NCBI GenBank assembly: GCA_903813345.2
Contig: CAIIXF020000001.1
Coordinates: 21,657,915-21,721,914, forward strand
Length of the DNA: 64,000 bases
DNA from: Owenia fusiformis
Lineage: Eukaryota > Annelida > Polychaeta > Sabellida > Oweniidae
Reading direction: 5' to 3'
Part shown: positions 1 to 64,000 of the stretch, piece after piece
Layout of the letters: the number at the start of each line of letters is the position of its first letter
How positions within the stretch are numbered: position 1 is the stretch's first letter
Program-made: the position numbers and the translations under genes
Notes under the pieces: model-generated
What the model was told of the DNA's origin: nothing
What the model saw: the letters and a program-made list of their open reading frames with translations, nothing else
Databases searched by the model: none

Positions 1-840
1 ATTCAGGTGGTAAAGCGTCTGCTCCGTGCAGGATGTGACATTAACAGACGTGGAAGGTATACCTTGAATGCCTTACATTGGGCGTGTGACAAAGGAGCCA
101 CAGAGGTAGCTAGCCTACTCCTTAGTAACATGATTTCCCCGAACTGTGAAACCAAGGATGAAATCTATAGTGGAGACATAGCCATGGAACGTGGAATGAC
201 ACCTACAATGTTAGCCTGTCAAAAAGGACACCATAAAATCTTAAAGCTTTTGATTGAAGTTAATGCTAATATACACACCTGTCAGAATGGACACTTTTCT
301 GCATTACATTTTGCTTGTAAACATGGTCATACGGAATGTGTGCGTATACTCCTAAACAAGGGAGTCATACCTGAACCCCTTGGAGCAAGATATGATTCAA
401 ACCCTGGGATTATAATATATGAACCAACACCTTTGTTTATTGCTGTAAAGTATAACCATCCTGAGGTGCTGGGGTTGATCCTCCAAACAGGGGTCAATCC
501 TGATATCTACTGCTATCACGACAGAACAGGCAAAGCCATGAGTGCATTATATCTAGCCTCCTCACAGGGTCGTGTGAATGCAATCCTGAAGCTCGTAAAA
601 GCAGGTGCTGATATCACAGTTCTCTTAAAAGACTCCTCGATATCAAGTAGTTTGTTACAGGATGCGGAATTCACTTCGTGGCTAGAAGAATGGAGGCACA
701 GTCCTATGTCATTGAAGTTTCAGAGTAGAGTTCAAATTCGAAGAACTCTGGGGTATTTTCCCAACAATAAAATTGAAATGTTTCCACTTCCAGACTCTAT
801 GAAGAAGTATCTACAATTGGCGGAACTCACAGAAGATTAG
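1..840 (+). CDS. Ankyrin-repeat and SOCS-box protein (ASB type), last coding exon, 5' partial
   Basis: The frame is open from base 1 to a TAG at 838-840. About six ankyrin repeats are visible, with the usual A-L-H-x-A-C and G-H-x-x-x-x-x-x-L-L signatures (for example around bases 75-145, 205-275, 295-365, 425-500 and 535-610). The C-terminal ~45 residues read SLKFQSRVQIRRTLG, then a spacer and a PLPDSMKKYL motif, which matches the BC-box/Cul5-box layout of a SOCS box. ASB proteins are substrate receptors of Cullin5-Elongin B/C ubiquitin ligases, with the ankyrin repeats binding the target. An acceptor-like ttcag sits at bases 2-6, so this exon may start at 7; otherwise the exon continues left of the window. 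The subfamily cannot be assigned. It lies antisense within the ORP1-like gene. Confidence 0.85.
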   Translation: MQVVKRLLRAGCDINRRGRYTLNALHWACDKGATEVASLLLSNMISPNCETKDEIYSGDIAMERGMTPTMLACQKGHHKILKLLIEVNANIHTCQNGHFSALHFACKHGHTECVRILLNKGVIPEPLGARYDSNPGIIIYEPTPLFIAVKYNHPEVLGLILQTGVNPDIYCYHDRTGKAMSALYLASSQGRVNAILKLVKAGADITVLLKDSSISSSLLQDAEFTSWLEEWRHSPMSLKFQSRVQIRRTLGYFPNNKIEMFPLPDSMKKYLQLAELTED

Positions 841-887
841 ATAATGTTTGTGTTTATAGAACTGAAGATTCAGAAAGACTATATGCA

Positions 888-893
888 AATAAA
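888..893 (+). terminator. Probable polyadenylation signal of the ASB-like gene
   Basis: An AATAAA hexamer occurs 48 nt after the stop codon. The position suits a short 3' UTR; the cleavage site itself cannot be seen. Confidence 0.45.
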
Positions 894-1809
894 TATTGGT
901 GCATGGTTAAGTTTCTTTCTGTATATTTTACAAACATGAGACAAAAAATTAATTTAAAGAATGTATGGATAAAAAAGTCTTGGGGGTCAGAAAAAAGAAT
1001 ACCTTATTTCTAAATGTGAACAGTAAATGCGGAAGATATTCTATATGTTGAGATATACTATTTATTAGCTTGGACACTTAACATAACATGAATCGATGCT
1101 ACAAACCCCATTTCTAAATTGTTGATTCAATACATCAATATTGAACCTAATTTTGACATTAATAAAAATCTTGTTTTCTTAATATGATGAATCCCTAATG
1201 TACATTTACATGCAATGCATATCATAAAATGTGTCTCATTCCTTGAAACAGCTACTTACCAATTTCAACCCTCAACCTGATTAGTATTTTCTACATAATG
1301 ACTGCTAACTGTCATACAAAAACACCTGAGATGATATATTACCATTGGTACATTGCTAAGTTGAAATGGCAGCTAAGTGGTGATATGTCATCATTACGAT
1401 AATTTTGAAGTAAAATATTTCCGATTCATTATCTATCTGTAGAGTTGCTGAATGGAATTCAGTGTAAATCAGAATAAAGTGATGGAACCTGTTGTTTGCA
1501 CTTTACCATAGACAAGAGACAAAGTTACTTCATATGTCGAAGTTCCAAATGCAGAAAATCATGCCTAAGCTTGACCCCTTCACCATGTTAAAAATCTGTA
1601 ATGCACTCTACATCTCTGACACTTGAAGCAATCTCATCATGTTAAAAAGATCATGACATACACATGTACTGTTCATGCTTTTCAGTGTGATAATAGTATA
1701 TTACTATTGGAAATTATTGCCAAAAAGAAAACCCGGAATCTCGGAAATCCAAGACAATTTAATACGAGCTCTGATGCATCAATATCAATACAAGTCTAAG
1801 GGGACATAC
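894..1809. other. Intronic DNA of the ORP1-like gene with no exon recognised
   Basis: This AT-rich stretch separates the ASB-like terminal exon from exon 11 of the ORP1-like gene on the other strand. I saw no ORF resembling the ORP1 linker or lipid-binding domain on the minus strand, so the next ORP1 exon should lie left of the window. Confidence 0.5.
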
Positions 1810-4800
1810 CTTTGTGGTTCCTTTCATCAGACATATTGTTTACTAAGCTTGTAACCATGGCAACTTGTCTCTCTAAAAGCTGTTGATGTGCTTGGGATGT
1901 CTAGAAAAATACATTCAAAGAAAATGTTTCATGTATGACATTTAAAACAAACCTTCTATGACATCATACAAACAATTAATGATGGTTGACATGCCAACCA
2001 TATTGATTATTACAAAATGAATAGTACCTCCTAAAAAGCTGTGCCATTCAAAATTAATCTCCTATATTATTAGATATTACACAAATAATTTTTGGTGAAT
2101 TCCTGTGCATCTTTCACAAAGATGCACGGGTATTCAGCAAAAATAGAATTTAATATTTGTTAATTATTATTATTCACTGTTAATATTCCCCACTCTCAAT
2201 AATGGAATAAAAAACTATTTACAATTGGTATCTAATTTAATAACAATGTAGTGCATATTAATAAATAAATAGAACTCACTCTTGGGTTTATATAAAATTA
2301 GAATTATACTGGACGAACTCAAAGCAAGGCAATATTATTTGACAGTATTTCCTTGTCATGTTTACAGTTGGGCAATATATCTTCTTATTTTCTATTCATG
2401 TGTAGGACATAGACCAATCAGAGAGTGAGAAATATGACCGCGATATAATAATAATGGATGTCATGACCAATATAGATGACAGGTCATAATTGGTCTAATT
2501 TTAATAATCTTCATATTTCAAATTCTTAAATCCAAAAGTGGTAGACACAATTCATTTTCCAATTGTTCTGGAACATTAAGTACCTCTAAACAATAAACGA
2601 ATTAAAGAACCTCAAAAACTTCAATAAAAAAAGCAAATCCCTGGAGTAGCAAATTCCATCAAACAAATAATATTTTATTAATTCACTCATCATTTTGAAC
2701 ATTACAACCAGGCAGTCTTCTTTAAAATCGACCACACTAACATAACATGACGCTATATTACAGATTCCCTCTCAAGTTGAATTCCTACTTTATGCCCACA
2801 TAAGGTATTTTTTATTTATATTTGTTGGTGGAATAATAAATTAAAACCACAAAAGCCTCCTTACTTTACAAAAACATTTTATACATTGAATCATTAATGA
2901 ATCAACAACACATATAAGAAAATACTTACTGTTATTGTCGATTAGGAAATTAAATAAATATTCATACAATATATACATTTATAAGTTACCTGTAAAGCAT
3001 CTTGAAGGGAGCCAAGAGGCATGAGATCATCCAGCTCTTCATCATTATTGACACTCCCCTTTCTGGTATAGTATGTGCTAAAGCTGATATGCTCTTGTAA
3101 GGCATTCAACCATTTCTGGAAAACAAATACAATACATAGACTATACATGTACAGTACATCAAACCAAGGATGCATTGAACTTAGACACAACGTAACACAG
3201 TGTGAACACATTGTACACTTGAGTCAATTGAAATGAAGTAATTCCAAAGTAAAACATATGGATATATTCAAAAGAATAGTACAAAGTCTCGACTAATGGG
3301 ATAAATTACATGTGCTAGCAAACCCCAACACAAACATGGATATTTGTTTTTAGGCTCAGACAAATTTTCATATGGCCGATATTGTTGAAGGATGTCTTGT
3401 GGACGGAAAGATGGACTATGTAAAACTGGACAGACTAGTGGGTGATTCCATAGGCTCGGGATGTGACCCAACAAAACAGGAAAACAAACAAACAATTGAT
3501 TGATTGAATTCTAACCTGTTTTGTTATATGACAGGCTTGTGAGTCAGTGGGATCAACGAGGAAAACATGATGTGTGTCATCTGAGAAGTTTATCCTTATC
3601 TCCCTGGGGTCATCTGCACGCACCTGAAATTTTTTTTTTTCATATTCATGTATTTATCAAAGGTAAATCACCATAAGTAAGATGAACCTAACAATGCATT
3701 CCATCAAAAATAAGTGAACATTTAAACCTATGTAAATGGGTTGAGAAAAATTATTTTAATATCAGCTGAATGGACAGCTTCTTTCTCAATGTGGATCCAA
3801 TGGAGAAATTGAATCAACTCACTTATGTGAGTTGATGTCTCAATATAATAATATCCGGAAAGTGAGTGACTGCAATAAATGCTCAATTACATTTGGGTAG
3901 GAGAAATAGAAAATTACATTATGTGAGTTGATGTCTTAATATAATAACATCCGTAAAGTGACTGCAATAAATGCTCAACTACATTTGGGTAGGAGAAAGA
4001 GAAAAATGGTATATCAAAATTTAATAAATTTTTCATTTAGACTAAATCGATATACAAAAGAAATTGACAAAATCGATCTGGGAAATTGATATGACCTGGT
4101 TCCTTACCATAACTTTTGCATCATCCAAGTACTTAAAGCCTTTTCTGTTTGACCCTGTTGTAGCATCAGCCCTAAAGAATTCAAATTACAAAATCATTTT
4201 TTGTAATTTTATCTGTAATTTTTATTGATTTAGTAGTGAAACTATAAGACTGAATATTTATAGTGACAATTTGGATTATGTCTATGGTATCACGAAAAAT
4301 ATAATTATTTTGAATATCTCCATAGTAACACTAACAAATACACTACCTTGTCTTGAAGGAAGACATGACACCTCTATCTAAGACAACCCACACATACTTC
4401 AGTCTAAGTCGTGCTTTCTGAAATAAACCAAAACTTGTAATATACAGTACATACGAAAAATGCATTGATTGTCATGGTGAATACTTTGAGAAAGAGTGAG
4501 ATTGCACCAGAAGGATACGGAATCAATAGTCCTGTACAGAATTGATGTGGTCCACAAAATGACTTGCTAGAAGTCACGGATAAAATCACGTCCTGAATAT
4601 CAGTTGAGACTTGTATATTTAACTAGCAATTTGTGACAAACAATGTGCTCCATGGACCCTGTTGTGACGTCATGATTGGAACTCTCACTTTACTGAAGTT
4701 GGGTTTAACTTTTTGAGATTCTCACAAAATGATTATCACATGTTTGTGATTCTGTGTTCCAAGTTTGAATAAAACCTGGTTGATAGAAGTGGAGTTATAG

Positions 4801-7800
4801 CATTTGTCCCACTACTTATGAATCCCCCTCGTATGTGCATCTATTACTACAGTCTTCACTTGCTTTGCTTATGGCATTCTCAAAGATATCTAGCAATATA
4901 ACTGTATTATTTGTCCTCAGTCAAGACTTTTATTCCTTTTTAGAATTGCTAGGAATTAGAAATAAATATTATATTGTAATTTCTTCTTCAGACCCATCAA
5001 CCTGAAGGTAAATAAATTATCAAAATAAACAGGTAAATAAATCGTGTTTTTGCTCACCTTCAATAGTGTACCTTCAAAGCGACAAACTTCCTTGAGCAAT
5101 GTTTGGATTGGCCTAACATCCAGGACACACCTCATGGATGTGCTTTTACACATCATTAGAGCAGTTTGCCCTGGAAACCAAAAATTATCAGGGGCCGTGA
5201 ATTTGTATAATCTCATTAAATTATCTAATGGAGGAGTTATCTTGGAGACTTGACCATTTAATAATAATGCATTTTAGGATTGATCTGCCCAGATATTAAA
5301 GAATAAATCCAAGAAAACTAGACTAAGTGAATATTCACTAGTATTTTGGAATAGCAAGATTTATAATACAGTAGTGATAAAAATGGCCCCGCTCGTTAAT
5401 GCTATGTCTTTTGCCATATAAAGGGTAATGAGGAGCTCAAAATTTAGCATTTAATCATACCATCATAATTACCTTTGGCATTTGTTAGTTTTGGATTAAT
5501 CCCATTCTGAAAAAGGAGCACTGCAACTTCTTTTCTGTCTCTATAAGCTGCACAATGTAGGGCACTGTTACCAAACTTATCCACACAGTTGATGCTAGGC
5601 CCGTTGCCATCTTTTAACTACAAAAATATATGATCACTTAATGAAATTATTTCAAAGCATTCTAAATTTCTAAGAGGGAGGGGTGTTGTATAGGATAGGG
5701 TATAAGAGTATCAAAAATACATCACTTTTTATAAGTGTACATCAAAGAACTTAAGACAGAAAATGATGAAAATAATGCAGATAAAATTATTTTCTTAAAT
5801 GATCTAAAAGGCAAAGTCTTAGCCTGTAAATATTACCATGTGCTAGTAAGTTTTTGAGCTGTTACAGATGCTGAAAACCAACTAATATCAATATTCACAA
5901 GTTTTTTCATGACATAATTACTTATACCATTTGCTGAAGCTTCTCTGTGTCACCATCTCTTGCGGCTGCCAGGAATTCAACTTCCCTTTTTCGACACTCA
6001 TATTGCTCTGCCGCTGGAAAAGTAAATCATAAACAGAAATTATCTACATGTAATACAAATACAGGGTGAGTCAAAAGAACTTCCACCTTTTTATCTCATT
6101 TTCTTATATTTGTTGGAATCTGTTAAAAATTCATATGTTCATACATTCAATCATGAAGAGTTTGTTAGACAAAGTAAGAGATTATATTTTGGGAAGAGTC
6201 CATGAAGACAAGGCATTGGACACACATTATACAACACCTTCAAAATATTGTGAGTTCAGGACTTTCACAATTATAGTGAAATCTTACTGAATATGTTGTT
6301 TTTGAATGATTTTTACAAGAGAGCTTGTCTAGATGGAAAATGAAACCTCTGTCATTGTTTTGATATGCTGTATAAGTAAACAACTGATTTATACATTAAA
6401 CACTATATCTACATATCTTTGGGACCACTCTGTAGAAGTTTAAAAATGAATGTATTCAAATACATATAGTGGCTAAAAATTAACTAACTCCAGATTATTA
6501 AAGGCATTTTCCAATCTGATTTTGCTGTACATTTATACTGCATGTACACATTTTTGAAGGGTCCAGGGAATTGAACTGTAATGATGACAAGTAATAGTAA
6601 ACTGCAGAATTATCCTTTTCATAACATATTTATTTATATTTAACATTTGGTGCAGTATATCTAAATGTATAATGAACTATGAGTGGTCCTTACTGACCTT
6701 CAATTAACTCTTTGATATCTGTAGTTTTTGCAATATGCTTTGCTCTCTGCCCCTCTGCATTTATGATTGTGACATCAGCATCGTTGGCAAGCAGTAGCAT
6801 AACAACCTCAACACGTCCTGTGTATGCAGCTCTATGTAGAGGCGTGTCTCCAACATCATTGGCAATATCTACATCTGCTCCATACTACAAGGCAACCATG
6901 TATAATAACTCTAAATGCTTTGTAAGAGTGGATGCTTCTCTGATATTGTTCAAGGAAACTAAGTACCGATTGTACTTTCAGCATTGATCAACATACGAGT
7001 ATGCAATTCAGGCATCACTTACCTCCAGTAAAAGTTGAACAACTTCTTTATGACCAAAATAACTGGCAAGAAGTAAAGGGGTCCAACCATGGTTTGACTT
7101 TGAGGTACCTATATAAAAAAAGTAAAGATTTACATGGTTTTTGGAAATTTTTATTGCAAATGAACAGTGTGAATATGAATACCGTATGCACATGCAGTTT
7201 GTAAGGTAAAAGCTTCAAATTCAACTGGATCTAAATAGGTGTTTTACAAAATTCGGAATCAAAAAAGGTACTGAAAGTGTCTACCTTTCTTTAGAGAACA
7301 CTCCTCTAATAAACTATGTACTTTGAGTTATCAGAACTGAAATTGTTTTGTCCAGCTCAAGGTCAAAACCTGGGTCACAACAGATTGTTCTGATAGAGTT
7401 AACTGAATTTCAGGAACTTGAAATTTGTTAAGGTCAGGGTTAAAAACTAGGGTTGGGAATTGGGATTTGACTTAGTGTAAGTAAATACTTCAATGTAAAA
7501 CATCAAATTTAAACCTCAGCATATTGCCTTGAAACCAGACTTTCTGAGCTTTTCAGAACTTGAATTGATAATTGATTCCATGAATTATACACATTTAAGG
7601 GCTACATGTATGCATAACCCTCCTTGATCTCTAATTTGAGTGACTCATTGTAAATAAAAAAAAACCAGCCACAACATAAGTAGAATATAGCAAAGTATGT
7701 TTCCTATTCTGAAAAAATGAAACTGATTCTATTAAACAAGGAAGGATTTTAAAAGAAGTGGATTCGATTTCACAATACACTTTACTAGATTTCCTTCTGT

Positions 7801-8262
7801 CACTTAACATATTTTTACTAAATACCAATACATGTAGAAGGTTCAAAACAAATCGCATACATACATTGTAGTAGACATCTAGTATTTATATGATTCCATG
7901 GAAGAATACAATCATATGTCAATATACCTACATATTCACTCTCTATTATAACTGAGGGATTAAGAAGAAATAAACATTCACTTTCCAGTTAAATCCATAA
8001 GTCTTTAGCAATGTAGAAATCTGCATGGAAGATTTAAGCAATACTTGAACCTTGGTGAAATATGCAAAATAAGAAAATTATGTCCAAAAATGGCAAGTGC
8101 TTGATATGACATACCTTTACAATTGATGTCTAAGCCAATGCGCCCCTCTTTAGATTCCTTCAGGAGTGCTTCTACTAATTGTGCATTGCCCTGTCTGGAT
8201 GTGAGAAGTAGCTGGTCTTCACTTGTTACATCCTCCTCTATTATGTCTGAGTCTGCACTCAT
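1810..8262 (-). CDS. OSBPL1A: Oxysterol-binding protein-related protein 1, long form (ankyrin + PH half), 3' partial
   Basis: Eleven exons join in frame with GT-AG introns: 8262-8115, 7108-7023, 6884-6698, 6013-5928, 5617-5473, 5170-5058, 4417-4347, 4171-4108, 3623-3516, 3115-2990 and 1900-1810. They encode 408 residues plus one base. The order is an acidic start, DINCKG, three ankyrin repeats (KSNHGWTPLLLASYFGH, GDTPLHRAAYTGR, GNSALHCAAYRDRKE), then a PH domain (RFEGTLLK, YVWVVLDRGVM, DDTHHVFLV, KWLNALQEHISFSTYY). This follows vertebrate OSBPL1A closely. In ORP1L the ankyrin repeats bind Rab7 on late endosomes and the C-terminal ORD senses cholesterol. The last exon is Gln-rich and helix-like, matching the linker start. 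It ends in phase 1 at a good donor (gtatgt), so the ORD lies outside the window. The ATG at 8262 begins MSADSD; the 5' acceptor of that exon is after 8284. Confidence 0.93.
3822..4007. repeat. Two-copy tandem duplication (~95 bp) in an ORP1 intron
   Basis: The segment beginning TTATGTGAGTTGATGTCT and ending near TGGGTAGGAGAAA occurs twice in a row, at about 3822-3918 and 3919-4007. The second copy lacks a GTGA step and carries scattered substitutions. Confidence 0.85.
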
Positions 8263-8955
8263 ACTGCGTGAAGCAAATCACCTTCTGGAACAAACATATA
8301 ATTTACATACATATTTCCACATATATACTCCAAACCTATTTAATGGTAAAAAATTATTTTTCTATAATCTGTTTTATTTCATTATATGATAGACAAATAC
8401 AAATTGTTGCTGATATGAGTGACCAATCGCTATGAAAGGATAGCATTTTAGGTTCATTCTTAGTTTTTTAAATACGAGTATAACAAAGTGTATGTGAAAA
8501 AGATGTATTTTTCTGACAAAGGGGGTTTACTGGTATTTGCTGGGTAATGGTGCTGGGGCAAAGTAATAAGATGATCTGTTTGAACAAGAGGAGGCTGTCT
8601 TGAGCATTAAGTGGAATTGTCTGATAAGAAATTGTAACTAGTTTTGGTAGAAAATTATCTAATCTGATACTTGCACAGGCCCATAGATATGCATGCACTT
8701 CCATCAAATGGTGATTATGACCCAGATCTTAGATTACATGGTATAGTATTATTGTAACAGGAGATACCAGTTTTATTAAAATATTAAACATTTAAAAAAC
8801 AGTTTCCATGCAGACATCTTACATGTAATATACTGTTTTTGAATCTTGCTAGAAAGTTTCAATTCGACTCGGTAAATGAAGTCTTGATCAGTGATAATGT
8901 CCATGGGCATGTAAGACATGGCTGCAATGCTATATATTCAATGTGGAAAAGTCAA

Positions 8956-9020
8956 TCGGCTGAATAGCTAGTGGTAGAGCACTCATCTGCAAAGCGAGGG
9001 ATCCACACTAGGGTAGAGTG
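8956..9020 (+). repeat. Degenerate tRNA-Cys-like sequence, probably the head of a tRNA-derived SINE
   Basis: The A-box region TAGCTAGTGGTAGAGCA is well kept, and an anticodon-arm-like CTGCAAA (GCA, Cys) follows at the right distance. The B-box/T-arm is eroded (GGATCCACAC), and I could not fold a full cloverleaf. A functional tRNA is therefore unlikely. Confidence 0.5.
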
Positions 9021-10078
9021 ACTTTTTCACATTATCCCAGTTAGCCCAAAATTTCATTCTGTGTTTTCATTAACCACAAAGGCCAGTGATGTAGGAAACA
9101 TTTCAGGATTTAATTTAAGAAGCTGATTTCAGTTTTTCACTTTCAGGCATCATGATCCTGAAGTAGCTGATAGGGGGGGGGGATGACTAAGTAAGCCAGC
9201 AGCTAGCATTTGAAAGAGGTAACCTTATCCAATTCCATGAATTTTAGTCCTGGCTCCAATGATTGTTCAGGCATCAAAAGAATTCTACTAATCAGTTATA
9301 AATTTTCATGTAGTTGAACCCCCAATCTTATGGGTTACAGACACACTGTAACATACAACTGACAAAATGGTTAAAAACATTTTCTCAGGCTTTAGAGTCC
9401 ATTTTATGGTTTAAAACCTTCTCTGGTGATTCTATTTTCGAATTATGCATGAAGGTCCATTCAAAGTCGCCTATTGAACCTTGAAAAGCGATATTTAGAC
9501 TGAGGATCGAAAGGTGTTCACAACAACTTTCGTCTCATCTTTATAACGACAGACCGAAAGTGAATTTTCGAATTGAGTAAATGGTGATAATGTTCTTTTT
9601 TTATAAAGCAGGGAAGTCAAAACATTACTAATAGAAATCATACTAAGGGCACTAAGCATTAGAAGATAATTTAGAAGCATTTAAAATCGAATCCACGGCA
9701 AAATCTGAATAATTAAAATACTCATACCCGGACGTTACAGAACGCACTTCGGGTTTTATTAATCAAAAAATATTTTTATGAATTTATCCAATTTAAATAC
9801 GGTATATGTATACTTGCGTTGATTGTTAAATTGAAAAATAGGTAGGGTAAAGAATAGATCTCGTCCTAGAAGTAATAATTTGTGACTTATATCTCCCCAA
9901 CGTTGGAGAAACTGCCTGAACAATGATTAGATCGTACAACCACAAGGTGGGGTGGTAACAGTCAATACAGAGGTGAAATTTCTAAAGCATGAAGTTGAAA
10001 GTCAAGTACAGTAGGGATCATAAAGAATTGCAAAAGCTATGAAAATTACATGCTGTCGCACATGTAATAAATTCTTAC

Positions 10079-10400
10079 CTCAGTGTATTCAGTGCTCTAT
10101 TTTCTCCGTCTGAGTAAGTCCAAATATAGTGGAATTTGTGTCCCTAATGACAAATAAGAACTTCAAAAGTTGAAGTGGATATTCACATGTTATGCCGACT
10201 CTTCAAATGTTGAGGTGATTTTGTTGCCCGATTGCGCCGGAACGGAGGATTGGCTCCCAGAATGCAATATGACACGTGCCAGCTTTCAAAATGCTGTTCC
10301 GCCATTTTGAAACCTGTCATGAGTAAATATGGTAACTGATGTTGCATTCTGGGAGTCAACCGTCCTTGGATAACAAACATGGCGATTCATGAAAACATTC
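10079..10400 (-). promoter_or_regulatory. Probable 5' noncoding exon and promoter region of the ORP1-like gene
   Basis: On the minus strand a strong donor (CTGAG|gtaagaat) falls at 10079/10078. The coding exon that starts the ORP1 frame has an acceptor (gttccag) just before 8284, so a 5' leader exon must end upstream, and this is the best candidate. The DNA just beyond, 10180-10400, is richer in G+C and CpG than its surroundings. It contains an inverted pair around TTGCATTCTGGGAG. The start of transcription cannot be placed. Confidence 0.4.
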
Positions 10401-12232
10401 ATTCGATTTGGTAGGGATTTATCCATTATTTGCAGGTATGAAGCTTTGGATTCATTTATTGTGCTACTTTAGTGAACAGGAATTATTTTTCTACCGCTTG
10501 GGAGAGTTTGAGACACGAAACTTGGAAATTAGCTCATTGTGACAACTTGTGAACGTTGAGTTTTATTTTTGTCCCCAACTTTATAAGCTTTTTCTTAGTC
10601 TATTAGGAAAAAAATCTTAAAAACCCAAGTGTACTTGTGTGTAGTAAGTAATGTCACAACGAAACTGAAAAGTAATTTTTTTTCACTGAAATTTTTTTCA
10701 AAGATAACTTACTTACTTTGTGGCTTGTTTCCTAATTCTATCATCAACCTTTACTTTATTTTGTCGACTAGAAGCTCCTGATAATTTATCTGAAAGGGGG
10801 CTTCATCAAATCGGTCGCAAATAACTCGGTTTGATTCAATTGAATGAACTTTGTTCGGTTCCCTCTTTTTTGCTAATTTTGACCGGAAGTGACTGAAGGG
10901 AGCATACATTATTTGTTTGGCCAAACATTTTTGTAGTACTGACAGTACATAATTAATGATATCATAATAGCATATAAACCCTAAACTGATTATAGTTTAA
11001 TGAAAATAAAGTTATCACATAATTCTGCTAATTTGAAGTGGGGTCCCTGGGCCGACCAGTGGGTGTTTTCCGTAGTATTTCGTTCGGTGCGTTCCTGAAG
11101 GAATACATGTAAGGGGAGGGGAATTTCCTTCTTTTGAATAAAGACTAAAGAGTATGGAATTCCACTTTATGTCACTTAAAATACTGTTTATCAATGTAGC
11201 AAGTAAAAAGCATTCTGTTATGTATTCAAAAAATATAATCAGGGGTTATAACCAGGATTTAAAATCAGGTGAGGCTAGCAGTAGGATGAATAGGCGAGGT
11301 AAATATTTAGACTTTTGGTTGATTGTTAGCATTTGACTTAGTTTCCACAGTTTTAGTTGAAAAAGCATCTGAAAAATGTAATCATGTAAAATTTTTGTGA
11401 GACAGTTGCCTCGCCTGGATAGGCCAATGTTTGATATAGTTTAGCAAGTATCACGGACAGCACTGTCTTTTTAGGATATTGTAGAGATTTCTGATTGTGT
11501 TTGGTTTGTATCTACATATGTTTTTGTATACACTGATTGGTTAAACCCACTAGGACGCATTATCAATCTGTGTTGTCTATGATATTATTACTGGCATTTA
11601 GGCTGAACAACTGTTGATACAATGTATTTAATGATTGAGAAAACGAGTGGGAGGGGGTTAACACCGTGACTAAATATACTAGTAACCCATGATTAAATGA
11701 GGCATTAGCACCCAAAATGTCACCACCTACCATTTGTTACAGGCCTAATGTTACAAACACCAAACGCCACCGCTGGAGACTATAACACACTCTGGGTTGT
11801 GACATGAAAACCATAATCAGATTGTTAAAAGATTTATGTGGATGAATATTCATTAGAAATGGTCAAAAAGAAAATACTTCAAATTCCATAAGGTAGGATA
11901 CAAAATAAAACAAGTTTCAGTAATATCTATATTTTATCAGTTTATCAGGTTCCTTTATTTTTACATATATTACAGTTTGATATTTGATAATAATACTAAT
12001 GTACAGTTAAAATAGGTTCAGATACAATCCAATGGTTTAATAATATATAATGAGTAATCTTTCACATGTAACATGTATAGTAATCATTGCACCAATAATA
12101 CTTTAAATACACCATGATGATCTTTAGTTTTTCAGTTGTATAATATGTAATGTGTTCTAACATGAATAAGAATTTATTGTTTTTGAAAATAATGATGCAA
12201 ATTAGAAATATTTTTGACATTTTTTAACATTT

Positions 12233-12394
12233 CAGGCCTGCAGCCAGGGACCTCCCCCAGCCAAAACTTCTTTCAAAATTATGCAGTTTTCACCATTTTT
12301 ATGTGATTTTGGGCCAAATTTGTCAAATATGAACAGAACTTCCTGGAATTTCTTTAAAGCTGAACCCCATTGGCAAAAGCTGGCTACAGGCCTG
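12233..12394. mobile_element. hAT-like MITE (162 bp)
   Basis: The ends are CAGGCCTGCAGCCAGGG and the inverted CTGGCTACAGGCCTG. The sequence between them (leucine-poor, non-coding) shares a CATGCAGTTTTTCACCAT-like core with the element at 34346-34484. Ends of the type CAGG...TAGCCAGG are typical of non-autonomous hAT elements in animals; no clear 8-bp target duplication remains. Confidence 0.65.
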
Positions 12395-13247
12395 GTTTTA
12401 TTGACATGCTTGAAAAATATGACCCAGCATATGGTAAAGTGCCATCTATTGGATAACCTTGGAGATTATAATTGAGAAAACATTGTCGAAACCTTTCTAA
12501 TGTGAGTATGGGCTTGACCAGCTTAAAATATTCACATTAAGGTTTTCACATTGATAACATGGAAGTTAATGAGACAACCAAATTCAAAGCAAAAACTGAG
12601 CCAAAAATGGATTGCAATTTTAAAAAAAAACATAGGATCCTGCTGTGTAACTTGATATATAAGGATGACATAATATAACAAGGGTAAGCTGTTGGGGAAT
12701 GTTATAATATAAAGCCAATGAATTGCAACATTTAGAAAGCATCAGGGATAAATCAAGTTACACAACTGAACGGTATCAATGTTTTAGATTTAAGTTTTTT
12801 AGTATTTACAAAGCTGGATCATTTCAGCAAGAGTCAAATTTTTTCAAATCATCATTTGAATATCAAAACATACATGTATTTCCCCGAATAAGAGATGTAA
12901 AAATTGGGTTAAATATTATGCTACTTTTTACGACAATCTGGTTGTTTCAGTCAACATGAACAAGATACGAAAATCACAGAATTACAAGACAAAGATGTCA
13001 TATTATTGTTTTATCTATTAAGTCAGTTTTCTTCAGCAGTGTCAACAATTAGGATATGAGATACAGTGTAGAGATGACAAATATAGTCATGGACGAAACA
13101 AGTGTCATGAATAATGACACAGACACCAAAAACAACATAATATAATATGAAGCTCTTTCAAAACTAATGTACATGACAATTAGTTTCATTACCTCGATTA
13201 ACTCCATCAGTACTTTAAACAACCAATCTAAATACAGCATCAGCAGG

Positions 13248-13290
13248 CAACAGGCGATTTTCACCGGTTGTTTCACAAAATCGCCTGTTG
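13248..13290. repeat. Short perfect hairpin
   Basis: CAACAGGCGATTTT pairs with AAAATCGCCTGTTG across a 15-nt loop. It lies ~470 nt downstream of the Rag stop codon, possibly within the 3' UTR. No function is evident. Confidence 0.7.
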
Positions 13291-13759
13291 TTTTTAGGGA
13301 CTTTTCAACTTTTCCATGTTAATTCATGATTTCCATTAATTTTGTTGTTTTCATTTATTTAGCCTGTTGTGAGAAATTCTAGTGACCCCTGCAATGATAA
13401 TCAATGCATATCTAAAGCTTTTCCTCTTGCGATAAAGCTCTCAGCCATATAAGTTCAAAACATATCTTGTGTGTCAGTTCTAATAGATATAGAGCACCAA
13501 ACAATATTGATCTCATCCTGCGATTTTTTTCTTCGTAATTTGGAGAGAAACTGGCCTCTTAGAATGAATGATCAACAACACCAAGCAGACTATACTGTGC
13601 CGTGCCATATAACCAGTGAGTCGATTGCACTTTAGCTTCTAATGGCACTGTGGTGTTCCTCCTGCGACACAAGCTTATATGAATTATGGTATATTCCGAT
13701 CTGTACATTGCATCAATAAATACATATATATCCACCAGCGTATGTGCTGTTACTATACA

Positions 13760-16700
13760 CTAAGTCTTTCCAAGGTTTTCTTCCAATATGCCATTAGTCT
13801 GTGGGCTACTTGGAATTGGTGGGCTTTGGTGTTTATGCCGCACGTTGAACACTTCAGTGATTGCTTTGCGGAAACAGTGGAAATTGTAGTCTATAAGACC
13901 TGGAATCATAAAATAGGTTGATTTAGATAGGAGACAAAAAATTGGAGAAATTCTATCTTGGAAGGAGGTAACATTAGCCAAGTGGAACAGTGGAAGGGTC
14001 TCTTAAACATGTGTGATTATGCAATGCATATAAAACATCACTCCCACTGACCAAAACAAATAAAGAATTGAGATTATTGAAAGTAGTCTGCTGTATATGA
14101 CAAATGGTTGATCCCAAAATATTTCGCATCTATTGTATCAGCGACTTTATATCTTGCACATTGCCAACCCCTGTTGCATCCCATTTGATTCAGATGTACA
14201 AGATTCAGTGTTCAATTGGTAAGATTATCTTATACTAGCACTTTCTTAGCTCACTGTCTCCGTATTCATAAGGTTTCATTTTTTAATTCCTCATCCTCTT
14301 TTTCATCCAAATCTATCTTCAGATAATACAATGCAGTATTTATTACCTTGTCTTTCAAAGCTATCCTCTCTCATTATACAGACAATTGCTAAGAATTTGT
14401 TCACTTCCCGTAAATAAAGTATGGTTGCATTGTTCATTTTTATAATAGAAGATGATTGCTGGTCGAATGCACTGTTGTCTGTGTCCTCACTGCCACTGGA
14501 AAAAACATTTGAATGAGTTATTTTAGTCATTAACAATATGGCCCAAAACTTAGATAATATAGCCAGAAATATGTAAAAAAAAATCTACTAAAATCAGGAC
14601 ACCACTGTTGTTGACGATTTTAATAAAACACGTTTTGTGATGTCACAACATTATAAACTCATATCATTAAGAATCCTTCATTTAACCATAAACTAGAAAA
14701 AACAGAGTATCAAATCCCAATGTACTAAACATATTTTATTATCAAATCACTTGTCACTATGAATATTTCATGAGAGAAATAAACAGGCAATTCTGTTGTC
14801 TTCGTAAGGAAAAATCTACAACGATAATGGGAAATGACACCAAATCAGGAATTCTTTCTTCACTAGAGGTGCTACGCCCATATAAGGCAATGCAAACATC
14901 TGATTTTACTAACATCGTCATGTAATATTGAATTGTAGCAAATATAGCAATGGTTTTGTTATGAGGCTAACCAAAGACCTCCATCAATAAATGGTCATTA
15001 TGAAAATTAATCCATCAAGATCTTAACTTTTTGGGCTCTAGAAATAAAATATTTGTCCATGATAAAGATATTTTCCCCCTTAAACGTCACAATTCAGAAA
15101 AATAAGATTTCATTACATAAGCCAAATTTCCCTTACTTCAGCAGATTATCTACTCGACCTGTATAGTAATTGGTACAATAAAGGATGCTCTAATCTTACC
15201 CATATATACAAGACACATCTATGACTACATCTATCATGTCACAGCAAAGCTCATATGACTGCATGTCAACTGGTGATGAATCTGTGGCAATGTAGATTTT
15301 ACTGACGACATCAAACAGAAACGCTTTTTCTATACCAGAATTCTGGAATGAGAAAATATGTGTTTTGTTCTTTGGGGTGAATTGAAAATCCATTTGCCTT
15401 TGTGGTAATTTTTTAATCTCAACTTGTTGCATCTCCCTTTATGTATTTTAGTACACATGTATTAACATTTAACTAAGACATGTACAATGAACATACTCGT
15501 ACAGAATTACATCCAACTCTGGTATCAATATCATGTATTCATTTATTGAAAACTCGATCTGGATTGCATCAACAATTTCAACCTCTATTGAATATACACA
15601 TTCAATTTGTTAAACAAAATCAGTCAATATTTCTTAAAGTATATTCAGTTAATGCTCACATAATGATGACTGGGCTTATTATTTTGTGTGTTGAAATCTT
15701 AATTTCACAAAATATAATACTTACTGAAATAAATATGTTGAGTAGGTTTTCTAAGATGGGTAACTGTGGTATGAGTTTCTGTACTACTTTACTGAACGCC
15801 TCAAATATTGAGTGGTCATATATACTAGTGAGGTAAAAACTGGAACAAAAAATTGTTTCAATAAATTCCAAAATGACATGTGATTTTATAATTCATAGAA
15901 TTAACATCAAAAATATATTTGAAGAAATTGTCCAAATGGGCAATTAAATGAAGATATATTTTGATTAACTTATTTTGTTCAAGGATCAAAAAAACATTTA
16001 TTGAGTTCCTAAACCATACGTACTGTTTTGACTTTGGTTAATATTATACTGTTGATAACTTTTGAGTGAAACAATGTTGGTCTTACCTAAGGTGAATTGA
16101 TTCTAAACCTGCATCTGCTAAGTCATCATTGGCACGCTGGTAAATGTCTCTTTGTGTCTCAATTTTGTGGTCATCTGATAATCCATCTACTTTATGGATA
16201 AAAACCTGGAAATGTATAAAGTTTATGGTATATCTATACACATCATCAAAACTATTATATAATCTGATATAAATTATTGGAAAAGAATAATTGAAAAATA
16301 TAGAAACTGACTACATTGGCTTAACTGTATTTCTTTACTGACTCTTTAGATGTCATAGCATGGAATATAAGTCTATACAAAAATAAATCTATTGAACTAC
16401 ACCAAGCTACACTTGACTACACTAAGCTATCATTCTGCATGTATATGAATTAGGAAGAAAAGTTTATATTTATGCAATAAACCTACTTCAAATTTTATGT
16501 TTGGGTTGACTTTGTGTGCTCTGGATACAGTAGTGTGTAACCTTGCAAGAGCTTCCATATAGTCATCCTGTAAAAAGAACAGTGCACAACTGTTATGTAT
16601 CTGCTGGTGCAGCATTATAAGTCACAGGTATAAAAGCACTACTTGGAGAGGTAAAATGTGCTCAAATATTGTTCTTCAGAAAAGGAATACTTTTCATGTT

Positions 16701-19700
16701 CCAGAAAAATTGCCATGTCATTACTAAATGACAATTTCTGCTCTTTTCTAGCAAAAAATCACAGTTCATACTATTACTTTTAAAGACAGTATGATAAAAA
16801 ATGTCCAAAATGTAATTTTAACCCTCCAAGTACTACTTTCAAGGAATTAGAATGGATAGAGAGTAGAATATTGGAAGCAATCTTTCCAAAATTCGAGCCA
16901 GTATTTCCTCAAAAAAAAAGAATTACCAAATATAGAAGTTATTGTTGACAATAAGATGCAGAAATGTCTAAATTCATTAAAATTTCTTTTTTCTATTTTT
17001 GAGATTATCCTGAGATAAAGTCAGAACTCTTGGAAAATAACCGAGACATGGAAAGTGAATGCAAAATATATACATTTCTTTTATTATCTAAAGATCTTTG
17101 TAATTCATCAACCTAATTAACATCCTATTTGACATCCATCAACCTAATTAACGAATTATAAGCTCCAGTTTTCCACATTACTAACATTTCAGAATATTCC
17201 CCCTCCTCTATACTAGATTGAGACAAGTCACAGGTTTTATTTCAAGTCAAATATCTCTTGTTGCAATCATCTTGATGCAATCATTTAAGGCTGGCTGATT
17301 CCCTGTATCAATTTACCAGCCAATGTTTAATCCGCAAATATTTTCCATAGTAGGATCCCATATTCAAAGCTGTTTGGAGATTCTTACTTGATTCTAGCTA
17401 ACTACATGTAGTGTGATTTGAAAATGATTAAAAAAACATAAAGCATATTTCTAAATTTGAAGCTTCTCTTAAAATTAAAATGTACTTTTTAAAATTAAAT
17501 AGTATCAAAGCAGTATATGTGTATATGATGGACATCTGAAAAAGTGTTCATGCCAAAGACATATGGGAATTGGCAACATGCAAATTGGTTGGTGAAAACC
17601 AACAAAGTATGAGGTACATACAAGCCTTATAATAAGAAGCTTCCAACACATAACTGTGAACATGATGAAACAGGTACAGTGGCTGGAAAAGCATGTTGAT
17701 GAGGTGATCAGAATATGACAAGTACTAGGCAAAAGAAAATACTAAACCTGATATTGAAAGCACTAAAATGTCATTTGTTGAGCAAAATATTATCAGTACT
17801 TTGTTTAAAATGCAGATTTTTTCTCAAGTTATACCATCTTTTGCCAAGTATACTTCTAAGTAAAGGGGCTTGGTATTAATTCATTTGTATATATCTGAGA
17901 ATCAATGTTGTTAAGCACCATTCAAATGCTTACGTGAGGCCTGCATTACTGAAGATCGAGACCTGAGACATGAAGTACTGTCCCAGCCAATGAGTTTTTG
18001 AGAGTACCTCGCCCAGGAAGTGGGGACTTTTGAAATGCATATTCCTGATAGTAGAAAGGATGAGTCTGGGAATGAGTCTGGGTATCGACTTAGAAAATAT
18101 TGAAAATTGTAATGTCTGAAAAACCAACTCAATTACACATATTATTAAACTTCAATATCTTATTCTACTTCTGAGATTACAAAAATATTAATTTGTATCA
18201 CAATTGATGAAGAATATTGGCATCAAAGACAGTGCATATCACTTTGTCAGAATTGAAAAAAAAAATCAATGGCAAATATTAAATGAATTAATTATGCAAA
18301 AAGTTTGAAACTTATCTTCCAAAACATTGGTTACTTTCTTTGTATAGACATTGAATGGTATTTCTGGAAAAGTGAATTGGTGTTTATCTTGGTAATCAAG
18401 GGATTATAGTCACTCAAAGTTACTGAGCATCCAGTTTTGAGACTTCAATTGTGTTGGTGAAGTTACACATATTCCAGTCAAATTCATGCTGAGCACAACA
18501 TTCTGGTTTCAATTTTATAATCTCTATACGTGACCCTGGTGATGAAGAGTCAGAATCAATCAAAAAACCTAAACCGGAAAACTGTGCTCATTGTGAAAAC
18601 TAAAAATGAAGCAACTTTTTTTCTGATATTTCTCATATCAAATGGCAACCATCTTGTTTTTCCCCCTTCAAATTAAACTGGCGGGAAATTCAAAAATTTG
18701 AAAAATTTTTAATCCTTAAATATATTTTTCAAAAATATGATTTTCTCTTTAATTCTTCATGGGTCTTAAGTTATTTCTTCTTTGTATGTCATACATGTTG
18801 CCATTGGTGTTTTTTCTATGATAATGACTATTTTTTTGTTTGTTAAGATACTTATTCTGACTCTCAGTAGGGGGTTAATTATGCATCAAAACTTGTGAAA
18901 AAGTAAATATACTTATCAAATATAACTAGGTCAGTAATAAAAACCATATTTCACATACATTTGACTGAGGGACCAAAAGGGCATTTACCCAGACACATCC
19001 TTTTGACTACATTTCACCAGTCTAATTTTTATTTTGACAAAATCCCTACCCTTTCCTGAGTGGCAATCTCACGCAACAAAACCTTTGATTGGTGCATAGC
19101 GATAATAACAAGGCCCTTTAACAGATGGGATGAACATGAGATTTTGATGAATATAGGCAGTCTACAGCTAAAAAGCTGTGTATGTATCAAACCTGAGCAT
19201 CTATAATAAACAGTATACAATGTTGAGCGCCATATAGATAGTCCCAGTCTATATCTGGATTGTCTGTAAAGTTTGGCTGGCCTGGAATCTCTTGCAATGT
19301 AAACTGCACAAATGAGCCATTATCTATTTCTGCAAAAACAAACAGATGAGATTTAAGAAGTACAAATTTGGTTATACACATACCTGGGCATCTATAACAA
19401 ATATTAGGGCTCCACAACCTCCAAATATGGTTTCTGAGTCGAATGTTGGGTCAAAAAAGTCAATCTGTCCTGGGAAATCCCAAATTTGAAACTGCACAAA
19501 TGAACTATTCGACACGTCTGAAATAACAGAAAGACATGCATAACATTTCTTCAATCATGAACACTTTAGAAAGAGTTGCTGATAATGAAATTGAAACATT
19601 ACAACATTAGAGAAATGTGTTTGTCTATGATAACGATTGTTGTTTTTATACTTTTGTTTTCCTCATTTTTATGTGTACTATTCAGTACAGATTGAACCAT

Positions 19701-21089
19701 ACAATCTATAGATCTAGAAAAAATATTGCAAACAATTAGTGTATTGTACAAAGATCAAATGTATGTAGATCAAATCTAAAAAAGACTGATGACTCATACA
19801 GATTTCAAATATAGATGGCTGCATCATTACATTCTAAAACTTCTACAAACTCAGTTAATCATTTCCTAGACAGTTATTCTTGCAAAATGAATTCCACTTA
19901 CCATCTTTGACTATTTTGTTTGTGCTTTCTAAAAATAATGTTTCATTTGGTGACATTTTGTGGAAGACAACTTTTTGTATTGATGATTTGCCACTCCTGA
20001 AAAAGTCAAATGATATATATGAGAAAGCTGGAACAGTGAAACCTGAACATCTCTGTAATCCAAACTCCTCTCCATTATGAAAACCTTTTCTCGGTCCTAA
20101 TTTCAAACCTCCCATTCACTCCCATGTTAAAAAAAACTTGAATGTGAACACCTACTAATCCTTACACTTTTAGTCAGTTCCAGTACGATTCAGATTAGAC
20201 TGATCACATTTCAACAACAGGGGAAATAACCTCACACCGTACCTGCAGTTGTACCGTCCTTTAGGCTAACTTCATGTGATTATGATTTGCTAGATTGAAT
20301 TCCTCTGGGACCAGCCAAAAGTCAAATTAACCGGTGTTCACATTTCAAGTTTTTTTCAACATGTAGGTCAATGAGACCTAACAAAGTGGGACCGAAAAAT
20401 ATGTTCACACTGAGAGGTGTTCCGACAGAGGTGTCTGGATATACAGCGTCACCGTGTTGTAGTCTTTGACTCAATAGGCAAATAACCATCAAACTTTAAC
20501 AGCAAAATCACATTGAATGAACTTAATGATTCTGAAATTTTAAGACAAAATATGCAAGATTGACCACATTAATGAACTTTTCTTTGGTTATGTTTTTTGG
20601 ACATGTCTTATCTCCTCCTTTCCATTCCAACCTTCTATTATGGATTTTCATTCTTTCAAACAATCTTGTTGTATTTTACTCACTTAATGTTGAATCAGGG
20701 GTACCTCATATTGAAATAGAATTAATCAGATAAAAAGAAAAAATGATTCTGTCTAAATATGAAGAAACCAAAAAAATGAATATAAAGGGACAAGGATGAA
20801 GTGGCGATGATTACTCTTAGCTAAATGAAAGAGCAGCCCTTTCCCATAATAGGTGACTATTCCCATTTAGTGTAGGTTCAGGATGTATGAGGAATGAGGA
20901 TGGGACGACTGGTCGACATATGTGACAAAGCTCATACCTTCGTAATCCCATTAAGAGAATCCTTGGCTTTGAGTCTAATGCGGTTACAATTGTGTCATGG
21001 TCTGGGTCATCTGCTCCATACCCATAATCCTTAGGGAATGAACCAACTACATAGCTACCCGTCGTGAATCCTCCGTCTCCTTCATAAGA
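13760..21089 (-). CDS. RRAGC: Ras-related GTP-binding protein C/D (RagC/D)
   Basis: Nine consecutive exons join in frame: 21089-20938, 19996-19902, 19517-19384 (or the alternative 19329-19193), 16567-16487, 16205-16087, 15839-15725, 15342-15200, 14495-14347 and 13899-13760 (TAG). They give about 375 residues, near the size of human RagC/RagD. Visible motifs are the P-loop [15 protein letters not shown]3 WDFPGQ, the NKxD-type HKVDG, and a roadblock-like C-terminal half ([31 protein letters not shown]). Rag C/D pairs with Rag A/B on lysosomes to recruit mTORC1 when amino acids are present. The FPKDYGYG near the start matches the RagC N-terminus. No in-frame ATG lies just upstream and ttcattgcag precedes 21089, so the first codons must come from an upstream exon I did not find. 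One ancestral C/D gene is expected in invertebrates, so C versus D is not distinguished. Confidence 0.95.
19193..19329 (-). CDS. RRAGC: RagC/D exon 3B: alternative, mutually exclusive G3/switch II exon
   Basis: This 137-nt exon lies between tttttgcag and gtttgata. It has the same phases as exon 3A (G plus AA gives Glu; ends on a codon boundary). It encodes [18 protein letters not shown], a diverged middle ([16 protein letters not shown]) and LFIIDAQ. It aligns end to end with 3A with one extra residue, has no stop, and keeps NGSFVQF, PGQ and IDAQ while replacing the G3 Trp-Asp with Gln-Glu. If 3A and 3B were joined the frame would read AAA TAG at once; skipping both shifts the frame. Conserved framing argues for a working alternative exon rather than a decayed copy. 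Transcript support is not available here. Confidence 0.85.
19384..19517 (-). CDS. RRAGC: RagC/D exon 3A: canonical G3/switch II exon
   Basis: This 134-nt exon is flanked by ttatttcag and gtatgtg. It begins in phase 1 (upstream G plus AC gives Asp) and ends on a codon boundary. It encodes [18 protein letters not shown], then IDFFDPTFD and the strand LIFVIDAQ. It is nearly the vertebrate RagC/D sequence, including the Trp-Asp of G3. It is the first of the pair in transcription order, 54 nt before exon 3B. Confidence 0.95.
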
Positions 21090-22354
21090 CTGCAATGAAC
21101 AATCATGAAAATATATTCCATAACTGTAATAGATAACAAAACATTAACCTGCAAAATGTCACCACCTGCCATTTGTTACAGAAGCCTAACACCAACCACT
21201 GAACACCAACTGCTGAATCCCAAACACCATCCATAAGACCGTGGAGATCATAATAATATGACTTGTGTTGGGGACAATAACCAAGCTTGCCTTTTTATTC
21301 TCACATTGTAAACAAAACACCCAAACATGTATTAAGTTATTCATTGATATAATCATAATATCCAAGGGAAGACTTAATTTATTTCAAGGAAGGAAGGTTA
21401 CTTGATTGACAAGATGATCAAAAAGTCAATATTAAACTAGACTCCAAATTAATTTGGAAGTTTGTTCAAAAACCAGCCTCCTGACCAATCTAAGATTACT
21501 GCTTCTGTTTTCGGTAAAAGAAGTATCTGTACATTCATGGACTTAAAACTTTTAAGTTAAAAGGTATGAAATCTTCAAACCTTAGAATCAATCTGAAATC
21601 CCTGCCCAAATTCAAATAATTTATCATAGATGGTCAAGGTCCAAGATTAACAAGATATCATCTTATTCAGTAATCCAGTAAGTCAAGTTATGCCAATTCT
21701 TTAAATATTCATTTTTTCTTGTGATAGAACATAGATCTTATGATACCAGACAGTATGACTGAAAATCTGGTGGGGAATATGTGCTCTTTATTAGGAATAG
21801 ACTTTATGACTGATTAGAAGGTCAAACCTGAAATAATATACTGAAATCTAATCATAGAAAAATACATCAACTCGTGCATTTATTTATTGCCATGATTTGC
21901 GATTTTTATGTTTTTGCTATCTGAACCAAATTTTTCCAAACCTCTATCCAAAACAAACAAAATTATATATGTAATATTGTATGATAGAAGAGACAGGGAT
22001 ATGGGATGATGAAAATATGGGAAGTTGCATCCACTACCCTTCTCTTGAAAGCCTATGTAAATCCTTATGATTTTGTTTCAATACATACAATAGTTCTCTT
22101 GAAATCCCATGGACTAATGGAATAATCTGGGAGTGACCTTCGTTGAATCTGGGAGTGACCTTCGGCGAACTGGAGTCTCTAGCCAATTCTAGCCACTGGG
22201 ATGATTTTACTTGTAAAGCAGGCCACAAGAACCCACGAAATAAGAAATAAGGCTCAGACTAGGTTTAACTACTAGGTTTATCTACTTTAAATGGGCTTGT
22301 CACCATTTGCAGATTATTAAAGTAGTTGTACAGCTTGTTGAACTACATGTAGCC

Positions 22355-23108
22355 TTAACCTGATTTCCCGGCCTGACTTCGTCAGTAGAACTTGAAATAT
22401 AAGAGCTACCTGAAGATTAGGAGTCTTACTTACCCTCTAGAGGTTAAAACACACATTTCAATGAAACCATATCAGCTTTGTTTTGTTCATAATGAAGCAT
22501 AAGCACAGTACTTGATTGAAATTTGTGTAAATGTTTTTTGGTCTTTTCCATTTTCCTCATGTTAACTTCCGGGAAGGCGTTGCCCCTATCACAAAATAAT
22601 GTATTGACCTTGAACTTTTATTCTTTGACATGTCATCTAACCATTTCTGATGTGAAAATAATCAAAAAAAATAAAATATTAGGAAAGAATGTTTTGCGGT
22701 CGTTTGTGAACTATTGGTCTGAATGAAATGCTGCGCAGAAAGTATGAATGGGTCGTCTGCTGTATAAGTCTATTAATACAGTAGGACCTGTTTGTGATGC
22801 TTTATAATTTAGACAAAAGTATAGACACACATGTGTAAATTCTAAAATCGACGAAGAAACATTCAATTTTCACAAATGTTTAGTAATTTATTATATTGGA
22901 ACTTCCGTAACTTACAAGGAAATCATTCATTTTCACGGTCCATATTTTACCCCTTGGATATTGCGCTAAATGCTCTATGGTTGACGCAAAAAGGTGATAA
23001 GGTTTCATTGAAATGTGTGTTCTAACCTCTAGAGGGTATGTAAGACTCCTAATCTTCAGGTAACTCTTATATTTCAATTCAGAAGTCAGGCCAGGAAATC
23101 GGGTGTAC
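22355..23108. mobile_element. MITE-like element with ~115-bp terminal inverted repeats
   Basis: The left arm, about 22355-22480 (CTGAAGATTAGGAGTCTTAC in its centre), is repeated in reverse complement at about 22985-23108. The ~500 bp between the arms has no coding potential. The termini read ACCTGATTTCC and GGAAATCGGGT. Confidence 0.8.
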
Positions 23109-23196
23109 AGTACTCTCTGAAAATCTTAGAAATACAGTTTGGAACAAAAATAATGATACGTGGATTTGATGAAGTGAGGATTTCCCATGTTAAAAA

Positions 23197-24480
23197 CTAG
23201 AAAAACAGCAACTCCACGGAGTAGCAAATCCCACCGAACAAAACATGTTTTGATAAAAAAATTGAGCCAAATTCATCCACTGGTATTTGAATTATCAAAG
23301 ATTATGTCTTTATGAAACATGGTTGCCATTTTGAAATTCAGCTGTCATCTTTAGATTTCTTCTTTAGCAGAGAATGGAATTCAGCTATCGCCTTTAAAAT
23401 TTCTTCTGAAGCAGATCTCCTTTTTCCCTAAACATCAGCATATAAAATTGGAACCAAATCCATTCACTAGTATTTGAGTTATCATTAATTACGTTTTTTT
23501 AGAGAAAAATCGCGGCCATTTTGAAATTCAGTGGCCATCTTGAAAATTTATTTTTGAGCAGAACATTTTTGTCTCTAGGCATCAGCATATAGAATTTGAA
23601 CCAAATCAGTCAACTGGTATTTGAGTTATCAAAGGTTATGTTCTTTTATGAAAAATGGTGGCCATTTTGAAATTTAGCTACCACCTTGAAAATCCCTTCT
23701 CGAGAAGAGCTCCTATGTCCCTAGGCATCATCATGTAAAATTTGAACCAAATCCATTCAATTATAATTGAGTTATCAAAGATAATGTTTTTTTATGAAAA
23801 ATGGCCGCCATTTTATAATTTAGCTGCCATCTTAAAAATCCTTTCTTGAGCAGAGCTCCTATTTCCCTAGGCATCAGCATCTAAAATCTAAACCAAATCC
23901 ATTCAATGGTATTTGAGTTATCAAAGATAATGTTTTTTTACGAAAAATGGCCGCCATTTTGAAATTTAGCTGCCATCTTGAAAATCCTTTCTCGAGCAGA
24001 GCTCCTATGTCCCTAGGCATCGGCATCTAAAATTTGAACAAAATCCATTCAATGGTCTTTGAGTTATCAAAGATAACGTTTTTTTACGAAAAATGAAATT
24101 TGGTGGCCATCTTGAAATTGTCTTCTTGAGCAAGGCTCCTTTGTACCAAGGCAACAGCATATAAAATTTTAACCGAATCCATTCACAAGTATTTGAATTA
24201 TTAAAGATTATATTTTTTCCGAAAAATGGCCGCCATTTTGAATTTAGCGGCCATATTGAAAATTCCTTCTCGAGCAGAGGTCCTACACCCATAAGGCATA
24301 AGCCTATAAAATTTGAATGAAATTGGTCAACCGGTATTTGAGTTATTGCCCGGACACACGAACGGACGAACGGACAGACGAACGGACGGACGAACGGACG
24401 GACGAATGGACGGACGAACGGACGGACGGACGAACGGACGGCTTTTCTATATCCCCCTCGAACTTCGTTCGGTGGGATAA
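23197..24480. mobile_element. Inserted repeat element with ~145-bp internal tandem units and a GGACGGACG tail
   Basis: The left end carries GGAGTAGCAAATCCCACCGAAC and the right end GAACTTCGTTCGGTGGGATA, giving CCCACCGAAC/GTTCGGTGGG inverted ends. Inside are about eight ~145-bp units, each with GCCATTTTGAAATT, GAGCAGAGCTCCTAT, AGGCATCAGCAT and TTGAGTTATCAAAG. A (GACGGACGAACG)n array follows at 24352-24441. Both strands of that array are open, but only as simple-repeat peptides. A remnant of the left end occurs near 2617-2670. Confidence 0.8.
24352..24441. repeat. GGACGGACGAAC simple-sequence array
   Basis: About 90 bp of imperfect GGAC/GAAC tetranucleotides at the right end of the 23197-24480 element. 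It is open in several frames for compositional reasons only. Confidence 0.9.
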
Positions 24481-25662
24481 TAAGAGAATTTTCAAGAGGT
24501 CATACATCAGTGGAAGAGAGTATACAAAATGTAAATATACAAATTTTAAGGGATATATACAGTATCTAGACAATATTTGAGACCATAGGGCTTTCAAAAC
24601 ACCATGGTTTGCATATGGTGAAGAGGGGGAGAAACCCCAGGGTTCAAAGATGACATACGCTTATAATATAAATCTGTATTGAGATGACATTGTCGCTGAT
24701 TGGTTAAGATTGATTGGTTAAGCGAGTCAATCGTTGATTGGTTTAAAACTAGGTCAATTTGAAAACTTTCAAAAATCAAGATGGAGGGTATAAGTACTTC
24801 CGGGAAAGGAGGTGCACGAAGGAGGAAATCTTATGCCATCAATTGAATCATGGGGTTTTCCCTCCTCTTCATATGTTGATAGAAAATCCACCTGTCATTT
24901 ATTTTGTTCCAAACTCACGGATACTGGGAAGTCCTCCATCTAGGAGGTATATACACCAGGTTATGCGAATAAAAATTAAAAAATATGAAAAAAATATGGT
25001 CACCTGTCCTCTAGATTCAATTTTTGAATGAATCGTAGCATAATGTACAGATTATTTGATATCATGCTATTCTTGAAACATTTATACGCAAAAATAACTG
25101 GGTCGCTCACCTCTTATGCCTATATGTGTTCAGTAATCATCAATTCTCGTGAGTAAAATTTCTCCAGGCCATTGAAAGGTCCGCGCAGAAATTTACAATT
25201 TCTACTGCGCATGTGTGAAACACTGGACGAAATGGTATGGTAAATTTCAAGCTATTTGATTGGTCGAAAAAATCACGCGCCTTTGCGTGATTTGCTTTAT
25301 TCTCGCGAGATAAGGCGCTCCGTCCCCTTTAATTTTTATTTTGAACAACCATTATGATTTGGTGCACTATCTGACCAATAAAGCAGATTTGGGGGTATGA
25401 ATATTTTTTTTATTTTTCTGTTTAGTGTTTTCTACAGGCCCTATGTGTCTCAGGGTATTTGTTTAACGAAAACTAGACAAATAATTTACTTTAAAAATAC
25501 ATATTTTTTATTTTGGATGGAAGCTGCGCAACCTGACAAATAATATAAGAAATATATGGAGGAGTTCCCATAACCATGTCCAAACTGTACAACATTTATA
25601 CTATGTCTATGTCTATGTCAATAATCTGCAAAAGGCCAATAAGCCCATATGAAGCAGATATA

Positions 25663-28600
25663 TACACTCTGTTAAGCATGATAAAAGGCAAGAAGTTTAG
25701 TTAGAAATAAAAGAGTTATCTCATGAATGGGACCCTTACATGGCTCCTAAAAGGTAGAAGACACTAAATGGTGTGACACTATAAGCTGAATTTTGTCCAC
25801 ATAGAGCATGTGCACAATACTAAAGACATGTAAAATTGAACTGTCAAAATAATAGAAATTACTCACCAGCTCGCCTCTACCGGAAGTTATGATACGTTAT
25901 GGTGTAACTACGGTAATTAATTTTAAAATATTGAAAAAATCAACAACATTCAATTTCTAGGGTGTACAACCATTTTCGAGCGAATTTGCCGATATAATAA
26001 CAATATTTTTGAGTTCCCCTAGGCTATATATAAACTTCATCAATACACAGTATATTCAACATAGGTTTTGCTTCTCGATTTTTAAATATCACTATGCAAA
26101 GACAGGGACTCATTTTAGGTAAAATCATTGCTTCACCAATGAAAATTAAAGGGAACGTTAGCTCACAAAATAAATAAATCCATTACAATGTTAAGTATAT
26201 GATTTGAAAGATTGTCTGGATTATGTGTGATCGATTGATGCATAAACAAACATATTCATTTCAACTTGCAGGCCTCCATTCTGGCTCATGTATAGGCCTA
26301 ATACGCCACATTGCCTTATGTATTGTACTGCCCATGCGTGCATACTTAATGCGTGACGTCACATCGACAGAGATCAGCGATCAAGTTTGACTAAAAAATT
26401 AAAAGATCCACACTTAACAGCACAAAAATGATATCAATGATCGCCTATTTTATATCAAATAAGTGTAGGATGTAAGGTTTAACATTTTTCATGTTATTTA
26501 GTATTTACAGAAGCAGAGCTTGTAAAGAAACCAAGTTTTAAATTCCGATTTTGACTGTTGACAAAAATAAAGAAAAGAGAGAAAGAGGCGACTTGTTAGA
26601 AACAATGACATGAAATTGTGAATAAAAAAGATATTATTGTGGGTTTTATTTTTTGAGAGTTCATCAAATAAACTCATGTGTATTAATTTAATTATGTATT
26701 GTAATACCTCTCAGTTCTACCAAGGATTATAAAAACTGATCGAAATGGCTTCGTTTTTAAAGATCTAATAGCAAAGGTTTTGCAAAAATAAATCAATGTA
26801 GTATAAAACAAATGTATGTATTATGAAGAAATAAATATATAATGAAAAAAATAGATATGTGTTTGTAATATTGGTATAAACTTAAGATTAAAAAGTGTCA
26901 CTATCTCTTTTATTTTTCAACAAATATAGGCTCACGTGACATGTGACGCGGGGCAGTCAATTTTGATCTATCGTAGACCATATCAGTATCAAATTACTGA
27001 TATTTCAACCTCGTCTTGCGAGGCCATTTTGATTTGAAACATCTTGAATTTGGTGTCAAAATGAAGCTGGTCACGCCCACTTTCAGAGTTATCAATGAAT
27101 CATTTACTACGACTACTATATTCATTTAGGAGGCGTGTAAAGTTAACCAATCAGAAAGACAATTGTTCCATATATGGCAGTTCATTAACATATTCAGTGT
27201 TTACTACTGCTTTTCACGTCATGACAACACGAGTAGTAACCAATCAAGATGCCGTATTTTATCACGTGAGTTCAGAGTGACACGCACGCGACATGTCTGG
27301 GGTGATCGCGATGTTGAACAATTTCTTCTCGGAATTTGTCCAGAGAAATCAGCGATTCTAAATTAAGGTAGGATCTGCCATTTTTTCCTGTACAAGTTAT
27401 AACTTATCTCTATCGAATCCTAAAGTTTTGGAAGAAGATATGAAGCGTAGGTTTAAAAACGAAGCGATTAATTTGACGATCTGATTTTGCAATTTGCAAT
27501 GGCCAATTTACTGCAAGTCCAGTGCATGTATTTGACAAGAGATAGCGCCAAGTCTGGTATCTAAATGCTTGTTAAGCCACTCAAAAACAAGATCCATATC
27601 TTCTAAATTTGATAACTTTGCAGAAAACCTGTTTTCATAATCTGTTTTCCGCGTCTAGATTCAAACTGAGTATGATAATAGGATCGCTGGAATCTTCAGT
27701 CAATGGCAACGGGTCTTCATTCCAGAACTCACATTTTTAGTTGATTCTCCGTCATAGTTCTTGTTTAAAGTCCCCATATCTGCTCTCTTACTGCCATACT
27801 TGCACACATTTCCCCTCCTTAAATTGTCTTCATTCAAATTACACCCTCTCGCCGATTTATATAGTCATTTCCCAGAACCCGGGAATCAGAATCGCTGATG
27901 TTTGCCATATTGAACATATTATATGTACTGTAATATCTGTACATTGACTGCTACGCGTAATGGTCACGTGACTAGCGCGATACAGGAAAAATGGGGAATT
28001 TCGAAACAACATTTTTTGGGCACTTTTATTGCAAATTTCAGGTATTTATAAAGTGTTTGTGGTATAAAATATAATCCACAGACATAAATGAACATCCAAA
28101 CTAGATGTTTCATTAAGTTTTGGAGCCTTTTTTGCTCTTAAATCAACATCTTTAAAGTATAAAAAACACTACCCTACCCGGAAGTAGTATAACATGTATA
28201 TTGAAACCATGTGTAAACTGTAAATCACGTGAATTGGCTGATGCAATCAGGATGTGACTAGTACAAAGTAACTATGATGCAATCAGGATATGACTTGTGC
28301 AAAATAATTGGTTTCACCTAGAATTCGCGATCTTTGCTCTTTAGCATAACATGAAGACATGTTTTGTGTTTAAGTAGCTAGATTCAAATACAAACTAAAT
28401 GAATATAACATAAACCAACCATCATTTGTTCCAATCATGGCGAATTTTCAAGGAAATACGTGTAACTGAATGTAAATCAACAGCGGAGCTCTTCAATTAT
28501 GAGGTGAGAAAAATGTAAAAATAAAAACAAAAATAAATCTCACAGAATAGAGCTATTTATACGATTCTAAGTACATTTTAAGTGCTCCATACATTAATGT

Positions 28601-29107
28601 AAGTATAAAAGCCATTAACCTCAACTGGGAAGCACTTTCCAACTATTTTTACGGCTTGAATTGTAAGAAAATGGCACTTATCTCAAAAAATGGAAAATTG
28701 AAAGAAGCTCAATTTATTGTGAAGATGAAGTTTATATATATCTGTATATGGGGGTGCGAATATATAGTCATAGTATGGGCTAATTCGCTTAAAAATGGCG
28801 ATATATACCTCAGAACTTGTATTTTGTGATTTTTTCAATATTTTAAAATTAATTACCGTAGTTACACCATAACGTATCATAACTTCCGGAAGAGGCGAGC
28901 TGGTAAGTATATTTCAGTTCTTTTGACAATTCAATTTTACATGTCTTTAGTATTGTGCACATGCTCTATGTGGACAAAATTCAGCTTATAGTGTTACATC
29001 ATTTAGTGTCTTCTACCTTTTAGGAGCTATGTAAGGGTCCCATTCATGAGATAACTCTTTTATTTCTAACTAAACTTCTTGCCTTTTATCATGCTTAACA
29101 GAGTGTA
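25663..29107. repeat. Large inverted repeat (arms ~340-400 bp) between the Rag and EXTL3 genes
   Basis: The left arm, about 25663-26000, is repeated in reverse complement at about 28730-29107. The outer end is TACACTCTGTTAAGCATG and the inner anchor is CATAACGTATCATAACTTCC. Arm similarity looks near 90 percent at the outer part and fades inward. Each arm carries GAGGCGAGCTG followed by a donor-like gtgagtaa (left arm, minus strand, after 25867) or gtaagtat (right arm, plus strand, after 28902). The central ~2.7 kb has no convincing ORF. It could be a foldback transposon or an inverted duplication of a first exon and promoter. Confidence 0.75.
26932..28232. promoter_or_regulatory. Cluster of four TCACGTGA E-boxes (CLEAR/M-box type)
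   Basis: The palindromic octamer TCACGTGA occurs at 26932, 27262, 27964 and 28225. The third is the full ten-base GTCACGTGAC. A CRE-like TGACGTCA lies at 26354. MiT/TFE factors (TFEB, MITF) and USF bind such sites. I noticed only one other TCACGTGA in the window (41763). The cluster lies between the divergent Rag and EXTL3 genes. Regulatory function is inferred. Confidence 0.45.
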
Positions 29108-29177
29108 ATTTAACAGTGATAGAATTTGAATAGAATAGAATTTAAAACCTTAATCTAACATTTAAAAATAGATCTAT

Positions 29178-29416
29178 ACAGTTGGGGACAAAAATAAATG
29201 ACAGGTCGATTTTCGATCACCAATTCCTAATTATGGTGGTCTGAAAGCCCATAATTTCAAATATTGTCTAGATATATATCCCTTTAAATTTGTATATTTT
29301 ACATTTTGTATAATCTCATCCACTGATGTATGGCCTCTTGTAAATTCTCTTATTTTTAACATGGGAAATCCTCACTTCAGCAAATCCACCTGTCATTTGT
29401 TTATGTCCCCAACTGT
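29178..29416. mobile_element. Compact Tc1/mariner-like MITE (239 bp) with TA target duplication
   Basis: TIRs CAGTTGGGGACAAAAATAA and TGTTTATGTCCCCAACTG are flanked by TA on both sides (29177-29178 and 29416-29417). A TA target and ends starting CAGT fit the Tc1/mariner superfamily. It is the short relative of 23135-24916. Confidence 0.8.
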
Positions 29417-30073
29417 AGACTATAAAAGTGGTTCAAGCTTCACAAAAACTGTGTTTGTTTCATATAAATCATACTGCATTAATAAAGAAGAACCATTTGT
29501 TCTCACAAATAATATGAAATTCTTATTGCCATAGCTTTAGAAATAGCAGAGGATATATCATAAGCTGAAATATTTTCTAAAAACACCTACCGCCATCTTG
29601 GATGAAAATCATGTGACCTGCACATGAATTTGTTTCACTATGCATTCCCTGTCATAAAATAGCTATATTTTGTCAAACAATTGTATTTTGTATTGTGATA
29701 CTAAATATCATATGCCAGAAATATGTGTAACTTTGAAAATTAAGGGGTTTTCTTGGTATTTCCCATGCGACATTTAAAGAAACATGTTGACTTCCTATTT
29801 CCGGTTTTAAGTGGAATAAAAATGTTCGAAGTTATCTCATAATTAAATCAGTTTGGTAAGTCAAACTTATGTTATTATCGTAAATTAAGGTACACAACTT
29901 CGTTTGATAGTGTCTTTTCTAAGTCGACAGAATTTAGGAATATATTTATCTCTGAAGCAACAAAGCAGTCCATGTCTTCTCAAAAGTGATTTTCAGCATC
30001 AAGCATGTTTTTCATTGGTTTCATTTAGATTAGACTTGCCTATCTAAGATAGATTTTTGCACATGTTAAGAAA

Positions 30074-30178
30074 TCCTACCGGTCCGAGCCGCAATCGTCC
30101 AAATCCCATTTGTCCGATTTGTCCAATACCAATCGTCTGAATCCCAATCGCCTGAATCCCATTGGTCCGAATCCCGCC
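30074..30178. repeat. Short degenerate tandem repeat (AATCCCATTGGTCCG type)
   Basis: About seven imperfect 12-15-bp units alternate GTCCGAATCCC and AATCGTCC-like words. No coding content. Confidence 0.75.
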
Positions 30179-32814
30179 TTTAAACTTAATTTTAAGATCA
30201 AGATAAAGATGCAAGAAATGTAAGAACGTGGAATAAACCATCAAGTTGATGTGTGATTATTGTGTGAAACTTTCATTGGTCCATTGATTAAAAAAAATTC
30301 TCCCAACCTTAATCCATGTTTGTATGTATTGTCGGGGCGATAAAAGTCATACTAATATCAAGTTCCAACCCGCACAATTGAGTTAAGTCAAACATATATA
30401 CATGAAATCAATCCCACGTTATATACACGAGAACTTGCTTATTGTTTCATATCGAGTCATTGAGTCTCAGCTCCCGGGAACTAAGTCAAAAAATATTTGT
30501 GAAAACGCTTTGCAGATTGTTATAAGGACCTATATTTTGATCAATTGTGGAAATATACGTGAAGAGGAGTGTCAAACAAAACTGAAATGATGTGTTCAAA
30601 ATCGGACCCTGTATATTTCAATGGGGATAAAACCTGAATGTAAAAAATCTGTTCCCGTAATTTGAGCTCTTCACCACGGGAGGTGAGGATATTGATAGGA
30701 GGTGAGGATATTGTTGTCATTCTGAACTGTCGTATATAAGTCTATTATACAAGTTTTATTTTCTGCTCCCACATTGCGTCAACGTCAGGCTTTATTTCTG
30801 ATTGTATACGCTCTTGTAATATTCATGCAAACATAAAATATGAGTTTGAATGAAACGCCCATTGAAGCAAAATGTTAGATAAAACCCACAATTTTTATGA
30901 CTATGAAGATCTATTGATTTTTTGACGTCTAGATAGGTTGTAATAACTGTTTTTTCACCTAATCTTTATCTAATTGTTGCCCTTGAAGACCATTGTTGCT
31001 TGATTTGTAGCAAAAATACTCGCTCAATGAAAAATAAATCTTTGTTTTGCATATGAAATTGCATAGAGTATTGTAATTAAATGCAGGTTGGAATGAAATG
31101 ATTGAAGCATTGAAACCTAATGTACCTTCAATATTAAAATAAAAGATGTTTAAGAATAGAACAAAGAATTTTGCATTTTGTGGCACAGAAAACTGGCATG
31201 TATGGAATTGGTTATAAGGTGCAGATCCATGATCCAGGATTCTGTGTTAATGGGGGGGGGGCGTACTTATAACTGAGAGCAAAGCGAACTGCCTGAGTGA
31301 GCGTAGCAAACAAGTTCGAGAATAGGGGGTTCTCCCCCAGATAATATTGAAAATTGAACATCATTTGTTGCATTCTGACCAATTCCAAAATTTCGAAAAT
31401 TGAACATTCCTGGGTCAGATTTCAACGTATGCAATGGGTTATTGACAATCCATAACAATATATTTTGTCCAATCTATCTGTCTTTTTAGGGGGGGGAGGG
31501 GGGCTAGTGGTTATATGATTACATGCTATAATGGTCTGTCAGCCTTTTTGTGAAGGTGTGACTCATTTGAGAGCATGTTGGACTCATGTTGAGTGCCAGT
31601 TTTTAGAATATCATATATCAACTGATATCAAATATAAAGCATTCGTTCTCTTTAATGTAAGAGCTGCTAGAAAGATGGTGCTTCAAAAAACAAGTAGACA
31701 TGCTTTACATCTAAGGCAGTCACTGAGATATACAGATATGTTGATAGATTACTCTTGACCATCAGGATACTTGCAAGTCATTGAAAGTACATTCAGCCTT
31801 TATCCTATAGTTTATTAATTAATGATCCTGTATGTTGAAGATGTGGACTATATGAAATAAAACTTGTATGATAAGTTCGTAAAAATTAATTACTTTGTCG
31901 AGCAAACTGTCAGTGTTGGTCGGAAATAATAAATTGATAGAAATAATTTGGATAATTGGATCTGCTGGTTAAAGAGGAAATGGTAAAATATCTGTTAATC
32001 ATTATTTCATTACTGTTATTACTATTCTTCCATAATAACAGTAAGCTATAAATGTAATAAAAGTTGCAAAAATAGAGGAAGCAATCTATACCACTGACAT
32101 ATGCACGAAAGAGTGAACACTTAAAAATCTGTTATTTGACAAACATAGCTGTAGTTAATAGGGACTGTACTGGCAATTATTCCAGAAAGGAGTTGACTTA
32201 GATACGAGAAAGTTCTAATTAGATTGGTAGGTACTTTCTCTTCATAAATTTCAAGTTGTTTAAAAACATTATTTTATTGGGATCCTTTTTTATTTTCGTA
32301 CTTTCAAGACATTTTGTAAAGGAGGGGGGGGGGGGTCTTAATGCAAGACTATGTGGCTCTGTTTAATAAACATTGTATATATCGAAGCAAGAAATAAAGG
32401 ATTAACAATATTTTCAGCTAAAAATTTATATAAGATATATTTACAAGAGCTAGACTTGCTTAATATTGGTAATAGGGATAAACATAAAAGGAATGGAGAT
32501 GAGTTTATAGTACGTTTCAAAAGATTGTTTCAATTTTACAGTATTTTTTGCGGTTATAATTCCATTTCATGCTCATATTCTAAGTCAAACATTTCTGACT
32601 TTATTTCAGGATTATACTATCATTTAAAGGTTACGTAAGAAAAAAATAAAATGATGACATCTCATAATATATTGGATATTTTAACTAAAACTTCTATATT
32701 TGATCAGCTTGTTCAATCAGCCTCTCTTGTATTAAAAATTGACCAGATTTCAAAAAATTATCAAACAGGAAAATAACTGCATATTTTTTATGCACAATTG
32801 CAGAAAACCCTGTC

Positions 32815-33000
32815 TTAGTGAACACCTCTCTCAAGTGAACACCTATGCCTAATGAACACCTCTTCTCACATATACTCTATCACATTCTGTATAAGTTGCC
32901 TCTCTAGTGAACACCTAGCTATAGTGAACACCTACCTATAGTGAACACATTTTTTGTGGCTCCATAGTTGTTCACTATACACAGGTTTTACTGTACAGTA
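32815..33000. repeat. Dispersed repeat with GTGAACACCT units and a TACACAGGTTTTACTGTA end
   Basis: Six GTGAACACC(T) words precede the end TATACACAGGTTTTACTGTA. The same end occurs at 50441-50466 and 57334-57352, and a variant at 62265-62280. These look like termini of one dispersed transposon family; TACAGTAAAACCTG-type ends are common in animal Tc1/mariner-like elements. Confidence 0.6.
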
Positions 33001-34345
33001 TTTGCAAAGGTAGCTATAGCTGAGTGGTCATATCATATCTAATACTTGTCCGCTTTATCTTCTACTTGTCCAAGAGATCAAATAGAACAACTTACAAGTA
33101 CAAATAGCATCATCAAGTGGAGTATGTTTATACTCTATTTATCTTAAATCTCTAATTATTCAGTAATTTATAGCTCTGATTATCCTGGGAGAAGATCTAG
33201 CTTAGTCATTATCTTAATTATGAAACTTCATTATCTGCATTAACTCTGTTTACTTAAGACTTAATTGAAGACAAAAACATAGGGCTGATTCTTAAGCTGA
33301 CATCAAAGGAAAATATTGGCAAATAAGTTCTATGGTGAGCCAGATCACATTTTTCATGTTTCTTTGTTTATCTTGACCCTTTGTTAATCTTGACCCTAAC
33401 AAGTTTGATTTTTTTTCAATATTAGATACTTCACACTGGCGTATCTGGGGAAGGAGCCCAGGCTCCCCCCCCCCTTTGGGTAGGCCCAGAAACAAAAAAT
33501 TGGGCCCACAAAATTTTGATGTTTTTTTTTAATTCAATAAAAACATTCTTCATTGATTGTCTATAGCTTTACAGTGGACATTATAATCTGTTCTCTAGTG
33601 GGGTTGTCATAGTTGTTGTTGTATACCATCACCTGTTCAGTTGGAGGTTGTTGGCACTCGTCCTTTATATCAGTAGGTTGGAGGTTTGTGAGGGGAGTGA
33701 CTTATTACAATGTAGATGTTCTATTAATGTAATACTGCCCTCCAGGAGTCTAAGATTTCTGGCTTTGAAGACTAATTGAATCTCCCAAAGAGTTAATCTG
33801 GTTTTGTGATTTGTTTAAAGTTGGATTAAGCCACAGGGTTGTTATGTAAGGTAGGGGTGAGCTAATTAACTCTTGCAAAGTATATTTACTTCATTATCAT
33901 AGCATAGATCAACTGCAAATTAACTATTGTGTAACAGAGTCTGATCTTCTGTGATTCTGTGAGATGGAGATTAGTGTAAGTTAATTAGAGTAGTCATGTC
34001 ATGATTATGAGGATAGAATTAATGGACCCATTGGTTTAAAGATAAATTTGATGTATGAGGTGCTCGGCAAGGGACTTTACTGAAGATATGAAGATCTTTC
34101 ACTGAAACTACTTGATGGATGATTTTGTCTCTATGACTTTAGGTCTTTATTTCTGGTTTCTTTTGAAAGACACTCATAATAGTCTTGTATGAATTCTTTG
34201 ATTCTACTATCTACTTGTCTTCAGAGGATTTGAAGTGTATTGGGGAGTTGTATGAGGGAGTCACGACATTGTGAAACTCATCACATCTTTCTGTTTTTCC
34301 AACGAGGAATTTTAAATGAGGAACTGATGGAATGTTTTGGTCTCT

Positions 34346-34484
34346 CAGGCCCATAGCCAGGGGAGGCTCAAGGGTTCAAGTGAACCTGGCCTTAATTCTT
34401 TTAAAATCATGCAGTTTTTCACCATTCTGATCACTTTTCAAGTGATATTGGCCATTTTTTCCGGCAATCCCGGCCACTGGCCTG
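34346..34484. mobile_element. hAT-like MITE (139 bp)
   Basis: The ends CAGGCCCATAGCCAGGGG and CCACTGGCCTG are inverted. The element shares its core (CATGCAGTTTTTCACCAT) with 12233-12394. TCTCT flanks both sides, a possible partial target duplication. Confidence 0.65.
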
Positions 34485-36909
34485 TCTCTCGCAATGAGTT
34501 ACAAAGGGGTACAAGCAGGACTCAGCACACAGATTGTTGTCCATCAAAAATTTACGAAATAGAAATTGCATATCATATTAACCAATGGTCGTATCTGTTT
34601 ATAAGGCCAGTCTTTATTGGTAATATACTCAATTGGGCGTAGCTCCTACTTTTACCTTGCTTTCTAGAAATCATATTTTTTCATCAAAATATCATTTTTC
34701 TTAATATACAGCTTTAACATATGAGCCAAGCAATAAGTGCCATTTTTTAATTGATTCTATAAATTTGTATATAGAACTGCGCTAAATGTTGATCAAACAT
34801 TAATTGTTGTATAAAGTAATGAAATTCAAAACCTTTGCGTAATCACGTGTCAATACTTATACATAATTGAGATCGTTTTTTCAAATATTTTTTAGAAGCT
34901 TGGTCCTGAGAATATGTCAACGTGCCCTATTTGTAGGTTACAGTGTTTTGTTTTTCTACCACATCAGTATATAATATACTTTATGAAAGAGTTCCATGTT
35001 AGAGCAAAAAACAATGAACAAGTAACACCAACAACATGTTTTTGATTTTCTCTTTGTTTGTGAAACTCATAAAAATGCGATAGCTGATACTGCCATAAAT
35101 GGTCCATATTGTCTGAATGAGATACATCTTAAGTTGGATAAGATTTCAAGCCATTCCTTGATTCCTCTGTTGATATGATATGATCCAGTCGAAGATAATG
35201 TCAAACTGGTACTTGTACTATATCAATATGCTCTATTTTAGTGTACTGTATACCCATTAGTTGGTTAACTTTATTTTCATAAAATAACTGCATATGTCTC
35301 AATCCTGGTGACTGGCAGGATTGAGGCAAATATCATACTTCAGGATGTTACAATTTGAAAGGGTATTCCTTTGAATTTACCTTTTGCATTCATTTGACTT
35401 TTGCTTCTTAAAAGAGATCTTCATTTGTAACTAAACTCAGTCAGTCTTGGGGTATTTTGAATTAAGACTTCACTCATATAGAAGAATAGCTTAATTGTTC
35501 ATATTATAAAAGCAATATATTTCTGATAAAAATAATTTATTGTTTCCATTGTTCAACATTAACTACCCAACCTGAGTCTGATATGGTATATACTTACTGC
35601 CTTCTTTTGAAATATTTAGTAACTTTACACATCCTTTGAGAGGAGTATACTTGGAGAATTCTGCCAGACCAGAGTTGCTTTCAACAGTTGATTAGCTATT
35701 TCTTCTCAGTTTGCCTGGGGATGAAATTGACTTTAGGATTCAAACGTGAAACATAGTACTTTGTAGTATCTAGCCATTTCAAAACAACTATAGCACTTCT
35801 AAGGATTACTAAAAACAAGTAAGTGAAATACAGGAGAGTTGAGATAATTGTAATATCAGGTATAAGAGAATACAAGTAAAAATATAAGGAAATTATCAGA
35901 GATGGAGAATGAACACAAATAGAGAATTCCCAGATACAATTATCAATTATATATTAGTACATGTATAGGAAAGTATAACATATTTGTTTTTAAATTTTTC
36001 AGATTTTTTTCATGAATAAAGGAATGTACGTAGTTTGAAGTAAGTTGATGACCTGCAACAGCGCACAATTATGTCAATGCAATTTAGCCTCAGTATCTTT
36101 CTATAAAGCTTGTGGTTTGTTAGATATTTTGTCTGTCCAGATCTCCTCCGAGATAGACTTATTTAACTAACATTGGGGGAGAGGGGGGGCTAAAAGGTAA
36201 AAATTTGTCTTAAGTACCCCGCCTTATCAATATTTTAAATTGTTTATTAGAGTCATAGGGTCACCACGTGCACATTTAAAATCTAAGGTGTTCCAATTGA
36301 TTTAACATTCAGTAAATGTAAATTGATTATAGAAACTGTTTCTTACGCTTGACTGGACTAGCCTAGTAGTATATATACAAATAGACAACTCAAAGCTTTT
36401 TTCTCAGTCTACCTGCTGATAAATTAAGCTTCTTGTCTACTGGTTTCCATTGACCATGAGGTAATCTTTTTTTAACGAAGCTTAACTACTTTGTTAACTG
36501 GGGATAAGTGTTTTGTTCATCATTCTCATAAAGCAGGCACTGTATTGGGAGAAATAATTGAGGATTTACAGCACTGAAAGATACTGTATCTGAAATATAG
36601 TTAAGTAAGTGCCGTTGTTCATCTTGGTTCAAAATGGGATGTTAGATTTGAACCATCTTATACAGTTTAGGAAATAGCTATTATAGTCATTCATACAAGC
36701 TTAATGACTGCTCAGGTCATGTTTTTTGCAAATGTTTTTTAGCATTTATACAGGACTTTTTCAGATTTAAAAGGATTTGATTCAGTCACTGGCTGAGAAA
36801 ACTTCTATAGAGGAATTTAATCATACAGTACATGTTTTGGAAAGACAGACGAGCAAATAGACCACTTTGTTAAGTTTTTTGAGGAAACATTTTTCTTTTA
36901 TATTTTCAG

Positions 36910-36962
36910 GGAACTAATGAGTTTGCCAAAGAAATGTAAGGAATATCAATAGGAATAAAAAT
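36910..36962 (+). other. Candidate small 5' noncoding exon of EXTL3
   Basis: A pyrimidine-rich acceptor (cttttatattttcag) and a strong donor (AAT|gtaagtta) bound 53 nt. This lies in the DNA where EXTL3 leader exons should be. Splice signals alone are weak evidence. Confidence 0.25.
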
Positions 36963-38487
36963 GTAAGTTAACATTTATTTAAATAAATTTGGTATATTCA
37001 ATCAGTCAATCATTCGGTCATCCAGTCATTTAGTGTGTCATGTTATAGCTACAACTCTGGATAACTGTCACCAAAACATCTAATCTAATCACACGACAAA
37101 GAAAAAGTTGAGCTCAGGATGTTTGGTATGAAATTAAAAGTGTATTTAGTGTATGATGTAAATATGATGTTGGGATTGTCATCTTATCAATTATTTTAAG
37201 AAATAATACTGTAGATGAATTAGTGCCATGGTGTCATTAATTTATTAATTTATGTATGATGTTATAGTTTATGTGTGAGTAAGAAATATGATTACTTTTT
37301 TCAACATATATCTCCCAGCATTAAAGCAAGTGGGTGCCGCACTCTCCTGAGATTTTAAAAACAGGCTTGCACGACTGACTTGAAAATCCATTTGCACCCA
37401 CTTGAAAATGAGAAAAATCATGAAAAATGGTCATATTTTGATCAATTTTGCTCTGAACTGTGAAAATGAAAATTTTGCACACACTTGAGAAAAAATCCTG
37501 TGGAGAACACAGAATTCTGTATTCAGTATCAACTTAAGTGTCCCATCTGAAAAGTAAAACTGGTGTCTCATGTTTAACTAATTACTCTTGAGGTGTCTTG
37601 TATGAAAAATCTCCATATGTAGATCTAACGTGAAAAGCAAGTACTCATGGCCCCTATGCTCAAACAGTGAACTGTTACTTCATTAATTTTGTACAGGAAA
37701 AAACATAGTGCCACTTTTTATCCAAATTCCTTGAGTAGTTGTCAAAAGCTGTTAATTCGTAAGGAATTTTTAGAGGATACTCTTTATTATGCCCATAGCA
37801 AATTATAAACTTCATATGAATATATGGAAAATATGATCAACAATTTCTCAAACTGTGAGAGGACCAAAGAAACTGCAATTATAAGTCAATTATCTATCAT
37901 TGAAAACTTGAAATGAATGCTTATGAAAAATTGTTTTCAGCCAAAAATAAATAACTAAATAACCGATCGTAATCGAGAATTTTTAATACATGTATACTGT
38001 ACATTAATTTGATTGGAATCTAAAATTCATAGTGTCAAATATTTGGCTTCCTTCAACTTTAACACTATACAACATTTTTGCAGGGGATTTAAGAGTTGTG
38101 ATAATATCCAGATTATCTCCGCTGACAGGATTTCTCTAGCCTAAGGTCATTCCAACTCTAGTAATCAAAATCTATGGATAATAAACTTAGAAATATTTCC
38201 GCTATCAGATAAGTGTCTGGAGTTTTGCCACTTATAAGATGTAAACTTGCAAGAAATGTATACAATCGTCTGACCACAGATATAGCTGGATTTTCAAAGA
38301 ACGATTTTTTTCTGTTTGTTATTTACATACTAAATCATTCATTATAAATAATTAATCTGAACCAAGAAACCAGGGAATGTAGTTCAGTCACTCTACGATT
38401 ATCTTACAATGGGAGGCTTGTAACAAATGCTATAGTGCATGTAGGATATCTTTGCATCATATTTTCAGGTAAGAGGGGTGGATATAT

Positions 38488-38725
38488 AGAGGTTATTTAA
38501 TGAGAGGGATGGAATATGAATTTTATTTCGAGGGAAAATGTGAAATATTGGACCTTGGGTCTTTGGCCCTCGGTCCAATATTTCATTGTATTGCCCTTCG
38601 AAATGACTTTATTGTACTATTGAGACTCTCGGGCTGTCACCCTTGGTCAATATGATATTTTCCTCAATATTACATTTACCCACGAGATAAAATTTATATT
38701 TTATCCCTTCCATTAAATAACCTCT
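38488..38725. mobile_element. Palindromic MITE, copy 1
   Basis: AGAGGTTATTTAATG(A)GAGGG at the left pairs with CCCTTCCATTAAATAACCTCT at the right. The middle also pairs (GGACCTTGGGTC and GGCCCTCGGTCC). Confidence 0.75.
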
Positions 38726-38878
38726 ATTTATTACATGATAACATCTTTTCCCAGGGAAATATACTCGGAATAGAATTGATATTTAAAAAAATCCTGTATC
38801 AGTCAAAATCCTGTAACAGATCCCATATTGGATCACGTATCAGCCAAAATCCAATATCAGAACTGTTGTGGAATCAAT

Positions 38879-39041
38879 AGGTTATTGACGATTGTGATAG
38901 AATATGAATTTTTTCCTTGAGAAAACATGATATTGGTCTCGGAAGTTATATTGACACTCAGGCTATGACCATTTATCAATATGATACTTTCTCTCAGAAT
39001 AAAATTCATATTCCATCCCTCCCATTAAATAAATAACCTCT
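38879..39041. mobile_element. Palindromic MITE, copy 2 (eroded)
   Basis: A second member of the 38488-38725 family. It has a degenerate left end (AGGTTATTGACG), a GAATATGAATTTT arm, and a well-kept right end (CCATCCCTCCCATTAAAT). Confidence 0.65.
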
Positions 39042-42000
39042 ATATTTTCTATTTGAGTTAGAAAACTTGTTATTTGGAATATTCTTTCTATTGAATAGTG
39101 GTCTGCATTAGTTTGATTAACTAATCGTGATCAATACTGCTTTCCATTGATTAGATTTTCTTGACATTATTCTCTTGAGTGATAGAGAGCACAAAGTATT
39201 CAGAAAGTGTCTCCAGAGACTCATTTCATTTCTTAAACAAGATCAGCATTTTGCTATACTTCAATCAGATACTCTCATGTCATTGATCACTCATGGATTG
39301 TTTCTTCATTCCCTACGCATTCGTTCGACTCTGTTTCTTGAAGGAGAGCTTCATTTTCATAGTTTATAGGACCAAAATTGATTGTAAGCAAGAAGTGGTC
39401 ACAGGTTAAGATGACCTTTCCAGAGGAAGTAGTTTGTTATATCTCCATGAACAATATGTTTCTTTTGACAGAAGTGTTAATTTACCATATTGTCTTAATT
39501 ATGACATCTGTTCTTTCTGTTCGTATTCCCCTTGCATTGATTTAATCAGGGAAATGAAGTAATCAGGCCACAATTTGAAATAATCCACTCGGAATAGCAT
39601 CAGTTACCCTTTGCACTTCACTTCTTAAAAGAGGGCTTCGTCTTCATAGTTAATAACTAGACTCTGTGTACAGGGTAAACATAAGCAGAATTTGAAACCG
39701 AGAGATACATACATCCTCTGAATGCAGAGCTACAGAACTCATTCGTCCTTTTCCAAAAGAAAGTAACATTGGGTCTTGGATCCCTTTGGTCAGAAGATAT
39801 ATACAAAACCAGGCACTTGAGATTTGACTGAATACTCCTTCATACAAACCAAAAATCTCATACAAATCTGTATATAATCCACAAAGGCACCATTGAGGCT
39901 TGATTGCTGAGGAGAATCGGTCAGCCATAACTGAGAAGTTGTCAGTAGAAATCAACTATCAACACACAGACCTTAACACATCACTGTGATTTGTTGTTAT
40001 ACCTTCAAACAGAGCAGAAATGAGGAACTAACTGTTCCTTTCAAATTAGACCGGACATAAGTGTAAATAAGGTTATTTGAGTAACATTTTAAGATTAATA
40101 AAATTGATTTTGAAAATTTTGATCTTACTTCATGTAAACGGGGCTCTATACTAGTTGAAGGCATAATAAGATCAATTAATGATCTTGTGATATCTTCACA
40201 GTGAAAGTAAATGTTACAGTAAATCCAATATTGATTTTTCTAGATTTGTTTTTTGAAGTCAGAGATATGAATCCGTAAATCACAGTCACCTTTCCAATTC
40301 TATCTTTTCATTTTAAGCATCCCAGAAGATAGATTGATCTTTTTCCTGACTTTGATATATGGAAGAACATTGTGTTTAATGTTTAAACTAATTGTAAGAC
40401 CTAAAAATATTGTCTTAAGACAGAAAGTTATGTTTTCCCACAGCTGGTAAATTTCTGACAGGTGGACTGTCTTGTAGAAGAAGTGTTGAAATGTTACTAA
40501 TCCTGTAATCCTATAAATGAATGGCTAAAAATGTAGAAGCATCGCCAAATGTTACCATACACATCAAAAAATATTTAAATATATTACATTACAATGTTAT
40601 TTTCCTTGCAATTTATGAAATTACATTTTATGAATGCCATGTTGACCTTTGTATTCCAATATCTGTATTAACATGGGATTGATTAGGATTACATAACAGA
40701 CCTATAGATATGTCAAGAAGACCTCTTATATTAATTTTAGAGTTTTTATCAAGAGTTCAGGACTTTTAATAAAAGTGCTGACATTTTCTAAATAGTAAAT
40801 GTCAGTATGAGATTAATGTGCGTTTTAAATGCCACACAAATGTGAGCTAATATTTCTCTTTTATATGAGAGGTTTCATCCCAAGAAAATTTCGCTCATCA
40901 CACGAGGTGTGGACCTGCACGTAAACTCAGAGAGGGTCCATTATTCACCAATTGAGTGCTAGGTTACATGGGATTGATTACTCTCCCCTGTTAACATAAG
41001 CTTTAAAAATCAGAAAGATGTTCTCACTTTTGACAGTTATGTTCCTACTGGTATGACTCATTCAGACAATTTGTAAAAACATTGACATACTGAGCCCATT
41101 ACTTTTTCCCATGTTTTCTTTGAAATGCAAGATATTTTCCACCATAATTGACACAGTGTGTTGGAGGCATCATTCAACTTAAAAATCAGTTACTTCATTA
41201 AGACAGTCTAGAGTTTCTTTGATTGCTTCATTTTTGTTTTTATGAGTGCCTGATTGATATCTTCATATTGTATTATTATAAGTATGGTAGATTACTTTTA
41301 AGTTATAATCTAGTGTCTTGTTTTTTGAGAATCAAATATTGAAACTAAAAACCTCGAGATATGACATATCAAATTTTGTGATGTATAATTACTGGTCCAT
41401 TCAACAATGACCAGTAGATTTTTTTCATGGTCATGGACTAGCACAGGCGAAGCCATGAGGGGGGGGGAGTCAATGGGTGTGAACATACCCCCCCCCCATA
41501 TTAAATAGAACCATTAGATAGAAGAAAAGAGCTTTAAAATTCAAAACAAATCTTAAAAACAATTTTTTGGTTCGTATATGCAACGATCTCACTGAAAACC
41601 GAATTTTTTTGGGTTGATCGCACCCCCCTGACTGAAAGCTGGCCATGCCCATGAATGGCAGGTCTATCTTACATTAAACTGCTCTTTTATTTAATTAGTT
41701 GTTTGGAACAGTATGACTGGGTTCCTTCAGGTGTAAGCTGATATCAGTACTATATCTGTCATTCACGTGAAAACTGATCCCACTTACATCATTTATATTA
41801 GGTTCTAGTGAGTCTGTTGAAGTGTCAGATGTATTTTAATCCTCAAATCCTGGTATATTACTTATCATCATGTACCCTGTGGCCTGCTTGATGATTTAAA
41901 CAGAATAGGAATTAATCCTGTAAAATATAAATTATTTCTTTCAAAAAGATTTTATATAGCCAGGGTGAGTTAATTTATTGATATGATTCTCCCCCTCCCA

Positions 42001-43043
42001 AATCTCTCACAACCCCTATTGAGTTTGTGTAACCCGACTTTTCACATAGAGTGTCCAAAAATTGTATTGTATGATATTATTTTATTTGTTTCTAGTTTTT
42101 GTATAATTAATGTTTACAATGACATGGAAGAGACACATGAGATAAATGTTGAGTGTAAAGGTTTCATGTTATGAAACATGAAATATCATAGTACTGCACT
42201 ATATAAAGTTTGAACAGTCAAAATAAGAAAAACACGGCAACACATTCTTCTTTCTTAGACATCTGTTTAATAACTAGGTGAGTGGTGAAACTTATTTCGG
42301 ACCATTTCTGTTTTTATCTTTAACCAATAGAAATAAAAATGGTTAAACCCCCCGCATATTTCTTTTAGTAAACTAATGAAAAATCCTAAATATATAGGTT
42401 TGTCTCCTTAATGATTATCAGTTTAAAAGGCAAGAATCAAAACCTTAAATGTTCAAAAAAGATGGCTGAAATTTGATTTTTACCTGATTATCTCTTTAGA
42501 GCTTGTAAAAAAATTGGTTTAATAATGTGCTTCATCTTTCTTATATACAAATTTTAGGGACTGTGACTTAAAATTTTTTTTTTCAAAAACATAAAAAATG
42601 TTGCAGCAATGTTCTGTGTTGGTCATATAGTCCACTGCCAGTTCCATCCATAGTATCAATCCAGTGATAAACACAGATTAGTTCTAGCTTGCATTCTGAT
42701 ACTCATAGCATCTTTCTTTATCACATGCTCTGTAAAATTCCAGTAATCTGATTGGTTGATTACCGTGTGAGTTTTCCCGTCTCACACGGCCGTCTCACAC
42801 GTTACTAGAGGCAACCAGTGATGATCAATAGCAACGATGTGACGTCACTGATTATATCACTTCTAGCTAAGGAAAACAATATGACGTCATACTATTTCAC
42901 AAACAAGTACGAATACAACGGTATGACGTCATATTGTTTCAAAGCGAAATCAAAAATTATAGTAGTTACCAGAAGTACTGAACACAATCATAACTGACCA
43001 AATCAAAATGCTTCAAAATTCCTAGACATGTGATAAAATCGTC

Positions 43044-43182
43044 ATCACACGTTTCAGCTTATGTGATACAGGAAATATTCCACTCGGGTAACAATGTATC
43101 ACCACTCAAGCTTCGCTTTCGTGGATGATACAGTATTACCTTTCGTGGAATATTTCCTGTATCACATGCTTAAACGTGTGAT
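43044..43182. mobile_element. Foldback element around GTGATACAGGAAATATTCCAC
   Basis: ATCACACGTTTCAGC and GTGATACAGGAAATATTCCA pair with TGGAATATTTCCTGTATCAC and TTAAACGTGTGAT across a short spacer (AAGCTTCGCTTTCGT). Nearby sequence from 42750 has further TCACACGG and TGACGTCA palindromes, so the full element may start there. Confidence 0.7.
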
Positions 43183-44989
43183 AACTGATAGTTTCACCTG
43201 AAGCAGTGCTGAGAAGAAATGAGATGACATTGTTTATCATGATGTCTAGCTTGTGGCAAAATTAAAAGATGTGATGAGTATCAGAATGATGTTGGTCAGA
43301 TATTTAACATATAACACACCAGCCAATGTTGTTTCTCTAAACAAACCTGCTTTATAAAGGACTTGCTAATTGTGCCCCTAAGAAAGTGTTATTGTTTCTG
43401 TAGAAGCAACAAATAATCTTACTGAAACACTACCTTGTTTATCTTTTATAACAACTGTTTCTGTTACACTTCTCTCCTGCTGTTATATACTTGACGGCTG
43501 TCAATATAAAAGAAAGAATTGTTTTTTGCAATTTCATTGGTAACTGGAGCAGGCCAGTGCATTCAAAGAAAACCAATAAAAAGGTAGTCTCTCATTAAGA
43601 TCCTGTATTAACCCTCTACCTTCTCTAGATCTATCAAAGGCAATGGGGATACGGGGCCTCAGTGCCTTTGACCTAATACGAAATTCATGTTCCTCTATCT
43701 GCTTTATTCTGTAAAGAACTCGCTCTTCAAAATGATGGCCTCAAAAAAAGTGATAAAATATGAAAACATAGTGAACTTGGAAGATCATTTTAAGGTTTTC
43801 AGCACTTGCAGATTTTCTGAAAATGGCTGCATTTAATATCAGTTCAATGTAGGAGGTTCATATCTGCTTCAAGACAGTTAGCACTGAGTAGATTTCTCTC
43901 AAGTGACAATTAACCAGTGTGAGAACCTTTAAAAATAACATTCTAAGATAAAGAGTGTCAGAAAATCTGAAAATTCTCCAATGAATAACATGGAGATATT
44001 TGATGAATTTGAAATGTTTTGGGATGAGAGTGGTTCTGTTCATTTTAGTGTTTTCATTCCTTTCAACGTATCAGGTGATTGGCATTCTTTTTTCTTTCTT
44101 ACTTATTCTACATGAAGGTTTTTTACCATTTGTGTCATACGTAGTAATGTTCTTATTTTGAATATGTGGAAATGGTTACAAATTTTAGGGATTTCCTTAC
44201 CATTCCTTCAAGTATACTCATAGTAATATAGATTATGTCTATAAAAATGATATCCACTATATTGTAGCCTTGCATTAAAAGTTCCTCTCCCCCCTCATCT
44301 CTTTTACTCTGTAACAGGGGTAGGAAAGAACTAGGGGGTTGATAAGAGCATTAGTTGTTATCGCGAGCAGTTTCATTTTAAAGTCGAGATTTTTCTTTAT
44401 AATAACATGACGATTTTTATACACAATGTGGCAGAATGAATTAATGCCCATGGGGTGAATATGCTGTGATTGTATTTAAACTTTAGGAATGAAACATATT
44501 CAAAATAAAAGACACTGTATTAAAAAAGGTTTCAATTCAATAAGTCACACCTTTTCTTGTGTTCTTTTTAGTGTATAGCTATTTGGTAAGCACCAATTAC
44601 TAAAAATATGTTGTGGTTATATCTGCAAAAGTGTATCATAAGATTAGGTTCAGAATTAATGGAAGTTTAGTTTACTGATTTGTTGACTTATGGCTGCTTA
44701 TCTCCCAGACCTATCATTCACATTTGAAGATAACAAGATATAACATAAATGTTTTCTCAGACTTACATCAACTTGAGATTTATAACTCTAAGTGCCCTTT
44801 AGCTGAGCAGTTTCTGCTAAAGGCAAGAATATATAGAACATTTGCTTGAATAGTTCTTTACGATTGGTTAATTTTATTCATTCATTCTGGTGGTAAACAC
44901 TTGACTTTCTAGTGTGTTTATTTTTTTTGATTATTGATGTTATGTTATTCTTAATGTTTCATAAAAAACTTCAATATTTTGTTTTTCAG

Positions 44990-45103
44990 GAGATGTGTAC
45001 ATTATATAGAGACTGTTCTATGATGAAAAGCCATAGAAGTGCTTCATACCATCATAGCAACGGAGACTCATAGAATGTTCCAGAATCACAGGGCCATACC
45101 GCC
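44990..45103 (+). promoter_or_regulatory. EXTL3: EXTL3 5' leader in the first coding exon, with upstream ORFs
   Basis: The acceptor tttgtttttcag ends at 44989. The leader has an ATG at 44993 opening a 26-codon uORF that stops at 45071-45073. A second ATG at 45075 is out of frame and runs past the main start. The main ATG at 45104 is in a strong context (GCCATGG). Two uORFs suggest leaky scanning or reinitiation at this gene. Confidence 0.55.
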
Positions 45104-48100
45104 ATGGCTTTTTCCGATGAATACCACTCCCGTAAGATCAGCTTCCAGCGGTGGTTAACACATGTGAAACTCTCCAGACTGATTGGAATTCTCCTAGTGA
45201 TTCTGATCATAGTTCCATTAATCGCACATTATTATATCTCAAACATTGGCTCAGATGGACTCGAAGGTGAAGGTCACAGGACGAGGTCGAAACTTGACCA
45301 TATTGAAGATTCTCCGAGCCTCAAATCATCCGACTTGAAGTTTCGAATTGAGGAACTGAGACGGATAAAAGCAAGCGTGAATAATGAACTTCGCGATTTG
45401 GAAAACACGAGGCAGAAACTCAATGCTGAAATCAGTGGTTATAACTCACATATTGAGAAACTTAAGCATGAATATGAGAGTACAAACAAAGACTTGGACC
45501 AGTTGAAATTGACAATGCAGAACACACGGTTAGAACAGGAGGATGTTCTAAAGCGTAATATGCTAGAAATGCAGCTGCCACACAGGATCCTCCCATCCCT
45601 TGAGGACTCCATACACATTGATCCACCAAAGGCTCACACAGCGTGCGCCATGCATACCTGCTTTGATTACTCCAGGTGCTCAATTTCATCAGGATTTCCC
45701 GTTTATTTTTACAGTCCCCTTGACTACACCCTCACCAAGACACCTCTACATCCCTTCATCAAGTCCTCAGTAATGAATGCATTTAATTCAAATCCCCACT
45801 CCACATTTGACCCCCATATTGCCTGTATATATGTCATCCTGATTGGAGATCTCGAAAAAGACAATGAAGATTACTCTCTATTAGAGGAGAAATTAAAAAA
45901 TCTGCCATATTGGCATGGCGATGGACGCAATCATTTATTATTAAATTTAGCTCATGGTCACACTTCGAGAGATATATTCGAACATGTAAACACTGGGCGA
46001 GCAATGATCGTCCAATCAACATTTATCAGTAGTCGTTTCAGAGCTGGTTTCGATGTAATTATACCGCCATCTTTAGGAATATCTCATGGTGATTCATGGG
46101 AAGGATTACCCATGCTTGTTCCTGCTAGAAGACAATATCTCCTCACATTTCTCGGGGAGTATAACCAACTGAAATCTTTCACCAATAAAGCTGAAGAATT
46201 CCAATCTCAGGGTGCTGCTGGGAAAACATCACCACGGCAACAAAGTGTGCAAAATGACTTGATCTTTAGGTTGAAAAATAATGCGGGGAATAACGACCAA
46301 AATCAACCAATTATTAACAGTAATAGAAAACTATTAAGTACAAATGAACGGACGTTAAACAATGACTTTCGGGAACTTATTAACTTAGAGAATGGAATTG
46401 TTGAAGCTTTAAAAAACATGCAATCAAAACACAGTCAAGATGGATTTTATTTTGATTTTAAATGCAATGGTGATGTAAGTGTTGGACTGAATGCTGAATG
46501 GGCACTGTGCCTCCCTGAACCTAAGCGTCATGAACTTCTGGAGAAATCCACTTTTAGTCTCATAATTGCCCCCACTAATTACAGTATTATATCTAGTGTG
46601 CTGACACAAATTAGGATATTTGAAGCAATAAAATATGGTGCAATACCTATTATACTTGGGGACTACATACAGCTCCCATTCAATGACTACCTCTTGTGGA
46701 AGGATGCAGTGGTTCAACTCCCTAAATCTCGTATAACAGAACTGCATTTTATCATACGTTCATTCATCGACAATGATATTTTAGCACTTCGTAGGCAGGG
46801 TCGAATATTTTACGACTCATTTTTCTCCTCAACAAAAAACATTATTGATACACTATTGGCTGTGTTTCGTACAAGACTACAGATACCTGCACCTCCTATC
46901 AGAGATGAACCGTCCCCCAATGTGTTCAATGCCAGTTTCGTTCCACTACGTGATGAAAATGTAGATATACAGACAGAAGCTGATGATATTCTGGGCCCTA
47001 TTGAATCTCCACTGCCTTCTCTGACATATAGGCAGAACTTTACATTTAGTTACAGAGTGTTTAACCAGCCAGGGGACTATCGTCACTCCTTCCCCTTCAC
47101 TCCCTTCATTCCAGTCTTACCTGCTGAGGCAAAGTTCAAAGGTTAGTGCTTCATTACAAAAGTGCTAGTGGGACTTAATCCATTGAGGCCTACAGTGCCG
47201 TTTTTTAAATAATATGTTTTTTTAAATTATTTTTTTAAGATTTATGATTTTTTTTTTACGTCATCTACATGTTTATTATTTTGATGAGGAAATTGTCATC
47301 ATAATGTATTTTCATTACTAGCATATATTAATAGCTGTATTCTGATGTAAGCCAGCTGTTTTCAGTGATTCTACGTAACAACTAAATGTGGAAATGGTTG
47401 GGATAATTTCATCAAAAGATGATGAAGGAAAAGCATTCAGATAATTAAATCAGTAAGCCAGTGAAAAGGAGGAATTTGCCAAAATTGCCGAACTTGGTGA
47501 TGTAAATAATGTTGCATTATCCATTGGTAGAATACTTAAACCAATTGTGACTACCTTTTAGTGACTTTTAACTCATTTTATATCTCATAAATTATAGGGT
47601 CTAGTCGAGGGTTCCGACCCATAGGCAAGGGAGCAGGTGGTGCAGGGAAGGAGTTTAATGAGGCCCTTGGAGGAAACTTTCCAAGGGAACAATTCACAAG
47701 TAAGTTTTGAATTCATCACTGTCAACCAATATATGAAGTGTGCATCACAAGGATGTCCATATATTGAGATATATTAGATCTGCATGATGTTGATTTATCT
47801 TAAGTTTCATTTCAATTTTATTTCTATAGTTACCAATAATTAATAGAATATTTCCCATATTTTACATAACATATTCACGCGGTCCTAACTTCGACCGTTA
47901 ATTTGAATTTTTGACCTACCAGATGTTCGAAAATCAAGGATTCATGTCTCATACTGCACCGTTTTTCTTCAAACTTATACTATTAAAAGCAAAACAAAAT
48001 TGCCTTTCTGTCGGTGCATTACTTTATTGTAAAGAGTCCCTCGTTCTAGCAGCGTTTTGGTCCCCAGCTGTTAGAAGACCTTCTTACAGCTGGGGACCAA

Positions 48101-51100
48101 AATGCCGCTGGAAGTAGGGACTCTGTTTAAGAGAATAATGTACCAACAGAAAGGGATTTTTGTTATGCTTTGAATGGAACAAGTTTGAAGAAAAACGGTG
48201 CAGTACGAGACTCGTAATCCTTGATTTTCAAACATCCGGTAGGTCAAAAATTCAAATTAACAGTCGAATTAGTACCGCGTGATATTGCACAATACAATCA
48301 TATATCAAATATTTCGATTGACATTTTCCAAATGTTTTGTATCCACATTTCTTTGAAAGTGGTGAACTACCTTAAAGTAGTTTCTAACGCTGTATATACA
48401 GGAACTGATCCATTGTTTCAGTTGTGATGCTGACATATGAAAGAGAGGCTGTCTTGATGAATGCTATAGCAAGGCTGAAAGGTCTGCCTCATCTGAACAG
48501 AGTGGTGGTTGTGTGGAATAGTCCCAAGCCACCTGCTGAGGATCTCAGGTGGCCTATCATAGGAGTAGATGTACATGTAAGAATATATAACTTCAGATAT
48601 TAAACAGCATTGCAGGTCAAACTTCTACGAACTTCTACAGATTTTCTACAAATGTTGCAAAAGACCAAGTCAGGAAAATGTTATGTAACAAACAAAACTA
48701 GGATAGTAAGTAGCATTGTTCTAACCTTCAACTGAAATGAACTTGGTTTGCCATACATTTCCATTCTTATGCTTAAATTAGCCTTCTTTGTTTGTCCAGG
48801 TGATTAGAACAGAGAAGAACAGTTTGAACAACCGTTTTCTACCATATGATGTCATAGAAACAGAGGCTATCTTGTCAATAGATGATGATGCCCATCTCAG
48901 GCACGATGAAATCATGTTTGGATTCAGGTAATGAATCTTTCCAGTCAAAATAAAAGTTGTATTGTTAACAGTAGAGAGATATCACACTTAAGAGAAATAT
49001 TTATGAAACCATCAAATGAGCTCTTAAATATGCTAAATGGAGAGATACAGCATATGTTCACTGGTTAACAGCCACTTGACTCAAAGTAAAGCTGAAAGTA
49101 ACATTGGTGGATCAGCCATTTGGAAAATTTGAGATTATAAGAGATGCTAACTTCTTTATACAACTGTACTAGTTTTTTCTGACCTAGCTTTTTTCATGAA
49201 TGAAGCTTTGCATCAAAGTCTATTGTTGATGTGAATTGCAGGCAAATTCAAAATTCTGTTTTTCTAGATTTCTTGTTTCTAAATGTGGTTCAGATTTATA
49301 GATGTCGCATTGGTATTACAGTATATTACAAAACATTGATCCCATTTTACCATGTAATGTGTGCATGCACATTTATTTGGCCTCAGAGGCAACAGCACAA
49401 CAACATGTATTTACCATACAGTATTATTTAGTTTTTATGTCACCACAAACATATGCATAATAAGTGTCATCAGTCTTATTGAAGCAAGCTGATTGTTAAC
49501 AAGCTTCATTTGGCAATTTTTTCAGGGTGTGGCGTGAGAATCGTGAAAGAATCGTAGGATTCCCAGGACGCTTCCATGCTTGGGATCTTGATCATGATAG
49601 CTGGTTGTACAATTCTAACTACTCATGTGAACTCTCTATGGTACTCACTGGTGCTGCATTCTTCCACAAGGTATTAATAAAATCACCTTCCACTCTCTTA
49701 GTCAAAATGAACCCCACTGTTATTAACATGAACTATTTTTTAATGAATTTTTATTAAAGGTTTATCTTAAGAGTATAAAATGATGCCATCGTACTGTACT
49801 CTTATGATTGCCATCGTACTGTACTCTTATGATGCATATAAATTTAGTTGTAAGAACTTGAATATTTTATTTGGAGTTTCTATTTTAATGTTTTGCAGTA
49901 TTATGCCTACCTATACAGCTATGTGATGCCTCAGGCAATAAGAGACAAGGTGGATGAATATGTTAACTGCGAGGACTTGGCTCTTAACTTTCTAGTCTCC
50001 CATATCACTAGACAACCTCCAATTAAGGTAACTATTTCACTCATTGATAAACACCTTCTATTAAGGTAACTATTTCACTCATTGACATACACAGTCCTAT
50101 TATGGTAACTATTTCACTCATTGACATACACAGTCCTATTAAGGTAACAATTTCACTCATTGACATACAACCCTCTATCAAGGTTGCAACTTCTCTCATT
50201 GCCAGACAACTCCCTATTAGGGTAACTGTTTCAAATGGCAAATATTCATGTTGTCCACTCTATAGTAAGGGATATACAGTGTACTCTTATGGTCATTAAT
50301 AACAAAACGTGTTCATCTGGCAAACACTTCTTTCTAGTGAATGACAGAACCTATTGATAGTGAACAAATTTCAGAGGAGAGTCAATTTATTTCTGTGTAA
50401 AAACCATCTGTGAGCTGAGCACTTTTTATGGTTCCATATTAGTCATTATACACAGGTTTTACTGTATAAAGAGTCAATAGAAGATGATATATACCGCATA
50501 TCATTTCACTTTCTTCATGTTTGTTTCTTTTGAAGTTTTATATTATATATATTGCTCTGAACACCCAATATAGGTTCGATAAACCAGTGAGTAAACATTC
50601 TAACTCGTGTAAAACCACATTTCTCGTAGACTCTCATGGCACTTTGTTGATGCACACTTGTCCTTAGCATCAACTCATCATAGTTGTACTTTTTGCAATA
50701 GTCTATTACAAAATTAACCATCAAATCAGCTAGTCCATTGCCCCTGTAATCAGTTGCTACAACCACACGCGTAAGTTCACCTCGCTTGCCAACATCCAGT
50801 TCATTTACACCAATAGAGCCAATAAGTTTCCCCCTGTGGAAGAGCAGCCATAATTTATGGTCATGTTCTGTCCAATATTCTACAAAATTGTGATAATCGC
50901 TCAGTTTGGACAGCTCCCAAAGTAGAACACCCCATACTAACAAGAAATACAATATGGAGTATAACCCCAACAGGAATATGAGTCCGTTCATCAATGAGTG
51001 TCTCATTTGGTATAAGGTTCCAGCTGCTAGTAATGCTAATACACTGCTAACCTTTGGATGGAATAATTTGCCTTTCATCATTATTGGAACTGGTTCAGTG

Positions 51101-54100
51101 TATGAGGTTAAGGCCATTTTCTTCACTTCTTCCCAGTTGTCTATATTTGGGTCAAACAGGCGTATCTCAAGTTCATCTCGTTTGACTCTTATTGGTGGTT
51201 TGTTGCTCATGTTGAATAGACCTAACATTGTGCCTGTAAATATAATCATTATGTGATTCATTTTCCCTCATTTATTTTTTTAACTTTAATTTGTGGTTTG
51301 TTGCTCATGTTGAATAGACCTAACATTGTGCCTGTAAATATAATCATTATGTGATTCGTTTTCCCTCATTTATTTTTTTACTTTTATTGGTGGTTTGGTC
51401 TTGATGTTGAATAGGTCTAACATTGTGCCTGTATTAATATAATCAAGCAGATTCCCTTATTTTTGAAAATTACAGTTTTGAATATTCAATAATTATTTCT
51501 TATTCAATATTCCGATAAAGCATTAGGAATTGTTTGGAACATACAATCGCTTTGAAATCTAAATCCCAAATGTTCAGGATAACTTTCAGAAATCAGTGAT
51601 CATGGTGTCATAGTGCAGTAGTTTAGTCATCATGTTATACTTACATCGAATCACTTAACCAGGTCTGCCTCCCTTCAGCATTTACTTTTTCTTTATAAAT
51701 ATCTGTTACTAAAAATCTTATTCATAGTCACATAGTTCACCTAGTCAAGTAGCATTCTCAACATTACAGTACATGAGAGTATACCAAGGACATGTTGACC
51801 TATCAATAGTGATTAGATGAGCATTGTACAATTGTGTCACATATGCACATAATATAACAACAGTACATAATGTCAAATGAATGATGAGCTCACAAAGTAA
51901 AACACCCCATACTAACAAGAAATACAATATGGAGTATAACCCCAACAGGAATATGAATGCTTTCATCAATGAGTGTCTCATTTGGTGTAAGATTCCAGCT
52001 GCTAGTAATGCTAATACAATGCTAACCTTTGGATGGAATAATTTGCCTTTCATCATTATTGGAACTGGTTCTGTGTATGAGGTTAAGGCCATTTTCTTTA
52101 CTTCTTCCCAGTTGTCTATATTTGGGTCAAACAGGCGTACTCAAGTTCATCTCGTTTGACTTTTATTATGTCACCACCAAAAGTGGTGACATATTGTTAT
52201 GGTCTCCGTTTTTATGTCACCACCAAAAGTGGTGACATATTGTTATGGTCTCCGTTTTTTTGCGACGGCGGTTGGCGTCCGGCGGTTGGCGTCCGGCGTA
52301 AGGCGGTTGGCGTCCGGCGTCTGTAACAATTTCTTACAACTTCCTATAACTTAACAAATACTGTTTAGACTGACTTCAATTTTTTTCTAAATCATCTACA
52401 TGTTCTCAGAAGTTCAAATCTGACTTTAGATTTGACATTTGACCTTCAATGACCTTCTCAAGGTCAAAAAGGTCTTTTTTCAACTTGCTTAACATTGACT
52501 AAATTTTTTTCAAAATCATCTACATGTTCTCAGAAATTCAAATCTGACTTTAGATTTGACATTTGACCTTCAAATCTGACTTTAGATTTGACATTTGACC
52601 TTCAATGACCTTCTCAAGGTCAAAAAAGGTCAAAAAGGTCTGTTTTCAACTTGCTTCAAATTGACTAAATTTTTTTTTCAAAATCATCTACATGTTCTCA
52701 GAAATTCAAATCTGACTTAAGATTTGACTTAAGATTTGACCTTCAATGACCTTCTCAAGGTCAAAAAGGGTCAAAAAGGTCTGTTTTCAACTTGCTTCAA
52801 ATTGACTAAAAAAAATTTTCAAAATCATCTACGTGTTCTCAGAAATTCAAATATGACTTTAGATTTGACTTAAGATTTGACATTTGACCTTCAATGACCT
52901 TCTCAAAGTCAAAAAAGGTCAAAAAGGTCTTTTTTCAACTTGCTTCAAATTGACTAAATTTTTTTTTCAAAATCATCTACATGTTCTCAGAAATTCAAAT
53001 CTGACTTTAGATTTCACATTTGACCTTCAATGACCTTCTCAAGGTCAAAAAAGGTCAAAAAGGTCTTTTTTCAACTTGCTTCAAATTGACTAATTTTTTT
53101 TTTCAAAATCATCTACATGTTCTCAGAAATTCAAATCTGACTTTAGATTTGACATTTGACCTTTAATGACCTTCTCAAGGTCAAAAAAGGTCAAAAAGGT
53201 ATGTTTTTAACTTGCTTCAAATTGACTAAAAAAATTTTTCAAAATCATCTACGTGTTCTCAGAAATTCAAATCTGACTTTACATTTGACTTAAGATTTGA
53301 CATTTGACCTTCAATGACCTTCTCAAAGTCAAAAAAGGTCAAAAAGGTCTTTTTTCAACTTGCTTCAAATTGACTAAATTTTTTTTTCAAAATCATCTAC
53401 ATGTTCTCAGAAATTCAAATCTGACTTTAGATTTGACATTTGACCTTCAATGACCTTCTCAATGTCAAAAAAGGGGTATTTTTTCATCTTGCTTCAAATT
53501 GACTAAATTTTTTTTCAAAAGCATCTACATGTTCTCAGAAATTCAAATATGACTATAGATTTGACTTAAGATTTGACATTTGACCTTTAATGACCTTCTC
53601 AAGGTCAAAAAAGGTCAAAAAGGTCTGTTTTCAACTTGCTTCAAATTGACCAAATTTTTTTTTCAAAATCATCTACATCTTTTCAGAAGTTCAAATTTGA
53701 CTTTACAAGTTCTCAGAAATTCAAATCTGACTTAAGTTTGAACTCATAATATTGTGAGCAACTAGGTGGTGACATTTTGTCATGTTAATGCCTTGTTTGT
53801 GGTTTGTTGCTCACGTTGAATAGACCTAACATTGTGCCTGTAAATATAATCATTATTTGATTCGTTTTCCCTCATTTATTTTTTAACTTTTATTGGTGGT
53901 TTGTTGCTCATGTTGAATAGACCTAACATTGTGCCTGTAAATATAATCATATGTGATTCGTTTTCCCTCATTTTTTTGAATATGATATTTTATCAAATAT
54001 ACACTTTGGTTTCTCATGAAATATGAGGAAAAAATTAAGCAGTTTGAAACTAAATAGACTGATTCCATAAAGACAATTTTTTTTTATTTTGTTGCTCAAG

Positions 54101-57100
54101 CTAGGATATTGTGATAGAATTATGTTTCATTGATTGCAGAATATTTGTTTCTCCTACTGATATATATTAATGTTGCTCTTTCCCAAAAAATGAGTGCAGA
54201 TAGACAATGTCTGGTTGGAGTGCTACACAAGGTTCTTGTCACATGCTCACTTTGTCACGAAACATGGCATATGTGCTCTTTTTCACAGAACAAAATTTTT
54301 CAGAACGCAGTCAATTTATTTCTGTATTTATTTATTTATTGTATGTTTTACTGTATCTAAAGAGTCAATAAAAGATATATGTATTCACACCCGGTAATCG
54401 TAAGAAATGAACGGAGGGGGGAGTATCTGATTTTTGCTAGAAAATTCAACAAATCTGAAAGATTTATTTTTTCAAGAGAAAGTTTACGATTGAATTGCTA
54501 AATGAATAGGTGCAGAACTCTGGGAAGTATGTTAGGTCTTGTCGGATTTCTTTTGAACTGATGGGCTTCTAAGATATAAGACCTATTAAAAAAGGCACAG
54601 CGTCGCCAATGTGCAAATGGCAAGGTTTCTGCTATAAATCCAGCAATAAGGGTCTACACAACCTGTGATAATACTTGTTAGTGACCTTATTATCACAAAG
54701 CTATTGTCATTGTTGTTTTTTTTAAATACGTTACCATACGTTATATAAAAAATAAACAAAAATAATAGATTTTGAATGGAGGGGGGACTGAACGGAGGGG
54801 GGGGGGGGTAATGTATGTATAAGGCATGTGATAAGAGATGTAACTTGATTTTATTTTGAATAATTCCAAATGTCCCTTTTTTCACTCTTCAGAGTTGTAA
54901 TATCCAGTTGTTACTGAGTCACTGCAGTTCATTTTTCAAATACACAAATTCGTGGAAATTTCTTCCACCTTAAAGTCATATTACTCCCCCCTCCCTTCAC
55001 TCCCCCTCCATTCGATTTTAATTATTTTCGATTATTTTTTTATCTAACGTATGGAAATATTTTGCGATAAAAAAAAGATCTTATATCTTAGAAGCATATT
55101 GGTTCAAAAAAAATCTGAGAAGACCTAACATATTTCACCGTGTACTGCACCTACCGTATTCTCTGTAATTAGCGCCCAGGGCGTTTAGAAAATTGAAAAT
55201 ACATTATTTAGACCATTCTAATAAGCGCCCATGTATGAAAGAAATCAGAAATCCCGAGGAATTTCATGTATGGCAATTTTTCTTGACAAGAATGCATTTT
55301 CTTCAACATATTTTTATAATAATATGACAAGTGCTGTTATTGGAGAGAATACGGTAAAGATCGCTTAGACAATATTGACAGTGGTTGAAGACCCGTCTAT
55401 GTCTAATTTATTTCCGGCACGCCCACTTTGTCATTATCGCCGATTACCTTCAATATGTCCACTAGAGACTGCTGGATATCGATCTAAAGTTATACATTAT
55501 TTCTAATTTGATGAGAGATCATCATTATTCGTGCAAAAGTCGTGTAAAAGTCGAGAAACATTAAAAAGAAACCAGAAAGTTCACGACCTTGACATGCGCA
55601 GAACATCTGCGCAGTAGCTTTTGAAATTTCTGAATGCCGATAAAGAACAATTCCTTCATTCATTATGGATTATTATGATTCCTCGATGTTTCTTGAACTT
55701 TGTGAAGCGGGGTGGGCACTTATTAGAGAGTGGGCGGTAATTACAGAGAATACGGTATTCATTTAGCCATTCAATTGTTAACTTTCTTTTGAAAAATAAA
55801 TCTTCCAGATTTGATGAATTTTCTAGCAAAAATCATCTGCTCCCCCTCCGTTCATTTCTTCCGATCACCGGGGGTGGTATATATCATTTGATTTTCTTCA
55901 TGCTTGTTTCCTTGGAAATTTTAAAGTATATGTGTTGCTCTCAACACCGAGTATAGGTTTGATAAAGTAGTGAGTAAACATTCTTACTCGTGTAAAACCG
56001 CACTTCTCGTAGATTTTCATTGCACTTTGTTGATATATAGTCGTAAATAGTACCAACTCATTATATTTATTCTTTTCATGATAGTCTATTACAAAATTAA
56101 CCATCAATTCAGCTAGTCCATTGCGCCTGTAATCAGTTGCTACAACCACACGCGTAAGTTCACCTCGCTTGCCAACATCCAGTTCATGTACACCAATAGA
56201 GCCAATAAGTTTCCCCCTGTGGAAGAGCAGCCATAATTTATGGTCATGTTCAGTCCAATATTCTACAAAATTGTGATAATCGCTCAGTTTGGACAGCTCC
56301 CAAAGTAGAACACCCCATACTAACAAGAAATACAATATGGAGTATAACCCCAACAGGAATATGAGTGCGTTCATCAATGAGTGTCTCATTTGGTATAAGG
56401 TTCCAGCTGCTAGTAATGCTAATACACTGCTAACCATTGGATGGAATAATTTGCCTTTCATCATTATTGGAACTGGTTCTGTGTATGAGGTTAAGGCCAT
56501 TTTCTTCACTTCTTCCCAGTTGTTTATATTTGGGTCAAACAGGCATATCTCAAGTTCATCTCGTTTTACTTTTATTGGTGGTTTGTTGCTCATGTTGAAT
56601 AGACCTAACATTGTGCCTGTAAATGTAATCATATGTGATTTGTTTTCCCTCATTTTTTTTGAATATGATATTTTATCAAATATACACTTTGGTTTCTCAT
56701 GAAATATGACGAGAAAATTAAGCAGTTTGAAACTAAAATGTAAACTAAATAGACCGATTCCATAAAGACAAGTTATTTTTATTTTGTTGCTCAAGCTAGG
56801 AAATTGTGATAGAATTATGTTTCATTGATTGCAGAATATTTGTTTCTCGTACTGTTATATATTAATGTTGCCCTCTCCCCAAAATTGAGTGCAAATATAC
56901 TATGTCTGTCTGATTGGAGTGGTACACAATGGCTTTGAAGTCTATATCTCAAAAGTTTAGGATAAAAGCTGTGATCACAGTATTGTTGCACAGTAACTTA
57001 ATAGAAATGTTATACTTACATTTAATCACTAAACCAGGTCAGTGTCCCTTCAGGATTTACTTTTTTATAATAATCTGTTACCAAAAAGTCTTTACTTGGC

Positions 57101-60100
57101 GCTCATACAATGTAGAGATCTTGTAAAAATGACAATGTTTATTAAAGTGTGCTTTTGACCTATATTTTGCTGATAAACCTTGCTCAGGTTCTTGTCACAT
57201 GCTCACTTTGTCATGAAACATGACATATGTGCTCCTTATCATAGAACAAAATTTTTCAGAACACAGTCAATTTATTTCTGTATAAAAACCCTTTGTGTAA
57301 ATGAACACTTTTCGTGGTCCCATATTATTCATTATACACAGGTTTTAATGTATCTAAAGAGTCAATAAAAGATATATGTATATTTCTTCCGATCACCGGG
57401 CGTGGTATATATCATTTGATTTTCTCTATGCTTGTTTCCTTGGAAATTTTAAAGTATATGTGTTGCTCTCAACACCCAATATAGGTTTGATAAAGTAGTG
57501 AGTAAACATTCTAACTCGTGTAAAACCGCACTTCTCGTAGATTTTCATTGCACTTTGTTGATATATAGTCGTATATAGTACCAACTCATTATATATTTTT
57601 TTTTCATGATAGTCTATTACAAAATTAACCATCAATTCAGCTAGTCCATTTCGCCTGTAATCAGTTGCTACAACCACACGCGTAAGTTCACCTCGCTTGC
57701 CAACATCCAGTTCATTTACACCAATAGAGCCAATAAGTTTCCCCCTATGGAAGAGCAGCCATAATTTATGGTCAGGTCCTATCCAGTATTCTACGAAATT
57801 GTGATATTCACTCAGTTTGTACATCTCCCAAAGTGGAATTCCCCATATTAGTAAGAAATACAGTATGGAGTATAACCCCAACAGGAATATGAGTCCATTC
57901 ATCAATGAGTGTCTCATTTGGTGTAAGATTCCAGCTGCTAGTAATGCTAATACACTGCTAACCTTTGGATTGAATAGTTGGCCTTTCATGATTATTGGAA
58001 TTACCTCTGTGTAGGGGACTAAGGTCATTTTCTTTACTTCTTCCCAGTTGTCTTTGTTTGGATCAAACAGGCGTATCTCAAGTTCATCTCGTTTGACTTT
58101 TATTTGTAGTTTGTTACTCACGTTGAATAGACCTAACATTGTGCCTGTAAATAATCATTATGTGATTCGTTTTCCCTCATTTATTTTTTACTTTTATTGG
58201 TGGTTTGTTGTTGATGTTGAATAGGTCTAACATTGTGCATGTAAATATAATGAAGCAGATTTTGTAAACCTTGACTATAAGACGTGTCTGAGTATGATAA
58301 AGTATCGTGAAAAAATTATTATTAAAGTATTATCAAAAAAGCAGTGATCATGTTGTCATAGTGCAGTATTTTAGTCATCATGTTATACTTACATCAAATC
58401 ACTAAATCAGGTCAGTCTCCCTTCAGCATTTACTTTTTTATTTTTTATAAATACCTGTTACTAAAAATCTTATCGTCTCTCATAAAATAAAGACTGTGTA
58501 TAAATGACCTTGAATATCAGACATGTCTCAGTATTGGGACAGCTTGGCCTATATTTTGCAGATGTCTTATTTAAAATATATTTACCTCTAAGTCCCAAAT
58601 GTTCAGGATGACTTTCAAAAAGCAGTGATCATGGTGTCATAGTGTCATTGTCTCTCATAAAAATAGAGATTTTGTTAAAATGACCTTGAGTATCAGACAT
58701 GTCTAAGTATGATAAAGTATTGTGTCAGCTTGGTCTATTTTTTCGTAGTCACATAATTCGCCTAGTCAAGTAGCATGAGAGTATACCAAGGACATGTTGT
58801 CCTATCAATGGTGATACAATTGTGCCACATAAACAGTACATAATGTAAAATGAATTGACAAAATTCGAAACTTGACATTCTAATGAAAATGACCTTTTTG
58901 ATTTTATTGATCAAATACTTAAAATGGTTTAAGAACCTGGCTGAAAATCATCTTGCCCATCAAACAAAATCTGTACAGTTATGTTGTATTCTTTGTAAAA
59001 TCAATAAATTATACCTTAATCGCCTACTCCCCCCTCCATCCTTTTTGTACGATCACCGGGCGTGACAGTTGTACATGTTTATCAAAAGATGCCACACAAA
59101 TTATTTGAAACTTCATATGGCTTAAGTATCATTGCTCAACATCTTGGTGATCACACAGGTAAAAAAGTATATCTGGGTCATAAAAAATGAATTGATTTTA
59201 GATCTTGAATAAAAAAAGTATTTAAAAACACCAATCGTATCATAATCAACATTGAATGAATCATTTACATTGGAATTTCTCCTTGACAACAAGTGTGACC
59301 TCATTTCATATTGTGATTCATCCCACTTCTTGATATAATGATGGAGTCATTGTGTGAAAGCTTGCCTTGATGACCTTTTCCAGTGAAATGAAATGTTTTG
59401 TTATTTTGAAATGCTTTGACCAGAATTAATGTTGTTATCAAACTGACAGATCTTTACTGAAAAATATTCAATATCAATTTTATGGTAACAGATAGTGATT
59501 TTTTAATTAAATTACTTGTAGATATTTGCTGATATATGAATGTATCTGGAATATTAGCTATATCCAGTATTTCAGTTTGAATTAAGTAGTTGTATTTTAA
59601 CAGTCATCTTCCATGTGGTAAGGTTAAGGCAAAGAGAAAAACTAGAGAATGTAAAATGTAAGATTGTAATATATGATGTATATCTTATCGAGGGGGGGAG
59701 ATTTCCAAAATATGACGCTTTGGTATTTGCACGTTCAATAACCAATTTTATAAACACCTCATTTGCCATTGAAATGAATCTCACAATCTTCCCTTTTTTA
59801 TGAGTATTCCCTACAACTTCGAGTAACTTCAAAACTATTACTGCAGTTTTGAAATAAACACCCTATCCACAATTTCACATTTTACTTTGTGCATCCACAG
59901 CACTGAGAGAGCACATGCACATGATTGTTCATATGATCACATCCTGCAATTTGATTGGACATCATATACTGTGGGATCCCTGAATACGATAAGATATGAA
60001 AGAATTGTGGGAGCTACTCACTCCTTCTGTATCATATCAGAACTTTTTGATTTTATGCTTGCCCCGAGTCATGCATTCAAGTGCATTGAATAAAGAGGTA

Positions 60101-60438
60101 AATCAGAGAATGCATATAGACAATGAGTGTACATGTATATGAATTTTACATTTGTCCTTAAAATGTCAAAATGACACAAGAATTTTATGATATAAACCTA
60201 ATACTATTTTTGTGTTCATCTGTTCCAGGTCACATCAAGGTGGACTTTTAGATGCCCAGGGTGTCCTAAAGCTTTATCCGTGGAAGACTCCCACTTTCAC
60301 GAACGGCACAAATGTATGAACTTTTTTGTGAAGATATATGGATACATGCCTTTGCTGTATACTCAATTCAGAGTTGACTCGGTGCTCTTTAAAACAAGAA
60401 TTCCCCACGACAAACAGAAATGCTTTAAGTTTATATAA
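45104..60438 (+). CDS. EXTL3: Exostosin-like 3 (heparan sulfate chain-initiating GlcNAc transferase)
   Basis: Seven coding exons join in frame: 45104-47141, 47598-47699, 48422-48576, 48800-48927, 49526-49670, 49899-50027 and 60229-60438 (TAA), giving 968 residues (human EXTL3 is 919). Order: short cytosolic tail, membrane anchor ~25-45 ending VPLIAHYY, coiled coil ~78-155, exostosin/GT47-like region with HTCFDYSRC and SGFPVY, then the C-terminal GT64 domain. The GT64 part has SIDDDAH (DXD metal site, residues 793-795), [26 protein letters not shown] and a KCFKFI end. This matches EXTL3, a type II Golgi/ER enzyme that adds the first GlcNAc to the heparan sulfate linker. An Asn-rich insertion (~380-430) explains the extra length. 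The last intron is 10.2 kb and holds a cluster of acetyltransferase genes on the other strand. Confidence 0.97.
47876..48281. mobile_element. Foldback MITE (406 bp) with 5-bp target duplication
   Basis: The element is almost one hairpin. CACGCGGTCCTAAC pairs with GTACCGCGTG at the ends, TTTGAATTTTTGACCTACC with GGTAGGTCAAAAATTCAAA further in, and CAGCTGTTAGAAG/CTTCTTACAGCTG at the centre. ATATT flanks both sides (47871-47875 and 48282-48286). It lies in an EXTL3 intron. Confidence 0.85.
50010..50240 (+). repeat. 39-bp tandem repeat that includes the EXTL3 5' splice site
   Basis: The junction after EXTL3 coding exon 6 (CCAATTAAG|gtaactatttcactcattg) is followed by five more copies of the same unit. 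Donor-like positions are 50028 (used), 50066, 50105, 50144, 50183 and 50222. Spacing is 38 then 39, 39, 39 and 39. Four of the five extra copies keep gtaac. The array is also open on the minus strand, which I regard as a consequence of the 39-bp period. Confidence 0.85.
50515..51228 (-). CDS. NAT8-like GNAT-family N-acetyltransferase, copy 1
   Basis: This single-exon frame of 237 residues starts at MLGLFN. A hydrophobic pair of segments lies at ~60-104 ([33 protein letters not shown]). The GNAT fold follows: [20 protein letters not shown] carries the acetyl-CoA-binding R-x-x-G-x-A loop (~152-170), and [11 protein letters not shown] is the C-terminal helix/strand motif. An N-terminal membrane hairpin before the catalytic domain is the layout of NAT8, an ER-bound cysteine-conjugate/lysine acetyltransferase. 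The ATG is preceded by atatttacag|gcaca, an acceptor-like site, so a 5' noncoding exon is likely and the upstream in-frame Met at 51261 is probably intronic. It is nested antisense in the EXTL3 intron. The substrate is unknown. Confidence 0.85.
   Translation of the reverse strand: MLGLFNMSNKPPIRVKRDELEIRLFDPNIDNWEEVKKMALTSYTEPVPIMMKGKLFHPKVSSVLALLAAGTLYQMRHSLMNGLIFLLGLYSILYFLLVWGVLLWELSKLSDYHNFVEYWTEHDHKLWLLFHRGKLIGSIGVNELDVGKRGELTRVVVATDYRGNGLADLMVNFVIDYCKKYNYDELMLRTSVHQQSAMRVYEKCGFTRVRMFTHWFIEPILGVQSNIYNIKLQKKQT
51187..51440 (-). repeat. Tandem copies of the acetyltransferase start module
   Basis: A ~97-bp unit contains TTGGTGGTTTGTTGCTCATG, AATAGACCTAACATTGTGCC and a TTTTCCCTCATTTATTTTTT tail. 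It occurs at the start of copy 1 and again at 51291-51387 and 51388-51440 (partial). Each unit carries the acceptor-like site and the ATG of MLGLFN. Related units are at 53797-53975 and 58183-58245. Confidence 0.8.
51884..52158 (-). pseudogene. NAT8-like pseudogene (copy 2), truncated and split by a transposon
   Basis: It retains residues equivalent to ~20-105 ([20 protein letters not shown] through [13 protein letters not shown]). Sequence identity then stops near 51890, so the whole acetyl-CoA-binding domain is missing. A one-base deletion near 52139 (GGCGTACTCAAG against GGCGTATCTCAAG) breaks the frame. The remaining N-terminal codons are on the other side of the element at 52168-53775, resuming at about 53800-53842. 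A functional product is very unlikely. Confidence 0.85.
52168..53775. mobile_element. ATGTCACCACC-ended element filled with ~140-bp tandem repeats
   Basis: The termini ATGTCACCACC and GGTGGTGACAT are inverted repeats. The first 47 bp (through TTGTTATGGTCTCCGTTTTT) are duplicated in tandem. GGCGGTTGGCGTCCGGCG repeats follow. Then come about ten units of ~125-165 bp, each containing CATCTACATGTTCTCAGAA, TTTGACATTTGACCTTCAAT and AAGGTCAAAAAAGGTC. No transposase is visible, so it is non-autonomous. It is inserted in the 5' part of acetyltransferase copy 2. Confidence 0.85.
53797..53975 (-). repeat. Two further acetyltransferase start modules (orphan)
   Basis: Units at about 53797-53890 and 53891-53975 repeat TGGTTTGTTGCTCA(C/T)G, AATAGACCTAACATTGTGCC and TTCGTTTTCCCTCATTT. 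The first is the displaced N-terminus of copy 2; the second is a duplicate. Beyond them, to 54380, the flank matches 56640-57370, showing segmental duplication. Confidence 0.8.
54389..55875. mobile_element. Long foldback element next to acetyltransferase copy 3
   Basis: The left arm starts CACCCGGTAATCGTAAGAAATGAACGG, and the right arm ends TTCATTTCTTCCGATCACCGGGGGTG. Both arms extend for hundreds of bases (AAAATTCAACAAATCTG, CTTCTAAGATATAAGACC and their complements), with G-rich/C-rich tracts near the centre. The right arm is interrupted by the MITE at 55154-55755. No coding potential was found. Confidence 0.8.
55154..55755. mobile_element. TA-targeted MITE (602 bp) nested in the foldback element
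   Basis: Ends CCGTATTCTCTGTAATTAGCG and GGTAATTACAGAGAATACGG are inverted repeats. TA flanks both sides (55152-55153 and 55756-55757). The intact opposite arm (…GCACCTATTCATTT… in complement) shows the empty site with a single TA. An internal GAGAGAATACGGTA near 55338 hints at a composite structure. A TA target suggests a Tc1/mariner relative. Confidence 0.85.
55898..56611 (-). CDS. NAT8-like GNAT-family N-acetyltransferase, copy 3
   Basis: 237 residues from MLGLFN, the same length as copies 1 and 4. The open frame extends upstream to 56794, but the acceptor-like tttacag just before the ATG and the loss of frame there in copy 4 favour this start. The membrane hairpin and the acetyl-CoA loop ([14 protein letters not shown]) are intact, as is the [11 protein letters not shown] motif. 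Residues up to ~130 are almost those of copy 1. From RRNGLAE on it follows copy 4, as if made by gene conversion. It lies antisense in the EXTL3 intron, directly beside a foldback element at its 3' end. Confidence 0.85.
   Translation of the reverse strand: MLGLFNMSNKPPIKVKRDELEICLFDPNINNWEEVKKMALTSYTEPVPIMMKGKLFHPMVSSVLALLAAGTLYQMRHSLMNALIFLLGLYSILYFLLVWGVLLWELSKLSDYHNFVEYWTEHDHKLWLLFHRGKLIGSIGVHELDVGKRGELTRVVVATDYRRNGLAELMVNFVIDYHEKNKYNELVLFTTIYQQSAMKIYEKCGFTRVRMFTHYFIKPILGVESNTYTLKFPRKQA
57426..58139 (-). CDS. NAT8-like GNAT-family N-acetyltransferase, copy 4
   Basis: 237 residues from MLGLFN. The upstream TTTACAGGCACAATG context has a 2-nt deletion relative to copy 1, which rules out the longer start. 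It is more diverged than copies 1 and 3 in the N-terminal half ([34 protein letters not shown]) but keeps both hydrophobic segments, [12 protein letters not shown] and [11 protein letters not shown]. The flanks repeat those of copies 1 and 3, including GAGTCAATA(A/G)AAGAT just after the gene, so the loci arose by segmental duplication. Activity is likely; the substrate is unknown. Confidence 0.85.
   Translation of the reverse strand: MLGLFNVSNKLQIKVKRDELEIRLFDPNKDNWEEVKKMTLVPYTEVIPIIMKGQLFNPKVSSVLALLAAGILHQMRHSLMNGLIFLLGLYSILYFLLIWGIPLWEMYKLSEYHNFVEYWIGPDHKLWLLFHRGKLIGSIGVNELDVGKRGELTRVVVATDYRRNGLAELMVNFVIDYHEKKIYNELVLYTTIYQQSAMKIYEKCGFTRVRMFTHYFIKPILGVESNTYTLKFPRKQA
58140..60228. other. Remainder of the EXTL3 last intron: duplicated flanks of the acetyltransferase loci
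   Basis: 58183-58245 is another start-module fragment. Segments around 58370-58470, 58600-58640 and 58740-58860 repeat words from 51590-51890 (CAGCATTTACTTTTT, AGTAGCAT(G)AGAGTATACC, AACAGTACATAATGT), so an acetyltransferase copy may once have stood here. A lone foldback terminus (GATCACCGGGCGTG) sits at 59051-59064. From 59100 to 60228 I see nothing else. Confidence 0.55.
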
Positions 60439-61100
60439 CATATGATCTATGGTCTGATGTGATGCTTTTGTGGCATGTTCAATAAATTAATGTATCTTTT
60501 GCAAATGATGTTGATGCAATTGATGTGTGTCTCAAACATTTTATAATGGCTAAAGAAACTGCATTTGAGGCATTTAAGTATGGGCTTTCAAAAGTATGGG
60601 CATTTGGTCTTTCAAGAGAAAAATCCATGCTTTTGAATGTCATTGGTTTATGATTAGCTTTAGTATGATGATAAGTTTATATATGTGTGTGACAAACTTA
60701 TGTGTAAACTGTTAAATATTAATTTGTACAATTTAGTTTGAAAAGCCTTAAGTTAAAGGTGCTTCATCATCGGACATATTGGTTGACTCCCTCATGGCTC
60801 TATATGGCAGTAATTTCTGTTATGAGAAGTAAAAGTGAAAAAATATGTAAAAACTATTATTTTGTGATGAAAATGATTTCCCATCATTCTGTCTGTTTCC
60901 TTTGTATCATGACAATGTGTTGTCTGTCTTATGTAAAACATGTGAAATTTGTAAAAATGCTACAGAATTATTACTGTAAACTGTAATGTTTTACTAAGAT
61001 TTTTTTTATTTACCCATAATATAATATAAGCCCCATATAATATGGGGTTATTTTCATATGTATATACAAATATGTAAAATAAAGCGTTTGTAATGTACAC
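60439..61100 (+). terminator. EXTL3: EXTL3 3' UTR with two candidate polyadenylation signals
   Basis: AATAAA occurs at 60481-60486, 43 nt after the stop, and again at 61078-61083. Either may be used, giving a short or ~650-nt 3' UTR. Between them an ORF of 82 codons (60738-60986) has no recognisable family and is ignored. Confidence 0.5.
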
Positions 61101-61784
61101 TGTTATACAAAACTGTGGTATGTTGGACATGTTTCATGAAATGTGGATCTTTGCTACTGCAATATAGTTCAGTGTTACACTCCCCTCCAAAAGTTTGGCA
61201 ACTGAAAGTTACCTTTAAATATCAGATAAAAACAGATTTTAAAACTCTATTCAATAGGAAGCAACTGATAAGCTCTCTATGAAATATGAATTTGTGTTAC
61301 TTTAAATATGGATATTTTTTCACTTACATATGCCAAACATGCCATGATGTACACTCTGATTTGAGAGAAAAAATGAAATCTAAGAGAAGGTAAATATTTT
61401 AAATATTTTAGTGAAAAATAGAGAAATAGAGTATAAATAGATTCATATTAGATAGTCATCTAAATAATACTTTATTACTACTGGTGTACATAGGCAAAAT
61501 GGTTTAATGATACCTCCGTGTGTTTTGTGCAATATGACTATACATGTATAGTACTGTGTTACATACCTAGTGAAGCATTTGTATGGAAGTCAATGGAAAA
61601 GTGAGTGGGCTATACCACTGATATTGCCCAATTACCCCGATATAGCCTGCTTACCTCATTTTAATATTAGATTTCGTTAATAACCATGACAATGTCATGA
61701 TGTCATTTTTCATTTCGATCAGATTCTACTCGCACATGTCATTCATACAAAGAAGCCATGGGAATAAAGGTATCTCAAACATCA

Positions 61785-61896
61785 GTTATGTCACTATAAC
61801 GTGAAATATGCCTTCGTTCTTTCCCAAATATAGAGCCTTCCAAAGTAGGCCTATATTGGGAGAACTCAGGCATATTTCATGTAATAGTGACATAAC
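61785..61896. repeat. Long hairpin (48-bp imperfect stem)
   Basis: GTTATGTCACTATAACGTGAA pairs with TTCATGTAATAGTGACATAAC, and CCCAAATATAG with CTATATTGGG, across a ~16-nt loop. It is probably a small MITE. Confidence 0.75.
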
Positions 61897-61950
61897 CTTT
61901 CAATATATATAGGTCATTTCAATGTAGTCAATCTCAAATGAAATAATCTG

Positions 61951-62092
61951 GAGGTCATTAACAGAAACTTCATAAATATGTGAATTCATAAATCAATTGT
62001 TGTTACCATGGACATAGTGACGTCACAGTAAGAGAACAATGGACTTTACGAATTCTTAACTTTACGAAGTTTATGTTAATGGCCCCCTGGCT
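61951..62092. repeat. Inverted-repeat element
   Basis: CTGGAGGTCATTAACAGAAAC at the left pairs with GTTTATGTTAATGGCCCCC at the right, and the next bases (CTTCATAAA/TTTACGAAG) also pair. A TGACGTCA-containing loop region (GTGACGTCAC) is inside. Confidence 0.55.
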
Positions 62093-62149
62093 ATTACACA
62101 ATGTACATTTGTTGTGTTGGATGAACTAAGAAAATAATTGTTAATATAT

Positions 62150-62280
62150 AGTTAAACCCATTAATTCAAACACCACTGGGACTGGCCAAAAGTGTCTTTT
62201 AATGTGGAAGATGGGACCAAAAAATTTCTCACATTAAGAGATGTTCAGAATAAAGTGGTGTTCAGTGTACAGGTTTTACT
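62150..62280. mobile_element. GTTAAACC...GGTTTTACT dispersed repeat
   Basis: A full short member of the family also seen at 32815-33000. The left end is TAGTTAAACCCATTAATTC and the right end TGTACAGGTTTTACT. The internal GGGACTGGCCAAAAG word recurs at 20309-20323 (GGGACCAGCCAAAAG). Confidence 0.55.
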
Positions 62281-64000
62281 CTCAAGAAGTTAACTTAAAA
62301 TGGTATCATGACACTGACAATTGATGGGATTTATATGGGAATTACAATTATATGTACAATTATGTAAATTAATATGTGTACTAAATGGAATATGGATTGT
62401 GTTACATGAAACATAGATATACAATAACTTACACCATGGACAATGGCACAAAGAATATAAATCCATTAGATCTGTGTTTTATGAAATATGGATTGGTGGA
62501 TGTATGTTACAATAAAAGATGAATGTGTGTGAGACAGTAAATCTGGAATTTAATATAAAATGTAATTATGGATGTTAACTCTGGTCAGATGGCGTTGTTA
62601 TTGTTTGCTAAATTCCTGACTATTTGGTGGTACATTCACGCATTCTGACATAACATTGCCCCACCTGTTGGACTAGGACTTTTCCTATATAACCATATTA
62701 ACAATGGTCATAGGCCTATCTTATTCTCATACTTATATGTGTGTGATCACCAGTAGATTGTCATTAGACAGTTAGATTAACAATTCTATCTCTGTGTACA
62801 GATTGCAATCATGACTCTGGATCCAGAGCATGTTATAGTGGCAATAAACAACAAACATTTTCATAAATTGTCTTCGTTATGTATGTTGTGTATGTTAATA
62901 GGAGAATAGTTGTAAGTTAGGGTGAAAATATGTTGAGAATATTTTTGTAATTTTCGTTGATTATAGTTACCATTATGGTGGGTAATGTTTAAATAGGTGA
63001 TATTTAAAAAAAAATTTATCTTGATATTAACACATCATTATAGAATGTATAGTTCAAAATGTTTCCTTAGAATTATGCTGAAATTATATTTTCTTACGCA
63101 AACTTTTTTAAGACAAGAAACTAATCCACAACCATATAAAAACTTGCCATGCTTCAGAATGACCAAGACTTCAAATAAGAAAAGTTCATAAACAATGAAA
63201 ATGTACAAAATATAAAGCATGTTTTCATGAGTACGGTAAAACTTGTAAACTGAAACACCCATTTTGAAGTGGAACACAACACCTACTTTAAGTGGAACAC
63301 TTTCCCATGCCTCATTATCTATTTAACGGAAACTGAAGCTTTTTGGAATAAATCTCCCTTTAGATATACAGTATGCCATAGGTTTCCCAGACAATCAGTG
63401 ATGTCCCATTATAATTGGTTATGTAATATCCTACATACCTTAGATATTTCACAATAAATCCCCAATTCATTTCTTTACATTTACTTTGCCATTGAGCACT
63501 CATTCCCTTTTCACTTAATTCTATTAAACATTTTTCATTTCTATTCAAGAGTATTCCTTTTATACAACTTTAAACATTGTCAGAATGTGCTTTTGTGCTT
63601 TTGTATTTAAATGATGTAAAAATGTTTTATTTATAACTTGTAGTCTTGAACCATCATCTTTTATAAAAATTAAAAGACATGTAATGATATGTACATCCAT
63701 CGGGTATTATGCATTATGGAGTTTTAAACTTTCATTTGTTAGTGCACCAAAAAACTTTAATCCATTAATGATTTTAAACAATTAAAGGTACATTACGCCT
63801 TAGGTTTCTCCCCGGACAATCAGTGATATCCCATTATAATCCCAGAACAACCAACTGTCAGAATTGAACAATTGAGTTTGATTGCAGCAATCAAGGGAAA
63901 CCCCTGTCATTTGACACAAGCGTCACCAAACTGGGCACATGCCTTGGGCCAGGCAGCCAATCAGATTCAAAGCCGGTTTTTATTTCAATGAAAAATAATT
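62281..64000. other. Distal flank with no gene seen
   Basis: Only short chance ORFs are present. A ~47-bp dispersed repeat (AGGTTTCCCAGACAATCAGTGATGTCC type) occurs at about 63379-63418 and again at about 63801-63841. Confidence 0.5.

Follow-up and report, generated by a model that had tools for sequence, protein, structure and literature searches.

The window, that is, the whole stretch of 64,000 nucleotides of Owenia fusiformis DNA that was analysed, carries on its minus strand a RagC/D gene extending from approximately 21089 to 13760, for which nine exon positions were modelled. The third of these is present twice, as two adjacent exons designated 3A and 3B. The features of the gene are as follows.

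20938 to 21089, minus strand: exon 1 as modelled, coding up to ...ILLMGLRR; no exon bearing the start codon was located further upstream
19902 to 19996, minus strand: exon 2, SGKSS... to IVKD, ending in phase 1
19384 to 19517, minus strand: exon 3A, 134 nt, canonical G3/switch II with WDFPGQ
19330 to 19383, minus strand: intron between 3A and 3B, 54 nt
19193 to 19329, minus strand: exon 3B, 137 nt, alternative G3/switch II with QEIPGQ
16487 to 16567, minus strand: exon 4, whose acceptor is common to 3A and 3B
16087 to 16205, minus strand: exon 5
15725 to 15839, minus strand: exon 6
15200 to 15342, minus strand: exon 7
14347 to 14495, minus strand: exon 8
13760 to 13899, minus strand: exon 9, containing the stop codon

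The coordinates and lengths of the two copies, the intron of 54 nt between them, their shared phases and splice sites and the position of the next exon at 16567 had been given by an initial annotation of this DNA, and all were confirmed. The other introns of the gene measure between 247 and 2625 nt. When transcripts were spliced in silico, inclusion of either 3A alone or 3B alone left a frame open to the same stop codon, yielding 375 and 376 residues, respectively, as modelled. Isoform A is a canonical RagC/D protein and scored 285.5 bits against the Gtr1_RagA family model. Isoform B scored 256.8 bits, matching positions 1-232 of the 232 in the model, and the seven best PDB sequences for it were all RagC chains. 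The G1 and G4 motifs and the C-terminal domain are encoded by shared exons and are thus kept in isoform B.

Elsewhere in the window, a tandem array of similar GNAT acetyltransferase frames occupies positions 50515-58154 of the minus strand; three of these match PF00583 and a fourth GNAT-like frame (51745-52140) appears truncated. On the plus strand, an open frame of 690 amino acids between two stops (45074-47146) contains an Exostosin_GT47 domain, apparently in one exon. Positions 23378-24440 hold tandem repeats of 146 bases (about 5 copies) and, after them, a short ACGAACGG-type repeat.

A search of the assembly (498 Mb in 525 contigs) with the Gtr1_RagA family model yielded nine matches: three to the RagC/D exons in the window, four on contig C4, one on C6 and one elsewhere on C1. 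Three of the four C4 matches fall in a stretch that reads as RagA; the two single matches outside C4 and the window had E values of 6.5e-5 and 5.3e-4 and were assigned to no gene. On the basis of this one family search, which was limited in the number of its candidates, in an assembly that may have gaps or withheld stretches, there is apparently a single RagC/D gene. Examined by eye, the RagA gene (C4:2131865-2133215) has an intron within its G3 motif that splits the glycine codon before the catalytic glutamine (WDCGG, then Q), so that its exon borders are unlike those of the RagC/D gene. When the 501 bases around 3A and 3B were searched as DNA against the assembly, the one match was the query itself; an artefact arising from a second locus was rejected on this ground.

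The 3B peptide, when searched against the entire assembly, found itself and 3A (E 3.1e-4, 43% identity), and E rose to 0.65 for the match after these; within the window, the match between 3B and 3A had an E value of 4e-8. The local alignment score of the two exons was 99, compared with a mean of 22.9 (standard deviation 4.9, maximum 56) in 5000 shuffles. They align end to end, as had been proposed, provided that one inserted codon is allowed in 3B. When the ten exon peptides were searched against the window by tblastn, no match apart from self-matches and the 3A/3B pair had an E value under 0.03, and no other duplicated exons of the RagC/D gene were found there. Scans of genome_contigs and viral_contigs, which are prokaryote and viral collections, yielded no relative. 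Identity to human RagC residues 103-147 is 37/45 for 3A and 17/45 for 3B, and 19/45 residues are identical between 3B and 3A, indicating that most of the change occurred on the 3B side. One other reading frame of 3B contains a single stop codon, near its start, and an open frame by itself is therefore weak evidence; a chance open frame was nevertheless rejected for 3B, since homology to 3A, phases and splice sites all occur together in it.

Exon 2 leads into either exon in phase 1, both exons finish in phase 0, and both are bounded by GT-AG splice sites. Joining 3A to 3B in silico gives ...IDAQK* (CAG AAA TAG), with a stop at the second codon of 3B, and skipping both gives ...KDG* (GGA TGA), in which GGA is directly followed by the stop. 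Both outcomes agree with the initial annotation, which held that splicing of 3A to 3B leads at once to AAA TAG and that omission of both exons shifts the frame. The criteria for mutually exclusive exons set out in PMC3228551 are neighbouring exons of similar length, compatible splice sites with the same frame phases, and homology; for 3A and 3B these are lengths of 134 and 137 nt, GT-AG sites with equal phases and 19/45 identity. In the control reported in that source, 90 of 16,180 non-exclusive exons satisfied the same criteria. The assignment of 3A and 3B as a mutually exclusive pair, likewise made beforehand, is well supported by the frame logic, the 54-nt intron, the homology, the splice sites and the conservative nature of the replacements in 3B.

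The intron between the two exons contains a sole YTNAY branch candidate, predicted from the motif, the adenine of which, counted from the 5' splice site, is nt 37 (near position 19347). Any branch point placed at least 15 nt from the end of this intron would be at most ~39 nt from the 3A donor. Steric interference has been described at donor-to-branch-point distances under a threshold of about 50 nt, as in the exclusive choice of exons 4a and 4b of OGDH (PMC7969005), and the distance from the 3A donor to the candidate branch point falls below this value. According to the same source, the OGDH intron measures 118-131 nt in birds and mammals and its branch points are remote from the acceptor; the intron described here is 54 nt in its entirety. 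An intron of this size would not allow a branch point to sit far enough from the 3A donor to be usable, making the joining of 3A to 3B unlikely.

Intron lengths elsewhere in the assembly were estimated from 59 introns of myosin and kinesin genes, which had a minimum of ~118 nt and a median of 304 nt; the 3A/3B intron is less than half the length of the shortest. The sample was taken from neighbouring family matches, comprising 55 of 92 myosin rows and 53 of 144 kinesin rows picked by eye for a neighbour in the same gene. Further rows, mostly same-strand neighbours, provided 51 pairs, some sharing rows with the first sample. Twelve of these passed its filter, with a minimum intron of 181 nt; the smallest raw gap among the 51 pairs was 98, a value that reflects overlapping profile ranges and for which the estimate is 185. 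Because profile matches can bridge short introns, three suspicious matches were fetched and examined by eye, and no intron of 50 nt was found inside them. Short introns as a common feature of the genome were not seen in this sample, which represents two gene families and not the whole genome. Two arrays were observed among the same matches. In a myosin heavy chain gene (C9:37986009-37994334), 12 tandem matches each cover approximately positions 18-84 of Myosin_head with peptides of the T(Y/F)SGLFC...(I/V)NPY type; the cluster apparently offers 12 alternative exons for a single segment and points to the presence of such tandem exons at other loci of the genome. At C2:23266359-23269174, 18 matches to positions 290-327 of Kinesin are spaced at 159 bases (one step of 158), and a tandem array seems to have captured a piece of a kinesin exon.

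The splice sites of 3B are intact. Its donor, CAG/GTTTGA, has 6/9 consensus bases, a score shared with five of the eight remaining donors; of the ten acceptors in the gene, that of 3B has the highest pyrimidine content. A TGCATG element is located at 19535-19540 on the minus strand, preceding 3A by 18-23 nt; 13 such elements occur on that strand of the window, two of them between 19901 and 16568 (19535-19540 and 17577-17582). We take the element upstream of 3A to be an Rbfox-type motif, as a lead only. An Rbfox-type site in such an upstream position may favour exon skipping.

Taken together, it is likely that steric exclusion plus frame is the cause of mutual exclusivity. The 54-nt intron would hinder splicing of 3A to 3B, and a transcript with both exons or with neither would meet an immediate stop and probably be lost, which would leave one of the two exons in each productive mRNA. 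The frame data also lend themselves to a different reading, in which 3B is a poison exon whose inclusion after 3A leads to AAA TAG and, through nonsense-mediated decay, to lower levels of RagC/D, its own protein being irrelevant. The stop in the second codon of 3B would serve this purpose, and that frame of 3B contains three stops. The same short intron, however, makes the joining of 3A to 3B on which it depends unlikely, and 3B, read in the phase that matches 3A, preserves its protein sequence better than neutrality predicts, something that a poison exon would not require. We regard this reading as very improbable.

Whether 3B is maintained bears also on the possibility that it is a disused duplicate, decaying as a pseudo-exon. 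Neutral decay was simulated with 3A as the ancestor, under an AT-rich model with the base composition of introns, to a nucleotide divergence of 41% and with the inserted codon of 3B dropped. The BLOSUM sum over the columns of the 3A/3B alignment is 110; the simulated mean was 34.3 (standard deviation 16.3, maximum 106) and none of 20,000 runs reached the observed value. The 3B frame stayed open with a probability of about 0.09-0.11, and an open frame jointly with the identity, a simpler measure, had a P value of 0.00175. The probability of at most one indel ranged from 0.08 to 6e-5, being set by the assumed indel rate, and is not strong by itself. Identity between the exons by codon position is 0.56, 0.71 and 0.51, highest at the second. 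The exons align (0/1000 shuffles), while the 54 nt flanking them on either side do not (P 0.44 and 0.61 against shuffles).

In favour of decay, 3B has many replacements. Those at residues common to human RagC, 3A and yeast Gtr2 (F124, E131, F134, G138, A139, L140 and V143) count against the main reading of 3A and 3B as an exclusive pair. A pairwise codon model gave a dS of about 1.3 and an omega of 0.46, not significantly below 1 (2 delta lnL 2.05), and the NG86 method gave a dN of 0.55, a dS of 0.78 and a ratio of 0.70; with only 45 codons, tests of the omega type have little power. Against it, the frame is open, the acceptor and donor are intact and the similarity to 3A was not matched under neutrality. 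Neutral decay of 3B was thus held unlikely, the replacements being too conservative, although the omega test alone is non-significant, and a pseudo-exon is considered improbable. Our reading is that selection at the protein level appears to have acted on 3B, which also appears to have evolved fast.

We consider it quite probable, from these properties of the sequence, that 3A and 3B arose by tandem duplication and form a mutually exclusive pair, of which each productive mRNA would carry one, isoform B having a new G3/switch II. That 3B is spliced in at all we infer.

Exon 3B replaces the equivalent of residues 103-147 of human RagC. Residues are given in what we take to be the human RagC numbering, which is consistent with the numbers of the PDB chains. 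In this numbering T90 and W115 fall where PMC9481461 puts them. The substitutions in 3B comprise W115Q, D116E, F117I, D122N and F124T together with one inserted residue; switch II is changed over most of its length, as is the beginning of the following strand. P118, G119, the catalytic Q120 and the terminal IDAQ are retained. The alignment bore out the contrast drawn by the initial annotation between a canonical WDFPGQ in 3A and QEIPGQ with a diverged switch II in 3B; of the motifs that it listed as kept in 3B, IDAQ stands, whereas NGSFVQF is not strictly kept, since 3A has NSSFVQF where 3B has NGSFVQF. The aspartate of the canonical G3 motif DxxG is missing from 3B, which reads EIPG. Yeast Gtr2 reads ELPG at this position, within MELPGQLNYF (PDB 3r7w, 4arz and 6jwp), and likewise has Glu in place of Asp and no Trp, the preceding residue being Met.

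Mutually exclusive duplicated exons around G3/switch II also distinguish Rab6A from Rab6A', which differ at three residues; 3A and 3B differ at 26/45, including the G3 Asp and the Trp before it. Tandem duplication of mutually exclusive exons is a well-described class. In genes for heterotrimeric G-alpha subunits (preGNAI, preGNAQ, GNAQ/GNA11 and GNAO), local exon duplications, several of them independent, have been described at the interfaces with G-beta-gamma, RGS proteins and effectors (PMC5896119), and these likewise give alternative segments in a GTPase, there in alpha subunits and here in a Rag. Among the Rag genes, RagB-long, a brain splice isoform of RRAGB exon 4, gains 28 residues in switch I and has low GTP affinity and changed GAP binding (PMC9481464). 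As predicted for the present gene, alternative splicing there affects one of the switch regions in the G domain of a Rag, but the change is a switch I insert in a small Rag, whereas here a duplicated exon would swap the G3/switch II of a large Rag for one that is one residue longer. Mouse RagD has splice variants of 51 and 45 kDa, with two bands in rat (PMC10830385, crediting Zhang et al. 2021). There too a large Rag gene has two splice variants; the text available from that source does not state the differing segment, and a difference of ~6 kDa does not fit an exchange of exons of equal length.

Alternative G3/switch II exons in RagC/D were not found described in the openly licensed literature, among the matches listed. 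PMC13113295 holds both 'mutually exclusive exon' and 'rragc', and in the portion available rragca is just a differentially expressed gene. In term searches, Rag and GTPase terms were absent from PMC5740500 and PMC9013439, and 'rrag' was absent from PMC9714508 and PMC9741552.

As to function, it had been stated initially that human disease mutations in RRAGC and RRAGD fall in the WDFPGQ segment, and this proved correct, P119 of RagD being presumably the proline of that motif. RagC W115R, from follicular lymphoma, raises lysosomal mTORC1 signalling (PMC9481461), and disease mutants of RagD, including P119L/R of a kidney and heart syndrome, are reported to be impaired in GTP binding and auto-activating (PMC10185561). 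These mutations lie in the segment that 3B changes, and W115 is also replaced in 3B; by comparison with the point mutations, 3B has Gln instead of Arg at 115 and keeps the proline. It had further been stated that Raptor and TFEB-type clients read the state of RagC/D through the switch regions. This holds in part for TFEB, whose dependence on state is partly due to a clash with switch I (PMC9931586). However, the residues of RagC named there as contacting TFEB (V80, I220, Y221, D290 and D294) all lie outside 103-147, as do those contacting Lamtor1 (Y150, M151, L154, R198 and D202), and the RagC-Raptor contact of earlier structures is described as lesser and without stringent nucleotide dependence (PMC9931586). 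Since the named contacts are outside exon 3, 3B is better read as altering nucleotide handling than these partner surfaces; of the two effects initially suggested for it, nucleotide handling or partner choice, the former is favoured.

The active form of RagC/D is described as nucleotide-free or GDP-loaded (PMC10185561). By analogy, isoform B may hold GTP less well, or couple less to its GAP, and thereby adopt a GDP-like active state regardless of nutrients or FLCN; we hold this to be the likeliest reading, if somewhat short of an even chance. MELPGQ is native to Gtr2, so QEIPGQ need not weaken GTP binding and a dead GTPase is not implied. Isoform B could instead be a functional GTPase that has a Gtr2-like G3 and cycles normally between nucleotides; the change would then lie in how the GAP (FLCN-FNIP or LARS1) or RagA recognises switch II, affecting the speed or input of the response and not its resting state. 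The exon mechanism is then the same, and only the functional step differs. Like MELPGQLNYF of Gtr2, 3B has Glu for Asp, an aliphatic residue for Phe and Asn at 122, and it retains Gln120 and Pro118-Gly119. Its switch II, on the other hand, is one residue longer and diverges strongly from that of RagC and of Gtr2 alike, and Gtr2, the product of a separate fungal gene, is nearer in this segment to 3A and to human RagC (16/37 identical residues each) than to 3B (11/37). A working GTPase of this kind is plausible, though we would give it clearly less than even weight.

A further alternative is that isoform B pairs with RagA but is silent in signalling, acting as a dominant-negative protein or sponge. 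RagB-long provides a precedent, since in that isoform an alteration of a switch by splicing lowers GTP affinity and produces a GAP sponge (PMC9481464). For a large Rag, however, the activity of the nucleotide-free or GDP-loaded form means that loss of GTP would tend to activate and not to silence, and we think a sponge unlikely.

If isoform B does signal in a GDP-like state, splicing would supply a second large Rag, for which mammals use two genes, RRAGC and RRAGD. Tissue-regulated choice between 3A and 3B might then yield a second RagC/D that has its own G3/switch II and signals without folliculin; splicing, and not the RRAGC/RRAGD pair as in mammals, would in that case govern the growth and TFEB-type outputs of mTORC1. 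This extension is tentative and, in our estimation, rather doubtful. More generally, mTORC1 sensing may be altered through 3B, as the initial annotation suggested.

RagC/D forms the lysosomal nutrient-sensing arm that underlies folliculin-dependent phosphorylation of TFEB (PMC9931586), and the segment of it equivalent to 3B is one that human disease mutations hit. Splicing could make two versions of this sensor, the use of 3B being a prediction from the gene structure. If the prediction is true, a natural exon that rewrites G3/switch II and leaves the named TFEB and Lamtor1 contacts untouched would amount to a built-in experiment on the reading of nucleotide state by Rag proteins, and splicing would be doing the job of gene duplication in the Rag pathway.
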